Shown one piece after another: positions 1 through 64,000 of a DNA stretch of 64,000 nt; position 1 is the first letter of the stretch; every line of letters starts with the position of its first letter. Position numbers and translations under genes: made by a program. The notes beneath the pieces are model-generated. The model had not been told where the DNA came from, ran no database searches, and was given only the letters and a program-made list of their open reading frames with translations. Origin of the DNA: Acidobacteriota bacterium (GTDB taxonomy: Bacteria > Acidobacteriota > Terriglobia > Terriglobales > Acidobacteriaceae); NCBI GenBank assembly GCA_013289795.1, contig JABCZH010000003.1, positions 372,001 to 436,000 on the forward strand, given 5' to 3'.

Positions 1-3000
1 CGGCTCCTCAATCGCATTGCCAATCCCCAGGCGCTCGAACCTCCGCGCCAGCCGGTCAAACCACAAATAAACCACCGGCGTCGTATACAAGGTAAGAGCC
101 TGGCTGACCAGCAGACCACCCACAATCGTGATGCCCAGCGGGTGCCGCAATTCCGATCCCGTGCCTCGGCCCAGCGCCAGCGGCAACCCGCCCAGCAGCG
201 CCGCCATAGTCGTCATCATGATCGGGCGGAAACGCAGCAGACAAGCCTGGAATATGGCCTCCTCCGGTGGCTTGTGTTCCACGCGCTCCGCCTCCAGCGC
301 GAAGTCAATCATCATGATCGCGTTCTTTTTCACGATGCCAATCAGCAAAATAATCCCGATGATCGACACCACACCCAAATCATTCCCCGTGACCAGCAAG
401 GCCAGAATCGCTCCCACGCCGGCAGAGGGCAGAGTCGAGAGAATCGTGATGGGGTGAATGTAGCTCTCATACAAAACTCCCAACACGATGTACACCGTCA
501 CAATCGCCGCCACTATCAGCCACGGTTCCGTGGACAGCGAGTTTTGAAACGCCGCTGCGGTGCCCTGAAATGCGGTGTGAACGCTCGCTGGCATCCCGAT
601 TTCCTGTTCCGCCTTATCAATCGCTTTAGTGGCGTCACCCAATGACTTTCCCGGAGCCAGGTTGAACGACAATGTCACCACTGGAAACTGCCCCTGATGA
701 TTGACCGCCAACGATGCATTCGAGGTGTTGAGCTGGGTAAACGTGGAAAGCGGCACCTGCGGCCCGGAGGCCGACTTCACATATAAATCTTTGAACGACC
801 CCGGATTCTGTTGAAATTGCGGAGCCACTTCCAAAACCACGTGGTACTGATTCAATTGCGTGAAGATGGTCGAAACCTGCCGCTGTCCGAACGCGTCGTA
901 AAGCGTGTTATCAATCTGCGCCGGCAGAATGCCCAACCGCGATGCGGTATCGCGGTCGATGGTCAAGTCCGCTTGCAGGCCGCCGTTTTGCTGGTCGCTC
1001 GCCACGTCCTGCAATTCGGGCAGAGTGCGCAGCTTGGCCACCAATGTAGCCGACAGCGTATTCAACTCCTTGGCGTCGGCGTCCTCAATGGTGTACTGAA
1101 ACTGCGTGCGGCTCACCCGGTCTTCAACCGTCAAGTCCTGCACCGGTTGCATGAACAGCTCAATGCCCTCGACTTCCGCCAGCTTCGGTTGCAGCCGCCG
1201 GATAATGTCTGTCGCCTTCGCGGTACGCTCCTCGCGCGGCTTCAGGTTGATCTGGATGCGACCGCTGTTGGGTGTAAGGTTCGTGCCATCCACACCAATG
1301 AACGATGACAGACTTTGAACATCCGGATCTTGCAAGATCACCCGCGCCAGCGCCTGCTGATGGTCCGCCAACGACTGGAACGACACACTCTGCGGCGCAT
1401 CTGAAATCCCCAGAATCACGCCCGTGTCCTGCACCGGGAAGAATCCCTTCGGCACGATCACATAAAGGAACAACGTCAGTACCAGCGTCCCCAGCGTGAC
1501 CAGCAACGTTATAGGCTGATGCCTGAGAACGACCTTCAGCGTCCGGCCGTAGAAGGCGATGACATTTTCGTAGAACTTCTCGGTCGATTTGTAGAACCAC
1601 GTCTGGTGGGCAGGGTCTTTCGCCTTGAGCAGCTTGGCGCACATCATCGGCGTCAAACTCAAAGACACTGCCGCCGACACCAGAATCGTCACCGCCAGCG
1701 TCACCGCGAACTCGCGGAACAGCCTGCCGACAATGTCTCCCATGAACAGCAGCGGGATCAACACCGCAATCAGCGAAACCGTCAGGGAAACGATCGTGAA
1801 CCCAATCTGTCCCGCGCCCTTCAGCGCCGCATCCAGGGGCGAATCGCCCTCTTCCAGATAGCGGTCGATATTCTCGATCATGACGATGGCGTCGTCCACC
1901 ACAAATCCGGTGGAAATAGTCAGCGCCATCAGCGTCAGATTGTTGAGGCTGTATCCCAACAGATACATGACGCCGAATGTTCCAACAATCGAAAGCGGCA
2001 CGGTGACCGCCGGAATCGACGTCGCCCAAAGATTTCTCAGGAAGAGGAAAATGACCAGCACCACCAGGACCACGGTCAGTGCCAGCTCGATCTTCACATC
2101 TTTCACCGACGCCCGGATGGTCTCCGTCCGGTCGGTAAGGATGCTCACACTCACCGCCGCGGGCAGCCCCGCCTGCAACTGCGGCAACAGCTTCTTGATG
2201 CGGTCCACCACGAGGATGATGTTTGCGCCCGGCTGGCGCTGAATATTCATGATCACGGCCGGATCCAGGTTCATCCACGCCGCCTGCATCACATTCTCGA
2301 TTCCGTCGGTGATGTTTGCGACGTCCGACAAGCGCACCGGAGATCCGTTCCGGTAGGCAATTACGATCGGAGCGTACTGCTCACCCGATAACAACTGATC
2401 GTTCGCTCCGATGGTGAACGACTGCCGCGGCCCATTCAGCGTGCCCTTCGCCTGGTCCACATTGGCCGCCGCCAAAGCCGTGCGCACATCTTCCAGACTC
2501 AGCCCATAAGAAGCTAGAGCCGTGGGATTCGCCTGAATTCGCACTGCCGGTTTCTGCCCGCCGCTGAGCGAGACCAGGCCTACCCCTGTGACCTGGGAAA
2601 TCTTCTGCGCCATCGCCGTGTCCGCCAGGTCCTCGACTTTCGAAAGCGGCAAGCTCTTCGAAGTCAGCGCCAGCGTCATGATCGGCGAATCCGCCGGATT
2701 CACTTTGCTGTAGATCGGAGGATTGGGAAGGTCCGTCGGCAAGTAGGTCGTGGCAGCGTTGATCGCCGCCTGCACTTGTTGCTCTTCAACGTCAATACTT
2801 TGATCGAGCCCAAACTGCAGTGTAATGACCGAACTGCCAAACGAACTGGTCGAGGTCATCTGGCTCAGGCCGGGCACCTGGCCGAATTGCCGCTCCAGCG
2901 GCGCGGTCACCGACGACGCCATCACATCCGGGTTCGCTCCCGGATAAAACGTCACCACCTGGATGGTCGGATAATCCACCTCCGGCAGGGCGGAAACCGG

Positions 3001-3096
3001 AAGTTGCCGGTACGCCACCCATCCCACCAGCATGATGGCCACCATCAGCAACGCTGTAGCCACCGGCCGGAGAATAAAAATCCGTGACGGATTCAT
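1..3096 (-). CDS. RND multidrug efflux permease (MdtB/MdtC/AcrB family), 3' end cut by window edge
   Basis: Inner-membrane proton-driven pump of a tripartite efflux system. The reading frame is open from an ATG at 3096-3094 to the left edge, 1032 codons, so only the extreme C-terminus is missing (family about 1030-1060 residues). The N-terminus ([18 protein letters not shown]) is the usual first transmembrane helix of hydrophobe/amphiphile exporters. Near residue 400 the conserved paired aspartates of the proton relay are visible in [11 protein letters not shown], and the last codons in the window encode [11 protein letters not shown], a typical terminal motif of MdtB/MdtC proteins. The ATG overlaps the stop of the upstream membrane fusion gene (ATGA), so the two are translationally coupled. 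No outer-membrane TolC-type gene is visible; it may lie past the left edge. Substrate is unknown. Confidence 0.93.
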
Positions 3097-4346
3097 GACG
3101 TCGGAGTTCCTGAACCTTGCTTTCCGGAGGGCGTTGTGGTGGGAGCTGGCTGCGGAGTACCGGACGGTTTTGTTTGCCGCACTTCAATCTTGCTGCCGGC
3201 CTGCAGCTTGTCCTGGCCATCCGTCACCACCACTTCAGAGGGCGACAGTCCGCTCGCGATATTCGCCAGGTTATCTTGCGTGAATGCCACCGTCACCGAA
3301 CGAATGTCCGCCGTGTCGTCCGCCTTGGCCACGAATACATACGTTCCCTGCGGCCCACGCTGGATCGCCGCCGCCGGGATCACTGTGCTGTCTTTCCTGA
3401 CTTCGAGCAGTAAGCGAATGTTCACAAACTGATTCGGCCAAAGCGAATTGCCTTTGTTATCAAACACCGCCTTCAACTTTCCAGTCCCGGTGGTCTGGTC
3501 AATCTGGTTGTCAATGGTCTCCAGCTTGCCGGTGTCGAGCTTGGTCTGGTCATCCCGGCTGTAGGCATCCACCTGAAGCGTCCCCTTGCTCATGTGCTGG
3601 GAAACCGCGGGCAGGCTGTCCTCAGGCAGAGTGAAGAGCACTGCGATGGGCTGGAGTTGCGTGATCACCAACAGCGCATTGGTGTCGGTCGCGTGAACCA
3701 AGTTCCCGGGATCCACCAGCCTCAATCCCACTCGCCCACTGATCGGCGAAGTGATGTGGCAATACACGAGATTCAGCTTGGCATTATCGATCGCCGCCTG
3801 GTCGTTGCGGACCGTTCCTTCCAGTTGATCCACCAGCGAGTTTTGCGTGTCCACTTGCTGTTGCGACATTGCACCCGAAACTTGCAGCAGGCCCTTGAAG
3901 CGGTCGTAATTCAGTTTCGCATCTCGCAGGAGTGCCTGGTCTCGAAATAGCGTGGCTTGCGCCTGGTCCAACACGACCTGGTAGGGCCGGGGATCAATCA
4001 CTGCCAGCAGTTCACCTTTACTTACGAATTGCCCTTCCTTGAAATTCACCTGCTCCAGTTGGCCATCCACCCGTGACTTGATGTTGACCGTGTAAAACGC
4101 GGAAACCGATCCTAGCCCCGTCAGGTAGTAAGGCATGTCGCGCCGTTCAACCGTGGATACTGACACCGGTACGGCCTGTGGCGCATTTGCGCGCGCGGAA
4201 GTCGGTTTCGGGTCGCCACCACATCCAAGCCACGCCAGGCAGATCGATAAGATCGAAACCACGGCCAGTCGCGGAAAAATACTGTGGCTTTGAAAGGGCG
4301 CGGCTTTAGGCGCGCCGTAATCTTGTTCATTTGCCTCTTGCCCCAT
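3093..4346 (-). CDS. RND efflux periplasmic adaptor (membrane fusion protein, HlyD/AcrA family)
   Basis: Periplasmic adaptor that links the RND pump to an outer-membrane channel. The start was set at the ATG at 4346-4344, which has GAGG about 8 bases upstream; an upstream in-frame start would add 20 residues ahead of it without a ribosome site. From this start (417 residues) the N-terminus is a hydrophobic stretch ending in [10 protein letters not shown], a probable lipobox, so the protein may be lipid-anchored like AcrA. Typical barrel-sandwich motifs follow: [20 protein letters not shown], a helical hairpin rich in Gln/Asp, then [18 protein letters not shown]. The C-terminus is proline/threonine rich. 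It overlaps the permease gene by 4 bases; both form one operon. The substrate cannot be read from the sequence. Confidence 0.93.
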
Positions 4347-4542
4347 GCATGGGCCTCGTTTAATAAGAAGATATGATCGACTCACACTTTGCCTATGATC
4401 CGCCATCGCTACGCTTTAGACGCCAAAAAACTGCATGCGGCTACTTGATTTTACGCCCCTGGGTATGTAGTTCCCGAGCCCAGAAATCCCGCAGAATCAA
4501 TATTATTCCTCCTTGACCCTTTGCCCAAAACCTTTACAAACT

Positions 4543-4570
4543 TTTACCTTATCGTCACTCTCGGTTATAG
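4543..4570 (+). promoter_or_regulatory. Possible sigma-70 promoter for the GNAT-like gene
   Basis: TTTACC (4543-4548) and TATAGT (4565-4570) are separated by 16 bases, 20 bases ahead of the ATG at 4590. Matches to consensus are 4/6 and 5/6. The transcript would have a very short leader, which fits the lack of a ribosome site before that ATG. Confidence 0.3.
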
Positions 4571-4589
4571 TGTCTCGCGGTCTGATCTC

Positions 4590-5498
4590 ATGGTGCAGTC
4601 AAAACCCCCGATTACCATTCGCGATCTCCAAGGCCTCCACGACCTCAAGCAGGCCGAAGCCGTGGAAAGGGAAGTGTGGGAACTCTCCGACCTGGACACC
4701 ACCCCTCTCACCCTCGCCGTCGCTACCCAGCAAGCCGGCAACCTCTGGCTGGGCGCGTTTGAGGGCGGCACGTTGGTCGGCTTCGCCTTCGGTTTCCTCG
4801 GCCTCGAAGACGGCCGGCCCAACCTCCATTCCCACATGCTGGCGGTTCGTGCGCCCTATCGGAATTCTGATCTCGGCTACAAGCTCAAACTGGCACAACG
4901 GGAGCGGGTTCTTGCCATGCGCATCAACGACGCCCGCATCACCGAAATTACTTGGACCTTCGATCCCCTGCAAAGCAAAAATGCGCACCTCAATTTCGCC
5001 AAGCTGGGAGTGATTTCGCTTAGTTATAAGGTTGATTTCTACGGCCCCGAAACTTCCAGCACTCTGCACCGCAACAGCACCGATCGCCTGTGGGTGAAAT
5101 GGCCGCTCGCCAGCCGCCGTGTGCAAACCCGCTTGCACGGGAAAGACCATCGTGCCGAAATGCTGGACGCGCTCCGCACCCTGCAACCGCTCATCCAGTT
5201 CAACGCCCACGGCAAGCCGCACCGCACCGATTTGCCCGCCGCCCTCCTCCGCCAGAGAATCGCCATCGAGATCCCCAGCGACGTCGGATCCGTCGAGCAG
5301 AAAGATCCGGCCCTGGCCCGCGAATGGCGCCTCGCAACTCGTTGGGCTTTCACCGCAGCGCTGCAATCCGGATTCTTCGTCGCCGAGTTCTGCCGCACTG
5401 TCCGCGGCCAGCAAGGCCCGGGAGTCTATCTGCTGGAGAAGGGAACTCCGGAAGAATACATTCCGGAGCTCGCCTACCAGACAAATGGTGCCCGCTGA
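4590..5498 (+). CDS. GNAT-superfamily protein (COG3375-like)
   Basis: Predicted acyl-CoA-dependent N-acetyltransferase fold protein of about 302 residues; substrate unknown. The core shows an N-terminal IRDLQGLHDLKQAEAVEREV segment followed by LWLGAFEGGTLVGFAFGFLG and the MLAVRAPYRNSDLGYKLK stretch that occupies the acetyl-CoA loop position. ITWTFDPLQSKNAHLNFAKL is characteristic of this subgroup. The chosen ATG (4590) has no strong ribosome site; an upstream alternative start at 4521 would add 23 unconserved-looking residues and would lie before the likely promoter. The C-terminal 130 residues are outside the acetyltransferase core and unrecognised. Coding strand is strikingly C-rich at third positions, as in neighbouring genes up to about 24 kb. 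Confidence 0.8.
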   Translation: MVQSKPPITIRDLQGLHDLKQAEAVEREVWELSDLDTTPLTLAVATQQAGNLWLGAFEGGTLVGFAFGFLGLEDGRPNLHSHMLAVRAPYRNSDLGYKLKLAQRERVLAMRINDARITEITWTFDPLQSKNAHLNFAKLGVISLSYKVDFYGPETSSTLHRNSTDRLWVKWPLASRRVQTRLHGKDHRAEMLDALRTLQPLIQFNAHGKPHRTDLPAALLRQRIAIEIPSDVGSVEQKDPALAREWRLATRWAFTAALQSGFFVAEFCRTVRGQQGPGVYLLEKGTPEEYIPELAYQTNGAR

Positions 5499-5550
5499 TT
5501 GGAAATGGTGCAGCGTCTTATGTTCTGGGTTTTCTTGGCGACCTCCGCGC

Positions 5551-5580
5551 AATCCTTTGCGTCCTTTGCGGTAAGCTTTT
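5551..5580. repeat. Short intergenic repeat, CACAGAG-like family (TTTGCG variant)
   Basis: In the 121-base gap before the DUF1003 gene, TTTGCG-TCC-TTTGCGG-TAAGCTTTT has the same roughly 10-base periodic layout as the TCTGTG-TCC-TCTGTGG-TTAAG elements at 21.55 and 47.78 kb. It looks like a diverged member of the same dispersed family. Confidence 0.5.
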
Positions 5581-5619
5581 CAATGCGCAGTCTGTGAACT
5601 CGATCCCAAGAGGTGACCG

Positions 5620-6474
5620 ATGGCTTGCAATCCCGAAATCCTAAAGCATGTTCCGTTGTTTGCATTGCTCGACGAAGACGAAATCGCTGTTTTGTCCGGG
5701 CAGGTGGAACTCAAGAGCTTCTCCCCACGCCAGCGCATCTACAAGATCGGCGATCCCGGCGGACGTGCCTATGTCATGGCTTCCGGCAAAGTCCGTCTGA
5801 CTACCGTGGACGAAGACCAACAAGAGGTGATCGTCGACGAACCCGGCACCGGCGAATTCTTCGGTTTCGCCTCCATGCTGGAACAATCTCCCCACCAGAC
5901 CAATGCCGTGGCCATCGAAGAGACCCGCTGCGTAGAGGTCGATCGTAACGACATCATGACCCTGCTGCAACGCAAGCCACATGCTGGAATGGACATGCTG
6001 GCCGTGCTGGGCCGCCAGTTCCATGCCGCTCAGCGCCTGGTGCGGGTGCGCGCCGCCCGCAACCCCAACCAGGTGATTGAACAGCAAGCCACCTACGGTG
6101 AGCAGGTTGCCGACGCCGTTGCCCACTTTGGAGGCTCATGGACCTTCATCATCGCCTTCCTGGTGGTTTTCGTCGTTTACAGTGCCATCAGTTCGCTCAT
6201 GGGCAAAGCTTCGTGGGATCCCTATCCTTTCATCCTGCTCAACCTGTTCCTCTCCATGCTTGCCGCTATTCAGGCCCCGGTCATCATGATGAGCCAGAAC
6301 CGTCAGGACACCAAAGACCGCGTGCGCAGCGAACTCGATTTCGACGTCAACCGCCGTGCCGCTTCTGACATTCAGGGACTCGCCCGCAAACTCAACGCCC
6401 TCGGCGACAAGATCGGCGACCTCGACGACCTGCTGCGCAGCAAGCCACCACAGACTCTTAACCCGTCGTCCTGA
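5620..6474 (+). CDS. Cyclic-nucleotide-binding domain fused to DUF1003 membrane domain
   Basis: A 284-residue two-domain protein. Residues about 8-120 form a CRP-type cyclic nucleotide-binding domain (FSPRQRIYKIGDPGGRAYVM, then GEFFGFASMLEQSPHQTNAV). Instead of a DNA-binding helix-turn-helix it continues into a DUF1003 domain, about 150-260, with two membrane helices (WTFIIAFLVVFVVYSAI and ILLNLFLSMLAAIQAPVIMM) and the DUF1003 signature MMSQNRQDTKDR plus a charged cytoplasmic tail. It is therefore a membrane protein that probably senses a nucleotide, not a transcription factor. Function of DUF1003 is unknown. It precedes the MFS transporter by 26 bases and is likely co-transcribed with it. 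Confidence 0.88.
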   Translation: MACNPEILKHVPLFALLDEDEIAVLSGQVELKSFSPRQRIYKIGDPGGRAYVMASGKVRLTTVDEDQQEVIVDEPGTGEFFGFASMLEQSPHQTNAVAIEETRCVEVDRNDIMTLLQRKPHAGMDMLAVLGRQFHAAQRLVRVRAARNPNQVIEQQATYGEQVADAVAHFGGSWTFIIAFLVVFVVYSAISSLMGKASWDPYPFILLNLFLSMLAAIQAPVIMMSQNRQDTKDRVRSELDFDVNRRAASDIQGLARKLNALGDKIGDLDDLLRSKPPQTLNPSS

Positions 6475-6500
6475 CAAATTGTTAGTCAATGGAGGAAGCT

Positions 6501-7967
6501 ATGGCGAACGCCTCACAAGCCGCGGGATCGGGTGGAACAGCGTACAGCATCTGGCGCGTGATCATGGCCTCGTCTGTCGGCACCATGATCGAGTGGTACG
6601 ACTTCTACATTTTCGGCAGCCTGACGGCGGTAATGGCGCCGAAGTTTTATCCCCCGGGGAACGACACCTTTGCCTACGTTGCCTACCTGATCACGTTTGC
6701 GGTCGGCTTTCTGGTGCGGCCTTTCGGCGCATTGTTCTTTGGCCGCATCGGCGATCTGGTCGGGCGCAAATACGCCTTTCTCGTGACTCTGTCCATCATG
6801 GGCTTTTCAACTTTTGCCATCGGCCTGATGCCGTCTTACGCGACCGCCGGTTGGTTCGCGCCCGTCGTCCTGGTTTTGATCCGCGTTCTACAGGGACTCG
6901 CCCTGGGCGGGGAATACGGCGGCGCTGCCGTTTACGTGGGCGAGCATGTCCCCGACAACAAGCGCGGTTTCTACACCAGTTTCATCCAGATCACGGCCGC
7001 CCTGGGTCTCTTCGTTTCCCTCATCGTGATTCTGGTCACGCAAAACGCCATGTCGAAGGAAGACTTCGCCGCTTATGGCTGGCGCATTCCTTTCTTGGTC
7101 TCGATCATCCTGGTGCTCATCTCGCTCTACATTCGCCTGAAGATGAAGGAGTCGCCCATATTCGCCCAACTCAAGAGCGCTGGCATGACCTCCACTCAAC
7201 CGCTCAAGGATGCCTTCACCAAGTGGGCGAATCTGAAACTCGTCTTGATTTCGCTTTTCGGAGCCACGGCAGGGCAGGGCGTCATCTGGTACACCGGGCA
7301 GTTCTATGCCCTGTTTTATATGCAGACCATTTTGAAAGTGAACGTCAAGACCGCCAACATCGTAGTCGCGATCGCCCTGCTGCTCGGGATGCCATTTTTC
7401 ACCGTAGTGGGCGCGCTCTCCGACCGCATCGGGCGCAAGAAGCTCATGATGGCGGGCTGCCTGCTCGGCGTACTCACTTACATCCCGATCTACAAAGCCA
7501 TGGAACGCGCGGCCGGCAACAACGTCGTCACCGTAAAATCCACTCGCAACAAAGTGACCGGCGCCATCGCCCTCACCGCCATGACCACCGACGCGACCGG
7601 CGCATTGGTCCCGGCCAAAGAAGCGCCAAATCCGAATCTCACCATGCTGGTCCTGCTGATTTTCGTGCAGGTGCTCTACGTGTGCCTGGTGTATGGTCCC
7701 ATCGCCGCCTATCTCATCGAGGCCTTCCCCGCGAAGATTCGCTACACTTCGCTTTCCCTGCCATATCACATCGGCAACGGTGTTTTTGGCGGATTGCTGC
7801 CCTTGATCGGCCTATCCTCCGTCGCAGCCACCGGCAACATCTATGCCGGACTCTATTACCCAATGATTGTCGCCGGCATAACGTTTGTGGTGGGAAGCCT
7901 ACTGCTGCGCGAGACCCGCGGCGTTCGCATCTGGGATGAAACCGGACGACGCCCTGCAGCCCGCTAA
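6501..7967 (+). CDS. MFS transporter, metabolite:H+ symporter type
   Basis: Twelve-helix major facilitator of 488 residues resembling the MHS group (ShiA, ProP, KgtP), which import organic acids or osmolytes with protons. Seen: MIEWYDFYIFGSL in helix 1, the first cytoplasmic loop GRIGDLVGRKYAF, and a second copy SDRIGRKKLMM between helices 8 and 9. The start was placed at the ATG at 6501 because GGAGGA (6491-6496) lies just ahead; an in-frame ATG at 6489 overlaps this ribosome site and is unlikely. A roughly 45-residue loop after helix 9 rich in Thr/Asn (VKSTRNKVTGAIALTAM) is longer than usual in E. coli members. Substrate cannot be assigned. Confidence 0.9.
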   Translation: MANASQAAGSGGTAYSIWRVIMASSVGTMIEWYDFYIFGSLTAVMAPKFYPPGNDTFAYVAYLITFAVGFLVRPFGALFFGRIGDLVGRKYAFLVTLSIMGFSTFAIGLMPSYATAGWFAPVVLVLIRVLQGLALGGEYGGAAVYVGEHVPDNKRGFYTSFIQITAALGLFVSLIVILVTQNAMSKEDFAAYGWRIPFLVSIILVLISLYIRLKMKESPIFAQLKSAGMTSTQPLKDAFTKWANLKLVLISLFGATAGQGVIWYTGQFYALFYMQTILKVNVKTANIVVAIALLLGMPFFTVVGALSDRIGRKKLMMAGCLLGVLTYIPIYKAMERAAGNNVVTVKSTRNKVTGAIALTAMTTDATGALVPAKEAPNPNLTMLVLLIFVQVLYVCLVYGPIAAYLIEAFPAKIRYTSLSLPYHIGNGVFGGLLPLIGLSSVAATGNIYAGLYYPMIVAGITFVVGSLLLRETRGVRIWDETGRRPAAR

Positions 7968-8131
7968 CGACCGCGGAGCAAGTCAGTTTTCGCCAAGATA
8001 TCGCAACCTGGTACACCTGAGGCCGTGCTGGGCGTAAAGACGTCTTTGCACTGCCTCGTCTTGCAAGCCATTGTTTATAAAGCGCATAGCAAGGTCGTCT
8101 AAGAAACGGAGGAAGAGTCAAATAAAAGCAC

Positions 8132-8137
8132 TTGACA
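8132..8137 (+). promoter_or_regulatory. -35 box (TTGACA) of the GntR-ABC operon
   Basis: A perfect TTGACA stands 64 bases ahead of the first gene of the operon. The matching -10 must lie inside the palindromic operator immediately downstream (TATAGT at 8151-8156 is closest in sequence but only 13 bases away; TTAACT at 8156-8161 is 18 bases away). A bound regulator would therefore block polymerase. Confidence 0.6.
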
Positions 8138-8143
8138 TTTATT

Positions 8144-8171
8144 CTAGTGTTATAGTTAACTACAACACTAG
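8144..8171. promoter_or_regulatory. 28-bp palindromic operator, YtrA/GntR type
   Basis: Arms CTAGTGTT (8144-8151) and AACACTAG (8164-8171) flank TAGTTAACTA; 13 of 14 base pairs are symmetrical, the exception being positions 8152/8163. It sits directly behind a TTGACA box and ahead of an operon that encodes a YtrA-type GntR repressor, a family known to bind long palindromes in the promoter of its own ABC operon. Autoregulation is inferred from this position. Confidence 0.75.
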
Positions 8172-8195
8172 CTGTACCAAAGGAGATTACCCAAC

Positions 8196-8774
8196 ATGAA
8201 ATCACGCATCGCAATTTCGGTTCTATTCGTTTTGATCGCCGCCACCGCTTTCCCCGCGGACACGGCGACCACCCAGCCTGACACGCAAAAATCCATCGTG
8301 GCTCCTGCGCCGTCCGAGGCGGAGAAGTCCTTCACAACCATCAAGAGCCTGGCGGGAGAGTGGGAAGGCCCAGCCACCGTGGCGGAGATGCCGGAGATGT
8401 CAGGCGGCAAGATGCACATCTCGCTGCGTGTCACCTCGAGGGGACACCTGCTCGTGCACGAGCTTCAGGAAGCCGGAACGCCGTTTGATGCGACCAAGTA
8501 CGACCATCCGGTCACAATGGTTTACCTGGATGGAGACCAGCTCACGCTGATTCACTATTGCGATGCCGGGAACCGGCCGCGCATGACCGGCAAGCTATCG
8601 CCCGACGGCAAGACGGTCGAGTTCGAGCTCAAGGACATCAGCGGCGACCCATCGGTTCACATGCACCACTCGGCGTTCACCTTTATCGACACCAATCATC
8701 ACACCGAGGATTGGACTTTCATGATGAACGATAAGCTGATCCACGCGCACTTCGACCTGACGCGGAAGAATTGA
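8196..8774 (+). CDS. Secreted protein of unknown function, lipocalin-like (DUF1579-like) layout
   Basis: A 192-residue protein with a clear signal peptide (KSRIAISVLFVLIAATAFPA, cleavage near residue 21). The mature part has an LAGEWEGPATV motif, then alternating beta strands (MHISLRVTSRGHLLVHELQE; MVYLDGDQLTLIHYCDAGNR) that resemble the small beta-barrel proteins annotated as DUF1579 or similar; the family call is tentative. AGGAGA (8181-8186) provides a strong ribosome site. It is the first gene behind the palindromic operator, so it should be controlled with the GntR-ABC genes. A role in the periplasm or outer surface linked to the ABC system is inferred only from position. Confidence 0.75.
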   Translation: MKSRIAISVLFVLIAATAFPADTATTQPDTQKSIVAPAPSEAEKSFTTIKSLAGEWEGPATVAEMPEMSGGKMHISLRVTSRGHLLVHELQEAGTPFDATKYDHPVTMVYLDGDQLTLIHYCDAGNRPRMTGKLSPDGKTVEFELKDISGDPSVHMHHSAFTFIDTNHHTEDWTFMMNDKLIHAHFDLTRKN

Positions 8775-8812
8775 CGGGGGCGTATTCGTGTAAGGACTAT
8801 CTGGAAAACTTT

Positions 8813-9208
8813 ATGGACCGTGAGTGGAACGACAGTCAGCCGATTTACCGCCAGCTTCGCGACCGCGTCGTCGCCATGATCCTCGACGGCGTGCTCAAAG
8901 AAGGCGATCCGCTACCATCCGTGCGGGTGGTCGCGGCCGAATATCGGGTCAATCCGCTCACGGTCTTGAAGGGCTATCAGCAACTGGTGGACGAACAGTT
9001 GGTCGAAAGCAAAAGAGGTCGGGGCATGTTCATCAATGCGGGCGCGCGCAATCTGCTGCTGCAGGGCGAACGCCAGAAGTTTCTTGCCGAACAATGGCCT
9101 GTTGTCTACGCAACCATTCAGCGGCTTGGCCTGAAGGCGGAAGAACTGCTGAATGGTGACGCACCCCGCCGGTCGACGAAGTCTGAACAGGAGAAACCCA
9201 AGCCATGA
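8813..9208 (+). CDS. GntR-family transcriptional regulator, YtrA subfamily
   Basis: A 131-residue repressor: winged helix at about residues 9-75 (QPIYRQLRDRVVAMILDG, then PSVRVVAAEYRVNPLTVLKG and the wing SKRGRGMFI) followed by only about 55 residues. This short C-terminal part defines the YtrA subfamily, whose members repress ABC transporter operons. The ATG at 8813 gives the canonical start just before the winged helix; a TTG at 8771 would overlap the previous gene's stop. The stop overlaps the ATPase start (ATGA), so regulator and transporter are made together. It probably binds the palindrome at 8144-8171. Confidence 0.93.
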   Translation: MDREWNDSQPIYRQLRDRVVAMILDGVLKEGDPLPSVRVVAAEYRVNPLTVLKGYQQLVDEQLVESKRGRGMFINAGARNLLLQGERQKFLAEQWPVVYATIQRLGLKAEELLNGDAPRRSTKSEQEKPKP

Positions 9209-10095
9209 CAGTCATCGAAGCACGCGGTCTGCGCAAATCGTTCGGCACCACAGTCGCGCTCGACGGCGTCGATCTGCGAGTCGCAGAGGGCCGCATTCTC
9301 GGGCTCATCGGTCCCAACGGCGCAGGCAAGACCACAGCGCTCGACGCGATCCTCGGCCTCACCCAGTACCAGGGAGAACTGAGGGTGCTCGGGCGCGATC
9401 CATGGAACGAGCGCGATCAGCTCATGCGCGATGTCTGCTTCATCGCCGACGTCGCTGTCCTGCCGCGCTGGATGCAGGTCTTGCAGGTGCTCGACTACGT
9501 CGCCGGCGTGCATCCGCGATTCGACCGTGCCAAGGCGGAAGCTTTCCTTGCAAAGACCGACATCAAGCGAACTCGCAAGATCAGGGAATTATCGAAAGGC
9601 ATGGTGACCCAGCTTCACCTCGCGCTGGTCATGGCCATTGACGCGAGATTGCTGGTGCTGGATGAGCCGACGATTGGCCTAGACATCCTCTATCGCAAGC
9701 AGTTCTACGATTCCCTGCTGAACGACTACTTCGATCGCAACCGCACCATCGTGGTGACCACGCATCAGGTGGAAGACGTGCAGAACGTCATCACCGATCT
9801 CATGTTCATCAACCGCGGCCGCATCGTACTCACTTGCACGATGGAGGAATTCGAATCGCGCTATCTGGAAGTGACGGTACATCCCGAGCACGTGGCAGCG
9901 GCACGAGCGCTCAAGCCGATTCACGAACGCCAGGCGCTTGGCCGCAGCATCCTGATTTTCGATCGTGCCGTAGATCACAAACTCGATCGCCAGCAACTCA
10001 CCGCACTCGGCGACGTCCGCACTCCCAGCATCGCTGACCTGTTCGTTGCCCTCATGGGCAACCACGCCGGCGAGACCCAAGGAGCAGCTAGATGA
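9205..10095 (+). CDS. ABC transporter ATP-binding protein (YtrB-like)
   Basis: A 296-residue ATPase of the CcmA/ABC-2 type. Walker A is GPNGAGKTT (about residue 38), the signature is the variant LSKGM (about residue 130), Walker B is LLVLDEPT, and the switch histidine is in VVTTHQVEDV. The N-terminal 215 residues are the nucleotide-binding domain; the C-terminal 80 residues are unrecognised. Its start overlaps the GntR stop and its stop overlaps the permease start (ATGA at both ends). Partner: the permease at 10092. Cargo unknown; YtrA-type systems respond to cell-envelope stress in other bacteria. Confidence 0.93.
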   Translation: MTVIEARGLRKSFGTTVALDGVDLRVAEGRILGLIGPNGAGKTTALDAILGLTQYQGELRVLGRDPWNERDQLMRDVCFIADVAVLPRWMQVLQVLDYVAGVHPRFDRAKAEAFLAKTDIKRTRKIRELSKGMVTQLHLALVMAIDARLLVLDEPTIGLDILYRKQFYDSLLNDYFDRNRTIVVTTHQVEDVQNVITDLMFINRGRIVLTCTMEEFESRYLEVTVHPEHVAAARALKPIHERQALGRSILIFDRAVDHKLDRQQLTALGDVRTPSIADLFVALMGNHAGETQGAAR

Positions 10096-11066
10096 ATACC
10101 CAATCGAACGCCGTTTCGGATTCTCCCCGCGACTCGCAGGCCATTCCGCCCACGTCTCTGTCGCAGACGCGGCCCCTGTACTGGTCGATACGACGAGAAA
10201 TTTGGGAGAACCATTCCATCTATGTTGCGCCGCTGGCCATCGCCGCCGTCTATCTGCTCAGCTTCGCGGTCAGCGTGATTTGGCTGCCAAACAACATGCG
10301 TGAAGTCTGGATGCCGCACACCATGCGCGAAATGGCGTCTCTCAAAGTGACGGATACCCTGATCGGGCTCGCCATGCCGTACAGCCATGCTGCTTTGCTG
10401 GTCGGGCTGGTTGCGTTCCTGGTCGGGATTTTCTACTCGCTTGAGGCGCTGCACGGCGAACGCCGCGATCGCAGCATCCTGTTCTGGAAGTCGCTGCCGG
10501 TTTCCGATCTGACGACCGTGTTCTCGAAGGCGGCCATCCCCCTCGTGGTTCTGCCGCTGATCGTCTTGGCGGTCACCGTTTTCCTGCAACAGATTATGCG
10601 GCTCTTGAGTTTGTCGGTTCTGGTGATGAACGGCGGCAGCGCGGCGAAGCTGTGGACTCGGCTGCCACTGTCCGAGATGGAATTGGTGACACTCTACGGT
10701 ACGGCCGTGATTGTGCTCTGGCATGCGCCCATTTATTGCTGGTTTATGTTGGTCTCAGGCTGGGCGCGGCGCGCGGTATTTCTCTGGGCCGTGTTGCCGT
10801 TGCTTGCGATTGCCGCCATGGAGAACATTGCCTTCCACACTTCGTTTCTGGGATCCATGCTGCTGAGCCGCCTGCTTGGATTCTCCGAGGCCGCTTTCGA
10901 CCTCAAGGATAAGAATGGCGTACCGGTCGATACCCATTTCATTCCGCTAACCCAACTAGCTCCGGGGAGGTTCTTCAGCAGCCCGGGTCTGTGGCTCGGG
11001 CTGCTGGTTGCCGCGGCCTTGCTCGCGACAGCGGTGCGGCTGCGCCGTTATCGCGAGCCGCTCTGA
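10092..11066 (+). CDS. ABC transporter permease (ABC-2 type)
   Basis: A 324-residue integral membrane protein with about six to seven hydrophobic helices, for example IYVAPLAIAAVYLLSFAVSV, LLVGLVAFLVGIFYSLEAL and LWLGLLVAAALLATAVRL. LEALHGERRDRSILFWKSLP between helices 2 and 3 is the typical ABC-2 permease loop that contacts the ATPase. A soluble N-terminal tail of about 35 residues precedes helix 1. It overlaps the ATPase gene by 4 bases and is followed after 19 bases by the DUF4386 gene. Confidence 0.9.
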   Translation: MNTQSNAVSDSPRDSQAIPPTSLSQTRPLYWSIRREIWENHSIYVAPLAIAAVYLLSFAVSVIWLPNNMREVWMPHTMREMASLKVTDTLIGLAMPYSHAALLVGLVAFLVGIFYSLEALHGERRDRSILFWKSLPVSDLTTVFSKAAIPLVVLPLIVLAVTVFLQQIMRLLSLSVLVMNGGSAAKLWTRLPLSEMELVTLYGTAVIVLWHAPIYCWFMLVSGWARRAVFLWAVLPLLAIAAMENIAFHTSFLGSMLLSRLLGFSEAAFDLKDKNGVPVDTHFIPLTQLAPGRFFSSPGLWLGLLVAAALLATAVRLRRYREPL

Positions 11067-11085
11067 TTCATGAGGAGGAAAACGT

Positions 11086-12378
11086 ATGAACACACCGGTA
11101 ATGAGTGAACGGATTGTAGAAGCGTCACCGCATCCCAACGCCAGAGTTACCGGTGTCGTGTATTTGTTTTACTTTCTGACGGCAGTACTCGGCGTGTTCT
11201 TCCTTAAAGGGATTGTTGTAGATGGAGACGCTACGGCCACGGCGACCAACATCCTGGCACGCCAGTCTCTGTTTCGGTTGGGTTTAGCAACCGGCCTCAT
11301 CGCGACCGCTCTCTATATCGCTCTGACGGCTCTCTTTTATGGCTTGTTTAGGCCGGTGAACCGGAGCATCTCTTTACTCGCAGCCTTCTTCAGCCTCGTG
11401 GGATGCGCCATTCTGGCTTTCAGTAGCCTCTTTCAACTCGCTCCTTTGTTCGTCCTGGGAGGCAGCCCGTACTTGAGTGTATTTAAGGTGGAACAGTTGC
11501 GGGCCCTGGCATTGCTGTTCCTCGAACTGAATACTGAGGCCGGCAACATCTGCGTGGTATTTTTCGGAGTTTATTGCCTCCTGATCGGGTACCTCATTTT
11601 CAAGTCGACGTTCCTTCCTCGATTTCTGGGTGTGCTGATGGCACTAGCCGGTTTGGGTTGGCTGACCTTTCTGTCACCGCCGTTCGCCAACCATCTGTCT
11701 CCCTACAATCTGGTCTTCGGTTTCCTCGCGGAACTATCGCTGATGCTCTGGCTGCTGGCGATGGGCGTGAACGTTCAACGATGGAAGGAGCAGGCCGGCG
11801 CAGCACATCAGGAGGAAATTATGACCGCAGCAGTAATGATGGAACGGATTGCAGTAACGTCACCGAGTTTCAAAGCGAGAATGGCCGGCGTCCTTAATTT
11901 GTTCAGTCTCCTGACGGCAGGGTTGACCGAGACATTTGTTCACGGCAGGTTGAATTACGTAGGGGGCTACATCGCGATCTCCAGCATGGTCGTTGTGACG
12001 CTGCTCCTATATGACATCTTTAAGCCGGTGAACAGGCGCCTCTGTTTGCTGGCGGCGTCCTTCGCCTTCGTGGGACTCAGCTTCGAGGTCCTTCGATGGC
12101 AGCCTCGGGGCGTGAACATCGCTATTGTAGTTCATGGATTCTATTGCCTCCTGATCGGCTACCTCGTTTTCAGGTCGACCTTCTTGCCTCGAATTCTGGG
12201 CCCGCTGATGGCGTTTGCCGGTTTGGGTTGGCTGACCTTTCTGTCACCACCGCTCGTAAACTATCTGTCCCCCTACAATCTGGCCTCCGCCGTCCTCGCG
12301 GAACTATCGCTGATGCTGTGGCTGCTGGTGATGGGCGTAAACGTTCAACGATGGAAGGAGCAGGCCAGCGCAGCATGA
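11086..12378 (+). CDS. Tandem-fused DUF4386 membrane protein
   Basis: A 430-residue integral membrane protein made of two copies of a DUF4386-like unit. Copy 1 spans about residues 1-242 and copy 2 about 246-430 with one internal deletion. Shared blocks include GLGWLTFLSPP, LSPYNL, LAELSLMLWLL and MGVNVQRWKEQA. At the junction the DNA reads GGAGGA (11811-11816) then ATG (11821), a complete ribosome site and start codon like that in front of copy 1 (GAGGAGGAAAACGTATG). The C-terminal codons of copy 2 end GCAGCATGA, while copy 1 has GCAGCACATCAGG at the same place, so copy 1 has lost its stop. Copy 2 could still be made separately. Function unknown; part of the GntR-controlled operon. Confidence 0.88.
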   Translation: MNTPVMSERIVEASPHPNARVTGVVYLFYFLTAVLGVFFLKGIVVDGDATATATNILARQSLFRLGLATGLIATALYIALTALFYGLFRPVNRSISLLAAFFSLVGCAILAFSSLFQLAPLFVLGGSPYLSVFKVEQLRALALLFLELNTEAGNICVVFFGVYCLLIGYLIFKSTFLPRFLGVLMALAGLGWLTFLSPPFANHLSPYNLVFGFLAELSLMLWLLAMGVNVQRWKEQAGAAHQEEIMTAAVMMERIAVTSPSFKARMAGVLNLFSLLTAGLTETFVHGRLNYVGGYIAISSMVVVTLLLYDIFKPVNRRLCLLAASFAFVGLSFEVLRWQPRGVNIAIVVHGFYCLLIGYLVFRSTFLPRILGPLMAFAGLGWLTFLSPPLVNYLSPYNLASAVLAELSLMLWLLVMGVNVQRWKEQASAA

Positions 12379-12436
12379 AAGCCGATCTGATTCAGTAGCA
12401 CATCTGATGTAAGAACTCGCGTGAGGAGAAACGACC

Positions 12437-13630
12437 ATGAGCACCGCCGTAATGACTAACCGGTTGGAACTGGATTCCGTGGCCGACACCGTTTTGAAGG
12501 CAGCCGCGAGCTTTTGGTTTGCTGTGACCGTCCTCGGCCAATTGGTCTTCGCATTTACGGTAGCGTCGTTCTACGCTCTTACCGCGCTGCGAGGGGATTA
12601 TCACAAGTGGAACTTCACCAACGGTTACGTCCCCGGCTTTTCCATGGGCAACACCGCTGTGGTCATGCATGTTGCTTCCGCCGCTTTCGTCATGTTTGCC
12701 GGCGCGGTTCAGTTGGTTCCGCAAATCCGCAACCTGTTTCCGGTCTTTCACCGCTGGAATGGCCGTATCTACATGCTGACCGCCCTCACCCTCAGCGTGG
12801 CCGGCCTTTACATGACCTGGTTCCGGGGAAGCGTTGGCGATCTTTCCATACATTTGGGTTCTACTCTGAACGCTGTTCTGATCTGGCTTTGCGGCGGCAT
12901 GGCGCTTCGCTACGCGCTGGCTCGCGATTTCAGAACTCATCGCCGCTGGGCTCTTCGCTTCTTCCTTGTGGTAAGTGCATCGTGGTTTTTCCGGATTGGT
13001 TTTTTCTTGTCATTTCTCGTCAACAAGGGCCCTTTCGGTTTCGATCCGAGTACGTTTCGCGGCCCGTTCCTCACTTTCATGTCGTTCGCCCAATTCCTAA
13101 TTCCACTTGCGGTTCTCGAAATCTATCTGCGCGCGCAGGACCGCCCCGGTGCGCTACGGCGTACGGCTACGGCAGGCATGCTTTTTGTACTGACTCTCGT
13201 GATGGGCGCTGGACTCTTTGCGGTCGCCATGGCTCAATGGGTGCCTCAGGTCAAAGCTGCGTACGACCCCCGCAAGTCTATTGCGGAGACTCTATCTGCC
13301 ACCATCGCCACTGGCGGCATCGACGCGGCCGTCAAGCAATACAACGACCTCAAAGCCGTCGGACCTGCGACCTACAACCTCGATGAAAGCGAACTCAACA
13401 ATCTTGGATACGAGTTCATCCGGGCGAAGAAATTCAAGGAAGCCATTCGCATTCTCCAGCTCAACGTCGAGGCTTATCCGCAGTCCAGCAACGTCTACGA
13501 CAGCCTGGGCGAGGCTTACCTCGACGATGGCAACAAACCTCAGGCCATCGCCAACTACAAAAGATCGCTTGAGCTGAACCCAAAGAACCGCGGTGCCGTC
13601 GAGGTGCTCCGAAGACTCAACGCTCTATAA
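12437..13630 (+). CDS. DUF2306-like membrane protein fused to TPR domain
   Basis: A 397-residue protein. Residues about 25-265 hold seven or so membrane helices with motifs of DUF2306 (HVASAAFVMFAGAVQLVPQI, HRWNGRIYMLTAL, FRTHRRWALRFFLVVSA with conserved His/Arg). After the last helix (MLFVLTLVMGAGLFAVAMAQ) a soluble tail of about 120 residues carries TPR repeats (ELNNLGYEFIRAKKFKEAIR, SSNVYDSLGEAYLDDGNKPQ, AIANYKRSLELNPKNRGA). The tail probably binds a protein partner. GAGGAG stands 8-10 bases ahead of the ATG. It follows the DUF4386 gene after 58 bases. DUF2306 function is unknown. Confidence 0.85.
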   Translation: MSTAVMTNRLELDSVADTVLKAAASFWFAVTVLGQLVFAFTVASFYALTALRGDYHKWNFTNGYVPGFSMGNTAVVMHVASAAFVMFAGAVQLVPQIRNLFPVFHRWNGRIYMLTALTLSVAGLYMTWFRGSVGDLSIHLGSTLNAVLIWLCGGMALRYALARDFRTHRRWALRFFLVVSASWFFRIGFFLSFLVNKGPFGFDPSTFRGPFLTFMSFAQFLIPLAVLEIYLRAQDRPGALRRTATAGMLFVLTLVMGAGLFAVAMAQWVPQVKAAYDPRKSIAETLSATIATGGIDAAVKQYNDLKAVGPATYNLDESELNNLGYEFIRAKKFKEAIRILQLNVEAYPQSSNVYDSLGEAYLDDGNKPQAIANYKRSLELNPKNRGAVEVLRRLNAL

Positions 13631-13670
13631 CGATCGGGTGAAGAAACGTCAGTGCTTGAGGGAGGACACA

Positions 13671-14036
13671 ATGATTCGAGAACGAGCGCTAAAAGTTGCT
13701 TTGGTGGTAGTGGGATTGCTGTTCACAGCAGGAATTTATCCCGTGACCATGATCCTATTGAAACGGGACGAGTCGAGTTACGCCGACGCGATGATGGGCA
13801 CTCTCTACATCACGCTCGGCGTTCTCCTGCTGCTTGCGGTGCGGAACCCATCGGCGCATCGCAGCCTGATCGCCTTCGCCGCATGGTCGAGCGTTGCTCA
13901 CGGCGCGGTTATGGCGATCATGGCATTCCGGGGTGCGAGTGAGCACGACCTTCTTTGGGGTGTGGCCGCCTTCGCCGTCATCGGCGCAACCCTGATCGCG
14001 CTTGCTCCGGCTAAGGTTAAGGTGCCGGTTTCATGA
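13671..14036 (+). CDS. Small four-helix membrane protein (DUF6632-like)
   Basis: A 121-residue hydrophobic protein with four helices (LKVALVVVGLLFTAGIYPVT, MGTLYITLGVLLLLAV, HRSLIAFAAWSSVAHGAVMA, LLWGVAAFAVIGATLIAL). GGAGGA at 13661-13666 fixes the start at 13671; an upstream in-frame start would overlap the previous gene. The overall pattern resembles proteins labelled DUF6632, a call I make from memory of the pattern only. It sits 40 bases behind the DUF2306-TPR gene, in the same operon. Confidence 0.75.
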   Translation: MIRERALKVALVVVGLLFTAGIYPVTMILLKRDESSYADAMMGTLYITLGVLLLLAVRNPSAHRSLIAFAAWSSVAHGAVMAIMAFRGASEHDLLWGVAAFAVIGATLIALAPAKVKVPVS

Positions 14037-14074
14037 CATTCTACGACGAATTTATGAATGCGTGAGGTGTTGAT

Positions 14075-14416
14075 ATGAGTAAAGTGCAGAAGTTGATTTT
14101 CATTGTCCCGCTGGCGATCCTGGCGATGGTGGTATTTATCGCGGTCGGCGGCAAAATAGTGTTGGATCTGTGGAATTGGCTGTTGCCATCGCTCTTCGGC
14201 TGGCACGAGATTACCTTCTGGCAAGCCCTGGGAATTCTGGTGCTGTGCCGCATCCTCTTCGGCGGACGCGGATGGCACGGCGTCGGCCGCTCCAATTTCC
14301 GCCGCCGCATGAAAGAGCGCTACGGGCACATGACGCCGGAGGAACGGCAACAATTCCGGCAACGTATGTGCGACCGCTTCGGCTTCGGCCCATCGACAGT
14401 CGCGAGCAAGGGGTAA
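14075..14416 (+). CDS. Small membrane protein with basic, Gly/Arg-rich cytoplasmic tail
   Basis: A 113-residue protein with one or two N-terminal helices (LIFIVPLAILAMVVFIAVGG and ITFWQALGILVLCRILFGG) followed by a tail GGRGWHGVGR and MTPEERQQFRQRMCDRFG. The helix-GGRG-MTPEER layout is common in small proteins of unknown function in Acidobacteriota and Bacteroidota. GAGGTG lies 6 bases before the ATG. Last gene of the operon; an 18-bp hairpin follows its stop. Confidence 0.75.
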   Translation: MSKVQKLIFIVPLAILAMVVFIAVGGKIVLDLWNWLLPSLFGWHEITFWQALGILVLCRILFGGRGWHGVGRSNFRRRMKERYGHMTPEERQQFRQRMCDRFGFGPSTVASKG

Positions 14417-14423
14417 TGAAGCG

Positions 14424-14466
14424 CGCAGCCCCACGTCCCGCCGCCTTTGCGGGACGTGGGGCTGCG
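14424..14466 (+). terminator. 18-bp perfect hairpin closing the GntR-ABC operon
   Basis: Arms 14424-14441 and 14449-14466 are fully complementary with a 7-base loop (14442-14448); the core is CCCCACGTCCCG/CGGGACGTGGGG. It begins 7 bases after the last stop of the operon. There is no T-run, so it may act as an RNA-stabilising or bidirectional termination structure between convergent genes. Confidence 0.7.
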
Positions 14467-14543
14467 GCATTGCCATCGTCGCCCGCTGACGTGATCGGAA
14501 TGCCTGCTGGCCAGCCATTCTTAAGTCGGCCTATCAGCAAGAA

Positions 14544-14741
14544 TCAATTCGGCCGCCCCCGGCTGCGTGGAATATTGTTCAATCCACGCATTGTGCCTCC
14601 CAAAGACGCCAATCTGCGGGCGCTTTCCCGCTCGATAAGCGCCTTGAGAGCTTCACGAACCAACGCCGTCTTCTCCACCACCCCGGTAAACTCCTGGGCG
14701 ATGCGTACGAGTTCGTCATCCAGCGCAAGGGTTGCTCTCAT
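14544..14741 (-). CDS. Orphan VapB-type antitoxin
   Basis: A 65-residue protein with the classical VapB (DUF2191-type) start MRATLALDDELVRIAQEF, followed by KTALVREALKALIERESARR, the ribbon-helix-helix dimer and DNA-binding unit. In intact modules the vapC gene for a PIN-domain ribonuclease begins at or just after the vapB stop. Here the 130 bases on the minus strand after the stop contain no PIN open frame and run into the large hairpin of the opposite operon. It is therefore an orphan antitoxin or the remnant of a module whose toxin was lost. Confidence 0.8.
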   Translation of the reverse strand: MRATLALDDELVRIAQEFTGVVEKTALVREALKALIERESARRLASLGGTMRGLNNIPRSRGRPN

Positions 14742-14852
14742 AATGGACTCCAGGCACTGATTATGGCATCAAGTGATGTCATCTCCTGTGCTTATCTGTA
14801 TCGAGCCGGATGAGCTATCGTCCTCAGCAACTTAGCGAAATCTGCAATCTCC

Positions 14853-14925
14853 GCACCCGAACTCGCCGCTACCCGTTAGAATCTCCCAGACGCTCCTACA
14901 CGGGAGACATCCACGCCCGCGTAGA
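14853..14925 (+). promoter_or_regulatory. Duplicated acs-type promoter/leader upstream of the MFS gene
   Basis: ACCCGAACTCGCCGCTACCC then TTAGAATCTCCC and ACACGGGAGAC match, with few mismatches, the sequence just ahead of acs (17583-17633). TAGAAT at 14877-14882 is the likely -10. Where acs has its ATG this copy reads ACG, so the MFS gene starts further on, at 14934. Confidence 0.55.
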
Positions 14926-14933
14926 AAGCCACG

Positions 14934-16181
14934 ATGCCAACAACCTCAGCATCAGGTTCATTGCACAGCCCCGCCGACGGCTCTCGCTGGCCAGTCCTGG
15001 CCATCCTATCCATCGCAATTGTCCTGTCCCTGACAACCTGGTTTTCCGCGACGGCGATCACCCCTGAACTGAAACGGGAATGGCGCCTTTCACCTTTCGT
15101 CCTCTCCTGGCTGACCATCGGCGTGCAGATCGGTTTCGTCTGTGGCGCCTTGGCCGCCAGCCTTGTCAATCTTCCCGACATCGTCCGTCTCAACCGGCTG
15201 ATGGCTCTGTCTGCCTTGTTGGCGGCCGCCGCGAATGCGTGCCTTCTGCTTGCGCATGGTCCCATGGCCGCAATCACAGCCCGTGTCGTAACCGGATTTG
15301 CCTTGGCCGGCGTCTATCCGCCTGCTCTTAAGCTGGTATCCACATGGTTCAATCGTGATCGAGGTCTCGCGCTCGGAACGCTAGTCGGCGCGCTGACCAT
15401 CGGTTCGTCCATGCCGCATCTCTTTCGCAGCCTTTCGCGTGCAGTGGATTGGCGATTCGTCGTCGAAATGTCCACTCTCGCCACCTCGGTTGGAGCGGCC
15501 CTCTTTTTCTTCTTCGCCCGCGAGGGCCCCTATCCCTTCGCCCGCGCCCTCTTCAATCCCCGCCAGGCCGGAGCCGTCTTCCGCGATCGCAACCTTCTCC
15601 TCGCCAATCTCGGCTATTTCGGACACATGTGGGAGCTGTACGCCATGTGGGCATGGCTTCTGGTTTACGTGAACGCAGCCCTTGCAGCCCAGCACGTGTC
15701 GTCGGTCGGGCGCGCGTCTTTCCTCACCTTTGTCGCCATAGCGACCGGCGCGTTCGGCTGCATCCTGGGAGGCATTCTGTCAGATCGCATCGGACGCACT
15801 GCGACTACGGCTGGCATGATGATCGTTTCCGGGGCCTGCGCCCTTGCCATAGGCTTTGCCTTTGATGGGCCGGCATGGCTATTCATCGCCATCCTGATAA
15901 TCTGGGGCATCTCTGTCATCGGTGACTCCGCGCAGTTTTCCGCCATGGTCACCGAACTCTCTGACCAGCGTTTCGTCGGAACCGCGCTTTCCGTGCAACT
16001 CGGTCTGGGATTTGCCCTCACCGTAGTTGCGATTTGGCTGATGCCTAGAATGGCCGACCTCCTGGGTTCCTGGCGATGGGCATTTCTCCTGCTGGTTCCA
16101 GGGCCGTCCATCGGCGCCGCTGCCATGCTGTTGTTGCGCAGACGAGCTGCCAGTGAGCGCCTAGCCAACGGAATGCGTTAA
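14934..16181 (+). CDS. MFS transporter, unassigned substrate
   Basis: A 415-residue major facilitator with about twelve helices. Seen: LSLTTWFSATAITPELKREW at helix 1, ITARVVTGFALAGVYPPALK near helix 4-5, WFNRDRGLALGTLVGALTIG, and SDRIGRTATTAGMMIVSGAC after helix 8. The first half resembles nitrate/oxalate-type MFS proteins, but no diagnostic motif allows a substrate call. It lies upstream of the cytochrome P450 gene (88-base gap) in the same direction, so a joint role in uptake or export of a hydrophobic metabolite is possible but unproven. Confidence 0.85.
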   Translation: MPTTSASGSLHSPADGSRWPVLAILSIAIVLSLTTWFSATAITPELKREWRLSPFVLSWLTIGVQIGFVCGALAASLVNLPDIVRLNRLMALSALLAAAANACLLLAHGPMAAITARVVTGFALAGVYPPALKLVSTWFNRDRGLALGTLVGALTIGSSMPHLFRSLSRAVDWRFVVEMSTLATSVGAALFFFFAREGPYPFARALFNPRQAGAVFRDRNLLLANLGYFGHMWELYAMWAWLLVYVNAALAAQHVSSVGRASFLTFVAIATGAFGCILGGILSDRIGRTATTAGMMIVSGACALAIGFAFDGPAWLFIAILIIWGISVIGDSAQFSAMVTELSDQRFVGTALSVQLGLGFALTVVAIWLMPRMADLLGSWRWAFLLLVPGPSIGAAAMLLLRRRAASERLANGMR

Positions 16182-16269
16182 CAGTTAAAGTGTAGGCGTT
16201 GTAATCGCCATCGATACTCCAACCGGAGTCGGCTCAATGTCGTTCCTACGCTACACTGCGACCAAATAG

Positions 16270-17472
16270 ATGAACCCGATACCCAACGCGAAGATTGCGA
16301 GTTCTCAGTTCAAGGCCAACCCTTTCCCCTTCTATGCCCGTCTTCGCTCCGAAGCGCCGGTTTATCGCACCATCCTTCCTGACAAACGGAATGCCTGGCT
16401 GATAACGCGCTACCAGGACGTCCTTGCCATCTTGAAAGATGAGCGCGTCGGCAAAGACAAAATAAATGCCCAAACCCCGCCTTGGCTGCCGGCGACGTTT
16501 AAGCCGCTCTTGCGGAACATGCTCGATTTGGACCCGCCCGACCATACCCGCCTACGTGGACTGGTACAAAAGGTCTTCATGCCGCGCCTGATCGGAAACT
16601 TGCGCCAGCGCGTGCAGGACCTCGCGGACGATTTGCTGGACCGCGTCCAGGCGCGTGGGCGAATGGATTTGATTCACGACTACGCCCTCCAGATACCCGC
16701 CACCATCATCGCGGAAATGCTGGGCGTTCCGGTCAAGGATCGCCTCAAGTTCCACCGCTGGTCGAACGCAGCCATAACATCCACTTCTTCACGTTGGGGA
16801 GTGGTAATGGCTCTTCCGCATGCCGTTGCTTTTCTGCGCTACATCCGAATGCTCGTGAAGGCCAGGCGTGCGAATCCCGAAGACGATCTGGTCACCGCAC
16901 TCGTTCGAGCCGAGGAAGCGGGAGACCGATTGAGCGAAGATGAACTACTTGCCATGATTTTTCTGCTGCTCGTGGCTGGACACGAAACGACTGTCAATCT
17001 GATTGGCAACGGGACCATGGCACTACTGGAGAATCCCGATCAATCGGACAGGCTCTGCGCAGATCCCGCAATGATCCAGTCCGCAATCGAGGAATTGCTG
17101 CGCTACAACGGTCCGCTCGAAACGGCGACGGAACGCTATCCCCGCGAGGACGTGGTCGTCGCTGGGATCACCATTCCAAGAGGCGAATTGGTACTGGCCG
17201 TGCTCGCCTCTGCCAACCGCGATGAGCGGCAATTCGAGCACGCAGACAGGCTCGACCTCAGCCGCGAGCCGAATCCCCACCTGGCATTTGGTTACGGAGT
17301 GCACTACTGCCTCGGTGCATCGCTCGCCCGCCTGGAGGGGCAGATCGCCATTGCCACCCTGCTTAGAAGAATGCCCCACCTTAGACTCGCGGTTCCGCCC
17401 AATCGACTTCGCTGGAGGAGGGGACTCGTTCTGCGGGGACTGGAAGCTTTGCCCGTCGAGTTCTCAAGATAA
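16270..17472 (+). CDS. Cytochrome P450
   Basis: Soluble class I bacterial P450 of 400 residues. The I-helix oxygen-activation motif AGHETT (about residue 237), the K-helix ExxR in IEELLRYN, and the heme-binding loop [10 protein letters not shown] with the proximal Cys at residue 347 are all present, and no membrane anchor is seen. [19 protein letters not shown] is the usual C-helix region. Substrate unknown; no ferredoxin or ferredoxin reductase gene lies nearby, so electrons must come from elsewhere. Weak ribosome site ahead of the ATG at 16270. Confidence 0.95.
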
Positions 17473-17582
17473 AACGAACTCAGGACGCCCGAAATCAATC
17501 TCTCAGGGACCATCCGCCACCGATCTTCGTCGCAGAGCCAACCTGATCATCTGCGCGTTGGAAGCTAGCCTTTCCCACCCCT

Positions 17583-17633
17583 ACCCGAACTCCCCGCTTC
17601 CCATTAGAATCTCCCTGACACCTCACACGGAGA
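17583..17633 (+). promoter_or_regulatory. Probable acs promoter/leader
   Basis: ACCCGAACTCCCCGCTTCCC, TTAGAATCTCCC (TAGAAT at 17605-17610 as -10) and ACACGGAG, the last serving as ribosome site before the ATG at 17639. A near copy lies at 14853-14925. No clear -35 is visible. Confidence 0.45.
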
Positions 17634-17638
17634 CCTTC

Positions 17639-19600
17639 ATGGCCGCGGATCCCACCACCAACATCGATTCCATCCTGCAAGAGCAGCGTAAGTTCGAATG
17701 CCCCGAGCGCTTCCGCCGGCACGCCCAAATCAACTCTTTGGAAGAATACGACCGCATCTATCGCGAATCCGTCGACCATCCCGACAAATTCTGGGGACGC
17801 ATTGCCGAAGAGCTGCACTGGTTCAAGAAATGGGACAAGGTCCTCGAATGGAACCACCCCTGGGCAAAGTGGTTCGTCGGCGGCCAGCTCAACCTTTCCT
17901 ACAACTGCCTCGACCGCCACGTAAAGTCACACCGCAAGAACAAAGCCGCCATCATCTGGGAGAGCGAACCCGGCGAAGTCCGTACCTTCACCTATCAACA
18001 ACTTCATCGTGAAGTTCAAAAGTTCGCCAATGTGCTCAAGTCGCTCGGCATCAAGAAAGGCGACCGCGTCGCCATCTACATGGGCATGACCCCGGAGCTG
18101 CCTATCGCCATGCTGGCCTGTGCTCGCATCGGCGCAACCCACACCATCGTCTTCGGCGGATTCTCCTCCAACGCCCTGGTCGACCGCATCCACGACTCTC
18201 AAGCCGTAGCCGTTATTACTCAAGACGGCGCCTATCGCCGCGGCGCCGAAGTCAAGCTTTTCCCCGCTGTCGAAGAAGCTCTCAAGTCGTGTCCATCGGT
18301 GAAGAGCGTGGTCGTCTACCAGCGAACCGGATCCAAGATCCACATGCAGCCCGGCCGCGATCACTGGTGGCACGAAGTGATGGCCTCCGTCTCCGACGAA
18401 TGCCCCGCCGAGCCGCTCGACTCCGAGCATCCTCTCTATATCCTTTACACCTCTGGCACCACCGGAAAACCCAAAGGCCTCGTCCACACCACCGGCGGAT
18501 ACTCCGTCGGCACCTATGCCACCTCCAAGTGGGTTTTCGATCTCAAAGAAGAAGACACCTACTGGTGTACCGCCGACATCGGCTGGGTCACCGGACACAG
18601 CTACATCGTCTACGGCATCTTGCAGAACGGCGCCACCAGCCTGATGTACGAAGGTGCGCCCAATCATCCCGAGCCTGACCGCTTCTGGAGCATCATCGAC
18701 CGACATCAAGTCAACATTCTCTACACCGCACCCACCGCCATTCGCACTTTCATCAAATGGGGAGAGCAGTGGCCGCGCAAGCATAAGCTCGACAGCTTGC
18801 GCCTCCTCGGAACCGTAGGCGAGCCTATCAACCCCGAAGCCTGGATGTGGTATCGCGAAGTCATCGGCCACGAGAACTGCCCCATCGTCGACACCTGGTG
18901 GCAGACCGAAACCGGCAACATCATGATCAGCCCCGTTCCCGGTGCGGTCTCAGCCAAGCCCGGCTCCGCCACCCGTCCGCTTCCCGGCGTCGTCCCCGAA
19001 GTCGTCACCATGGACGGCAAGCCCGTGCCCGTCGGCTCCGGAGGCTACCTCGTCCTCAAGCAGCCCTGGCCGGCCATGGCGCGCACCATATACGGTGACC
19101 CCGACCGCTACGTCCAGCAATACTGGTCGCAGATTCCTCCTTATTACTTCACCGGCGACGGCGCTCGCGAGGACAAAGACGGCTATTTCTGGATCATGGG
19201 CCGCGTCGATGACGTCATCAACGTCTCCGGACATCGCTTAAGCACGATGGAAGTGGAATCCGCACTAGTAGCCCACGAAGCCGTAGCCGAAGCCGCAGTC
19301 GTCGGACGTCCTGACGATTTGAAGGGGCAAGCGATCTCGGCCTTTGTGACCCTCCAACAAGGCCGCCAACCCACCCCCGAACTAAAAGAAGAACTGCGTC
19401 GCTGGGTGACCAAAGAAATCGGTGCGCTCGCCCGCCCCGACGACATCCGCTTCAGCGACATGCTGCCCAAAACTCGCAGCGGAAAAATCATGCGCCGATT
19501 GTTGCGAGAACTTGCGACCAGTGGGGAAGTGAAGGGCGACACTACGACGCTAGAAGACTTCAGCGTGATCTCAAGGTTGAAAGAGCAGGACGAAGTGTAG
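17639..19600 (+). CDS. acs: Acetyl-CoA synthetase (AMP-forming)
   Basis: Activates acetate to acetyl-CoA through acetyl-AMP; cytoplasmic. 653 residues, the family length (about 650). Seen: N-terminal ACAS domain with [20 protein letters not shown], the AMP-binding core [11 protein letters not shown], the WWQTETG motif, ITSPATGD-like region [19 protein letters not shown], and the C-terminal [11 protein letters not shown] containing the catalytic lysine that protein acetyltransferases modify. The start was placed at the ATG at 17639, preceded by GGAG. The frame is open upstream into the P450 gene, but that part is a shadow. Third positions are strongly C-rich. Confidence 0.97.
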
Positions 19601-19617
19601 CCATGTTGGTCGTGTGG

Positions 19618-19637
19618 CGCGGGCGCCCTCGCCCGCG
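19618..19637 (+). terminator. GC-rich hairpin after acs
   Basis: CGCGGGCG (19618-19625) and CGCCCGCG (19630-19637) form a perfect 8-bp stem with a 4-base loop, 17 bases after the acs stop and followed by TTCTTGTGT. It also resembles the hairpin at 41598-41622 and may belong to a dispersed palindromic repeat. Confidence 0.55.
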
Positions 19638-19686
19638 TTCTTGTGTAGCATCAGCAGTCGTGGGCAAAAGTGCGTGGGTTTCCTTC

Positions 19687-19977
19687 TCACGCCGCTCCCG
19701 CAAAATCCCAACCCTCTCCGCCAAACCGGCACACATCTGATTCCCGCACTCGCCCGAAAGCACACAAGGCGGCCGTACTCGCCGAGATCTCCTCGCGCGC
19801 CAGCGCCTCGCCGATCAACGCCTTCGATCCACCCTGGCTCTGCTCCAACAAAGTCCGCGCCAATACCCGCACATCCGCGTCAGGCGATGACAGTGCCCGC
19901 ACCAACTCCAAACCCGCATCTTCCTTGCCGAACTGCGACCACACCATCCCGCACAACACCAGATAATCTCCGTACAT
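19687..19977 (-). CDS. Small HEAT-like protein of unknown function
   Basis: A 96-residue protein, mostly helical: MYGDYLVLCGMVWSQFGKED, then AGLELVRALSSPDADVRVLA, a HEAT-repeat-like helix pair. The ATG at 19977 has GGGAG 7 bases ahead, better placed than the GTG at 19983. It lies convergent to acs and upstream (in the reading sense) of nothing obvious; the sigma/anti-sigma pair is to its right on the same strand. No function can be assigned. Confidence 0.6.
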   Translation of the reverse strand: MYGDYLVLCGMVWSQFGKEDAGLELVRALSSPDADVRVLARTLLEQSQGGSKALIGEALAREEISASTAALCAFGRVRESDVCRFGGEGWDFAGAA

Positions 19978-20089
19978 GACCACTCTCCCGCACCGGAATC
20001 AAGTGCTCGTTGTTGGTTCTACCTACTAAGACGCGCGGGTGTGGCACGCCATTGTCAATTTCTTGTCAAAAAGAAAGGAGGACCGACCG

Positions 20090-20848
20090 TTACTCTCCCG
20101 CTCCCAACATCACGATCGGCATAGTCGGAGTCGTTGACCCAGCCTCCGGCTCGATCGTGAGGGCAAACGCCTTGGCCTCGACCCCAACTGGTAGCGGAGG
20201 ATTCACCACCGCGGCGCTGCCGTGCACATCCGGCTTAAAGACTCCGGCAGGAATTGGTGCGCCGCTGCTGGGGATCAGCCACAGCTCATACGCCTTCTGC
20301 GGCGGGGCCGCCGGCAGATTGCTGGCAATGAAGATGAGGCTGGAACGGTCGCGCACATAAATCGCTTTGCCTTGCGGTTGTGGCGCAGTCTTCGCCGCCA
20401 CCAAAGTTACGCGCATCGCATCACTCGTGGTGAGCGTCGATACAATTTCCCGCGCCCGCCGCAATTCCACCTGCTGCGCGGCCGCGTCTGACTGCATTCC
20501 CGCAATCTGTTCTCGCAACCCGGAATTCTGCCTTCCCAGCAGCACGACCATCAACGCCAGCCCGGCTGCCGCCAGCGACGGCGCCAGCATCCACCACCAG
20601 CGTCTCGCCGAAGCACGCCGAGGCTCGCGAGCGATCGCCGCCATCAACCGTTCCCGCGACCTCCCCGGAGGCTTCGGCCCCGCCGTCGAGAGTGACAGCA
20701 ACGCCATATCTCCACGCAAAGCCTCCAACTCCCGCCGGCAGGCGGCACACTCCTGCAAATGCCTTTCCAGCACTTGCCGCTCATCGCCTTCGAGCGAGCC
20801 CAACGCCAGCAGTGCAAGGTCCTCAGCGAACTGTTCGTGCACACTCAT
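20090..20848 (-). CDS. Anti-sigma factor, RskA-like with zinc-binding N-terminus
   Basis: A 252-residue membrane-bound anti-sigma factor. Residues 1-60 form a ZAS domain with His30, Cys34 and Cys37 (ERHLQECAACRREL). One membrane helix (MLAPSLAAAGLALMVVLLG, about 86-106) separates it from a short coiled coil and a periplasmic RskA domain (about 140-250; KAYELWLIPSSGAPIPAGVF). It should hold the upstream ECF sigma factor inactive at the membrane until regulated proteolysis. Its ATG overlaps the sigma gene stop by 4 bases (ATGA). Confidence 0.92.
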   Translation of the reverse strand: MSVHEQFAEDLALLALGSLEGDERQVLERHLQECAACRRELEALRGDMALLSLSTAGPKPPGRSRERLMAAIAREPRRASARRWWWMLAPSLAAAGLALMVVLLGRQNSGLREQIAGMQSDAAAQQVELRRAREIVSTLTTSDAMRVTLVAAKTAPQPQGKAIYVRDRSSLIFIASNLPAAPPQKAYELWLIPSSGAPIPAGVFKPDVHGSAAVVNPPLPVGVEAKAFALTIEPEAGSTTPTMPIVMLGAGE

Positions 20849-21393
20849 GTCTGAAACGCCTTACGCAAAGCCAGCAACCCCGTCCGGATGCGCGTCTTCA
20901 CCGTCCCTAGCGGCTCCCCGGTCTTCGCCGCAATCTCCGAATGCGAGAGTCCTTCGAAGTACGCCATCTCCAGCGCGCTCCTTTGTGCCGCCGGCATCCC
21001 GCCCAATACCGTGCGCACCTTGGTCATCGCCATCGCCCGGTCCGCGTCCCCGGCCATATCCGGCTCAACCGAAAGCAAAACATCCTCCACATCGCTCTCC
21101 GGACGCCGCTTCCGCAACCCATCAATCGACCGGTTCCGCGCAATCACTGCCAGCCACGGCGCCAGATTCCCCCGGCTCGAATCGAACAAATCCGGATTCC
21201 GCCACAACTGCAAGAACACCTCTTGCAACACATCCTCGGCCGCGCCCGTGTCCCCCAGCACCCGCAACGAGACGGAATACACCACCGCGGAATACCGGTC
21301 GTACAACTCCGCCATGGCGCTTTCCTTGCCCGAGCGTATCGCCGCCACCAAAGCCGCGTCGCTCAAGCCTGCTCTCGGTTCGGCAGGGGACAA
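20845..21393 (-). CDS. ECF RNA polymerase sigma factor (SigK/RpoE-like)
   Basis: A 182-residue group 4 sigma factor. Region 2: MAELYDRYSAVVYSVSLRVL and AAEDVLQEVFLQLWRNPDLF, with WLAVIARNRSIDGLRKR; region 4: ALEMAYFEGLSHSEIAAKTG and GTVKTRIRTGLLALRKAF. The start is a TTG at 21393-21391, preceded by AGGAGA about 10 bases upstream; no ATG lies at a suitable place. Coupled to its anti-sigma factor by overlap. Pairing with an RskA-type partner suggests control of a redox or envelope response, but the target promoters are unknown. Confidence 0.93.
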   Translation of the reverse strand: MSPAEPRAGLSDAALVAAIRSGKESAMAELYDRYSAVVYSVSLRVLGDTGAAEDVLQEVFLQLWRNPDLFDSSRGNLAPWLAVIARNRSIDGLRKRRPESDVEDVLLSVEPDMAGDADRAMAMTKVRTVLGGMPAAQRSALEMAYFEGLSHSEIAAKTGEPLGTVKTRIRTGLLALRKAFQT

Positions 21394-21485
21394 GCTGCTC
21401 TTCTCCTATGAAGTACGGATGCTAAGCCCACGCTGGATTGCGGGGATATTGTACCTTGGAAGCGCCTCGAACCACGTAGGCCCAG

Positions 21486-21580
21486 ACAGCCTGAGCCTGC
21501 CCTGAGCGGAGTCGAAGGGTCTGGGTGATTGAGCCCAGCACAACAGGGATTCTCTGTGTCCTCTGTGGTTAAGGTTTTCT
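21486..21580. repeat. Intergenic repeat pair (TCGAAGGG/CAGGG type and CACAGAG type)
   Basis: The 235-base gap behind the sigma gene holds CCTGCCCTGAGCGGAGTCGA (21497-21516), an inverted relative of the element at 29.49 kb, then TCTGTGTCCTCTGTGGTTAA (21553-21572), a CACAGAG-family element in inverse orientation. No gene is seen in the gap. Confidence 0.6.
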
Positions 21581-21628
21581 TGCTAGCCGGAAATAGCGCA
21601 TCTCTTGCGTGAAGCGGGGATCTTCAAC

Positions 21629-21814
21629 TCAAGCCCGCGCGGACGTTTCCGCGACCTTCTTCTCGCACTTGTGCGCGTTGAACTGTCCCTGGATGGCAGA
21701 CTGCGCGTTCCCCTGAGTAGGGTCGCCAAAAAACTGGGTATTGCACTGCTCACAAACTCCAATGACAGGTACGTTCCTCACCCGCTTCACGATTCGAAGA
21801 TTCCGCTTAGGCAT
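21629..21814 (-). CDS. Small zinc-binding protein of unknown function
   Basis: A 61-residue protein starting MPKRNLRIVKRVRNVPVIG, with Cys-x2-Cys (GVCEQCNTQF) and, about 28 residues on, His-x-Cys (FNAHKC), a plausible single zinc site. GGGAA lies about 10 bases ahead of the ATG at 21814; a GTG at 21838 is a weaker alternative. Small proteins with the same VPVIGVCEQCNTQFFGD layout occur, from memory, in Acidobacteriota genomes, but have no known role. Confidence 0.65.
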   Translation of the reverse strand: MPKRNLRIVKRVRNVPVIGVCEQCNTQFFGDPTQGNAQSAIQGQFNAHKCEKKVAETSARA

Positions 21815-21844
21815 GGAACAGTTTCCCACATTTAACACTCAACC

Positions 21845-21882
21845 TTCGTGAAACTTCGTGTCCTTCGTGGTTCATCGTTTTC
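21845..21882. repeat. Short intergenic repeat, CACAGAG-like family (TTCGTG variant)
   Basis: CTTCGTG-AAA-CTTCGTG-TCC-TTCGTGG repeats a 7-base unit three times at about 10-base spacing, then TTCATCGTTTTCTC. It has the same layout as TCTGTG elements elsewhere and lies between two minus-strand genes. Confidence 0.6.
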
Positions 21883-21889
21883 TCTCCGC

Positions 21890-22834
21890 CTACGGCCCCG
21901 TCTTCGCCGCCAAATCCCGCTCTGCCGGCGTCATCTGCGTCCACAACACTTCCAGATCCCGCTGAATCCGTATATTCCCCGGATCCTGGCGCGACGCCTT
22001 GGCAAACCAGCGATACGCCACCGGCACGTCGCGCGTCACGCAATGCCCGGTGGCATACATCGTCCCCAGCACACTCTGCGCTTTGACGCTTGACTGCGCC
22101 GCTGCCGCCAGCAGGCTCTTGCCGGCGCGCCCACAATCCGGCTGGACGCCATGCCCGTACAGATAGTCTTCGCCCTGCACTTCGAGAACTTCCGCGGAAA
22201 CATTTTTCGCCGGCGTCTTGAACTCCATTCTTGACGCCGCGTGTTTTAACTCAGGCTTCTTCTTGACCGGGGCTTGCGCCTCCTGCGGCTCAGGTTCGCG
22301 CTTCGCGGCGTCAGTTGCTGCCGGACTCGGCTGCGGAGTCGTCGTCTGATCTGATGCCCCCATCGTCGGCGCCGGCGCTGTCATGCCTGGTTTGCCGTCA
22401 TCGTTGGCCGGCGCCTGCTGCACCGCCGGTGGATTAGAAGCAGGTGTCGTGTCAGCACGAGCCGTCACCGGAGTCGTCGCACTAGTATCCGGGGCTTGCG
22501 TCGCAGCCGGAGTCTTCGCGGCCCTCGAAATCCAGGCGCGCACCGGCTCACGCCAGTGCCATCCCGATCCCGCAATCGCCACCAGCAGCACCAGCAGTAC
22601 CGCCAACCGTCCCCAGTGGGTGCCGCCGGGTTCGTCCTGTAAAAGGTATTCAGCCCGCTCCGCTTCCGTCGGATCTTTCTCCGCCAGACCCAGCAGGGAA
22701 GGCCGACTGAAGGCTTGCGCTTCCTCGCGCTCCCGTTCCACCCGCTGCCGGGAGGGAAGCTTGGCGCCGCACATTCCGCAGAAACTGTGTTGCGGAAGGT
22801 TCTCGTACTTGCACTCTTCACATCGAACTGACAT
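21890..22834 (-). CDS. Zinc-ribbon, single-membrane-pass protein with Sel1-like repeats
   Basis: A 314-residue protein. Residues 1-27 form a zinc ribbon with two Cys-x2-Cys pairs (CEECKYENLPQHSFCGMCG). A membrane helix (WGRLAVLLVLLVAIAGSGW) sits near residue 75-93. A long Pro/Ala/Thr-rich linker follows, then a C-terminal part (about 215-314) with Sel1/TPR-type helices (AEVLEVQGEDYLYGHGVQPD; AQSVLGTMYATGHCVTRDVP; VAYRWFAKASRQDPGN). The zinc ribbon is predicted in the cytoplasm and the repeats outside. Likely a scaffold protein; no specific role can be read. Confidence 0.8.
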   Translation of the reverse strand: MSVRCEECKYENLPQHSFCGMCGAKLPSRQRVEREREEAQAFSRPSLLGLAEKDPTEAERAEYLLQDEPGGTHWGRLAVLLVLLVAIAGSGWHWREPVRAWISRAAKTPAATQAPDTSATTPVTARADTTPASNPPAVQQAPANDDGKPGMTAPAPTMGASDQTTTPQPSPAATDAAKREPEPQEAQAPVKKKPELKHAASRMEFKTPAKNVSAEVLEVQGEDYLYGHGVQPDCGRAGKSLLAAAAQSSVKAQSVLGTMYATGHCVTRDVPVAYRWFAKASRQDPGNIRIQRDLEVLWTQMTPAERDLAAKTGP

Positions 22835-22942
22835 GGATTCCCCTCAAGCTATATCGGATGCGACGACAGATTCCGATTTCTGTCCAGGGGTTGGCGCGAC
22901 ACCGCTCCGGAAGTTCTTCGTACATGTTACAGCATTCCGCAA

Positions 22943-22973
22943 ATAAAAAAGCCACGACTCGCATCGTGGCTTT
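22943..22973 (-). terminator. Intrinsic terminator of pnp
   Basis: Read on the minus strand: a 10-bp stem AAAGCCACGA/TCGTGGCTTT with a 6-base loop (22948-22973) followed by TTTTTTATTT (22941-22950 region). This is a textbook rho-independent terminator 37 bases behind the pnp stop. Confidence 0.9.
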
Positions 22974-23003
22974 AATCCGTGTTAATCCGTGAAAATCCGT
23001 GGC
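22974..23003. repeat. CGGATT-family intergenic repeat (inverse orientation)
   Basis: TAATCCGTG-TTAATCCGTG-AAAATCCGTGG: three ATCCGTG units at 10-base spacing, the inverse complement of the CACGGATT elements at 29.65 and 30.39 kb. It touches the pnp terminator and ends 7 bases from the pnp stop. Confidence 0.7.
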
Positions 23004-23009
23004 TAGCCC

Positions 23010-25418
23010 TTAGTGCCTCCCGCCACCTCCGCCATGTCCTCCATGTCCGCCGCCGCGACCGCCCCGTCCACCACCACCTGGACGCCGCCGTCCACCGCCG
23101 CCCGGACGTCCACCGCGTCCTCGATCTGATGGCGGACGATCTGTCCCTCGGTCTACCGCGGCCGAAGCATCGCGATTGAAGTTCGGCTCATCATCGGGGA
23201 AATCGCCGCCGCCCTCGATAGTTAGGGCCGGCGCGCGAACTTCACCATGGCTTTCGGCGACGGCCTCCGCCGCACCTTCGCCTCCACCCTCAACTGCGGC
23301 ATCGCCACCGCCCATCTTCGCGCGCTGCTCTTTGAGAATCGCCTTGCGCGACAAACGAATGCGATTGCCTTCGACCGCCAAGACCTTCACCAGGACCTGA
23401 TCGCCTTCCTTCAGCTCATCGCGAACATCTTTAATGCGATGCTCGGCAACTTCGCTGATGTGCAGCAACCCATCGGTCCCGGGAATGATTTCAACAAACG
23501 CCCCGAAATCCGCCAGCCGAGTGACTTTGCCCAGATAAGTCTTGCCCACCTCGGCCGAAGCCGTCAGATCGCGAATAATCTGCAAAGCCTTGTTCGCCGA
23601 CGCTTCATCGTTCGAGGCAACATTCACCTTGCCCGAATCTTCCACGTCGATCTTGACTCCAGTCTGCTCAATGATCGACCGGATCATCTTGCCACCAGGC
23701 CCAATCACGTCGCGAATCTTATCGACGGGAATCTGCAAGGTGTAAATACGTGGCGCATAAGCCGAGACCTTCTCGCGAGGTCCAGTAATCGCCTCCATCA
23801 TCTTGTCGAGGATGTACAACCGCCCGCGTTGCGCCTGCGACAGCGCTTCCCGCATGATTTGCGCGGTAATCCCGCCAACCTTGATGTCCATCTGCAAAGC
23901 CGTAATGCCATCTTTCGTGCCGGCAACTTTGAAATCCATATCGCCGTAGTGATCCTCAGCTCCAGCAATGTCGGTCAAGATAGCGTAAGCATCGCCTTCC
24001 TTAACCAGGCCCATCGCCACTCCAGCCACCGGAGCCTTAAGCGGAACTCCAGCATCCATCAAAGACAAAGAAGCCCCACAAACCGATGCCATAGAAGAAG
24101 ACCCATTCGACTCCAAAATGTCCGAAACAACCCGCATCGTGTAAGGCCAATTCTCCTCAGTAGGCAGCACAAACGACAAGGAGCGCTCTGCGAGCGCTCC
24201 ATGTCCAATTTCCCGTCTGCCAGCCCCCCGCAAAAACGAAACCTCCCCAACCGAGAACGGCGGAAAATTATAGTGCAAAAGAAAGCGTTTCTTGGCTTCG
24301 CCTTCGAAGGTTTCTAGGCGTTGTTTGTCGTCGCTGGTGCCTAGAGTTGTCGTCACCAGGGCTTGGGTTTCGCCTCGGGTGAAGATGGCGCTGCCGTGGG
24401 TTCTTGGCAGGACGCCTACTTCTATCCAGATGTCGCGGATTTGGTCGAATTGTCGGCCGTCTGGGCGGCGTTTTTGGTTGATTACTGCTTCTCTAAAGAT
24501 GCGCTCGCGTAACGTCTCGAAATATTGTTTGAATTTGGCTTGGGCTTCTTCGTCGTCTTCGGGGATGGCTTTTTGTAGTTCTTTCTTCAGTTCCCGGACG
24601 AGGTTGTAGCTTTCGGCTTTCGGATGTTTCTGGGTATCGAGGCGATCGGCTAGGTCGGTGCCTACTTTCTTCTTTAGGGCGTCGAAGTAGGGCTGATCGA
24701 ACTCGGGCGGGGTTACTGCTCTTTTGTGTTTGCCGGCTTTTTTCTTTAGGTCGTTGATGGCGGCGCAGATCTTTTTGATTTCGGTGTGGCCGAATTCTAT
24801 GGCGTCTACTACCGTTTCTTCTTTTACTTCTTTGGCGCCGGATTCGATCATCACTATGCCTTCGGCCGTGCCTACTACCATGATGTTCAGCAGGCTTTCG
24901 CGCATCTCGTTGTAGGTCGGATTGATTACGAAGGCTCCATTTACCAGGCCTACGCGCACTGCGCCGATCGGGCCGTTGAAGGGAATGTCGGAAATGGTCA
25001 GGGCTGCCGATGCGCCGTTAATGCCGGCTACGTCGGGGTCGTTCTCGGTGTCGGCGGAGAGGACAAACGCAATCACCTGAGTTTCGCAGCGGAAGCCATC
25101 GGGGAATAGCGGGCGAATCGGCCGGTCGATCTGGCGGCTGGTTAGGATTTCGCGTTCGCTGGGTCGGCCTTCGCGCTTGATGAAGCCGCCGGGGAAGCGT
25201 CCGCCGGCGTATGTGTACTCGCGGTAGTCCACGGTGAGCGGGAAAAAGTCGATGCCTTCGCGCGGGTCGGGATTGGCGGTGGCGGTGGCGAGCACAACGG
25301 ATTCGCCGATCCGCACCACGACTGCGCCGTGCGCCTGCTTAGCCAATTTTCCAGTTTCAATTGAGAGTTGTTTACCACCGGCGAGGTGTACGGATACTTC
25401 AGATACATCTGGTTTCAT
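23010..25418 (-). CDS. pnp: Polyribonucleotide nucleotidyltransferase (PNPase)
   Basis: Phosphorolytic 3'-5' exoribonuclease of the RNA degradosome. 802 residues against about 700 for the usual protein; the excess is a C-terminal tail. Two RNase PH domains (first with PGGFIKREGRPSEREILTSR, second with TRGETQALVTTTLGTS and GHGALAERSL), a KH domain with GPGGKMIRSIIEQTG (about 565), and an S1 domain (GKVTRLADFGAFVEIIPGTD, about 630). The last about 90 residues are Asp/Glu then Arg/Gly-rich with RGG-like repeats and end GGHGGGGGRH. AAGGA is 8 bases before the ATG. Base composition flips inside the gene near 24.25 kb. Downstream of rpsO, as in many bacteria. Confidence 0.98.
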   Translation of the reverse strand: MKPDVSEVSVHLAGGKQLSIETGKLAKQAHGAVVVRIGESVVLATATANPDPREGIDFFPLTVDYREYTYAGGRFPGGFIKREGRPSEREILTSRQIDRPIRPLFPDGFRCETQVIAFVLSADTENDPDVAGINGASAALTISDIPFNGPIGAVRVGLVNGAFVINPTYNEMRESLLNIMVVGTAEGIVMIESGAKEVKEETVVDAIEFGHTEIKKICAAINDLKKKAGKHKRAVTPPEFDQPYFDALKKKVGTDLADRLDTQKHPKAESYNLVRELKKELQKAIPEDDEEAQAKFKQYFETLRERIFREAVINQKRRPDGRQFDQIRDIWIEVGVLPRTHGSAIFTRGETQALVTTTLGTSDDKQRLETFEGEAKKRFLLHYNFPPFSVGEVSFLRGAGRREIGHGALAERSLSFVLPTEENWPYTMRVVSDILESNGSSSMASVCGASLSLMDAGVPLKAPVAGVAMGLVKEGDAYAILTDIAGAEDHYGDMDFKVAGTKDGITALQMDIKVGGITAQIMREALSQAQRGRLYILDKMMEAITGPREKVSAYAPRIYTLQIPVDKIRDVIGPGGKMIRSIIEQTGVKIDVEDSGKVNVASNDEASANKALQIIRDLTASAEVGKTYLGKVTRLADFGAFVEIIPGTDGLLHISEVAEHRIKDVRDELKEGDQVLVKVLAVEGNRIRLSRKAILKEQRAKMGGGDAAVEGGGEGAAEAVAESHGEVRAPALTIEGGGDFPDDEPNFNRDASAAVDRGTDRPPSDRGRGGRPGGGGRRRPGGGGRGGRGGGHGGHGGGGGRH

Positions 25419-25463
25419 GTGTAGTTCCTTCTGGGCAGGAGGGCTACCGGCCTTTGGCTCTTG

Positions 25464-25492
25464 GCTCTTGGCTTTTGGCTAAGGCCAAGAGC
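25464..25492 (-). ncRNA. Hairpin in the rpsO-pnp intergenic region
   Basis: GCTCTTGGC (25464-25472) and GCCAAGAGC (25484-25492) form a 9-bp stem with an 11-base loop; flanking GGCTTTT/AAAAGCC (25470-25476/25494-25500) and direct repeats of TTGGCTC allow alternative pairings. In E. coli this interval carries an RNase III processing hairpin used by PNPase to control its own mRNA; the same role here is inferred. The rest of the 268-base gap shows nothing recognisable. Confidence 0.45.
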
Positions 25493-25686
25493 GAAAAGCC
25501 CGGAGTTTGCACGTTGATAGAACTGACGCCAGTAATGACGGGAGGCCGCGCGGACCATTCCGCACAGCGTTTCATTGGAAACCCAATGCCCGAGACCTGT
25601 ACCGTCACAATGACGGCAGAGCGATTCCTTTAGCCTGATCCCCTGGATTTCAAACCACGAAAAGCAGGGAACTCCGTCTCCCGTAA

Positions 25687-25953
25687 CTACTTGCGGAGAC
25701 CGAGTTTGGAGACGACCGTCTTATAGCGGCTGGAATCGTAGGTCTTCAGATAGTCGAGCAGGCGACGCCGCTTGCTGACCAGCATGAGAAGACCGCGGCG
25801 CGAACCGTGGTCCTTCTGGTGCGCTTTGAAGTGTTCCGTCAATTGACCGATGCGTTCGCTTATCAAAGCGATTTGAACTTCGGGACTGCCGGTATCGGTG
25901 GCCGTCCTGCCGTACTGGTCAATGAGGGATTTCTTTTGCTCTCTGGCTAGCAC
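25687..25953 (-). CDS. rpsO: Ribosomal protein S15
   Basis: 88 residues, the family length; 30S subunit protein that binds 16S rRNA and bridges to the large subunit. Signature [20 protein letters not shown] and the conserved [20 protein letters not shown] region ([19 protein letters not shown]). The start is a GTG at 25953-25951, with AGGAG about 13 bases upstream. It heads the rpsO-pnp operon. Confidence 0.98.
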
Positions 25954-26094
25954 TACCCTGGTGCACTCCTGTCTGTTTTTATTCGATTGTTTGTAACGTG
26001 GTAAATGTTAACAGGTTGGGAGGGAGGGTGTAAAGGCGGGGTGGGTGGATGCGTACGACCGCACGGCGCACATCGGGAGCCTGGTTTGGCTGGG

Positions 26095-26646
26095 TCAGTC
26101 TTCCAATGTGATAGCTCTTGGGTACTCCAGCGGGAGCCATGAGGTATCAGGGAAGTCGATGACGAGACCCGTTTCAGGGGTGATGAACTCCTTCCCGAGA
26201 AAGCGCAGAAATGGATCATACGTCGTTAGTCGTTCAGCCTTGTAAACGAGAGCGGTCGCCAAGACATCTGCGTCAGGTCGTTTCAGCCTGTTTGCATTGT
26301 CTTTGGGCACGCCTGCCGCGATCGCTTTTTCCTTAAGGTCGGACATACGCTTAGAGTCGAAGCGGAACTGTAGGGCGCTGCTCCTTAGGGCAACTTCTTG
26401 CGTCGCTTGCAAAGAGACCACATAGGGACTGTCGAGGAACTTCCTCATTGGCTCCTCTGCGGAAGTTCCGTTGCTAAGCGTTACCGTTTCCGACACCACG
26501 ACACTCGGGATACCCAGCACCGCGTTCCCGTTCTCAAACTTTTGCGTTTGTGACAGCAACGCGGGAACCTTGTCCTTCTCGCCGTTCAAGATTCCTAGCA
26601 AGCAGCATGAGTCCCACACATCCAAAGAGGGCTTGTTACTCGGCAT
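26095..26646 (-). CDS. PIN-domain ribonuclease-like protein (putative toxin)
   Basis: A 183-residue protein with a PIN fold. Acidic residues expected in the active site are present: Asp12 in DVWDSCCLLGIL, Glu53 in VVVSETVTL, Asp127 in RPDADVLATALV and Asp144 in LTTYDPFL. PIN toxins of the VapC type cut tRNA or rRNA. The gene overlaps the 3' end of the upstream 285-residue gene by 11 bases, so the pair is co-translated as a toxin-antitoxin module would be, although the partner is far larger than a usual antitoxin. It lies between that gene and rpsO. Confidence 0.8.
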   Translation of the reverse strand: MPSNKPSLDVWDSCCLLGILNGEKDKVPALLSQTQKFENGNAVLGIPSVVVSETVTLSNGTSAEEPMRKFLDSPYVVSLQATQEVALRSSALQFRFDSKRMSDLKEKAIAAGVPKDNANRLKRPDADVLATALVYKAERLTTYDPFLRFLGKEFITPETGLVIDFPDTSWLPLEYPRAITLED

Positions 26647-27493
26647 CGCGCACGCTCCTGACGTACGCCACCGAGTCCATCCCTTCGGGAAGATGGATCA
26701 ACCCAACCAACTCGCGGAGGCTGACTTCTGGGCTGCGCGGGAGCACGCGAATGCGGTCAACATCAGCAGCATAGGGCCACGGGCGATCTTGCTTGTAGCG
26801 AAGGAGCCCCGTAATCTCCACCGTGCCTTCGAAACCCGCGCCAAGCGACGTGACCAGCGCCGGGTCATGGTACGTACACCTCACATGTCGATCTGGTGTC
26901 AGCGGGAGTTGCAAGTGAAACGATCGTTCCTCTGGTTTCCAGCTGTCGAGAACAGCGAGACGACCGCGAAGACTCCCTTGCGAGACGTATTCACGAGCAA
27001 CGTCAGCCGGCCGCATATGCGCGGCTTGTTCTACGCGGCGTTGGGTTAGCGCGGTAATGGGTAGGGCGGCGGCGGTCGTGCCGTTGCCCACCGATACAAG
27101 GGCATTCTGAGGAACGCTAAAGACGAAGTCTTGGAGAGCGGCTAGTGAGGTGGAGGTGAATCGTGTCGGAGGGCGACCGGTCTTCTCTATCCTGCGAAGT
27201 CCGTCGTCCCACGTCTTGACAAGCTTGGGGGCCGGTTTTTGTGTGCGCACCCGGACGGGTTGGACTTGTATAAAAGCGGAGGACTTTTTCAGGTCGACGA
27301 TCTCCCACTTCACCAGTTCGCCTTGGTCAACGGCGAAGGCTTTCAGGGCTCCTAGCCACTTCTCCGCGGTCTTAAGGAAGTCGTCGACATTTACGTTCCG
27401 GGTTTTCGGGTCAGTGGTCTCAATCTTCAGGGACAGAGCAGGACTCTTCCGGATCGTTTCGGAACGATTTCTGTGTATTCTTTTGCGGGTCAT
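26636..27493 (-). CDS. Partner protein of the PIN nuclease, possible large antitoxin; unrecognised family
   Basis: A 285-residue protein without a family I can name. N-terminal part: helical VDDFLKTAEKWLGALKAFAV followed by beta strands (KWEIVDLKKSSAFIQVQPVR). C-terminal part (about 165-260): SQGSLRGRLAVLDSWKPEER, FHLQLPLTPDRHVRCTYHDP and GFEGTVEITGLLRYKQD, a strand pattern reminiscent of an OB-fold. No membrane segments or signal peptide. Its stop overlaps the PIN start by 11 bases. From memory, proteins of this GRL..L... VRC.. ..V.GLLRY layout recur next to PIN genes in several phyla, which suggests neutralisation or targeting of the nuclease; this is inference. Confidence 0.65.
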   Translation of the reverse strand: MTRKRIHRNRSETIRKSPALSLKIETTDPKTRNVNVDDFLKTAEKWLGALKAFAVDQGELVKWEIVDLKKSSAFIQVQPVRVRTQKPAPKLVKTWDDGLRRIEKTGRPPTRFTSTSLAALQDFVFSVPQNALVSVGNGTTAAALPITALTQRRVEQAAHMRPADVAREYVSQGSLRGRLAVLDSWKPEERSFHLQLPLTPDRHVRCTYHDPALVTSLGAGFEGTVEITGLLRYKQDRPWPYAADVDRIRVLPRSPEVSLRELVGLIHLPEGMDSVAYVRSVRDAE

Positions 27494-27633
27494 GGCGACA
27501 CGGAGGACAGAGCGGTAGCAATCTTACACAAAACTGAGCAGTGAGCGAAATAACCGCCTGCCGTGGGAGGCAGACTCAGACGGCTGGTATCGCGGAGGGT
27601 GCCGCGGGACAAGGAAAGAGAGCCCGCCCTCGG

Positions 27634-28227
27634 CTACGCCGTCTTTTTCCCTGTTGACAATTTTCCCGCTACAGCATCGATGCGCGAATCGACTAGCAGT
27701 CGGAGCTGCTCGGGTGGAACTCCGAATTCCGCGAGTGCGAATGCGGCATTAGCTACGGCGGTCGTCGCCCGCTCCTGGGCGACTTCGACCCGCTCGCGTA
27801 ATCCTTGTTCCACGATCTCCTCAGGGGAAAGGAGCCGCGCGACCGCTAAGGTATCGAGAACCGACGCGTCCGGGGGCAAGCTGACACTCCGATCTGGGAT
27901 GAGGCCGACTACAATGTCCTGGTGCCGAACTTTGGTGCGACCCACAGTTATGACTCCGGCGACAAATGATATCTGAATGTCCCGCTCCTTGTAACTTCTT
28001 GCAAGTCCGGGAATCTGGTTAAGTACACGCAGCGGTAGCCTCGCGCTGCCGGGTTGCGTCCCATTGACCGGAACCTCGGTGTCAGTTCCAACAGCGCGGA
28101 AGGTTGCTCCGGTTTCTGAGACAAGGATGTCCGCAAAATCTGTGTCGGCAAACTGCTTGCGGTTGAACAGCAGATGCTTTGTAGCCTTGGCGAGATCCCT
28201 TACGCGGATGCTGAAATCTACGTGCAT
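27634..28227 (-). CDS. Protein with one sliding-clamp (DnaN)-like domain and helical tail; function unknown
   Basis: A 197-residue protein. Start at ATG 28227, with GGAG 9 bases ahead. Residues about 3-105 follow the residue pattern of one DNA polymerase III beta-clamp domain: FSIRVRDLAKATKHLLFNR, then ADILVSETGATFRAVGTDTE, LPLRVLNQIPGLARSYKERD and IQISFVAGVITVGRTKVRHQ, matching the clamp series of strand, ..L.GTDLE.., ..P...L..I.......I.I......I..G. A true clamp has three such domains. The rest (about 115-197) is Ala/Glu-rich helix. It lies 140 bases upstream of the PIN pair on the same strand. Homology to the clamp is inferred from pattern only. Confidence 0.6.
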   Translation of the reverse strand: MHVDFSIRVRDLAKATKHLLFNRKQFADTDFADILVSETGATFRAVGTDTEVPVNGTQPGSARLPLRVLNQIPGLARSYKERDIQISFVAGVITVGRTKVRHQDIVVGLIPDRSVSLPPDASVLDTLAVARLLSPEEIVEQGLRERVEVAQERATTAVANAAFALAEFGVPPEQLRLLVDSRIDAVAGKLSTGKKTA

Positions 28228-28551
28228 GTGCCTATCTCCGGTTATTCTATGACAGCGAGTGCCTTTCACTGTATCTCGGTTGTGCAAAAGCGGTAGCGGG
28301 AATACGGGCCTGGCACGACAGGTTGGGGTCCAAGAATGGGTCGCGAGCCTGGAACCTCAACCGTATCACTTTGACACACAGTGCCAATGTGTGACGAAAA
28401 ATGCCTACACGGCGAGAAATCGACAGCGTTTTGCACAACTACGACTCGTTCCGTCGCGTCTAACTGATTGATGATATTGAGTGACCTGGGTGCAGCACCC
28501 ATCTTATCAATAGGCTAGCGAATTGCCTGTTGACACATGGGGTAGAATGCC
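28228..28551. other. Intergenic region with no gene; small inverted repeats
   Basis: A 324-base divergent gap between the clamp-like gene (minus) and the small gene at 28552 (plus). I see CACACAGTGCCAATGTGTG (about 28375-28394, arms CACA/TGTG) and GGGTGCAGCACCC (28488-28500). Several short open frames exist but have no ribosome site or recognisable motif. Promoters for both sides presumably lie here. Confidence 0.4.
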
Positions 28552-28788
28552 ATGTCTAAGTCTAACCTTTCGAAAGGGCAATCAAGCGTGCCCAGATCGT
28601 CAGCCGCCCGCCGTAGTGAAGTAGAGGAGAAGTCGCGTTTGGAGCAATACAGAGTCAAGTCCGCCTGCATGGTTCACAAGGCAAGCGGCGATCCCGAAGA
28701 GGTGTGTAAGGACGGCTTGGCGATATTCGATGCTCTGGGACCTGCGCGAGAACGGGCTAATGAGTCCGTTCTGAAGAAAGATGAATGA
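28552..28788 (+). CDS. Small polar protein upstream of MazF-like gene; candidate antitoxin
   Basis: A 78-residue hydrophilic protein: Ser/Lys/Arg-rich N-terminus (SKSNLSKGQSSVPRSSAARR), then a charged helix and a C-terminal KDGLAIFDALGPARERANES. Its stop overlaps the start of the MazF/PemK-like gene by 8 bases, the usual arrangement of antitoxin then toxin. No known antitoxin family (AbrB, RHH, Phd) is recognised. The ribosome site is weak (TGGGG 9 bases ahead). Confidence 0.5.
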   Translation: MSKSNLSKGQSSVPRSSAARRSEVEEKSRLEQYRVKSACMVHKASGDPEEVCKDGLAIFDALGPARERANESVLKKDE

Positions 28789-29209
28789 GCCTGTCCCCTT
28801 ACCTATACCTACGGCAAAACCCATAATCAAGAAAATTAAGCTGGTAGCGGGTGGTGTCTACCTGCTCCGCGACAAAGCTGTTCGCATTCCAGACGGCGAC
28901 AAAAAGGCAGGTGGCCGCACAGCACACGAGTTTCGCGTTGTGCTCCTTCTTTCAAATCAAACCATCTGCAATTCCATCGCCTGCCCTGTCGTAAGCATTG
29001 TTCCCCTCTCTTCCAAGCTGACGCCTCGCGCTGAAACTGATCTGATCATCGGACGTACGAGCAAGAATGGTTTGGATAAGGACAGTCGAGTAATGTTCGG
29101 CTACATCCAGCCCGTAATGAAAGATGAATTCGAGCGGCACCTTGGGGAACTGGATGAAGCCCAGTGGGATCAGATCATGGGTAAGATCGTCTGGAATTTC
29201 GACCGCTAG
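28781..29209 (+). CDS. MazF/PemK-like endoribonuclease toxin
   Basis: A 142-residue protein. After a proline-rich leader (VPLPIPTAKPIIKKIKLVAG) comes the PemK-type barrel: GGVYLLRDKAVRIPDG, EFRVVLLLSNQTICNSIACP, VVSIVPLSSKLTPRAETDLI, and the C-terminal DSRVMFGYIQPVMKDEFERH helix. In MazF toxins the first strand (GxVxx) and the RP-VLLSN and V-P-S motifs are diagnostic; here the usual RPxLVLS is replaced by FRVVLLLSN. The start overlaps the small upstream gene. Likely an mRNA interferase; no downstream partner on this strand. Confidence 0.72.
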   Translation: MNEPVPLPIPTAKPIIKKIKLVAGGVYLLRDKAVRIPDGDKKAGGRTAHEFRVVLLLSNQTICNSIACPVVSIVPLSSKLTPRAETDLIIGRTSKNGLDKDSRVMFGYIQPVMKDEFERHLGELDEAQWDQIMGKIVWNFDR

Positions 29210-29795
29210 GCCTACCAAGCCGGGTGCTCCATACATCCGTGTTCTTTGCGAATGTGTGGGTGCTGCCTGCGCCACTTCACCCGCGGATTAGGATAATATC
29301 GCTCGGGCAAATGGTCCGAGTGCCGAGCCGCGTGGGTGAGTGTGATCTCGACGCAGTCGTCTAAAACCATTCACCACGGAGACACGGAGTCACGGAGAAG
29401 ATCAAAAGCGGCGGACAGGAGTGTCCGTCCCACAAGAGTTGGTGCATGGGGCGGCGGTTGGGTGGCTCCCGGCAAAATGCATAGGTCCCTTCGACAAGCT
29501 CAGGGCAGGCTCTTCGCTTTGCTCAGGATGACAGATGTAGAGGTGGTAAGTTGGGCGGGAGACCACAGACATTCGGGGCGTTTCTTGATGTCCAACCAGG
29601 CTGAGCGGCACGGCTGAAGCCGTGCCCTGATACGGATCAAAAGCTTTGGCCACGGATTTACACGGATTAACGCGGATTGGAAAACCATTCACCACAGAGT
29701 CGCAGAGAAGGTCAAAAGCGACGGACGAGGGCGTCCGCCCCATAAAGCGATTCGGAATCACGATGGGCTTGCGGCGCGGGAGTACAATTAACGCC
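29210..29795. repeat. Mosaic of dispersed intergenic repeats
   Basis: This 586-base gap holds no convincing gene but a series of short repeats: CACGGAGACACGGAGTCACG (29374-29393); GGACAGGAGTGTCCGTCCCA (29413-29432, palindromic); CCCTTCGACAAGCTCAGGGC plus GCTCAGGATGACA (29487-29533); CACGGATT units (29651-29680); CCACAGAGTCGCAGAGAAGG (29692-29711); GGACGAGGGCGTCCGCCCCA (29722-29741). The two halves (29365-29435 and 29681-29745) are near-duplicates: AAAACCATTCACCAC, the CGGAG/CAGAG element, TCAAAAGCG and the palindrome occur in the same order. Confidence 0.8.
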
Positions 29796-30029
29796 ATGAG
29801 TCCGGAAGTATCTGAGCTTCTAAAACGGGCGCTTGCGTTACCTGTCGGTGAGCGCGCCGCCCTAGCCAACACCCTGCTGGAAAGCGTTGCGGGCGCGAGT
29901 GAATCTGTCCAGGATGCGTGGGATGAGGAAGTGGCGCGACGAATCGAAAGTCTGAACTCGGGCAAGGCCGTCACGGTTCCCTGGGAAGAACTGCATCGCG
30001 AACTGCTGGCGATGGTGAATGGGCGCTAG
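29796..30029 (+). CDS. Addiction-module antitoxin (TIGR02574-type, ParD/RelB-like)
   Basis: A 77-residue protein with the family pattern: a helix with LKRALALPVGERAALANTLL ESV, then VQDAWDEEVARRIESLNSGK and the VPWEELHRELLA tail. Antitoxins of this group pair with ParE/RelE toxins encoded directly downstream, and here the toxin frame starts inside its last codons. The toxin is frameshifted, so the antitoxin may no longer be under selection. GGGAG lies about 13 bases ahead of the ATG at 29796; frames upstream are repeat sequence. Confidence 0.85.
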   Translation: MSPEVSELLKRALALPVGERAALANTLLESVAGASESVQDAWDEEVARRIESLNSGKAVTVPWEELHRELLAMVNGR

Positions 30030-30316
30030 CCGAGTTATCTTTCACCAAGACGCGATTGCCGATGTAAAGAATGCGGTTGCGTGGTATCAGGAACGAAGCG
30101 CGAGAGCGGCCCTGGATTTTATCGAGGAATTGCGCAACGGACACGATTGGCGAAGCGCCGCAGCGCTGGCCGTTGGCGAAAAACGGGACCCGAAAATTTC
30201 TTCTCTGGCGATTTCCCTTTGCGGTGATCTACTCCGAACAAGCATCCGGGATCATAGTGTGGGCGGTTGCGCACGGCAGCAGATTGCCTGAGTATTGGAA
30301 AGATCGTTTGCCGTAA
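30019..30316 (+). pseudogene. ParE/RelE toxin broken by a frameshift
   Basis: Frame 1 from the ATG at 30019 encodes the N-terminal half of a ParE-type toxin (VIFHQDAIADVKNAVAWYQE, then ALDFIEEL). Around 30135-30160 the homology moves to frame 2, which continues as APQRWPLAKNGTRKFLLWRF, FPFAVIYSEQ, IVWAVAHGSRLPEYWKDRLP and stops at 30316. Rejoining needs a +1 shift, i.e. one extra base (or two missing) in the IEEL-NG segment. Frame 1 runs to a stop at 30291 with unrelated sequence. The toxin start overlaps the antitoxin stop. Unless a sequencing error or programmed shift explains it, the toxin is dead. Confidence 0.85.
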
Positions 30317-30388
30317 CGCACCCGGCTTCCGTGGTGGCTGTGCCTCATCGATGGCGACGGCTTCACGCGTAGGATCACAAGCTTTCGC

Positions 30389-30461
30389 CGCGGATTTACG
30401 CGGATTGACGCGGATCTGGAAAACCGTTCACCACAGAGACACAGAGTCACAGAGAAGGTCA
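30389..30461. repeat. CGGATT and CACAGAG repeats before murA stop
   Basis: CCGCGGATTTACGCGGATTG then ACGCGGAT (30389-30416) followed by CCACAGAGACACAGAGTCAC and AGAGAAGGTCAA (30431-30462). The same two elements occur in the same order at 29651-29712. They run into the murA stop at 30464. Confidence 0.8.
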
Positions 30462-30463
30462 AC

Positions 30464-31744
30464 TTACCGCTTGGGCAGGATTTCTCCTATGCGGCGGATT
30501 TGGGCGCCTACGCCGCGTAGTTTCTCTTCGATGTTTTCGTAGCCGCGGTCGATGTGGTAAACGCGGTCGATGATGGTTTCGCCTTCGGCGACTAAGGCGG
30601 CCAGGACCAGGGACGCGGAGGCGCGTAAGTCAGATGCTTGTACGGCGGCGCCGCTTAGTGGAGTCTTGCCGCGTACGATGGCGCGGCTGCCTTCGATCTT
30701 GATGTTGGCTCCCATGCGCAGGAGTTCCTGAGCGTGCATGAAGCGGTTCTCGAAGATATTCTCGGTAATGACCGATGTGCCTTCGGCTTGGGTGGCGAGG
30801 GCCATGTATTGCGCCTGCACGTCGGTCGGGAAGCCGGGATATTCTTCAGTGACCATGTCGGCGGCTTTGAGCGGGTTGTCGCCCATGACGCGGACGGATT
30901 GCTTGCCGGGCTTGGTCTTGACGCCGGTGGCTTCGAGGGTTTGCAAAAGGGCTCCGAGATGAGCGGGCTCGCAGCCGGAGACGTTGAGGTCTCCTCCAGT
31001 GAGTGCGCCGGCGATGATGAAGGTGGCGGCTTCGATGCGGTCGGGAATGATGCGGTGCTTGGCTCCGTGAAGCTTGGCGACACCCTTGATGCGGATCGTG
31101 GAAGTGCCAGCGCCTTCGATCTGTGCGCCCATTTTGTTGAGCAGGTCGGCTAGGTCGGCGACTTCGGGCTCGCGAGCGCAATTCTGCATCACGGTTTCGC
31201 CGTCGGCTAGAGCAGCGGCCATGAGCAGGTCTTCGGTGCCGGTGACGGTGATCTTGTCGAAAATGATTTCGGCGCCTTTGAGTCGCTTGGCGCTGGCTTC
31301 TACGTATCCGTGTTCCTGGCGAATGGTGGCGCCGAGACGTTCGAGCCCTTTGATGTGCAGGTCGATGGGGCGAGCGCCGATGGCGCAGCCGCCGGGCAGG
31401 GAAACGCGGGCAGTGCCGCAACGCGCGACCAGCGGACCGAGGACCAGAGTTGAGGCGCGCATGGTTTTGACCAGTTCGTAGGACGCTTCTGGCGATGCAA
31501 GATTTCGGCAGCTGATGGTGGTGCGGTGCTGGGCGCGTCCGTAACCGAGTTCGACTTCAGCTCCCATGGCGGCGAGCAGCTTGCGCGTGGTTTCGATGTC
31601 GCGCACCTGCGGAATGCTTTCGAGAATCACCGGCTCTTCGGTGAGCAATGCAGCAGCCATGGCGGGCAGGGCGGCGTTCTTGGCTCCGCTGACGTGAATG
31701 GTTCCCAGCAGCGGGTTGCCGCCGCGAATTACAAATTTGTCCAT
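30464..31744 (-). CDS. murA: UDP-N-acetylglucosamine 1-carboxyvinyltransferase
   Basis: First committed step of peptidoglycan synthesis: transfers enolpyruvate from PEP to UDP-GlcNAc; cytoplasmic. 426 residues from the ATG at 31744 (family about 420). Seen: MDKFVIRGGNPLLGTIHVSG, AKNAALPAMAAALL, the catalytic loop LPGGCAIGARPIDLH with the fosfomycin-target cysteine present, and VTEEYPGFPTDVQAQYMAL. A longer N-terminus from 31789 is possible but lacks conservation. The + strand here is G-rich, opposite to genes left of 24 kb. Followed at 129 bases upstream by murQ on the same strand. Confidence 0.97.
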   Translation of the reverse strand: MDKFVIRGGNPLLGTIHVSGAKNAALPAMAAALLTEEPVILESIPQVRDIETTRKLLAAMGAEVELGYGRAQHRTTISCRNLASPEASYELVKTMRASTLVLGPLVARCGTARVSLPGGCAIGARPIDLHIKGLERLGATIRQEHGYVEASAKRLKGAEIIFDKITVTGTEDLLMAAALADGETVMQNCAREPEVADLADLLNKMGAQIEGAGTSTIRIKGVAKLHGAKHRIIPDRIEAATFIIAGALTGGDLNVSGCEPAHLGALLQTLEATGVKTKPGKQSVRVMGDNPLKAADMVTEEYPGFPTDVQAQYMALATQAEGTSVITENIFENRFMHAQELLRMGANIKIEGSRAIVRGKTPLSGAAVQASDLRASASLVLAALVAEGETIIDRVYHIDRGYENIEEKLRGVGAQIRRIGEILPKR

Positions 31745-31873
31745 AGCGAGATGGTTCTCTACTTCAACTCGTACTGGCGCCAGACCCATGGCATTTCCAA
31801 TCTGTGGCGTTCGACTATTTTAGCGGTTATCGAGGGAAGCGTGGGTTAATTGGAAGGGCACCGTCTTCCTCGC

Positions 31874-32803
31874 CTACAAACTGCGGGCGGCGGCGATGGC
31901 GGCGCGAACGTTGTTGTTGGCGGTGCGCAAGGCGCTAGCAGCGTTGGCGCGGCCGACCTCGGCGTGGAACATGACGAGAGCCGCGGGGACACTGCCGGCG
32001 GCTCGCAGCATCTTTTCTGCAGCCGGACGACCAACGCCCGTGGCTTTCTGAAGGATTGTGATCCCGCGTTCCACCAGTTTTTCGTTCTTCAGGTGAACGT
32101 TGACCATGAGGTTGCCGTAAACGTAGCCCAGCCGGGTCATGGCGCCGGTGGAAAGCATGTTGAGCACCATTTTTTGGGTGGTGCCAGCTTTCATGCGGCT
32201 GGATCCAGCGATCACTTCGGGGCCGACTTCGGTGACGATTGCGAGGTGTGCAGCTTTGGCGAGTTGCGAGCCGCGATTGCAAGTGACGGCGATGGTCTTC
32301 GCGCCGCGCCGCCGGGCATACGCGACAGCGGCGATGGTGAATGGAGTGCGTCCGCTGGCGGCAATACCGACGACTACGTCATTCTTGCCCGGCTTCTTTC
32401 TGGCAATTTCGCGCTCGCCGAGTTTGCGGGAATCTTCGTTGCCTTCGACTGCTGATCCGAGCGCTTTGATTCCCCCGGCGATGACATATTGCACGGTCTT
32501 GGGACTAGTGTTGAAGGTTGGAGGACACTCGGCGGCGTCGAGGGCGGCGATGCGGCCGCTGGTGCCCGCGCCCACGTAGATGAGGCGTCCGCCGTGCTTC
32601 AAGGCGGCTGCGATCAGATCGATGGCGCCGGCGATTTGTGGCAAGGCACGCTTCACCGCGGCGGCGACTTTGGCATCTTCCGCGTTGATGACTCGGGCGA
32701 TCTCGATAGAACTCTTCAGGTCGAGGTTTCTCGACACAGGATTTAGTTGCTCGGTCGATAGTCGGCTCACGGATGCCGAGGTGCGCGTTTGCTTGCGCTT
32801 CAA
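31874..32803 (-). CDS. murQ: N-acetylmuramic acid 6-phosphate etherase
   Basis: Cleaves the lactyl ether of MurNAc-6-phosphate to GlcNAc-6-phosphate and D-lactate in cell-wall recycling; cytoplasmic SIS-domain enzyme. 309 residues (family about 300). Seen: LSTEQLNPVSRNLD, IYVGAGTSGRIAALDAAECP with the catalytic glutamate, GNEDSRKLGEREI, and SSRMKAGTTQKMVLNMLSTG. The start is a TTG at 32803, with GGAG 9 bases ahead, overlapping the stop of the upstream hydrolase gene (TTGA). No MurP-type PTS gene is nearby, so MurNAc must be phosphorylated by another enzyme. Confidence 0.96.
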   Translation of the reverse strand: MKRKQTRTSASVSRLSTEQLNPVSRNLDLKSSIEIARVINAEDAKVAAAVKRALPQIAGAIDLIAAALKHGGRLIYVGAGTSGRIAALDAAECPPTFNTSPKTVQYVIAGGIKALGSAVEGNEDSRKLGEREIARKKPGKNDVVVGIAASGRTPFTIAAVAYARRRGAKTIAVTCNRGSQLAKAAHLAIVTEVGPEVIAGSSRMKAGTTQKMVLNMLSTGAMTRLGYVYGNLMVNVHLKNEKLVERGITILQKATGVGRPAAEKMLRAAGSVPAALVMFHAEVGRANAASALRTANNNVRAAIAAARSL

Positions 32804-33939
32804 CGCCGTGACTCCAGCGCCTCGACTACGGTGTCATGAAATCTGGGGCGAAGTTGTTTGATGGCTTGGTTGGCGCAATCCGGCCAGGTGCGGTTCGTGA
32901 GCAAGGTCACTGAGAGCTGGCGATCGGGGTCGATCCATAGCGAGGTTCCGGTGTAGCCAAGATGTCCGAAAGAACGCGCCGAGAAATGTTTCCCGGATTG
33001 CGAAGGAGAAGAGGGCGTGTCCCAGCCGAGGGCGCGTGTGGCGCCGGGCGGGGCGGACTCACGGCGGGTGAATACGGCGAGAGTTTCAGGGCGCAGGATG
33101 GGCCGTCCGCCCTGGAGCATGGTGTGGGCGAAGGTGGCGAGGTCGCTCGCGGTGGCGAACAATCCAGCGTGGGGTGCGACTCCGTCCATGACACTGGCGT
33201 TTTCGTCCTGCACTTCGCCTTGGACGATGCGATGGCGAAAGGTGCGGTCGTCAACGGTGGGGGGAATCGATTCTCGCCAGGTTGCGGGCGGGCGGAAGGC
33301 AGTGTGCAGCATTCTCAGCGGGCCGAAGACTTCGCGGCGGCAGAAACTGTCAAGAGGTTCCTCGGCGAGACGTTCAAGTGTGACCCCGAGAATGACGAAA
33401 CCGATGTCACTGTATTCGGTTCTGGTGCCGGGATCGGCGGTGAGCTGCGTGGCGAAGGCTGCGGCAAGGAGTTCGTCCCGAGTCTTTGCTCCGAGGAACA
33501 GCTTTTCGTAAGCGGGCAGACCGGAAGAGTGCGTCAACAACATGCGAATGCTGACTTCAGGGTTGCGGGGATTGTCGGCGGCGAACTCAGGCACGAGAGC
33601 CACGGCGGGCATGTCCAAATCGAGCAGACCGAGTTCGTAGAGGATCATGGCCATGCTGGTGGTGGCGACGATCTTGGTGAGGGAGGCCAGATCGAAAACG
33701 CTGTCGGGCGTGGTTTCACGTGCGTTTGACTCGTAGGTGAAACGCCCGAATGCCTTCTTGGCTACCAGCTTGCCCTTGTGGGTGATGGCGACTGAAGCTG
33801 CGGGAAAGACGCGTTCTGCGATGGCATTCTGGAGTAAGGCAAAGGCCGGCGCAAAGACCGTGTCCTGCTGTTCGTGGGCAGGAATCAGGGACTGGGCGGA
33901 CGGTCTACTCTCAATGCGCAGTGGAAAGGGATTCGCCAA
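32800..33939 (-). CDS. Beta-lactamase-fold serine hydrolase (class C/AmiE-like)
   Basis: A 379-residue hydrolase of the beta-lactamase/penicillin-binding superfamily. SxxK is Ser86-Leu-Thr-Lys89 in FDLASLTKIVATT; the second motif is TEYSDIGFVILG (Tyr-Ser-Asp in place of Tyr-x-Asn); the C-terminal HLGYTGTSLWIDP takes the place of the KTG box. No signal peptide is seen, so it may be cytoplasmic. The predicted start TTG at 33939 has no ribosome site and is uncertain. It overlaps murQ by 4 bases, and the related domain of the divergent gene at 34147 suggests an N-acetylmuramoyl-L-alanine amidase role like AmiE of Bacillus subtilis; that is inference. Confidence 0.85.
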   Translation of the reverse strand: MANPFPLRIESRPSAQSLIPAHEQQDTVFAPAFALLQNAIAERVFPAASVAITHKGKLVAKKAFGRFTYESNARETTPDSVFDLASLTKIVATTSMAMILYELGLLDLDMPAVALVPEFAADNPRNPEVSIRMLLTHSSGLPAYEKLFLGAKTRDELLAAAFATQLTADPGTRTEYSDIGFVILGVTLERLAEEPLDSFCRREVFGPLRMLHTAFRPPATWRESIPPTVDDRTFRHRIVQGEVQDENASVMDGVAPHAGLFATASDLATFAHTMLQGGRPILRPETLAVFTRRESAPPGATRALGWDTPSSPSQSGKHFSARSFGHLGYTGTSLWIDPDRQLSVTLLTNRTWPDCANQAIKQLRPRFHDTVVEALESRR

Positions 33940-34146
33940 AGTATTTGGGTGGTCGATGTTCGGGTTATAGCAAAGATTAGAGGGGCGGTAAAGTTACGGG
34001 GAGGATGCGGGTGATCGACGTCGTCGCCCTGTAGCACAAACGGTACCCCTTGCTTGAGTTTGTTGAGCAAGCGCGGTGGGGTTGTGTAGAGTCAAAGTAT
34101 CCGTCTAATTAGAAACAATTCGCGGCCCTGCCGGCAGGTTCTCGCG

Positions 34147-36504
34147 ATGCTGGCGATGATGCTTGCGCTTCCACACGCAGCGGCGTCCACGCGGCCAGGA
34201 AGAGCGGCCGCCTCGACTCCCCGGCTTGGCTCGCTTGATTCCATTGTTGAAGACGCTATCCAGGATGGCCAGGTTCCCGGAGCGGTCTTGCTGGTCTGGC
34301 ATGACGGGCAGGTTGTGTATCGCAAGGCGTTCGGCAATCGCTCGCTGGAGCCGCGGCGCGAAGCCATGACTGTGGACACGGCGTTTGATATCGCTTCGCT
34401 CACCAAGGTTGTGGCGACCTCGGTGGCGGTGATGCAACTGGTGCAGAAGGGCGACATCCGCGTCAACGAGCCGGTGGCAAAATATTTGCCTGAGTTTGGT
34501 CAGAATGGCAAAGAAGATGTCACCATTCGGCAACTGCTCACGCATTTCTCGGGATTGCCCGAAGACCTCGACTTGGCACAGCCTTGGCAGGGACGCGAGG
34601 CGGCGCTGCAAATGGCGTATGCGGAGAAGCCGATTGACCCGCCGGGCTCGCGGTTTCTGTACAGCGACGTCAACTTCATCGTGCTCGGTGCGCTGGTGGA
34701 GCGGGTTTCTGGAATGTCGCTGGACCAGTATTGCCGGCAGCATATCTTTTCAGCTTTGGGGATGTCCCAGACCCGGTTTCTGCCGCCGCCGTCATGGTTG
34801 ATGAAGGTTGCTCCCACCCAGTTTGATGAACAGAACCACATGCTGCGCGGAATCGTTCACGATCCTACTGCGCGCCGGATGGGCGGAGTGGCCGGACACG
34901 CGGGGGTGTTCTCGACGGCGGACGATCTTTCAAAGTTTGCCCAGTTTCTGCTCAACGGCGGCAGTGTGTTGTCTCCGTTGATGATTGAGAAAATGACCAC
35001 TCCGCAACAGCCGCCAACGGCACAGGTGTTGCGCGGACTTGGCTGGGACATCGATTCGCCTTTCTCCAGCAATCGCGGCGACCTCCTGCCGGTGGGAAGT
35101 TTCGGACACACGGGGTTCACTGGGACTTCAATGTGGATTGATCCCACTACCCGCACCTTCATCATCCTGCTGACGAATGCGGTGCATCCGCGAGGGAAGG
35201 GAACTGCGGTGGCGCTGCGCGCGAAAGTTGCGACGGCAGTGGCGGCGGAGTTGTCACTCAGCGTCACAGAGACAGACGAGCTGCACTGGAAGAGCATTAC
35301 TGGATACAACGAGGCGCAAACCGCCGCGCGGCGGGTTGCAGTGCGAAACGGGATGGTCCGCACCGGAATTGACGTGCTTGAGTCGCATGATTTCGAGCAG
35401 ATGCGAGCAAAGGAAGGGAAGAAGAGAATCGGTTTGCTGACTAACCAGACCGGAGTCGATTCTCGGGGACGCCGCACTGTCGATGTTCTGGCCCAGGCGC
35501 CGGGGATTTCTCTGAATGCTATTTTCAGCCCCGAGCATGGAGTGACGGGAACGCTCGACACCACCGACATTGCAAATTCAAAAGACGCGGTCACGGGGGT
35601 CCCGGTTTACAGCGTGTACGGGGGGGCGGACGCGGCGCGGCGGCCGTCGCCTGAGATTCTGAAAACCCTCGACGCGGTTGTCGTCGATATTCAGGACGCA
35701 GGCGCGCGCTTCTACACTTACGAGACCACGCTCGGATATTTCCTGGAAGCGGCGGTGAAAGCGGGGATCGAGATTGTCGTTCTCGACCGGCCTAACCCCA
35801 TCACGGGGTCATTTGTGCAGGGGCCGTTGACCGATCCCGGCAACGAAAGCTTTACCAACTACTTTGCGCTTCCGGTGCGTCATGGCATGACCATGGGCGA
35901 ACTGGCCAAGCTGTTCAACAGCGAGCGCGGCATCAATGCGCGTCTGACCGTGATCCCCATGGAAGGGTGGATGCGTGGCGACTGGTACGATTCGACCGGG
36001 CTGGCGTGGGTCAATCCCTCGCCCAACCTGCGGAACCTGACGGAAGCCGCGTTGTATCCCGGCGTGGCGCTGGTCGAGGGAACGAATGTTTCGGTCGGCA
36101 GAGGGACGGACACTCCGTTCGAGTTGCTGGGAGCTCCTTGGATCAAGGCGCGCGAGCTGGCGCAATACTTGAACGCTCGCAACATCTCCGGTGTGCGTTT
36201 CGTGCCGGCCAGCTTCACCCCCAGCGCCAGCAATTACTCAGGCCAGAACTGCGAAGGAGTTAACATTCTATTGACCGACCGCAATGCCGTTGACGCTCCG
36301 GAGTTGGGGGTAGAACTGGCTTCGGCCTTGCATAAACTCTATCCGGAGCCATTCCATATGGAGCGGATGATGGAACTGGTGGTCAACCAGTCGGTGTATG
36401 ACGGGATTTCGGCGGGGGAGGATCCGCGGCGAATCGCGGCAGATTGGCAGGAGCGCCTGGACAAATTTCAACAAATGAGACAGAAGTATCTAATCTACAA
36501 GTGA
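34147..36504 (+). CDS. Secreted fusion: beta-lactamase-fold (AmiE-like) domain plus DUF1343/NamZ exo-muramidase
   Basis: A 785-residue two-domain protein. Residues about 30-375: beta-lactamase fold with SxxK at Ser84-Lys87 (FDIASLTKVVATS), YSDVNFIVLG, and GSFGHTGFTGTSMWIDPTT. Residues about 405-785: DUF1343, the NamZ family of exo-beta-N-acetylmuramidases, with RIGLLTNQTGVDSRGRRT, AIFSPEHGVTG, DIQDAGARFYTYETTLGYFL and VLDRPNPITG. In B. subtilis AmiE and NamZ are separate genes near murQ; here they are fused and face murQ. The ATG gives a truncated-looking signal peptide (AMMLALPHAAAS); the frame stays open upstream and encodes RNNSRPCRQVLAM ahead of it, so a non-ATG start near 34099-34120 is possible. 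Confidence 0.9.
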   Translation: MLAMMLALPHAAASTRPGRAAASTPRLGSLDSIVEDAIQDGQVPGAVLLVWHDGQVVYRKAFGNRSLEPRREAMTVDTAFDIASLTKVVATSVAVMQLVQKGDIRVNEPVAKYLPEFGQNGKEDVTIRQLLTHFSGLPEDLDLAQPWQGREAALQMAYAEKPIDPPGSRFLYSDVNFIVLGALVERVSGMSLDQYCRQHIFSALGMSQTRFLPPPSWLMKVAPTQFDEQNHMLRGIVHDPTARRMGGVAGHAGVFSTADDLSKFAQFLLNGGSVLSPLMIEKMTTPQQPPTAQVLRGLGWDIDSPFSSNRGDLLPVGSFGHTGFTGTSMWIDPTTRTFIILLTNAVHPRGKGTAVALRAKVATAVAAELSLSVTETDELHWKSITGYNEAQTAARRVAVRNGMVRTGIDVLESHDFEQMRAKEGKKRIGLLTNQTGVDSRGRRTVDVLAQAPGISLNAIFSPEHGVTGTLDTTDIANSKDAVTGVPVYSVYGGADAARRPSPEILKTLDAVVVDIQDAGARFYTYETTLGYFLEAAVKAGIEIVVLDRPNPITGSFVQGPLTDPGNESFTNYFALPVRHGMTMGELAKLFNSERGINARLTVIPMEGWMRGDWYDSTGLAWVNPSPNLRNLTEAALYPGVALVEGTNVSVGRGTDTPFELLGAPWIKARELAQYLNARNISGVRFVPASFTPSASNYSGQNCEGVNILLTDRNAVDAPELGVELASALHKLYPEPFHMERMMELVVNQSVYDGISAGEDPRRIAADWQERLDKFQQMRQKYLIYK

Positions 36505-36565
36505 CGACTTGGGCTAGAATGATTGACCGGGCCGGCGAAACTCTGGGCCGGAAGGTGGAGAATCC

Positions 36566-36817
36566 ATGGAAACCCTTGAGCGCTGTGCCGGACCCAACTG
36601 CGGACAAATACGGCAAATGAACGATCGCTGGTGGCTGATGTGGACCTCGTTCGGTGAGTTTAACCGTCCGGTTTTGTATCTGGCGCCCTGGGATGAGGAC
36701 ATTGCCAAGCGAGAAGGTACGCTGCATGTGTGCGGCGAGCTATGCGCTCAGCGGCTGCAATCACACTTCATGGGAAACGTGCGGTCGAACGAGATGACTC
36801 GCAGGGTTGCGAGCTAA
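36566..36817 (+). CDS. Small cysteine-containing protein of unknown function
   Basis: An 83-residue protein with Cys-x4-Cys near the N-terminus (LERCAGPNCGQIR) and Cys-x3-Cys near the C-terminus (LHVCGELCAQRLQSHF), a spacing that could bind one metal ion. Between them is a hydrophobic WWLMWTSFGEFNRPVLYLAP. GGTGGAG stands about 9 bases before the ATG. It follows the fusion gene after 61 bases on the same strand and converges on the next gene. Not recognised. Confidence 0.65.
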   Translation: METLERCAGPNCGQIRQMNDRWWLMWTSFGEFNRPVLYLAPWDEDIAKREGTLHVCGELCAQRLQSHFMGNVRSNEMTRRVAS

Positions 36818-37702
36818 CTATTTCGCTGCCCGCTGCCGTATGGCTTCCTCGGTGGCCTGGGCTTGCTGACGTACCCGGTCCGGGATGTCGGGCAGGTCAC
36901 GATCGTACGGCCGGATGGCGGCAACGTCTTCCTGTTGGCCAATCAGGTAAAGCGCACGCAACGCCTCCCAGACTTGTTCGGTACTGGGGTCGACAACAGC
37001 AATCTTGTCGCCGGCTTTCACCGCCTGTCCGGTGGGAGCGGATAGCTCGCGCAGACGTCCGCTGATGGGCGAACGAACCTCGACCGTCTGATTCTCCGCC
37101 TTTAGCTTGGCGATCATTCCGCCCTGGTGAATCGCGGTGCCCACGGTGCTGGTGTCGATCACGGTCCCGGGCTGGGTGGCGCTTACATCAGCGGGCCGCA
37201 GCAGTTCGATGATCTGGGGGCGTCCGCTGGCATCGCCGAAGCGCACCAGTGACAGGGCCGCGTTCCCGCGCACGGTGAGTGATGGATCACCGAGCATCTT
37301 GAGCAAAGCTTCATGAAAACCTGCGCCGGAGGTGTCCTGCCCCATCACCCAGGCGTCGGTGTTGCGCACTTCTTCCACGGGATGGTTCGCCAGGCGCACG
37401 GCATCGGGATACCACTGCTTTATGTTGACATCGCCGCGGCTCATGCGCTCGCCCAATTGCACCAGCGCATGCTGAATGTGGCGGGGGTGCTTTTCGTCCT
37501 GGAGGTACTCGGCGATTTGCTTATCGGAGAGTTGGCGTCCGAACCAGGTGTTCCACCAGAACAGAAACGGCATGAGGACGATGAGCCACCCGGTGGCAAA
37601 GAACAGCAGACGATTGCGGGTGGACATGCGGGGGCGGGGCTTCGAAGCGGGAGCTTCGTCAGTCGAAGCAGATTGGATTTCGGGGTTGGGGGAAGCTGAC
37701 AT
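36818..37702 (-). CDS. Membrane-anchored HEAT-repeat protein with embedded biotinyl/lipoyl-like domain
   Basis: About 294 residues. N-terminal tail, a membrane helix (LLFFATGWLIVLMPFLFWW, about 33-52), then HEAT-type helices (HIQHALVQLGERMSRGD; HPVEEVRNTDAWVMG; MLGDPSLTVRGNAALSLVRF). At about 200-250 a hammerhead sequence appears: QTVEVRSPISGRLRELSAPT then GQAVKAGDKIAVV, the barrel-sandwich pattern of lipoyl and adaptor domains, without the modified lysine motif. Helices resume after it (WEALRALYLIGQQEDVAAIR). It ends the respiratory-gene strand block, so it may help assemble or scaffold the cytochrome complexes. Start ATG 37702 or GTG 37711; neither has a clear ribosome site. Confidence 0.72.
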   Translation of the reverse strand: MSASPNPEIQSASTDEAPASKPRPRMSTRNRLLFFATGWLIVLMPFLFWWNTWFGRQLSDKQIAEYLQDEKHPRHIQHALVQLGERMSRGDVNIKQWYPDAVRLANHPVEEVRNTDAWVMGQDTSGAGFHEALLKMLGDPSLTVRGNAALSLVRFGDASGRPQIIELLRPADVSATQPGTVIDTSTVGTAIHQGGMIAKLKAENQTVEVRSPISGRLRELSAPTGQAVKAGDKIAVVDPSTEQVWEALRALYLIGQQEDVAAIRPYDRDLPDIPDRVRQQAQATEEAIRQRAAK

Positions 37703-37736
37703 GGGAGCCACTGGAAATATAGCAGAGCCGGCGGTG

Positions 37737-38006
37737 CTACTCCTCTACGTCGGCGTCCAGCACACGATCCTGCTCCAGGTAGCGCGAGACGGCGTACTGC
37801 GCCAGAAGCGGCGTCTGTAGCTTGATTTCGGCGCCGATCCATTCTCCCTTGGCGTGGGGAGCGTTCGGCGGATGCTTGCAAGGGCCGCTCGATCCGAACT
37901 TTGGCCCGAACTGGGCACTCTGGATCTGGTCGAACTGCTGGATGCCGCGCCAGGCTTCGTCGCCCACCGTGCCGGAAACGTCGATCTTCAGTCTCACGAT
38001 GGGCAT
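37737..38006 (-). CDS. Hypothetical protein, small and soluble
   Basis: An 89-residue protein beginning MPIVRLKIDVSGTVGDEAWR with a Gly/Lys/Pro-rich centre (FGPKFGSSGPCKHPPNAPHA) and an acidic C-terminus. No domain recognised. It lies between DUF420 and the HEAT/lipoyl-like gene on the same strand and the start ATG (38006) has no clear ribosome site; a TTG at 38042 would add 12 residues. Confidence 0.5.
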   Translation of the reverse strand: MPIVRLKIDVSGTVGDEAWRGIQQFDQIQSAQFGPKFGSSGPCKHPPNAPHAKGEWIGAEIKLQTPLLAQYAVSRYLEQDRVLDADVEE

Positions 38007-38043
38007 AATCAAATGGCCGTTGGGCGACGGGAAGACCCGCAAC

Positions 38044-38478
38044 CTAGCTGTGCGGGAACCACCGGTACAGCATGAAGTATACGAGTACGCCGGTTACGCT
38101 GACGTACATCCATAGCGGCCACGTCCAGCGCGCGATGGCGCGGTGCTTATCGTATCGTTCCCGTAATCCGCGAGAAAGCGTGATCGCGACCAAGGGGACG
38201 ATCACGATCGCCAGCGTGACATGAGGGATAAGGACGATCAGATAAACCGTGTGCCAAAAATGGTCGCCGAGGAAACGGATGTCGCCAACGCGATAATGAA
38301 AATACAGGTAGCACGTCAAAAACAATCCGGAGAAAACCACGGCGGCGATCATGCAAGCGCGATGGGCGGCGACTTTGCCGCGCATAATCAAGCTGCGGCC
38401 AATCAGCAACAGAACCGCGCTGGCTCCGTTCAAACTAGCGATCAGGGCGGGAAAGTAGGTGTATTGCTCGGGAATCAC
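38044..38478 (-). CDS. DUF420 membrane protein (CtaM-like, cytochrome oxidase assembly)
   Basis: A 144-residue, four-helix membrane protein. The start is a GTG at 38478 that overlaps the upstream permease stop (GTGA). DUF420 hallmarks: FPALIASLNGASAVLLLIG, RGKVAAHRACMIAAVVFSGL, LYFHYRVGDIRFLGDHFWHT, IPHVTLAIVIVPLVAITL and the conserved KHRAIARWTWPLWMYVSVTG VLVYFMLY tail with many histidines. In Bacillus/Staphylococcus the family member CtaM is needed for heme-aa3 oxidase function. Its place downstream of heme A synthase and an ABC exporter fits that role. Confidence 0.9.
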   Translation of the reverse strand: MIPEQYTYFPALIASLNGASAVLLLIGRSLIMRGKVAAHRACMIAAVVFSGLFLTCYLYFHYRVGDIRFLGDHFWHTVYLIVLIPHVTLAIVIVPLVAITLSRGLRERYDKHRAIARWTWPLWMYVSVTGVLVYFMLYRWFPHS

Positions 38479-39293
38479 GCCGCGGGCCTCGTGGTACGTC
38501 GATTTACCATAAAGAAAGACAATCCAAACATGGCGGCTGCGAATGCGCCGAGCGCCGTCATCGACACCGGTAGGGAAGTCAGCGTTGGGCTTGCGGGGAA
38601 GAGCAACCCGCGTAGCGCTTCGACGCCATAGGTCAGCGGATTCGCCCGCATCACTAATGCCAGCCATCCTGAGGCGCCCGACAACGGAAACATGGCGCCC
38701 GACAGCAGCCACAAAGGAATCAGAAACAGATTAATGATCGCGTGAAAGGCCTGGGTCGAATCCATGCGCCAGGCGATGGCGAATCCTAAAGCCGTGAGGG
38801 CAAACGAAACCAGAAACACTACCAGCGTCACCAGCAAGAAGTCGCTGACGCCCATCCTGACACCAACTAGCGGAGCGAATGCTAGGAATATCAATCCCTG
38901 GATGGCTGAGAGCGTGGTTCCCCCCAGCACTTTGCCGAGCACGATTGCCGAGCGTGGTACCGGGGCCACCATCACCGACAGCAGAAATCCCTCTTTGCGA
39001 TCTTCGATGACTGACATCATGGTGAAAATTGAGGTAAACAGGACGATCATGATCAGCGCGCCGGGATAGAAGTAGTTTAGATAATGCTGCTGTCCGGGGG
39101 CATTGCCGGAGCGAAACGAACTGCCAAAACCGGAGCCGATTACCACCCAGAAAATTAGAGGCGAGGCGATGACACCCACTACGCGGCTGCGCTGGCGGTA
39201 GAAGCGAACGATCTCACGCCACCACAGGGTGAAGGAGGGGAGGGCAACGCCCGCGGAAATCGGAACTGGTAAGGTTGCCGCGCGCGTCACCAT
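38475..39293 (-). CDS. ABC-2 type permease
   Basis: A 272-residue permease with six helices: VVGVIASPLIFWVVIGSGFG, GALIMIVLFTSIFTMMSVIE followed by the EDRKEGFLLSVMVAPVPRSA coupling loop, then AIQGLIFLAFAPLVGVRMG, LLVTLVVFLVSFALTALGFA, LFLIPLWLLSGAMFPLSGA and a C-terminal helix. AGGAG lies 9-10 bases ahead of the ATG, which comes one base after the stop of the small membrane gene. Works with the ATPase at 39592. ABC exporters in this position near ctaA are common in cytochrome oxidase assembly clusters; cargo unknown. Confidence 0.92.
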   Translation of the reverse strand: MVTRAATLPVPISAGVALPSFTLWWREIVRFYRQRSRVVGVIASPLIFWVVIGSGFGSSFRSGNAPGQQHYLNYFYPGALIMIVLFTSIFTMMSVIEDRKEGFLLSVMVAPVPRSAIVLGKVLGGTTLSAIQGLIFLAFAPLVGVRMGVSDFLLVTLVVFLVSFALTALGFAIAWRMDSTQAFHAIINLFLIPLWLLSGAMFPLSGASGWLALVMRANPLTYGVEALRGLLFPASPTLTSLPVSMTALGAFAAAMFGLSFFMVNRRTTRPAA

Positions 39294-39294
39294 C

Positions 39295-39504
39295 TTATTT
39301 ACGCTCCTGCGGTGGAGTGGCGGCGGGTTTCGCGAATCTCTTGCGAAGCTCGATGTAAGTATTCAAGAACAGGATGCCCGACAGACTCAGCAGGATCAGG
39401 CTCAGGAACAAACCGTCTACGGTGGTTACGGTGCCGTTCATTACGGTCCACGCGATCCCCAGCAGCGGAACGATTCCCAACACGATTGAAAGCAGCAGCA
39501 TCAT
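39295..39504 (-). CDS. Small two-helix membrane protein
   Basis: A 69-residue protein with two helices (LLLSIVLGIVPLLGIAWTVM and GLFLSLILLSLSGILFLNTY) and a basic tail. It sits inside the ABC exporter gene group, between ATPase and permease, with its stop one base from the permease start. AAGGGGG stands about 12 bases before the ATG. Possibly an accessory subunit; no family recognised. Confidence 0.7.
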   Translation of the reverse strand: MMLLLSIVLGIVPLLGIAWTVMNGTVTTVDGLFLSLILLSLSGILFLNTYIELRKRFAKPAATPPQERK

Positions 39505-39540
39505 CGATTTATTGACCCCCTTCGTCGTTGCACTGCTAAA

Positions 39541-39591
39541 AGCCTTTACCGCAAAGATCGCAAAGGTTCCGCTAAGTGCGCAAAGAAAACC
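39541..39591. repeat. Intergenic repeat, CACAGAG-like family (CGCAAAG variant)
   Basis: CCGCAAAGATCGCAAAGGTT and TGCGCAAAGAAAACC give three GCAAAG units at about 10- and 17-base spacing. Same layout as the CCACAGAG elements, on the opposite orientation to that at 5551. Confidence 0.55.
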
Positions 39592-40587
39592 TTACGGCTG
39601 CGGTCCTTCGGTTCCTTCCGTCCAGAACCTGTGCCCGGTGCGGCGAATGAACACGTCTTCGAGTGTCGGCTTGCTGACCGAGACCGCGTCAATCTCTCCT
39701 GGAAATGCTTCCACCACTTCGGTAAGGAAACGATGGCCGTGCTCGCGCTCCAGTCGAACTTTGCCCTGCAGCACCTGTGCCTCGAGATGAAATCGCTGCT
39801 GCACACGTTGAGCCAAGGATTCGGGGTCACGGGCTTCGAGCACAATCACGTCGCCGCCAATTTCTTGTTTCAATTCGTTCGGCGTGCCCAGAGCCACGAC
39901 TTTTCCTACGTTCAATATTGCCAGCTGACCGCAACGCTCGGCTTCTTCCATCAAATGGGTAGTCACCAGGACCGTGACTTTTTCTTGCTCTCGCAGGATC
40001 GCCAAATACTGCCACAGATCGCGGCGGGCGCCGGGGTCGAGCCCTGTGGTTGGCTCATCGAGCAGCAAAACGCTGGGGTGATGCAGTAGCCCTTTGGCTA
40101 GTTCGAGGCGTCGTTGCATGCCTCCCGAAAAGGTCTCAGCTTTTTCGTTGGCACGATCCGCCAAACCCACACGCTCCAACATCTCGCGTATGCGCGCCTT
40201 GAGCGCGGCCCCCCGCAAGCCGTAAAGATGCCCTTGATGCCACAGATTCTCCGCAGCTGTCAGTTTCACGTCGATACTCTGCGCTTGAAAGACCACACCG
40301 ATGTGACGGCGCACAGGGTTCGCATCGCGGGCTACGTCGAATCCAAGAATGGTTGCGCGACCGCCGGCTGGAATCATCAGCGTGGAAAGAATTCGGAAGA
40401 GAGTTGTCTTGCCGCTGCCGTTCGGGCCCAGAAGGCCGAACAGCTCAGCTGGTTGCACGTCGAAGGAGACGCCATCAAGGGCGGTGCGTTCTTGGTAGCG
40501 ATGAACCAGGTCTTGAACGGAAATGGCCGCAGGGCCGGTAGATGGGCGAGCCGAGTCGCATGAGATGGTGGGGGTTGTGGACGCCAC
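39592..40587 (-). CDS. ABC transporter ATP-binding protein
   Basis: A 331-residue ATPase of the CcmA/DrrA type. Walker A GPNGSGKTT, signature FSGGMQRRLELAKGL, Walker B VLLLDEPTTGLDPGARR, switch region VTTHLMEEAERC. The C-terminal 90 residues (VIVLEARDPESLAQRVQQRF) are the DrrA-type extension. Start set to the GTG at 40587 just behind the ctaA stop; an in-frame start further upstream would lie inside ctaA. Partner of the permease at 38475. Confidence 0.9.
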   Translation of the reverse strand: MASTTPTISCDSARPSTGPAAISVQDLVHRYQERTALDGVSFDVQPAELFGLLGPNGSGKTTLFRILSTLMIPAGGRATILGFDVARDANPVRRHIGVVFQAQSIDVKLTAAENLWHQGHLYGLRGAALKARIREMLERVGLADRANEKAETFSGGMQRRLELAKGLLHHPSVLLLDEPTTGLDPGARRDLWQYLAILREQEKVTVLVTTHLMEEAERCGQLAILNVGKVVALGTPNELKQEIGGDVIVLEARDPESLAQRVQQRFHLEAQVLQGKVRLEREHGHRFLTEVVEAFPGEIDAVSVSKPTLEDVFIRRTGHRFWTEGTEGPQP

Positions 40588-40622
40588 AGAACATTCTACC
40601 GTACCGCTTTTTCCGACAACGT

Positions 40623-41546
40623 TTAAGCGGCTACCACTCTCCGCCCGCCCTCCGGCACTCGCTCGGCAAAGGCCACTGGTACGTGCCTCCACACCTGGAT
40701 CGCCAACACCACGGCGGTTGCGAGCAGCAGCGCGCCGACCGCAACGTGGGCCACGGTTGATATGACCATGGGCAATTCTGGCTGCACCGCGTCACGGCCC
40801 CACGCCACCCGAGTCAAAAATGCGACGAAGCCGAGGCAAAGTTGCGTGATCAGTAAACCCAGCAGCAGGATCGCCGGCCGCCGCACCGCTTCAATCCTCG
40901 CGTACACGGCCAGCGCCCGCACTGCTGTCCAGGTGAGCACCAGCGCCGCCACCGGCGCATTCACCACATGCGGCCACCAACTCATTCCGTGATGGCGAAA
41001 CATTGCACCGAGGATGAGCTGCACGTAGAGCACCAAAATCGACAGCAGGGTCAGAGTGATCAGACTGGGCCGGCGCGAATCGAGTTCGACTTCAGGAACC
41101 TCTTCCACCCAGCGACGTCCGGTGAAGACTGCGATGGCGACAGCGATACAAAAGAAAGTCTGCGCCAGCGCCGCGTGTGCTGAAGAGATTAACGGTGGCA
41201 GATAAAACAGCACTGTCAACCCGCCCAACACTCCCTGGGCAACGACGGTTCCCAAGGCGCCAACTGCCAGGGCTTTAATCCAGCGCCGCTTGTCGACGCG
41301 CCACGTCCAGATGGCGAGAACGACGGTCAGCACACCCACGAATTCAGCAATCATGCGGTGAGTATGTTCGAAGCGCACACCCCCGATCATGTGTGGAATC
41401 TTGTAAAGCGATCCGAAAGAAGTGGGCCAGTCCGGCACCGAGAGTCCGGCGTCGTTGCTGGTGACCAGGGCACCGGCGATGAGCAAGCAGAAAGTCGCGC
41501 CCGCCGTGAAGATGGCAAAGCGGTGGTGAGCACGATTGTACGGCAT
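40623..41546 (-). CDS. ctaA: Heme A synthase (COX15/CtaA)
   Basis: Oxidises heme O to heme A for aa3-type terminal oxidases; inner membrane, eight helices. 307 residues. Seen: LVTSNDAGLSVPDWPTSFGS, the first heme-ligand region FEHTHRMIAEFVGVLTVVLA, SSAHAALAQTFFCIAVAIA, FRHHGMSWWPHVVNAPVAAL, and STVAHVAVGALLLATAVVLA, giving the four conserved histidines. No heme O synthase (ctaB) or oxidase subunit gene is in the window. A heme A requirement implies an aa3 oxidase elsewhere in the genome. Confidence 0.95.
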   Translation of the reverse strand: MPYNRAHHRFAIFTAGATFCLLIAGALVTSNDAGLSVPDWPTSFGSLYKIPHMIGGVRFEHTHRMIAEFVGVLTVVLAIWTWRVDKRRWIKALAVGALGTVVAQGVLGGLTVLFYLPPLISSAHAALAQTFFCIAVAIAVFTGRRWVEEVPEVELDSRRPSLITLTLLSILVLYVQLILGAMFRHHGMSWWPHVVNAPVAALVLTWTAVRALAVYARIEAVRRPAILLLGLLITQLCLGFVAFLTRVAWGRDAVQPELPMVISTVAHVAVGALLLATAVVLAIQVWRHVPVAFAERVPEGGRRVVAA

Positions 41547-41597
41547 CGCAAGGCCGTTCAGAGGTGACTCCTCGGCGTGAAGGTAGCTTGTTGATGT

Positions 41598-41622
41598 GGG
41601 GACGGGCGACTCGCCCGTCCCC
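41598..41622. repeat. Perfect GC-rich hairpin between ctaA and the cupredoxin gene
   Basis: GGGGACGGGCG (41598-41608) and CGCCCGTCCCC (41612-41622) give an 11-bp stem with a 3-base loop. It stands between two co-directional genes, 11 bases past the stop of the cupredoxin-like gene, so it may attenuate or protect the transcript. Similar palindromes occur at 19618, 29413 and 29722. Confidence 0.6.
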
Positions 41623-41632
41623 CTTCACCCAA

Positions 41633-42412
41633 CTATTGCTGCTTAAAGCTCTGGTCCACAGTCTTGCTGTCTTTCGCGGCCAGGGTGACTTGCTGGGTTT
41701 GTTCGCCCAGTTTTTCCTGCACGAAGGCGATGGTGTACGTTCCGGGCGGCAGGCCCTTGAGTTCGTACTTCCCGTCAGGACCGGTGACTGAGTAGAACGG
41801 GCTCTTGACCACGTTGATGTACATACGCATCCACGGGTGCTGGTTACACTTCACCGGCAGCATGATTTCCTCGCGCGCGAAGGTCTTCTGGATGGGCGTG
41901 GCATTCGGCGGTTGCGATTCATTCCACTCGCGGTTGGATTGCGGGGTGGGGTGAATGTTGTGCGTGGTCTGGTCGTCGTTCTTGATGCTGATGTTCTGAC
42001 CAGTCATGACGCCCAGCACGTGGGGATGATACTTGCAGCCCTGCTGATCGATGGTGACGGCGGTCGTTGGAACATCAAAGGTGCGGGTTCCGAGACCGTC
42101 TTTTACGTAAACGAAAACATTGGCGAGATTGCCGCCATCGGCGACGATGGTCTCGGCCGAGTTCGCGCCCTTGCAGGCGGCGTCCTGGCTCATGTCGATC
42201 TTGGCCGCTTTGGGGGCTGCGCCATCCAGCTTCACGGTGCCGGTTACACTGGCCACGGTGGCGGGATCAATGGGTGTGGCGGCTGCTGCCGCGGGTGCGG
42301 CCGCCTCTGGCGCGGCGGCTGGTTGTGCTTCCTCTTTCTTGCTGCAGCCCGCCAGAAGTCCGAGGCCCAGGCAAGGTAAGGTCAGCAGTGAAACCCATGT
42401 CTTCTTATTCAT
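41633..42412 (-). CDS. Cupredoxin-like lipoprotein with carboxypeptidase-regulatory-like domain
   Basis: A 259-residue exported lipoprotein (lipobox LGLLAGCSKK, Cys at about residue 23), with an Ala/Pro linker. The middle carries a plastocyanin-like copper site pattern: THNIHPTP, then VKCNQHPWMRMYINV about 40 residues later (His, Cys, His, Met). The C-terminal 60 residues (YSVTGPDGKYELKGLPPGTY) are a CarboxypepD_reg-like beta-sandwich. It follows the multiheme cytochrome gene by 131 bases and may carry electrons or copper outside the membrane. AAAGG lies 9 bases ahead of the ATG. Copper binding is inferred from the residue pattern. Confidence 0.8.
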   Translation of the reverse strand: MNKKTWVSLLTLPCLGLGLLAGCSKKEEAQPAAAPEAAAPAAAAATPIDPATVASVTGTVKLDGAAPKAAKIDMSQDAACKGANSAETIVADGGNLANVFVYVKDGLGTRTFDVPTTAVTIDQQGCKYHPHVLGVMTGQNISIKNDDQTTHNIHPTPQSNREWNESQPPNATPIQKTFAREEIMLPVKCNQHPWMRMYINVVKSPFYSVTGPDGKYELKGLPPGTYTIAFVQEKLGEQTQQVTLAAKDSKTVDQSFKQQ

Positions 42413-42542
42413 GATGTCAACCTTTCGTAAGGAATTGAAAATCTGAATTCAAGTTTCTCGTCCCAAAAGAAGTGCGGGCGGGACGCCCACACGACCGCTG
42501 CCGAGCTTGCTGCCTAAAAGGCGGTCTTACGAACCCACCATT

Positions 42543-45500
42543 CTATCGCGAACCGCCGCTTGCTGCCGTGGTGGTCGGCTTGCGGATGGTTGGCGCCCGA
42601 TTCGAAGCCTGCGGTCGCCCCATGGACGCGGCTACCCGGCGTTGCTCCTCGGGCGTGAGTTGGAAAATATAGTCCACCAAGAGCTTGGAATGATCTTTCT
42701 CGTATCCCTGGAACGACGGCGGCGTCGGGCCGGCAAAGACCCATTGTCCGTGGTCGCGGCGGAACAATCCTGAGGGCATCGACGTTCCTGGGCTGATGGC
42801 CTGTGGATCGAGCACCCAGCGCTCTGCCCAGTCGGGCTTCAGGCGCTCCTTGGCCAGCAGGAAGTTGGGCGCGGTGGCGATCTTGTCATGCTGGGGATCG
42901 CCGGTAGCGTGGCACTTCAGACAAGGTGCTGCGGTGCTCGAGAACAAACTGCGCGCCATTTCCGTTTCTTTGGCGGTGAGCGTAGGGACAGGCTCGGGAA
43001 CGTACGGCATGGCCTGCTGCGAAAGCGCCTGGAAGAAGCGCACCAGCTTGCGCTGTTCGTTGGCAGAGAAGGAGAACGTCGGCATCCGCACTTTCAGATA
43101 GGGACGCACTCCGTTGCGGTTCGTGTCGGTCTCGCTCAACGAGGGATTTGACAGGAAACGCCGCAACCATTCGGGATCGACGCGTGCGCCCTCGGTCAGA
43201 AGTTTCGGCGGCAACTGCTCGGGGTTCTCCCGGTACTGCGGCAGTCCCATCAGCACGGTTTTCTGTCCGGGGATGAATTGATGGCAGCCCATGCAGTTGT
43301 ACTTCTTGACCACCCACCATCCGTCCTGGATGTCGCGACGCGCATCGCCCGGTTTGTACTGGTAGTTGGAGGGCAGGGAATTCTCCTCGCTTCCCAGCAG
43401 GAAAGTTGTCAATGCGCGAATCTGCTCCTGATTCAAGTGCAGATTGGGCATGCGCAGGGCTTCGGTTTCTGACTTGGTCTTGCCCTTGTCGTAAACGTTG
43501 GGTTCCGCCAGTTTGTGTTCGAAGAATCCTTTGTGGTCGTACCACGGGCCTTTCGCCGGCCCGTCTGGCAGCCGCTGTAGATCTTCCTTGTCGGTAATCG
43601 GCTCTGTGGTACCGCGCTGCGCGGCCTCAGTGAAAAGCGCGAAATCGAGCCGTTCGATCGGCTTGCTGCCTTCGTAGGTCAGCTCGGTTCCGATGCGGCC
43701 TTCATCTTCGAATCCGGAAATTTCGTGACAGCCGGCACAGCCGTAGTGGCGAACCCACTTTTTGCCCTCGTCTCTAAGTTTGGGATCGTCCATGTATGAC
43801 GCGTCAGCATAGGCGGAGGGTTCTTGATGTTTCTGCGTCATCAAAAAGCTGGCGATGTCCTGGGTGTCTTCGACGGGGAGGCGCAGGCTCGGCATCACGG
43901 TCATGTTTTGCACCTGCAGTTCGTGACCGTCGTTGGGACATTGACTGTGCTCCAGGTCCCACTGATAGGGAAGTCCCTTCTTGGCGTAATCCTCCGGCCC
44001 GATGTCCTTCTTCTCGAGCGGACAGTAGGGGCGCGTGCGCTGGCGGGCGTTGTGAATCCAGCGGACGAGGTAATCGTAGTTGGCCTTCTCGCCTTCGCGG
44101 CTGAGGTTGGCGGCGAATGTGCCGCCCTGCATCTGGTCGCCTTCCCCGATGGAGTGGCACGCGAGGCATCCGCGGGTTTCAAACAATTCTTTGCCATGTT
44201 CTGCGTTGCCGGGTTTCTGTTTGGGCAGGGCGTCGGTGAAAGCTGATTGCCAGATGAAGGCTGAGATTGCCTGGATCTGATGATCGCTCAGGCGGAAATT
44301 CGGCATCTTGGTGGTCGGGCGGAAATCGGTCGGTTTCTTCAGCCAAACCGGAATCCAGTTCTTGTTCAGCTTGAGCCGGACGTCTTTTAGGTTGGGTCCG
44401 ACCTTCTTGGTGTCTTGCAAGAGGCTGTGCGACTGGAAATCCAACTGCTGAATGCGACCGTCCATCTTGGAGTTTGCGATTTTGAGGGCGACGGCCTTGT
44501 CGTTGAGTTGGTTGGCTTCCTCATTGCTGGCGGCGGTGTCGGCCTGCTTCATGAGGTCCGCCGCTTCCTTAATGTTGTCTTTCTTCGCTTGCTCGAGTTG
44601 CTTGATTTGCTGGCTGACGGTGTTCAGGTCCTCGGGTTCTTTATCGTAGCCCTCGTAGCGATGACAGCCCATGCAGCCTTTTTGCCGGAACAGGTCTTTG
44701 CCTTCGCTGATGGTCCATCCGACCTCACCACTGATCAGGACCATGTCCGCGGAATGGCAGGTCTGGCAGCCGGCTTCGGCGTTTTCTTTGGGATACATCG
44801 GCCACAGCCAGTGTTCGTAGTTTCCGTGGGCTTTTTCCTCGCTGGTGGTGGCGCGTCCGTTGCCCTGGTGGCATGGGGAACACCCGAACTTGTCGGGATC
44901 GTGCATCTTCAGCAGTTCCGGTTCAGGATGGCTGACGAAAGCGTTGGCGTACTCGTCGGGTTTCTTGGCGCCTTTCGCGGACATGGACGCGGCCGTTAGC
45001 TTAAGCGGCTCACGAATGCCCATGTGGCAGGACTCGCAGCGGTCCACGATGTTGGCTTCCGCCACATTGATCTGGACGATCTTCGGGTCCCACTCTTTGG
45101 TCTTCTTAATCAGACCCTCGAGCTGACTGGGCGTGAGATCGACCATGTGCTCGTTGATGTAGGCCGACATAGCCGTGCTGGCCGCAGTTACCGGCTTCAG
45201 CACATCGCCGAGCTCCGCGTTCAGCTTGGTGCGTTCGTCTTTCAGCGCGTTGTATTTCTCTTCGAGTTGGGCGTAGTTGTATTGCTCTTTGTGGCCGTCG
45301 GGAAATTCTACGGAAGCGGGCTTCTGCTTGTAATCGTCTATCTCTTTGCGCTTGCTGGCCTTGCCGGAGGCGCTGGTGTCCGTCTCCATCTGATAGTTGA
45401 GAGCATTGACGTAGGCGCGCCGGTCGGTGAAGACATTCTGCACAGCAAGGATCTGGGCGCTGAGGTTGGTAATTTGTTTCTGGAGTTCTTCCTTGCGCGG

Positions 45501-45788
45501 TTTGGCTGCCGCGTTCGCCTGCTCGTACACCTGGTCGAGTTGTTGATATTCAGGTGTAGTCTGAACACCCTTTACTTCGCTCTGGGACTTCGGTTGGGTC
45601 TTGTCGAGGAATGCGGTGTAGCGCTGCTTCCATTCGTTCTGGAAGGCCTTCCACGGGCGCTGGCCGAGGGCCTCGTCCCATAGCGCCCAGAACAGAGTGG
45701 CCATAAGGATCACCATGGCCAGCACATAGTGCAGCGCGTACGACTTGGTGACTACCGGATCTTGCTCCGGAATCGGTTGTTCAGGCAA
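42543..45788 (-). CDS. Large membrane-anchored cytochrome c with eight CXXCH heme sites
   Basis: A 1081-residue protein. One N-terminal membrane helix (about 19-37), a long helical/coiled-coil segment (about 75-230), then eight CXXCH sites: CESCH at 251, CSPCH, CQTCH, CMGCH, CLACH, CAGCH, CMGCH and CLKCH, the last near residue 1000. The later sites fall into cytochrome c domains with downstream Met ligands (e.g. GTSMPSGLF). The start is TTG at 45788 with GGGAG 7 bases ahead. It follows Rieske and cytochrome b genes, so it most likely takes the place of cytochrome c1 as electron acceptor of the quinol-oxidising complex. Several short cytochrome c domains seem to have been joined. Confidence 0.9.
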   Translation of the reverse strand: MPEQPIPEQDPVVTKSYALHYVLAMVILMATLFWALWDEALGQRPWKAFQNEWKQRYTAFLDKTQPKSQSEVKGVQTTPEYQQLDQVYEQANAAAKPRKEELQKQITNLSAQILAVQNVFTDRRAYVNALNYQMETDTSASGKASKRKEIDDYKQKPASVEFPDGHKEQYNYAQLEEKYNALKDERTKLNAELGDVLKPVTAASTAMSAYINEHMVDLTPSQLEGLIKKTKEWDPKIVQINVAEANIVDRCESCHMGIREPLKLTAASMSAKGAKKPDEYANAFVSHPEPELLKMHDPDKFGCSPCHQGNGRATTSEEKAHGNYEHWLWPMYPKENAEAGCQTCHSADMVLISGEVGWTISEGKDLFRQKGCMGCHRYEGYDKEPEDLNTVSQQIKQLEQAKKDNIKEAADLMKQADTAASNEEANQLNDKAVALKIANSKMDGRIQQLDFQSHSLLQDTKKVGPNLKDVRLKLNKNWIPVWLKKPTDFRPTTKMPNFRLSDHQIQAISAFIWQSAFTDALPKQKPGNAEHGKELFETRGCLACHSIGEGDQMQGGTFAANLSREGEKANYDYLVRWIHNARQRTRPYCPLEKKDIGPEDYAKKGLPYQWDLEHSQCPNDGHELQVQNMTVMPSLRLPVEDTQDIASFLMTQKHQEPSAYADASYMDDPKLRDEGKKWVRHYGCAGCHEISGFEDEGRIGTELTYEGSKPIERLDFALFTEAAQRGTTEPITDKEDLQRLPDGPAKGPWYDHKGFFEHKLAEPNVYDKGKTKSETEALRMPNLHLNQEQIRALTTFLLGSEENSLPSNYQYKPGDARRDIQDGWWVVKKYNCMGCHQFIPGQKTVLMGLPQYRENPEQLPPKLLTEGARVDPEWLRRFLSNPSLSETDTNRNGVRPYLKVRMPTFSFSANEQRKLVRFFQALSQQAMPYVPEPVPTLTAKETEMARSLFSSTAAPCLKCHATGDPQHDKIATAPNFLLAKERLKPDWAERWVLDPQAISPGTSMPSGLFRRDHGQWVFAGPTPPSFQGYEKDHSKLLVDYIFQLTPEEQRRVAASMGRPQASNRAPTIRKPTTTAASGGSR

Positions 45789-45878
45789 TGCATTCTCCCA
45801 GACAGTCGTTGGTCGTTCGTCGTCAGTCGTTCGGGTTGGGTTTTGCCAACGACCTGCGACCGAGGACCAACGACGGTT

Positions 45879-46808
45879 TTACACGTTAAACCACGGTGTA
45901 ATCCATACGTACTTGATGTTGAATCCTAGGCGCAGCAACATCTTCAGCGGCAGCGCCACCATGGTGAGCAGAAAGAACTGCATCAGCGAATATTGCAGCA
46001 GGCTCATGCGCTTGTAATCTTTCGGGTTATAGCGACGAAAGAATGCATGCACCCCAAATCCGCCGAGCACGTAGTACGCACCGACTACGATGGCGCCGAA
46101 GATTGCTTTGCCCGCGTTGGATGCGATCCCGAACAAGTCGGGCAAGTCGCGGTTTACTTCATAAATCAAGCGATTGTGGTCCCAGGTCTGTCCCGGCCAG
46201 AACCACTGCCAACCCGGGCCGCGAATGAATGTGCCGATGATGATCATCGAAACCCACAGGATGATGAAGCCGAACAGGAACGTGCCAATGGCGAACTTGC
46301 GCTGCTTCCAGGTGTAATAACCACTGCCCAGCGGATTGGTGTCGATGTAGGGAATGATCATCAGGCCGATGATGATGAGCGTCGGCATCACCACGCCCGC
46401 AATCCACGGATCGAAATACACCAGCATTTCCTGCAAGCCGAGGAAGTACCACGGGGCTTTCGCCGGATTCATGGTTAAGTTGGGATTCGCCGGTTCTTCC
46501 AGCGGCGCGTACAGCGTGATCGACCACACCATCAGAATGATGGTGACGATCATGGTAGCCAGAAACTCGATGCGCAGCAGGAACGGCCAAACGTGGACTT
46601 CCTTCTGCCATCCCGGACGGAACGGCCAGCTCTTGCGATGGTGGGTTTTGGCCAGTGCCGGATTGGTTTCCAGTTCGCCGATGAGATCATCGTTGGCTTT
46701 GGCCTGCTTCCACGCCAGGTAGCAGTAGAAGATCAGCAATGGAATCATGCCGACAATGGGCACATTGTCAGGCGCGGAGCAGATCTCCCAAAGTTGTTTC
46801 CAATCCAT
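45879..46808 (-). CDS. Cytochrome b C-terminal half (subunit IV-like)
   Basis: A 309-residue membrane protein equivalent to the C-terminal part of cytochrome b or PetD. It contains the quinol-site region NPAKAPWYFLGLQEMLVYFD (PEWY is replaced by APWY) and about six hydrophobic helices including IVTIILMVWSITLYAPLEE, VVMPTLIIIGLMIIPYI and FIILWVSMIIIGTFI. It is longer than PetD (about 160) and has extra C-terminal helices. CGGAGA precedes the ATG by 6 bases. Transcribed after the N-terminal half (16-base gap). Confidence 0.9.
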   Translation of the reverse strand: MDWKQLWEICSAPDNVPIVGMIPLLIFYCYLAWKQAKANDDLIGELETNPALAKTHHRKSWPFRPGWQKEVHVWPFLLRIEFLATMIVTIILMVWSITLYAPLEEPANPNLTMNPAKAPWYFLGLQEMLVYFDPWIAGVVMPTLIIIGLMIIPYIDTNPLGSGYYTWKQRKFAIGTFLFGFIILWVSMIIIGTFIRGPGWQWFWPGQTWDHNRLIYEVNRDLPDLFGIASNAGKAIFGAIVVGAYYVLGGFGVHAFFRRYNPKDYKRMSLLQYSLMQFFLLTMVALPLKMLLRLGFNIKYVWITPWFNV

Positions 46809-46824
46809 AATGTCTCCGAAGGCC

Positions 46825-47754
46825 CTACACTTGCCGCCGCGGTTTGTCTCCCTCGGCCGTGAGCATCACCTGTGCGGGGCCGGAGATGCCGCCATCTTTC
46901 CGCACCCGCCAGAAGTGAACAATCATCAGCACCGACGCCACAATCGGAATGCCGATGCAATGCCATATATAAGACCGGAGCAGTGCGTTCGCATCCACGA
47001 TCGAGCCGCCAAGCAGCCCGAAGCGCACGTCGTTATAGGGCGTCATGCCCATCATCTTTCCGAATGGACCTTCGTGGCCCAGCATGGGCGTGGCGCGTGC
47101 CATGTTCGTGCCCACAGTGACGGCCCAGAATCCCAGTTGATCGTCGGGCAACAGGTAGCCGGTAAAAGAAAGCAGAAGCGTGAATACCAGCAGCAGGACT
47201 CCGATGTTCCAGTTGAACTCGCGGGGCTTCTTGTACGATCCGGTCAGGAATACGCGGAACATGTGCAGCCAGACCGCGATGACCATCAAGTGTGCGGCCC
47301 AGCGATGCATGTTGCGCAGGAGCTTGCCGAAGGGAACGTCGTGCTCCAGATACAAGACGTCGCGGAAGGCCTGAACTTTCGTGGGATGGTAATAGAACAT
47401 CAACAGCACACCGGTAAAGGTCAGAACAATGAAGAGGTAGAACGTGATCCCGCCCATGCCCCAGGTATAGCTGTAACGCACTGCGTCGCGATTGATTTTG
47501 GCGGGGTGCAGATGAAGGAATACGTTGGACAGCACGCCCAGCGCGCGGTTGCGCGGAGTGTCATCATGCTTATGGCGAAAGATCGAGGTAAAGACCTGGG
47601 TCTTGGTCGGATCTTTCAGGCCTTCAACCTGCTCCTTGGCCTTGGCCGGCATGTCAGTCTTGAGCGACTGAACGTCTTCCTGGACGCCGGCCTTGACCCG
47701 TTGCAGCAGCCCGACCCGGTTGCCGTTCTTTCCGTTGCTGTTGTCTTCCGCCAT
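46825..47754 (-). CDS. Cytochrome b N-terminal half (b6-like)
   Basis: A 309-residue protein with an N-terminal hydrophilic extension of about 70 residues before the membrane part. Heme-ligand histidines: MHRWAAHLMVIAVWLHMFR (13 residues between the pair) and HCIGIPIVASVLMIVHFWR (14 residues between), the latter spacing being of the b6/Bacillus type. FTGYLLPDDQLGFWAVTVGT is the conserved quinone-site loop. Four main membrane helices. Splitting cytochrome b into two genes matches b6f-like complexes. Confidence 0.93.
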   Translation of the reverse strand: MAEDNSNGKNGNRVGLLQRVKAGVQEDVQSLKTDMPAKAKEQVEGLKDPTKTQVFTSIFRHKHDDTPRNRALGVLSNVFLHLHPAKINRDAVRYSYTWGMGGITFYLFIVLTFTGVLLMFYYHPTKVQAFRDVLYLEHDVPFGKLLRNMHRWAAHLMVIAVWLHMFRVFLTGSYKKPREFNWNIGVLLLVFTLLLSFTGYLLPDDQLGFWAVTVGTNMARATPMLGHEGPFGKMMGMTPYNDVRFGLLGGSIVDANALLRSYIWHCIGIPIVASVLMIVHFWRVRKDGGISGPAQVMLTAEGDKPRRQV

Positions 47755-47767
47755 CGTGAATATTCCT

Positions 47768-47814
47768 TAGTGAAGCTCTGTGGAACTCTGTGTCCTCTGT
47801 GGTTAAGCTTTTCT
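47768..47814. repeat. Intergenic repeat, CACAGAG-type (inverse orientation)
   Basis: GTGAAGCTCTGTGGAACTCT then GTGTCCTCTGTGGTTAAGCT: three CTCTGTG units at 10-base spacing, inside the operon between the Rieske and cytochrome b genes. Confidence 0.7.
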
Positions 47815-49122
47815 CTATGCCCGCAAAAATGCTCCATCATCGTTAAACTGCGTAGGCTGTCCCTTGGGCCACTGATAGAGGCGCGAGACGTCCACCAGAA
47901 TCTGACCATCGGGCGCGGTTTCAATGTGCGCACGGTCCATGGGACGCGGCGCCGGGCCTTCGAAGTTCACGCCTTCGCTGTCATATCCGCTGCCGTGGCA
48001 CGGACATTTGAACTTGTTCTCGCTGGGTTTCCAGTCGGGCGTGCATCCCAGGTGAGTGCAGCGGGCGTAGATCACAAAAATGCGGTCAGGGGTGCGATCC
48101 ACCCAGATGCGATACTTCTGTTGAAATTTGGTGTCTACGCCTAACCCGTATTCTTCGGGATAGCCGATCTTGAAACTGGTTGCCGGTTCGAACAAAGTGC
48201 GTGGAAGAAAGAATCGGAAGAAGGCCAGTAGCCAGGCGGTAAGAAATGCTGCAACGGTTGCCCAAACCAGCCGACGGCGAGCGCGATTGATTTCGTTGTC
48301 TTCGGGCCCGATCGACGCAACGCCTCCGGCGGCTGCGGCTTTCGAAGTTCCCACTGCGGGTGTACCTACATAACTTGTGGATGCCCCGCTGCGCGCAACC
48401 GAGGCCGCAGCGGATGAGGCCATGGCCGGAGCTGCAGCACGTGGAGCTGCTGCAGCGGCCACAGGTGCGGACGCCGCTGGAGCCGTAGCTGGGGGCTCAC
48501 CGAGCAAAGCGGCGATTTCGGAGTCATTTAGAACAGGTAACCCTTTGCGTCCGCGACGTGCCTGTTCTGCAGCGATGGTGGACTTGCTCCACTTCTTTCC
48601 TTGCGCGACCCAGCCGGCGACTTCCGCGCTGATGTTGGCTGATGCCGCGACGGGAGCCGCAGCAACAGGTGCTGCGGTTACAGGAGCGGCGGCAGCCGGA
48701 GCCGCTACTGCGGGAGCCTCTCCCAGCAAGGCGGCGATCTCGAATTCGTTGAGGGCCGGCAATGCCTTGCGTTCGCGTCGGGCTTGCTCCGCGGCGATGG
48801 TGGACTTGCTCCATTTGTTTCCTTTTGCGACCCAGCCTGCGACTTCTGCACTGATGTTGCCTGAAGCAGCCGCTGGCGGAGCTGCGGCCACTGGCGCCGC
48901 AGCAACCGGAGCAACGGGCGCTGGCGCTGCAGGCGCTGCTCCGCCGACTTCCCATGCCATCGGCTGACCCGCTTTCAGCGCTTCGATATCCGCGTCCGAA
49001 AGCAGCTGCAGGCCCTTGCGTTGACGATAGGCCTGCTCCATGCCAATCACCGAATTGTTGAGCGCCGGCCGCGGCAAGGGCGGAAGGTGCCCGAGAATGC
49101 CTTTGGCGGATTCGTCTGCCAT
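47815..49122 (-). CDS. Rieske [2Fe-2S] protein with repeat-bearing N-terminal extension
   Basis: A 435-residue protein. The C-terminal 130 residues are a Rieske domain with Cys355/His357 in CTHLGC and Cys373/His376 in CPCHGSGYDSEG, the ligands of the iron-sulfur cluster. One membrane helix (about 286-306) precedes it. Residues 1-285, predicted cytoplasmic, contain two near-identical 46-residue repeats (89-134 and 163-208) sharing NISAEVAGWVA, WSKSTIAAEQARR and EIAALLGE, and a weaker third copy at about 22-53 (VIGMEQAYRQRKGLQLLSDA), linked by Ala/Pro-rich segments. Known Rieske proteins (about 180-200 residues) lack such an extension. First gene of the bc operon. Confidence 0.93.
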   Translation of the reverse strand: MADESAKGILGHLPPLPRPALNNSVIGMEQAYRQRKGLQLLSDADIEALKAGQPMAWEVGGAAPAAPAPVAPVAAAPVAAAPPAAASGNISAEVAGWVAKGNKWSKSTIAAEQARRERKALPALNEFEIAALLGEAPAVAAPAAAAPVTAAPVAAAPVAASANISAEVAGWVAQGKKWSKSTIAAEQARRGRKGLPVLNDSEIAALLGEPPATAPAASAPVAAAAAPRAAAPAMASSAAASVARSGASTSYVGTPAVGTSKAAAAGGVASIGPEDNEINRARRRLVWATVAAFLTAWLLAFFRFFLPRTLFEPATSFKIGYPEEYGLGVDTKFQQKYRIWVDRTPDRIFVIYARCTHLGCTPDWKPSENKFKCPCHGSGYDSEGVNFEGPAPRPMDRAHIETAPDGQILVDVSRLYQWPKGQPTQFNDDGAFLRA

Positions 49123-49142
49123 CCGTCTTTAACCTTTCGCAG

Positions 49143-49160
49143 CGGCAATTATGATTGCCG
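49143..49160. terminator. Small hairpin between hemH and the Rieske gene
   Basis: CGGCAAT (49143-49149) and ATTGCCG (49154-49160) make a 7-bp stem with a 4-base loop, 30 bases past the hemH stop on the minus strand. There is no T-run, so termination is doubtful. Confidence 0.35.
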
Positions 49161-49190
49161 AACCTTTATTTAGGACCTACAAGCTAAACT

Positions 49191-50204
49191 TCAATCCGCG
49201 GCAACCAACTGGCCGCCTTCCGGTTGCTTCAAATTTACACCAATCGCAGTTTCCACTAAATCCGCGAGCGCTGAAATGAAGATCGGCGAATTATTCAATC
49301 CCGGCGTCATTTCGAATTGTGTGATCCCGAGCGTCGTCGCTTCGTGGCGGGCTTCATGATCAATCTCGCCCAGCGTTTCCAAGTGATCGGAGACAAAAGA
49401 AATTGGAACAATGCAGACTTCGCGCACGTTTTCCGCCGCCAGCGCGCGCAACGTCTTATGCAGGGAAGGCTGCAACCATCTGCTGGCGCCAACCTTACTC
49501 TGGTAGCAGAGGCGATGGCGATTGGCCCATCCAGCTCGCCGCATCACGAGTTCCACAGTTTCTTCAATCTGGCGCTGATATGGATCACCCTTCTCGATTA
49601 CGGACATTGGAACGCTGTGCGCGCTGAACACCAACTCCGCCCGGCGAGGATCGGGAAAGCGTGCCAGCGTCTCTTCGATCTTCTCGGCTAGCGCGTCCAA
49701 GTAAAGATGATGGCGATAGAACGGATCAACGCAATAAACCGGGACTGGATCCTGAAACTGCCGCCGCCACTCGTTCAAACTGCTGCCCGTCGTCGTGCAG
49801 GAGTAATGTGGATACAGCGGCAGCAGCACCACTTCATCGCACTGCGCCGCCCGAACCTGCTCAATCGCCTCGGCCGTAAACGGATGCCAGTAGCGCATAG
49901 CCACAAAACAGCGGGCGTCGATTCCTGATTCATTCAACCGCAACTGCAAAGTCCTCGCCTGCTGCTCGGTAAACCGCCGGATCGGCGAACCGCCCCCAAT
50001 CACCGCGTAATGATGCTGGACGTTGCGCGCGCGGGTGCTGGAAATCAGTTTGGCCAGGGGTTTGCGCCCGATGCGGGCAAAAGGGAAGTCAATAATGTCG
50101 GGGTCGCAGAAGAGATTAAAAAGAAATGGCTCGATGGCTTCCAGCGAGTCGGGCCCGCCCAACTGGAAGAGAACCACACCTGTCCGCCTTGATGAGTGCG
50201 CCAT
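49191..50204 (-). CDS. hemH: Ferrochelatase
   Basis: Inserts iron into a porphyrin as a last step of heme synthesis. 337 residues from the ATG at 50204 (an in-frame start at 50267 adds 21 residues of weak quality). Seen: GVVLFQLGGPDSLEAIEPFL, VAMRYWHPFTAEAIEQV, YPHYSCTTTGSSLNEW, VFSAHSVPMSVIEKGDPY with the catalytic His, and VPISFVSDHLETLGEIDHEA with the catalytic Glu. It stands directly upstream of the cytochrome operon. Confidence 0.96.
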   Translation of the reverse strand: MAHSSRRTGVVLFQLGGPDSLEAIEPFLFNLFCDPDIIDFPFARIGRKPLAKLISSTRARNVQHHYAVIGGGSPIRRFTEQQARTLQLRLNESGIDARCFVAMRYWHPFTAEAIEQVRAAQCDEVVLLPLYPHYSCTTTGSSLNEWRRQFQDPVPVYCVDPFYRHHLYLDALAEKIEETLARFPDPRRAELVFSAHSVPMSVIEKGDPYQRQIEETVELVMRRAGWANRHRLCYQSKVGASRWLQPSLHKTLRALAAENVREVCIVPISFVSDHLETLGEIDHEARHEATTLGITQFEMTPGLNNSPIFISALADLVETAIGVNLKQPEGGQLVAAD

Positions 50205-50282
50205 CCCCCTCAAATCCTTAACAACTATAAGAATATTAAGAACAAAAGAACAGAGGATGTTACTCAATCATGCGAGACTTCG

Positions 50283-51263
50283 TCAACGCGGAAGTGGTGG
50301 CGCGCAGGCTTGCCTCGCCGGACGGTGCACCGTAATCGCGCTCCCAATCTCGATACTCATCAGATCCTCCCCGACCTCCAGCGGACCATCGTAGGTCTTT
50401 CGAGTGTGCGGGACGACGTCGGGAACGTCGGGCGGGACGATGTGAGAATAGACCGCCAGCCGGGGCTTCACTTTCGAGAAGACAGTTCCTGCCTGCTCGG
50501 CGGTCGTGTGATGCTCGATGATCTTTTTCTCCTGATCCGAGGTATCGCCCTTTGCCATATCGCCGTATGCGGCTACGTCAATCACCTCGTGAATCAGAAC
50601 ATCCGTGCCCTGGGCGAAGCGGATCAAGTTTTCGGACGGACGAGTGTCACCCGACAACGTGACCGAATGGCCGGCATAATCGATACGGTAACCAAAGGCC
50701 GGCTTGATCTCGCCGTGATCGACCAGAAAAGCTGTGATCTTTACTCCGTTCTTGTTATAGACGACGCCTTCTTGAATGTCCTTGGCGATCACCATCGCAC
50801 CCCCGCCGGGCAGCTTGGTGTCTACGTCACGGCGGATGTGGATATCGAAGGCGTACGCTTCCTGCAAATGCTTCATCATCGCCTTGGTGCCTTTCGGACC
50901 CCACACTGGAAGCGGAGTATCGCGGCCCATGACCCATCCGGTCAGCCACAGATCCGGGATGCCGACGGTGTGGTCAGAGTGCAGGTGGGTAAGGAAGAGG
51001 CCGGTGATTGCGGTGAAGGGAATTTTCAGTTGATACAGACGCTGGGTGGCGCCTCGTCCGCAATCGAAAAGCAGCTTCTCTTTTCCGGCTTCCACCAAAA
51101 TGCTCGGTCCGAAGCGGGACATCACCGGGCGCGGGTTGCCGGTGCCGAGCAGCGTGATCTTGAAATCCTGCGCAAGCGAGGGAATGGCAAGAGCGGCCGT
51201 CATCGCCAGGGATAGGGCGACTCTGATCCAGGAAATCCGCAGTTGGGGCGAGACGGAGTTCAT
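50283..51263 (-). CDS. Secreted metallo-beta-lactamase-fold hydrolase
   Basis: A 326-residue exported enzyme: signal peptide (IRVALSLAMTAALAIPSLAQ, cleavage near 31), then an RNase Z/arylsulfatase-type metallo-beta-lactamase core with LLGTGNPRPVMSRFGPSILV, the zinc motif LTHLHSDHTVGIPDLWLTG and SVTLSGDTRPSENLIRFA. C-terminal HIVPPDVPDVVP is typical of the arylsulfatase-like group. Substrate unknown. It follows the isocitrate dehydrogenase gene by 24 bases on the same strand. Confidence 0.88.
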   Translation of the reverse strand: MNSVSPQLRISWIRVALSLAMTAALAIPSLAQDFKITLLGTGNPRPVMSRFGPSILVEAGKEKLLFDCGRGATQRLYQLKIPFTAITGLFLTHLHSDHTVGIPDLWLTGWVMGRDTPLPVWGPKGTKAMMKHLQEAYAFDIHIRRDVDTKLPGGGAMVIAKDIQEGVVYNKNGVKITAFLVDHGEIKPAFGYRIDYAGHSVTLSGDTRPSENLIRFAQGTDVLIHEVIDVAAYGDMAKGDTSDQEKKIIEHHTTAEQAGTVFSKVKPRLAVYSHIVPPDVPDVVPHTRKTYDGPLEVGEDLMSIEIGSAITVHRPARQACAPPLPR

Positions 51264-51287
51264 GATCTTCTGAAGGTCGAAAGCGAA

Positions 51288-52313
51288 CTAACTTGCGGGT
51301 TGCGCCACGCCCGTTTCCATGGCTCCAATGACTGAATCGGCAAACTCCGAGGTGCCGGCTTTTCCGCCGACATCTTTCGTGAGCTTGTCGCGGTCGCGAT
51401 AGACCTTTTCCAGGGCGTTGCGAATCTTCGTGGCCGCCTCGAACTCGCCGAGATGCCGCAGCATCAGCAGGGAACAGCGAATGAGCGCGGTGGGATTGGC
51501 GATGTTCTTGCCGGCGATATCGGGCGCTGAGCCGTGTACGGCTTCGAAGATCGAGCAGTGATCGCCTATGTTTGCGCTGGGTACCAGGCCCAGCCCGCCG
51601 ATAAACGCGGCGCACAGGTCGGAAATAATGTCACCGTAGAGGTTCTCCATCACAAGCACGTCGTACTGATAGGGGTTCATCACCAGCTGCATGCAGGTGT
51701 TGTCGACAATGTGCTCGGCGTAGGTGATTTCCGGAAAACCTTTGGCGACATCGCGGCAGCAGCGCAGGAAGAGGCCATCCGAAAGCTTCATGATGTTGGC
51801 TTTGTGGATGGCGTGGATCTTCTTGCGCTGATTCTTGCGGGCATATTCAAACGCGAACTTGGCAATGCGCGTGGAGGCTTTTTCGGTGATGATCTTGATG
51901 CTCTCGACCACACCCGGCACTACTTCGTGCTCGATGCCGGAGTACAGGCTCTCGGTGTTCTCGCGCACGATGATGAGATCCACCTGCGGATAGCGCGTGG
52001 GAATGTGTGGCAGGTTGCGGATGGGACGGAAGTTGGCGTACAGCTCAAACTGCTTGCGCAGGGTGACGTTGATGCTGGCAAACCCGCCGCCGACGGGTGT
52101 GGTTACCGGCCCCTTCAGACCGACCCGGGTGCGCTCGATCGACTCGCTCAGTTCTTTGGGAATGTATTCGTGGTACTTCTCGAAGGCTTCGGCACCGGCG
52201 GCGAAGGTCTCCCATTCGAACTTCAGGCCGGTGGCCTCGAGTATGCGTACGGTTGCCCGGGATACTTCGGGACCGATGCCATCGCCGGGGATCAGTGTGA
52301 TCTTGTGGGCCAT
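51288..52313 (-). CDS. NAD-type isocitrate dehydrogenase (isocitrate/isopropylmalate dehydrogenase family)
   Basis: Beta-decarboxylating dehydrogenase of 341 residues. The substrate loop SINVTLRKQFELYANFRPI has the Ser-x-Asn-x2-Leu-Arg pattern that marks isocitrate users rather than isopropylmalate users. Also seen: IPGDGIGPEV, VRENTESLYSGIEH, HKANIMKLSDGLF, DNTCMQLVMNP and GSAPDIAGKNIANPTA. Length (about 340) matches NAD-linked, short-type IDHs. No strong ribosome site. Role: citric acid cycle, oxidative decarboxylation to 2-oxoglutarate. Confidence 0.9.
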   Translation of the reverse strand: MAHKITLIPGDGIGPEVSRATVRILEATGLKFEWETFAAGAEAFEKYHEYIPKELSESIERTRVGLKGPVTTPVGGGFASINVTLRKQFELYANFRPIRNLPHIPTRYPQVDLIIVRENTESLYSGIEHEVVPGVVESIKIITEKASTRIAKFAFEYARKNQRKKIHAIHKANIMKLSDGLFLRCCRDVAKGFPEITYAEHIVDNTCMQLVMNPYQYDVLVMENLYGDIISDLCAAFIGGLGLVPSANIGDHCSIFEAVHGSAPDIAGKNIANPTALIRCSLLMLRHLGEFEAATKIRNALEKVYRDRDKLTKDVGGKAGTSEFADSVIGAMETGVAQPAS

Positions 52314-52375
52314 AAGCTTGTCTAGCGTTAATCAATATCTATCGGCAGAATCGCGATACAACTTGATTGCAGACA

Positions 52376-52870
52376 TCAATTCTTGACCACAGGCTTGGTG
52401 CGCAGTTCTGCCGCGTCTTTAGTCTTGAGCAGGTCTTTCAACTCGGTCATGAATTCCTGCACGTCCTTGAAATCGAGGTACACCGAAGCGAAGCGCACAT
52501 AGGCGACTTTGTCATAGCGGCGCAGGCGGCTCATGATCAGCTCGCCCAGTTCGCTGGTTTTGCGCTCGCGTTCGGCTGATTCAATCACAAAACTCTCGGC
52601 TTCGTTCACGATCTGTTCCAGCTTGCTGATCGGCACGGGCCGTTTCTCGCATGCGCGCAGCAGGCCGTTGAGGACTTTTTGACGGTCGAATTTCTCCCGC
52701 CGCCCGTCTTTCTTGACCACCATGTAGGGGATTTCGTCGATGCGTTCGTAGGTGGTGAAGCGCTTCTCGCACTTCAGGCACTCGCGACGGCGGCGGATGG
52801 AATCCGCCTCTTTGCTCTCGCGCGAATCCACCACTTTGTCATTCGCAAATCCGCAGAAAGGACACTTCAT
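52376..52870 (-). CDS. nrdR: Transcriptional repressor NrdR
   Basis: A 164-residue repressor of ribonucleotide reductase genes. Zinc ribbon MKCPFCGFANDKVVDSRESK with two further cysteines (ECLKCEKRFTTYERI), then an ATP-cone domain (VVKKDGRREKFDRQKVLNGL). Start at ATG 52870 gives the canonical N-terminus; upstream sequence in frame is not conserved. It binds NrdR boxes in nrd promoters, none of which is seen here. Confidence 0.97.
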   Translation of the reverse strand: MKCPFCGFANDKVVDSRESKEADSIRRRRECLKCEKRFTTYERIDEIPYMVVKKDGRREKFDRQKVLNGLLRACEKRPVPISKLEQIVNEAESFVIESAERERKTSELGELIMSRLRRYDKVAYVRFASVYLDFKDVQEFMTELKDLLKTKDAAELRTKPVVKN

Positions 52871-52949
52871 GGGGCTTAGGAGTTGAACTACAGATTGTAA
52901 CAGGGCATCGGCGATTGGTCTTTGCGCGAGACTTAAGAGTACTCGGCTG

Positions 52950-53159
52950 CTACCTCGAGTTTCCAATGATCACAAAGACAGCGGCGGCGAACCCGCCTCC
53001 GATAAGTAGGCACAATAGGCGGCCCCAAATAGGAATGGGCCAAACGGCACGCGGAGACTGACCGCGTCGTTTGCGCAACGCGCCCGTGACGGCGCCCTGG
53101 AGAAAATAGATGGCCAAAAACCCCAACCACATGACGTAGATGATGGAACTCACGCTCAT
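52950..53159 (-). CDS. Small two-helix membrane protein
   Basis: A 69-residue protein with two helices (IIYVMWLGFLAIYFLQGAVT and LLCLLIGGGFAAAVFVIIG) split by a basic KRRGQSPRAVWPIPIWG loop. Its ATG overlaps the stop of the upstream flippase-like gene (ATGA), so it is a real, co-translated gene. No family recognised. Confidence 0.7.
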   Translation of the reverse strand: MSVSSIIYVMWLGFLAIYFLQGAVTGALRKRRGQSPRAVWPIPIWGRLLCLLIGGGFAAAVFVIIGNSR

Positions 53160-54220
53160 GTCGGTTCGGAAACCGCAGCCTCCGCCTTCTCGCTCTCCTC
53201 CGCCACCTTTCGCAGGGACAACCGCTCATGATGAGCGAACAGCAATCCGACTGGCACAATCGCCACAAAACTCATCAGCCAGAGCAGGATTCCGCAACTT
53301 ACCGCCAACTCGCGCGGCACGTCGAACACTTTGTCGAGCACTTCGATGGTTGCCAGTTGCGCTCCGCCACCTACGCCTGGCAATTGCAGCATCGATCCCA
53401 CCATGCTCGAGCCCATCAGCAACAATACTTTGGTCACGCTCATGAACTGCATGGGCGCGCCGTAAGCGTGAGTGACTTCTTTATAGCTGACGGCGATCAT
53501 CCACCACATCAGCACCGACACTACGGAGATTTGAAGTAGGGCGAAGACGCCGTGAATCGTGTTCAGCCCGCTGGCAAATTCGCGGATGCGCAGGGCAATC
53601 CGATGTCCCAGATTTTTCGCTAGATGAGCGAAGCGGGACTCCACCCAATCGGCAACACTCGGACCGCGATAGCTAATCAGCAGGGTGACGGCAACCAATC
53701 CCAACACCAGTGCCGAAAGCATGTATCCCGAAACATGCAGCCAGTGGTCATAAACGGGACGCGCCTGGGCAAAAGCCCGCAGCTTGGTAGGAAGAAATAT
53801 GCCACCGACCATGAGCACAGTAAAAGCGGCAAGGTCGAAGATGCGTTCGACCATCCACACCGCCAACTGCGACGAAAAGCTCAGGTTCAGCCGGCGCGCG
53901 ATTAAGTAGGGGCGAATCAGTTCTCCGGGGCGACCGAGCAAAGCCAGACCAGTGAAACCTACAACCGTGGGCGAAATCAGGCCTAGCGTTGAGGCGTCAC
54001 GGCGCACTGGACGGAGGAAAATCTTCCAGCGATAGGCGCGGAGTAAATAGGCGAAATAGGTAAACAGCACGCCGTGCATGACGTGCCGCCAGCTCACATC
54101 GCGAGTGTTGTCGAGGAATTTCTCCCAATCGAAGGTGCGCCAGTGCTGGAATTGTAGATACACCAGTCCGGCCAGAACGGCCAGAACCACTCCGTAAATC
54201 AAGGCACGCGATTTGTTCAT
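53156..54220 (-). CDS. Flippase-like membrane protein (UPF0104/lysylphosphatidylglycerol synthase TM domain)
   Basis: A 354-residue protein with about eight helices in the UPF0104 pattern: HVMHGVLFTYFAYLLRAYRW, LRPVRRDASTLGLISPTVVG FTGLALLGRPGELIRPY, the VERIFDLAAFTVLMVG motif, and QLPGVGGGAQLATIEVLDKV. The family includes the YbhN type and the membrane part of MprF. A role in lipid or polyprenol flipping is likely but no substrate can be named. Confidence 0.88.
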   Translation of the reverse strand: MNKSRALIYGVVLAVLAGLVYLQFQHWRTFDWEKFLDNTRDVSWRHVMHGVLFTYFAYLLRAYRWKIFLRPVRRDASTLGLISPTVVGFTGLALLGRPGELIRPYLIARRLNLSFSSQLAVWMVERIFDLAAFTVLMVGGIFLPTKLRAFAQARPVYDHWLHVSGYMLSALVLGLVAVTLLISYRGPSVADWVESRFAHLAKNLGHRIALRIREFASGLNTIHGVFALLQISVVSVLMWWMIAVSYKEVTHAYGAPMQFMSVTKVLLLMGSSMVGSMLQLPGVGGGAQLATIEVLDKVFDVPRELAVSCGILLWLMSFVAIVPVGLLFAHHERLSLRKVAEESEKAEAAVSEPT

Positions 54221-54323
54221 GGATGGAATGAAAACGACGCTACGCCCGGCACTTGTTGAAGGTAACTGAACGGGGAGGAAGGGTCAACGCTGGGTTGGGT
54301 AACGAAGTCGTTAAGCCGGCAAG

Positions 54324-55025
54324 CTAGCGGGACAATGGAGTCGGCTTTGCAGGCTGCGTCTTGTGTGCGCTTGCTTTCTTAATCGCCGCCGCTTTCTGTT
54401 CCGCGAGCTTCTGGCGATTGAAGTCGCGAACCACTCTGGTCACATAGGCCTGGGTTTCGTAATAAGGAGGCACGCCGTGATACTGCTCCACTCGCTGCGG
54501 CCCGGCGTTATACGCTGCCAACGCCTTGATCAAATCAAAGTTGTAACGGACCAGTAGCTCCCGCAGATAACGGGTGCCGCCGTCGACGTTCGTCGCGGGA
54601 TCAAAGGGGTCAGCCACGCCCAACTGCGCTGCCGTTTGCGGTTCCAGTTGCATCAGGCCCATCGCTCCTTTGCGGGACACCGCCTTCGGGTTGAACCCGC
54701 TTTCTGCGCGGATCACGCTATTCACCAGATCGGGATCAAGATGATAGCGGTGGCTGGCCGAGCCGACCACATCGGGCAACTTCAGTGCGGCGGTCCCCGG
54801 AGCAGGTGCCAGATCTTGCTCGAAGTGGTCAACCTCGGAGTTCTGAACGTCCACATATCCGCTTCCGTCACTGTTCATGTAGAGCCGCGTAACCTCGCCG
54901 ATGACCTCCCGGCGCTCATGCCGGATGGAGAACCCGTTGCGCAGGACGGCAACATCCGCCGTGAAACCGCGGACCGAGACGGCCAGGAAGGCCAGTACCA
55001 CCACGAATTTCTCGATGCTGCGCAT
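54324..55025 (-). CDS. Secreted lytic transglycosylase (SLT domain)
   Basis: A 233-residue exported enzyme that cuts glycan strands of peptidoglycan. Signal peptide at residues 1-23 (FVVVLAFLAVSVRGFTAD). The SLT catalytic region: SVIRAESGFNPKAVSRKGAM with the catalytic Glu, GLMQLEPQTAAQLGVADPFD and NVDGGTRYLRELLVRY, KALAAYNAGPQRVEQYHGVP. A beta-strand-rich N-terminal part (RNGFSIRHERREVIGEVTRL) is unassigned. Start ATG 55025 lies one base after the HAD gene stop, so they are coupled. Confidence 0.93.
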   Translation of the reverse strand: MRSIEKFVVVLAFLAVSVRGFTADVAVLRNGFSIRHERREVIGEVTRLYMNSDGSGYVDVQNSEVDHFEQDLAPAPGTAALKLPDVVGSASHRYHLDPDLVNSVIRAESGFNPKAVSRKGAMGLMQLEPQTAAQLGVADPFDPATNVDGGTRYLRELLVRYNFDLIKALAAYNAGPQRVEQYHGVPPYYETQAYVTRVVRDFNRQKLAEQKAAAIKKASAHKTQPAKPTPLSR

Positions 55026-55026
55026 A

Positions 55027-55899
55027 CTAAACCTGCACCCGTGCCCGTCCCAGAACCTGCTCAATTGCGGCTGCGACCCCGTTCTCGGCGTTCGACAGGG
55101 TTACCGCCCAGCCCTTGGCCCGCAACTCTTCTGATGCATTCCCCATGATAAAGGGCGATCCGGCGTAGGCAAGCATCTCAATGTCGTTATAGTTGTCACC
55201 AATGGCCATGACCTGTTCGCGGGGGATAGCGCGGAAATTGGCCCAACGCTCGAGCGCGTGGCCCTTGGTGCATCCGCGATTGAGCACGTCAACAATGGAG
55301 AGATCGCGCACTGGATACTCGGTGCGGAGCACAGTAAATTGCTCTTCAACTGCGCTGGCCGCCAGCCTCTCTAACACCTGATGCATACGCGCGATCGGGC
55401 CGCAGAACATGGCCTGCACCGGATCCTGGGTCAGGGAATCTTCCAGCGGAATCACAAAATCGATGTATTCCAGATTCTTCTCCAGCCAGCGCTGAATGCT
55501 GGCGTTCAGTTCGCGCATGTGCTCCAGTACGATGGCGCCTTTGCCCTCGGTGTCGAAAGTCAGCACGGTATTGCCGCGAAATTCGCGCATTTCCTCGCAC
55601 AGCCTGCGGCAAGCCTCTACTGGCAGCAGGTCGCGATGGAACGTTTCACCCGCCAGCGACCGCGTGACCGCGCCGTTGGAGCTGATCACCCAGAGGTCAA
55701 ATCCCAGTTGCTGGGCAATCGGCAGGGCAAACCTGTGCCGCCGCCCTGTAACCAGAACGATCTCGACCCCCTCTTCTTGCGCTCGGCGCAAAGCTGCCAT
55801 GTCAGGGTCGGAAATCTGGAGTTGGGGATTGAGCAAAGTGCCGTCGATATCGGCGGCCAGCAGGCGGATGGAAGGGGTCACCACAGTTGATTCTAACAT
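55027..55899 (-). CDS. HAD-superfamily phosphatase, Cof type
   Basis: A 290-residue phosphatase. Motif I LLAADIDGTLLNPQLQ, motif II LVTGRRH/ISSNGAV, motif III around KGHALERWANFRAIP, motif IV VMAIGDNYNDIEMLAYAG. The C2-type cap is of the Cof/YwpJ group, which hydrolyses sugar phosphates or cofactors. Start ATG 55899 was preferred; an in-frame longer N-terminus from 55992 overlaps the divergent gene's promoter region. Substrate unknown. Confidence 0.92.
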   Translation of the reverse strand: MLESTVVTPSIRLLAADIDGTLLNPQLQISDPDMAALRRAQEEGVEIVLVTGRRHRFALPIAQQLGFDLWVISSNGAVTRSLAGETFHRDLLPVEACRRLCEEMREFRGNTVLTFDTEGKGAIVLEHMRELNASIQRWLEKNLEYIDFVIPLEDSLTQDPVQAMFCGPIARMHQVLERLAASAVEEQFTVLRTEYPVRDLSIVDVLNRGCTKGHALERWANFRAIPREQVMAIGDNYNDIEMLAYAGSPFIMGNASEELRAKGWAVTLSNAENGVAAAIEQVLGRARVQV

Positions 55900-55951
55900 C
55901 GGCCTCGGGTCGCATGATTCCGGCCCTCCCATGCTATAGTCCGATGAAACC

Positions 55952-56689
55952 ATGGGATCGTTGATCTTCCTATTTTTTCCCTGGGGAATCATCCTTCAGG
56001 CGGTGGCGATTGTGCACTTTATACGCCGCCGCCCGGACGGCTATTGGCTGTGGATCATCATCTTCTTCGGGGGACTTGGGGCGCTGATCTACATTGCCGC
56101 CGAAGTCATTCCTGACGCTGGGTTGCTGGGCCAATCGTTTAAAGTCTTTCCCCGCCGAAGGCGCATTCACGAACTTGAAGCCGCGATCCTCGACAATCCG
56201 TCGGCCGGCAACTATGAAGAGCTGGCAGATTTGTACCTGGAGGAGGGGAATTACGCACGCGCCCGCCAGTGCTATGACAAGGCCATCTCCGCCCGCACCG
56301 ATTCCCCAGACCCGTTTTACCGCCGCGGGATCGCCGAGGTCGAGATGGGCGACTTCGCAGCGGCCGTCAGCGATCTGGAGCGCGTTGTGTCGCAGAACTC
56401 AACCTACGACTTTCATCGCGCTGCCGGTTTGCTGGCTCATGCCTATGCCAACACCGGCCAGGCGGAAAAGGCCGAGGGTCTGTTTCGCGAAGTCACGAAG
56501 ATCTCGACTGCATCAGAGACTTACTACAACTATGCCAGCTTCCTGGCGTCCCAGAAGCGCCCTGCCGAAGCCCGCGAGTGGGCGCAGCGCATTCTGGATA
56601 AGAAACCCACGATGCCAGCCTACCAGCGCCGCCGCGAGCGCCCCTGGTTCCGTAAAGCGACAGCCCTGTTGCTGCGGTTGCGGGGCTAG
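55952..56689 (+). CDS. Membrane-anchored TPR protein (PLDc_N-like N-terminus)
   Basis: A 245-residue protein. Two N-terminal helices (LIFLFFPWGIILQAVAIVHF and YWLWIIIFFGGLGALIYIAA) with RRRPDGYW between them resemble the PLDc_N membrane segment. The cytoplasmic part (about 80-235) contains TPRs: NYEELADLYLEEGNYARARQ CYDKAI, DPFYRRGIAEVEMGDFAAAV, FHRAAGLLAHAYANTGQAEK. A scaffold role is likely. Divergent from the HAD gene. Confidence 0.82.
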   Translation: MGSLIFLFFPWGIILQAVAIVHFIRRRPDGYWLWIIIFFGGLGALIYIAAEVIPDAGLLGQSFKVFPRRRRIHELEAAILDNPSAGNYEELADLYLEEGNYARARQCYDKAISARTDSPDPFYRRGIAEVEMGDFAAAVSDLERVVSQNSTYDFHRAAGLLAHAYANTGQAEKAEGLFREVTKISTASETYYNYASFLASQKRPAEAREWAQRILDKKPTMPAYQRRRERPWFRKATALLLRLRG

Positions 56690-56755
56690 AGCAGCTTTAG
56701 GCGCTGCGCTGAAAAGTTGGCAGTTGGCAAAGTTTCCTGCTATCTTGCCAGCTTC

Positions 56756-57325
56756 ATGAAGAACTTTCTGGTTGCGGCGGCGCTGTTGCTGGGTTCACTG
56801 TGCTGGGCGCAGGCGCGTCCGGAAGAAGGTGGAAACGAGCTTCAGGTGTGGACGGGCGGCGGCCACTCGGTGCCGGGTGGCACGGCGGACACCGGGGTGT
56901 GGAATGTGGGCGTGCGCTATGGGTGGATTCTGACGCAGCCGCACGGACCGGGCTTTCTCAAGGGTAGATTCGAGTACGTGGTGGATGCCACACCGGTGTT
57001 CATGGTGTTTCAGAAGTCGAATACGGCGTATGGAGGAGGGTTCAGTCCGCTGGGATTGAAGTGGGACTTTGCCACGCGGGGCGCGGTGGCGCCCTATCTT
57101 GAGCTGAATGGTGGGACGCTGTTTACCAACAAGGATGTTCCCGCCGGCAGCAACGATGTGAACTTTACCTCGGCTGCGGCGTTCGGAGTGCATGTATTCA
57201 GGAAGTATGCGTGGAGTGTAGAAGCTCGTTATTTGCACATTTCGAATGCTGGGTTGGCGACACCGAATCGTGGGATCAATACGGTGCAGGTTAGGCTGGG
57301 GATTGGGAAGTTCTGGCACCGTTAG
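56756..57325 (+). CDS. PagL-like outer-membrane acyloxyacyl hydrolase family protein
   Basis: A 189-residue exported beta-barrel. Signal peptide at 1-20 (KNFLVAAALLLGSLCWAQA). The C-terminal strand carries YLHISNAGLATPNRGIN, the PagL (lipid A 3-O-deacylase) pattern with His161 and Ser163. In PagL a catalytic Glu lies 14 residues after this His; here residue 175 is Asn, so activity is uncertain. Start ATG 56756 was chosen over 56717 because of the signal peptide. Confidence 0.75.
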   Translation: MKNFLVAAALLLGSLCWAQARPEEGGNELQVWTGGGHSVPGGTADTGVWNVGVRYGWILTQPHGPGFLKGRFEYVVDATPVFMVFQKSNTAYGGGFSPLGLKWDFATRGAVAPYLELNGGTLFTNKDVPAGSNDVNFTSAAAFGVHVFRKYAWSVEARYLHISNAGLATPNRGINTVQVRLGIGKFWHR

Positions 57326-57333
57326 CACAAAAC

Positions 57334-57369
57334 CCTTAACCACAGAGGGCACAGAGGTTCACAGAAGTC
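57334..57369. repeat. CACAGAG intergenic repeat
   Basis: CTTAACCACAGAGGGCACAG then AGGTTCACAGAAGTCC: three CACAGA units at 10-base spacing between the PagL-like gene and the next small gene. Confidence 0.75.
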
Positions 57370-57377
57370 CTACGTAG

Positions 57378-57593
57378 TCAGGGTTTGCTATTCGATTTGG
57401 TTGCTCGTCTCATTCGTATCAAGAGAAAGACTAGGCCACCCATAAAGGCGAAGCGGACGGTCAACCCTAAAGCGATTCCCCACCACGCGACTCCCTCGGA
57501 CAATTCGCCCCAGTGTGCCAGCTTCCAAACAAGGTCGAGGCAATACAGGACGAGAAGAAGTAGTACAACCTTTTCCCATGTTTTCGGTTTCAT
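57378..57593 (-). CDS. Small two-helix membrane protein
   Basis: A 71-residue protein with two helices (WEKVVLLLLVLYCLDLVWKL and IALGLTVRFAFMGGLVFLL) and a basic C-terminal tail (RMRRATKSNSKP). Not recognised. It converges on the PagL-like gene; the ATG at 57593 has no strong ribosome site, so the call is moderate. Confidence 0.5.
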   Translation of the reverse strand: MKPKTWEKVVLLLLVLYCLDLVWKLAHWGELSEGVAWWGIALGLTVRFAFMGGLVFLLIRMRRATKSNSKP

Positions 57594-57726
57594 GCTGTGT
57601 CGACCTTAGCTGTCCCATAGTCCCACCGTTTCCACCATACTTCAACCGTGATCTAACCCGTCCGATTCGCGGTCGTGCGTCTTCAAGGTTGCGGCATTAC
57701 GACCCACCCAGCTATTCTTCTGGCTT

Positions 57727-59193
57727 ATGTCAACACTCGTCGAATGTGTTCCAAACTTCTCTGAGGGCCGGGACAAAGCCAAGGTAGACGCCATCGTCGA
57801 CGCCATGAAGATGGATGGCGTGTACCTGCTGGATCGGGAGATGGACGCCGATCACAACCGTTGCGTGATTACATTGGTGGGCGAGCGTGAGCCGATTCAG
57901 GAAGCGGCGATCCGCGGCGTGGGGAAGGCAGCGGAGTTGATCGATCTGACGGTGCATCAAGGAGCGCATCCGCGGATGGGGGCGGCGGATGTGGTTCCGT
58001 TTATTCCGATTGAAGGTGTGACGATTGAAGACTGCGTGGCCATGGCGCGGCACGTCGGAGCGGAGATTTGGAAGCGCCACACGATTCCTGTGTACCTGTA
58101 TGAAGCTGCGGCTACGTCGCCCGAACGCACGAATCTGGAGAACATACGGCGGGGGCAGTTTGAGGGCATCCGCGCGGAGATTGCCACCAACCCGGCACGC
58201 AAGCCGGACTTTGGCGAAGCGCGAGTGCATCCGACGGCGGGGGCGACGGTGGTGGGAGCGCGCAAGTTTCTTATCGCCTACAACGTGTTTTTGAATACGC
58301 CGGATGTGGATGTCGCTAAGAAAGTCGCCAAGGCGGTGCGGGCATCGAGTGGCGGAATGAGGTTCGTGAAAGGCGCCGGGTTTCTGGTCCGCGGATTGGC
58401 GCAGGTTTCGATGAACCTCACTGACTTTGAACAGACGCCGGTGCATCGTGTGTTTGAAATGGTGAAGCGGGAGGCAGCGCGCTATGGCGTAACGCCGATC
58501 AGTAGCGAGATTGTGGGATTGATTCCGAAGAAGGCTTTGGAATCGGTTGCGGAGTGGTTCTTGCAGGTGGAGAACTTCGATTCGTCATTGATTCTGGAGA
58601 ATCGGCTGACAGCGGTGATGGGTGGAAAGATGGCAGTGGGCGGACTGCGGGCTGGAGTTGAGCCGTTTGTGGAGCAATTGGCTGCGCCTACGGCCACTCC
58701 GGGCGGGGGGAGCGCGGCGGCGGCCATCGGGGCGATGGCGGCTGGATTGGCCACGATGGTGGCGTCGATGTCGCGAGGGAAGAAGGCGTATCTGCAATAT
58801 GAGCGGGACTTGAGCGAGGCGATCGCACGGCTTTCGCAGTTGCGCGAGGAATTGAAGGCCGCGATTGATGCCGACGCGGAGTCGTTTAACGTTGTGATGA
58901 AGGCTTACAAGCAGGCCAAAGAATTGGCGGATGGGGATAAGGGGATTGAGGCTGCGCTGAAGCAGGCGACCAGCGTGCCGTTAGGTGTGGCGGAAAAGGC
59001 AAGGGAAGTGGCGGGGATTGCGGAGAAGCTGGGGCCGGTTACGAATCCCAACATGAAGTCTGATCTGGTAACGGCAAAGGCTCTGGCACAGGCGGCGATT
59101 CAGGGCGCGCTGGCGAATGTAGAGATTAATCTGGAGTCGATTAAGGATGCTGGGTTTGTGGCGGAAGTTAGGAAGCGAGTGGGGAAGGTCTAA
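57727..59193 (+). CDS. ftcD: Glutamate formiminotransferase / formimidoyltetrahydrofolate cyclodeaminase (bifunctional)
   Basis: Links histidine degradation to one-carbon metabolism: moves a formimino group from N-formimino-glutamate to tetrahydrofolate, then cyclises it with loss of ammonia. 488 residues. N-terminal formiminotransferase (about 1-300): LVECVPNFSEGRD, DADHNRCVITLVG, VHQGAHPRMGAADVVPFIP and IPVYLYEAAATSPERTNLEN. C-terminal cyclodeaminase (about 305-488): APTATPGGGSAAAAIGAMAA GLATMVASMSRGKK and NVEINLESIKD. Bacterial forms are often two proteins; here they are one. The + strand is markedly G-rich. No other his-degradation gene is in the window. Confidence 0.95.
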   Translation: MSTLVECVPNFSEGRDKAKVDAIVDAMKMDGVYLLDREMDADHNRCVITLVGEREPIQEAAIRGVGKAAELIDLTVHQGAHPRMGAADVVPFIPIEGVTIEDCVAMARHVGAEIWKRHTIPVYLYEAAATSPERTNLENIRRGQFEGIRAEIATNPARKPDFGEARVHPTAGATVVGARKFLIAYNVFLNTPDVDVAKKVAKAVRASSGGMRFVKGAGFLVRGLAQVSMNLTDFEQTPVHRVFEMVKREAARYGVTPISSEIVGLIPKKALESVAEWFLQVENFDSSLILENRLTAVMGGKMAVGGLRAGVEPFVEQLAAPTATPGGGSAAAAIGAMAAGLATMVASMSRGKKAYLQYERDLSEAIARLSQLREELKAAIDADAESFNVVMKAYKQAKELADGDKGIEAALKQATSVPLGVAEKAREVAGIAEKLGPVTNPNMKSDLVTAKALAQAAIQGALANVEINLESIKDAGFVAEVRKRVGKV

Positions 59194-59503
59194 GCGGGGC
59201 CGCTGATTTTCGCTGATCTCGCTGATTAAGAGCAAAGGCCTTTATCGCTGAGTTCGCAGAGGGAAACCCTGGAGAACGCGGAGAGGAGCTTGAGTCGAGC
59301 TTTCGCTTTATTGGACAACTTGGCGGCTGTCGTCACGTGGGCTATGCGCTTCCCACGCCTGGTACCTCCGACGGCACAGGCGATGTCCTTTGGTTTGTGA
59401 TCCGGGCGTTCTGGCTGGCATACAATATAGGGATAACGATGCAAGGTTACGGTTCAGGGCCGTTCTGCATCTAAGAAGCTATGCCCTCAAAGGTGTTTCA
59501 ACT
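59194..59503. repeat. Intergenic region with CGGATT/GCTGATT and CGCAGAG repeat variants
   Basis: This 310-base gap begins with CGCTGATTTTCGCTGATCTC GCTGATT (59201-59227, units at 10-base spacing) and CGCTGAGTTCGCAGAGGGAA with AACGCGGAGAGG (59248-59286). A small hairpin GTGGG...CCCAC lies at 59337-59356. TACAAT (59421-59426) may be part of a promoter for the next gene. No gene is seen. Confidence 0.6.
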
Positions 59504-60439
59504 ATGAAATCAGTAAGAGCTGTTCTATGGGTTTTCTTGTGCTGTGTTCCGGCGGCATGGGGTGCAGCGATGCCGAGTGCGGCGCGCAATGCCGTCCCCT
59601 CGACGGTGCAGCAGATCATTAGCGTGGACTACCGCACGCTAAAGAATTCCGATACTGCGATGGCGTTGAAGGCGCAAGTGCTGCCGCCCAGCCTCAAGGA
59701 GTTCGAAGACCGGCTGAAAAGCGTTGGCATTGACCCGGAGAAAGATGCCGACCAGTTGACCTTCGCCGCCTACCGCGGGCCCAAGAACGAGGTGCGGGTG
59801 GTGGGAGTGGCGCAGGGATCATTTTCGAGCAAGGTGGTTTTGAAGAAGATGCGGCTGAACAAAATCAAGCCGGTCAAGTATCACGACAACGATATTTATC
59901 CCATGTCGAATGGGATGGAGATGACCTTCCTGGAGGACAACACTTTATTGTTCGGCGATGGTTCGGCGCTGAGGGGAGCGCTGGACACGCGCGATGGATA
60001 CACCACTGGCCTCGACTCCAACAGTCAGGTGGCGGACATGATCGGGCCGGTGGAATCGGGTACGGTGTGGAGCGTGCTTGATCAGCAGGGAACGCAGAAC
60101 ATGCTGATTTCGGCGCTGGGCGATGCCGGCAAGCTGGCTGATTTCGATATGGTGAAGAAGCGGGTGCAGGGTTCACGCTACACCATGAACTTTACCAACG
60201 GGGTCACTTTTGATCTCGATGTGGTCACGGCGGACTCGGTGACCGCGGGAACGCTTTCGTCACTGGTGAAGGCGGGCGTGCTCTATCGCAAGATGACGGC
60301 CACGCCGATCGAGAAAGTGGCACTGCAGAACGTTGAGGTGAACTCCGACGGCTCCGACTTGCAGATGCACTTTAAGGCGGACGACAAGCAGTTCCAGTCG
60401 CTGCTGCATTCGGATTTGTTTGCGGCGGTATCGAAGTAG
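59504..60439 (+). CDS. Secreted protein of unknown function
   Basis: A 311-residue exported protein: signal peptide KSVRAVLWVFLCCVPAAWGA (cleavage near 21). The mature part starts with QQIISVDYRTLKNSDTAMAL, then DRLKSVGIDPEKDADQLTFA and repeats of beta-strand patterns (TFLEDNTLLFGDGSALRGAL; GTVWSVLDQQGTQNMLISAL). AAGGTG lies 9 bases ahead of the ATG at 59504. No family recognised with confidence; the layout resembles surface proteins that are common and uncharacterised in Acidobacteriota. Confidence 0.75.
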   Translation: MKSVRAVLWVFLCCVPAAWGAAMPSAARNAVPSTVQQIISVDYRTLKNSDTAMALKAQVLPPSLKEFEDRLKSVGIDPEKDADQLTFAAYRGPKNEVRVVGVAQGSFSSKVVLKKMRLNKIKPVKYHDNDIYPMSNGMEMTFLEDNTLLFGDGSALRGALDTRDGYTTGLDSNSQVADMIGPVESGTVWSVLDQQGTQNMLISALGDAGKLADFDMVKKRVQGSRYTMNFTNGVTFDLDVVTADSVTAGTLSSLVKAGVLYRKMTATPIEKVALQNVEVNSDGSDLQMHFKADDKQFQSLLHSDLFAAVSK

Positions 60440-60464
60440 GGAAGGTCGCCTCGCGCTTTATTGA

Positions 60465-60485
60465 AATCGCGCTTTTCGCGCGATT
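60465..60485. terminator. Hairpin after the secreted-protein gene
   Basis: AATCGCGC (60465-60472) and GCGCGATT (60478-60485) form an 8-bp stem with a TTTTC loop, 26 bases after the stop. No T-run follows, so it is only a possible terminator. Confidence 0.4.
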
Positions 60486-60499
60486 GCGCGCGGTGGCTC

Positions 60500-60543
60500 C
60501 CTAGGTCCTTCGTTCGGCAAAATACGCCTCTCTCAGGATGACA
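60500..60543. repeat. TCAGGATGACA-type intergenic repeat
   Basis: CTAGGTCCTTCGTTCGGCAA then GCCTCTCTCAGGATGACAAT resembles the GGTCCCTTCGACAAG...GCTCAGGATGACAG element at 29485-29533. The rest of the 242-base gap (to 60681) shows nothing else. Confidence 0.6.
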
Positions 60544-60681
60544 ATCAAACGGGCGACTCGTGTAAAATCCTGGATGGACGTTATTTTCGGCTGCCGCGGA
60601 CCAGCCTTTAGAACCACTCCCGAAATCTTCTTTATTTGAAGCCCGGGCCGGGGCCAGCGGCGGCATGGTCAGGAGACCTAG

Positions 60682-60858
60682 ATGAAGATCGCAAAGACAG
60701 CAGATCGTAAGAAGGTAATGGACACAACCAAGAGCACGGATTGTCCCAAGTGCGGCAAGCCGACCCGCATCGTGAAGCGGGTAAAAGACCGCGAACGAGG
60801 AGTTTCAGGCGGAGTGTTTATTTCCTGCTCAGGGTGCGAGTTCTACGAGAAGTTGTAG
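60682..60858 (+). CDS. 58-residue zinc-ribbon protein
   Basis: A short gene: ATG 60682, TAG 60856-60858, with AGGAGA at 60671-60676 as ribosome site. The product starts MKIAKTADRKKVMDTTKSTD and has two Cys-x2-Cys pairs (CPKCGKP and SCSGCEFY) with a basic loop KRVKDRERGVSGG between them; this is like a topoisomerase-type zinc finger. It overlaps nothing and its stop is followed directly by the GTG of the VOC gene, so they are coupled. Role unknown; nucleic-acid binding is plausible. Confidence 0.75.
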   Translation: MKIAKTADRKKVMDTTKSTDCPKCGKPTRIVKRVKDRERGVSGGVFISCSGCEFYEKL

Positions 60859-61215
60859 GTGACTGTGGACCAAGCCAACAACGGACGGATCGACTACATC
60901 GAGTTTCCCGCCACTGACGTGGCCAAAACCAAAGCTTTCTACGAGCGCGTCTTCGGATGGAAGTTCACCGACTACGGGCCGGATTACACCAGCTTTGAAG
61001 ACGGCCGCATCGCGGGAGGCTTCACCAAAGAGGGCAAAGTGGTCCGCGGAGGGCCGCTGGTGGTGCTTTATGCCAGCGACCTCGCCGCCACGGAAAAGAG
61101 AGTTCGCGACGCCGGCGGCACGATCACCAAGGACGCGTTTCCGTTTCCTGGGGGACGGTGGTTTCATTTTGCCGATCCCAGCGGGAATGAGTTGGCGGTT
61201 TGGTCGGAGAAATGA
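60859..61215 (+). CDS. VOC-family (glyoxalase-like) protein
   Basis: A 118-residue single VOC module: GRIDYIEFPATDVAKTKAFY then ERVFGWKFTDYGPDYTSFED, PLVVLYASDLAATEKRVRDA GG and FPGGRWFHFADPSGNELAVW. The second metal ligand Glu in SGNELAVW is present and the first is the Glu in IEFPATD. Proteins of this size are typically dimeric dioxygenase- or isomerase-fold enzymes; reaction unknown. The start is a GTG directly behind the stop of the zinc-ribbon gene. Confidence 0.85.
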   Translation: MTVDQANNGRIDYIEFPATDVAKTKAFYERVFGWKFTDYGPDYTSFEDGRIAGGFTKEGKVVRGGPLVVLYASDLAATEKRVRDAGGTITKDAFPFPGGRWFHFADPSGNELAVWSEK

Positions 61216-61427
61216 GGCCGACGCAGGCCCTGGTTATTTCAGGAGCTCCAAAACCGGCCGCGAAATAGACGGCAAAGCCGCGTGAGTTATTTATCCCGAC
61301 CTTTGCCAACGACGCAAAGGTGGGCCACCCCGGCCGCATATCAAACGTGCTCTCTTCGGGACGCGACCTTGCGCGTCTGAGAATGACGCTCAGCGCGTGC
61401 TAGACTGGCCGGTAAACATCCACATAC

Positions 61428-63647
61428 ATGCCCGTTCTGCGCGTCATCGTGTTGTGGCACCAGCATCAGCCGTATTACAAGGACTTGGTCACCGGCGAGT
61501 ACCGCCTGCCCTGGGTGCGCCTGCACGCCCTCAAAGACTATTACGGCATGGTCAAGCTGCTGGACGAGTTTCCCAACGTTCATCAGACGTTCAATCTGGT
61601 GCCGTCGCTGATGACGCAAATCCAGGATTACGTGGATGGAAAGGCGCATGACCCATTCTTCGATGTAGCGGCCAAACCGGCTCGCGATCTAACCCCGGAA
61701 GAGCGGCGCTTTGCGCTGCAATATCTGTTTCAGGCCAACCCGGTTCACATGATTGGGCGGTATCCGCGCTACCGCGAGTTGTGGGAACGCTTTCGGGCAG
61801 CAGGCGATTCAACGGAGCGGGCAGAGAAATACTTTCAGCCGCAGGACTTCACCGATTTACAGGTGCTCTCGCAGATTGCGTGGTTTGATGAGTTCTTTCT
61901 CGACGAACCCGAGATCGCGGCGCTTATCAAGAAAGAGAAATGCTATTCGCTAGACGATCAGCAACTGGTGATGGCTCGTGAGCGTGACCTGATAGGCCGA
62001 GTTCTACCTGCGCACGCGGCGGCGGCGCAGCAGGGCAGAATTGAGCTTTCGACCTCGCCCTTTTACCATCCGATTCTGCCCTTGGTTTGTGACACGAACA
62101 TGGGCGGAGTTTCTACGCCCGGCCTGCCGCTGCCGCAAAACCGATTTCGACATCCTGAGGATGCTCGTGAGCAACTGGTGCGCGGCCTGGATTTGCACGA
62201 GAAAGTGTTTGGCATTCGTCCGGTGGGCGTGTGGCCTTCGGAGGGTAGCGTTTCCGAGGAAGTGCTGACCATTGCTCAGGGCGTCGGCGTTAAGTGGATG
62301 GCGACCGACGAAAGCGTGCTTGGCCGGACGCTCGGCATCAATCCCCGCGAGAACGCGGAAAAGCTTTACACCCTCCATCGCTATGAGAACGCTGGGACCG
62401 CGATGCATCTGGTGTTTCGCGATCATACGATCTCTGATCTGGTGGGCTTTGTGTACTCGGGGATGGCCCCGTCGGATGCGGCTGCACACCTGATGCGCAA
62501 CATCATGCATGCGGCGCAGCCGGTTCTCGACCAAGGGAGAGATGCGGTCGTCCCTGTAATTCTCGATGGCGAGAATGCGTGGGAATATTATCCCCGGTCG
62601 GGACGCGAGTTTTTGCGGCGCTTCTACGACACGCTACAGCGCGAGCCGGGCGTAGAGGCGGTCACGATTTCAGAAGCTATTGCGCGCCACCAGCACTTTC
62701 ATCCGCTCAACTCGCTGGTACCCGGTTCCTGGATACACGCCAACTTCAACGTCTGGATTGGCGCACCCGAGGACAACAAGTCGTGGGATTACCTCTACCA
62801 CGCGCGCAACTGGTATGCGGGGACTGACTCTGGCGTCAGCGAGGCGCAACGCAAGTTGGCCTACGAAGAATTGCTGATTGCCGAAGGCAGCGACTGGAAC
62901 TGGTGGTACGGGCCGGAACATCACTCGGCCAACGACCGCGAGTTTGACGAACTGTATCGCAAGCATTTGTCGAACGTTTACCAGGCGCTGGGAGCGACGC
63001 CGCCCGACTATCTTGCCCAACCCATCGCCGGGCTGGCGGCGCGGCCCGCGTTCACGCCGCAGACACATTACATTCATCCTCGGGTGGAAGGCGACATGGT
63101 GCGGTACTTTGAGTGGATGGGCGCGGCCGTTTACACCGCAGACCGGCGTGCCGGCGCCATGCACGGCAAACAGTTTCTGGTGGATTCAGTGCAGGCTGGC
63201 ATTGACGAAACGAACGTATACGGACGACTCGACTTTGCCGGGGACCCTCCAGATACGGACTTCGATCTGGTGGTCAACCTGCAGTCGTGGGCTACAGATG
63301 AAGCGAGTCCGCGCCGGGTGCTGCGTCTGGATGTGAAGACCGCTGGCGGAAGCATGCAATCATGGAAGGTGACCGCGTCCGGAGAAGAACAGCCGCTGGC
63401 CGGCTCAGGCCAGTTCTCCGACGAAGCCGTGGTTGCGTTCGCGCGGAACTTTGAGTTCAAACTTCCGTTGGCGTGGCTGATGGCGGTTCCGGTGGCGTCG
63501 CCTGGCCGGATCTCGCCCGTTACCAACACACTTCGCATACGCTTCAGTCTGTGGCAGGATCGTCTGCCGGTGGATGCGCTGCCGGTCGAGGGATGGATTG
63601 AGTTGCAACTGCTCAAGGAGCAGGATTTGATGTCTGCGGGGATGTAG
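61428..63647 (+). CDS. Glycoside hydrolase family 57 enzyme (alpha-glucan acting)
   Basis: A 739-residue cytoplasmic enzyme (no signal peptide). GH57 motifs in order: LWHQHQPYYKDL (motif 1), GVWPSEGSVSE with the nucleophile Glu272 (motif 3), and VILDGENAWEYYPR with the acid/base Asp380 (motif 4). The remaining third includes helical segments WDYLYHARNWYAG and EGSDWNWWYGPEHHSANDRE and a beta-rich C-terminus (about 600-739). Members act on alpha-1,4 or alpha-1,6 glucans such as glycogen. The substrate within the family cannot be fixed from sequence. Confidence 0.92.
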   Translation: MPVLRVIVLWHQHQPYYKDLVTGEYRLPWVRLHALKDYYGMVKLLDEFPNVHQTFNLVPSLMTQIQDYVDGKAHDPFFDVAAKPARDLTPEERRFALQYLFQANPVHMIGRYPRYRELWERFRAAGDSTERAEKYFQPQDFTDLQVLSQIAWFDEFFLDEPEIAALIKKEKCYSLDDQQLVMARERDLIGRVLPAHAAAAQQGRIELSTSPFYHPILPLVCDTNMGGVSTPGLPLPQNRFRHPEDAREQLVRGLDLHEKVFGIRPVGVWPSEGSVSEEVLTIAQGVGVKWMATDESVLGRTLGINPRENAEKLYTLHRYENAGTAMHLVFRDHTISDLVGFVYSGMAPSDAAAHLMRNIMHAAQPVLDQGRDAVVPVILDGENAWEYYPRSGREFLRRFYDTLQREPGVEAVTISEAIARHQHFHPLNSLVPGSWIHANFNVWIGAPEDNKSWDYLYHARNWYAGTDSGVSEAQRKLAYEELLIAEGSDWNWWYGPEHHSANDREFDELYRKHLSNVYQALGATPPDYLAQPIAGLAARPAFTPQTHYIHPRVEGDMVRYFEWMGAAVYTADRRAGAMHGKQFLVDSVQAGIDETNVYGRLDFAGDPPDTDFDLVVNLQSWATDEASPRRVLRLDVKTAGGSMQSWKVTASGEEQPLAGSGQFSDEAVVAFARNFEFKLPLAWLMAVPVASPGRISPVTNTLRIRFSLWQDRLPVDALPVEGWIELQLLKEQDLMSAGM

Positions 63648-63670
63648 CTGTGCTGATAGAGAAGAGGCGA

Positions 63671-64000
63671 TCACACGCCGGGTCTAAGAACTATAGATCC
63701 CCTGACTCGCTGTTGGAAGACTCGATCGAAAGTTACCAGTCTCAGGCCGAGAATCGAGGCGAAGGCTGCCAGATAGGAGTCGGCCCAGTCCTTGGGAGCA
63801 GGACGAGTTTGTTGGGAGAATGCTCGAAAGCTGGGCTCAATCGCAGCGGGTTCGTCCAGTAGGATTGCGTCGCCATCCTCAATCCAGCGGTCGTATGCAT
63901 CCCATGCATGAGCTTGGCTGAGAACCCCATCTTCGCCCATCACGGCACTGGTGTTCAGCAGACGGAGAAAGCTGATCTGGGTAAAGCGACAAAAGCAGAG
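63671..64000 (-). CDS. VapC-type PIN toxin, 5' end cut by right edge
   Basis: The frame is open to the right edge, 110 codons to the stop at 63671. In the window the translation runs FCRFTQISFLRLLNTSAVMG, then HAWDAYDRWIEDGDAILLDE and WADSYLAAFASILGLRLVTF DR, the C-terminal three quarters of a VapC PIN domain with Asp and the VTFDR motif. A GTG at 63943 is an internal codon, not the start. A VapB gene is expected beyond the edge. Confidence 0.82.
   Translation of the reverse strand, partial: LCFCRFTQISFLRLLNTSAVMGEDGVLSQAHAWDAYDRWIEDGDAILLDEPAAIEPSFRAFSQQTRPAPKDWADSYLAAFASILGLRLVTFDRVFQQRVRGSIVLRPGV

Follow-up and report, generated by a model that had tools for sequence, protein, structure and literature searches.

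The 64,000-nt stretch analysed here (the window) belongs to a 4.67 Mb genome in 33 contigs, whose relatives are Terriglobia (Acidobacteriota). It contains a frame with an ATG start, 785 codons and zero internal stops (Table 1). In its product, Pfam detected Beta-lactamase PF00144 (E 4e-78), NamZ_N PF07075 (E 3e-77) and NamZ_C PF20732 (E 6e-50), all far over the cut-off. The open frame and the three domains in order confirm what the sequence-only reading had proposed, that an AmiE-like and a NamZ domain share one chain. The genome holds one NamZ copy and eight PF00144 matches. Pfam and TIGR00274 matches likewise bore out the claim that the fusion gene stands divergent from murQ, a second beta-lactamase-fold gene and murA. 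The window MurQ scores 345 bits against TIGR00274 (cut-off 302), which places it in that family; its gene starts with TTG and overlaps the upstream S12 gene by 4 nt. The second S12 protein has no obvious signal peptide. The order murA-murQ-S12 with the divergent fusion is complete in seven relatives (L002, L003, L004, L007, L010, L011, L019) and partly visible in three others (L005, L006, L012). Downstream of the fusion, a gene at 36818-37711 (-) encodes HEAT repeats and a biotinyl/lipoyl-like domain, an odd pairing.

Table 1. Features of the window and of related loci. Plain coordinates refer to the window; L numbers denote other analysed loci.
Feature	Position	Strand	Evidence or remark
murA-type EPSP-synthase-family protein	30464..31789	-	PF00275; syntenic in relatives
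murQ, MurNAc-6-phosphate etherase	31874..32803	-	TIGR00274 equivalog
Second S12 protein, 379 aa	32800..33939	-	PF00144, fusion-type motifs; syntenic in relatives
Predicted sigma70-like promoter	34063..34092	+	-35 TTGAGC 34063-34068, 18-nt spacer, -10 TAGAGT 34087-34092; conserved
AmiE-like S12 / NamZ (GH171) fusion protein, 785 aa	34147..36504	+	single frame, Pfam, colinear in relatives
Hydrophobic N-terminus MLAMMLALPHAAAS	34147..34188	+	sequence; likely h/c-region of signal peptide, true start maybe upstream
S12 / PF00144 domain, residues 30-354	34234..35208	+	Pfam; motifs S84-L-T-K87, Y172-S-D, G-H321-T-G-F-T-G-T
NamZ_N, residues 428-631	35428..36039	+	Pfam; cleft motifs PEHG 462-465, DIQDAG 514-519, R548, E585
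NamZ_C, residues 636-784	36052..36498	+	Pfam; SVGRGT 649-654
Window-genome symporter	contig 7, C7:209.2-210.6 kb (L089 4670-6130)	-	PF00474; TIGR00813
BadF-type kinase	L089 6285-7202	+	divergent from symporter, next gene on contig 7
Amino-acid permease	L089 3254-4621; L118 8810-10186; L121 9729-11132; L120 6423-7811	-; -; -; +	directly after symporter gene

A contig scan found 21 Terriglobia loci, and 20 of them (L002-L021) carry a colinear fusion with 57-79% identity to the window protein; the remaining locus (L022) is truncated by a contig edge. The fusion was also found in about 50 further Terriglobia genomes and in four plasmid records (Burkholderia/Cupriavidus), the latter with about 41-44% identity to the window fusion. 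The colinear recurrence in 20 contigs at such identity means that the fusion is neither two adjacent frames nor a chance event. An annotation artefact, against which the sequence-only reading had warned, and a frameshift are ruled out by the open frame and this recurrence; together with the further genomes and the plasmid records, they leave an assembly error or two misread neighbouring frames next to no probability. On the plasmids, which are conjugative or mobilizable (L061, L062), the fusion gene comes after genes for a polysaccharide deacetylase and a putative glycoside hydrolase and has no murQ next to it. A putative glycoside hydrolase adjoins DUF1343 in some haloarchaea too. One frame of ~1195 aa (L078, genome G121) was read as a 5' extension of the frame, as Pfam finds no domain upstream of PF00144.

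Across 53 aligned fusions, S84, K87 and Y172 of the S12 domain are invariant, and H321-T-G is kept save for H-L-G in two plasmid sequences only. The NamZ cleft motifs are near-invariant in the same set (PEHG 462-465, DIQDxG 514-519, R548, E585, SPN 625-627, SVGRGT 649-654).

The NamZ half of the window protein comprises full-length NamZ_N and NamZ_C with the conserved cleft residues, as in NamZ/GH171 sequences. Sequence comparison pairs it with the DUF1343 crystal structures 4k05 and 4jja, and its predicted fold gives a TM score of 0.90 against 4k05 by target length. The structure model of the whole protein (pTM 0.54), built on an alignment with two plasmid-record rows left out, is usable for the folds and not for domain orientation. 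The domain is predicted to be an exo-beta-N-acetylmuramidase. NamZ-family (DUF1343) genes are also found in haloarchaea, organisms without peptidoglycan, so the family may act on other substrates, and the fusion might work on another glycan with its NamZ domain cutting a sugar other than MurNAc. We regard this as improbable, as the window domain closely matches Bacteroides DUF1343/NamZ with the cleft residues retained and the murQ neighbourhood is conserved. The haloarchaeal genes themselves are clustered: on haloarchaeal plasmids (Halorussus halophilus, L063 5236-13227; matches H6-H12), AnmK, serine hydrolase (S12), DUF1343 and nagZ annotations lie close by, possibly for scavenging of bacterial cell wall or for another substrate. 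A further NamZ-kinase association beyond Acidobacteriota was seen on a Paenibacillus guangzhouensis plasmid (L115, 1-8102), where an ABC sugar transporter, AnmK, a PIG-L deacetylase, DUF1343 and a BadF-type kinase follow in one run.

The boxes typical of the S12 fold, SxxK (S84/K87), Y172-S-D and H321-T-G, are intact in the window protein. The motif set S-x-T-K, Y-S-D and G-H-T-G-x-T-G-T is common with E. coli YfeW, whose gene sits in the murQ-murP-yfeW operon. The same motifs, with small changes, occur in the neighbouring S12 protein of the window and in haloarchaeal, Parabacteroides and GH3-fused S12 proteins, whereas the other PF00144 paralogues of the window genome that aligned do not have the set. 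A Subdoligranulum (Clostridia) plasmid has NagZ, NamZ and MurQ genes that diverge from the gene of an S12 relative. A class C beta-lactamase, and with it a resistance gene, was rejected (63 bits against a cut-off of 415; the box reads HTG, not KTG). The nearest curated NCBIfam model is the PBP4B equivalog, matched at 171 bits and so below its cut-off of 385, followed by models including AmpH and esterases, every one under its cut-off. Foldseek with the predicted S12 fold returned EstG and family VIII esterases as the best matches and AmpC-type enzymes next. These matches, and the fact that the fold hosts all such activities, would fit a DD-carboxypeptidase or endopeptidase, a D-aminopeptidase or an esterase (e.g., for de-O-acetylation) that readies glycan ends for NamZ in an otherwise identical pathway. 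We consider this unlikely, given the YfeW-type motif set, the S12 relatives adjoining murQ, NagZ and NamZ genes in other phyla, and the peptide remover that a NamZ working on bare MurNAc would require. An AmiE-type S12 domain is therefore favoured. The motifs and the gene linkage favour this part of the earlier "AmiE-like" label; its amidase activity stays a prediction, as esterases and DD-peptidases share the S12 fold.

The protein had also been called secreted. A hydrophobic N-terminus (MLAMMLALPHAAAS) is present and lacks a basic n-region. It is likely the h/c-region of a signal peptide whose real start may sit upstream; no ATG, GTG or TTG was found upstream of 34147 within the open frame of the fusion. 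Because the start codon is uncertain, the signal peptide is uncertain as well, and the protein is best described as probably exported. The predicted promoter is kept in several relatives. A column of ATC/ATT/ATG is conserved at 34099-34101, upstream of the first ATG of the fusion, and one relative (L007) has zero ATG, GTG or TTG ahead of the domain.

A GH3-S12 fusion is encoded divergently from AmiE-NamZ in some of the relatives (L079, L080, L112/L119). These NagZ-AmiE-like proteins have the order GH3-GH3_C-S12 (L079 2803-5778 (-); L080 3720-6629 (-); L119 15333-18425 (+)), and in L079 and L080 their genes are followed by murQ.

The stronger functional evidence, which lay outside the view of the sequence-only reading, comes from the link to a transporter and a kinase. 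The window genome encodes a symporter that matches PF00474 and scores above the cut-off of TIGR00813, and hence belongs to the sodium:solute symporter family. Among 121 Terriglobia genomes, 93 carry both NamZ and this first symporter type, 6 NamZ alone, 2 the symporter alone and 20 neither, so that the symporter is found in 93 of the 99 NamZ carriers (Fisher p 1e-15, kinship ignored). The two are fused in 12 of the 93 and lie within 12 kb in 35 (together 47/93); they are farther apart or on other contigs in 46. The window genome has symporter and kinase on a different contig from the fusion. The best solved relative of the BadF-type kinase is the MurNAc/GlcNAc kinase 8zo3 (E 2e-32). Its best NCBIfam model is NagK, below cut-off, so GlcNAc may be the kinase substrate. 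In genome G049 the kinase gene and a symporter-S12-NamZ fusion gene are immediate divergent neighbours, and genes for GH20 and amidohydrolase proteins lie upstream; on a Streptomyces plasmid a related symporter gene is followed by AnmK. The amino-acid permease behind the symporter may import peptide-derived products.

A class-wide search of Terriglobia revealed open frames near 1400 aa that contain the fusion. Five of them (L074, L075, L076, L077, L082) showed the Pfam order SSF (Na+:solute symporter), PF00144, NamZ_N and NamZ_C, and the symporter part is also present in L083, L094-L099 and L101. Among the genomes sampled, 12 from the window's family and a 13th from another family (G298, L077) thus have an N-terminal symporter on the S12-NamZ protein. 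The fused symporter domains are about 59-62% identical to the stand-alone symporter of the window genome; that of L077 is only about 23% identical to the other fused ones and represents a different subfamily. At 61% identity, the nearest relative found for it is encoded unfused in G319 (L120), by a gene that adjoins AmiE-NamZ divergently, with murQ following. Because L077 uses a different subfamily, the symporter-enzyme fusion probably arose twice independently. The tree requires two changes for the triple-fusion layout, with the caveat of long branches. Some forks of this quick tree are open and long branches come together in it (L077 and the plasmid fusions), and it was relied on only for the grouping of the 12 triple fusions of the window's family (f1) and for G139 as their sister. 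G139 (L116) has a symporter gene (5977-7473) and, separated from it by 3 nt and in frame with it, an AmiE-NamZ gene (7477-9930). This pair resembles a pre-fusion state, in which the loss of one stop codon would yield the triple fusion. In one genome of the triple-fusion genus (L100, G195 C73), the frame is broken in two, with 1018 aa that include the symporter and 503 aa of NamZ, by either a frameshift or an assembly error.

Symporter and S12 domain are joined by a loop that contains K/R and by a last hydrophobic segment, which often ends like a retained signal peptide. This hydropathy pattern suggests that the enzyme domains are placed outside the cytoplasm. The membrane side was derived from the hydropathy count only, and the AlphaFold model of symporter plus S12 (L074, pLDDT 46) was not used.

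Taken together, we propose that the window protein is an exported enzyme that processes peptidoglycan by two activities and feeds a symporter, a kinase and MurQ (probability about 0.6). Outside the cytoplasm, the AmiE-type domain would act on glycans or muropeptides and strip the stem peptide from their non-reducing terminal MurNAc, and the NamZ domain would then free the bare MurNAc. The sugar would be imported by the symporter, separate here and fused in relatives, phosphorylated to MurNAc-6P by the BadF-type kinase and turned into GlcNAc-6P by MurQ. Where a GH3-S12 protein is the divergent partner, it would take off the alternating GlcNAc. In part of the Acidobacteriaceae-like Terriglobia, we give even odds to importer, amidase and exo-muramidase forming one ~1400-residue membrane protein, which would take a glycan end externally, strip the peptide, cut MurNAc and pass it straight to its own symporter domain. 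Adjacent genes would have given rise to such a protein on two or more occasions, with two symporter subfamilies, and the window protein would be the form without the transporter.

The source of the peptidoglycan is a separate question. The symporter, amino-acid permease, GH20 hexosaminidase and amidohydrolase around the fusion in relatives look catabolic, mobile plasmids bear the fusion, and the window genome encodes, apart from it, the classic NagZ-AnmK pair for self-recycling. This suggests feeding on foreign peptidoglycan (soil necromass, prey, competitors) instead of recycling of the own wall. We put this at slightly short of even, as the conserved neighbourhood includes the biosynthetic murA, and the fusion is single-copy and near-universal in the class, like a housekeeping recycling gene. 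Foreign-wall scavenging and own-wall recycling are not mutually exclusive.

In B. subtilis, the exo-amidase AmiE, the exo-GlcNAcase NagZ and the exo-muramidase NamZ, the founding member of GH171, are encoded by ybbE-ybbD-ybbC near murQ, and the importer is the PTS protein MurP. The three-enzyme logic is alike, whereas separate proteins and a PTS are replaced here by one amidase-muramidase chain and a likely Na+:solute symporter. To our knowledge, few organisms are known to take up free MurNAc by an importer other than a PTS. E. coli YfeW (PBP4B) has the S12 motifs and the murQ linkage in common with the fusion; it is a stand-alone protein without NamZ, and the window S12 domain falls below the PBP4B cut-off. 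Tannerella forsythia uses a MurNAc importer of the sodium-symporter superfamily, a MurNAc kinase and MurQ (murTKQ), and the same organism has the exo-muramidases NamZ1 and NamZ2 (PMC5790795, PMC10465942). These components correspond to those proposed here, but they are separate proteins, and neither an S12-NamZ nor a transporter-enzyme fusion is described there (PMC5790795, PMC10465942). The two-domain architecture is not new, because a 2008 survey lists DDPept-DUF1343 once (YP_439122.1), at a time when DUF1343 had no function (PMC2605481). The domain order of this protein and its Burkholderia/Cupriavidus plasmid relatives is identical to ours, and one Burkholderia copy is already annotated as a NamZ-domain protein. 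The same survey reports GH3-DDPept forms in two species, Bacteroidetes/Salinibacter (PMC2605481). Like those of L079 and L080, they join a peptidoglycan exo-glycosidase to the same type of S12 domain; unlike in AmiE-NamZ, whose divergent partner they are in L079 and L080, the glycosidase belongs to GH3 and precedes the S12 domain. What is novel is the fusion of transporter and enzyme: no description of a symporter-NamZ fusion was found in the open literature searched, which is weak as evidence of absence.

The gene fusions single out one symporter subfamily as the likely MurNAc importer, partnered by a particular S12 subfamily and a particular kinase, across a phylum that is dominant in soil. 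From them one would expect an external route for harvesting peptidoglycan, with amidase, exo-muramidase, symporter, kinase and MurQ, in addition to the classic NagZ-AnmK pathway, which is relevant to how soil bacteria recycle microbial necromass. The triple fusions suggest a one-piece machine for harvesting the bacterial cell wall and offer a ready test case for direct hand-over of the substrate from hydrolase to transporter within a single chain.
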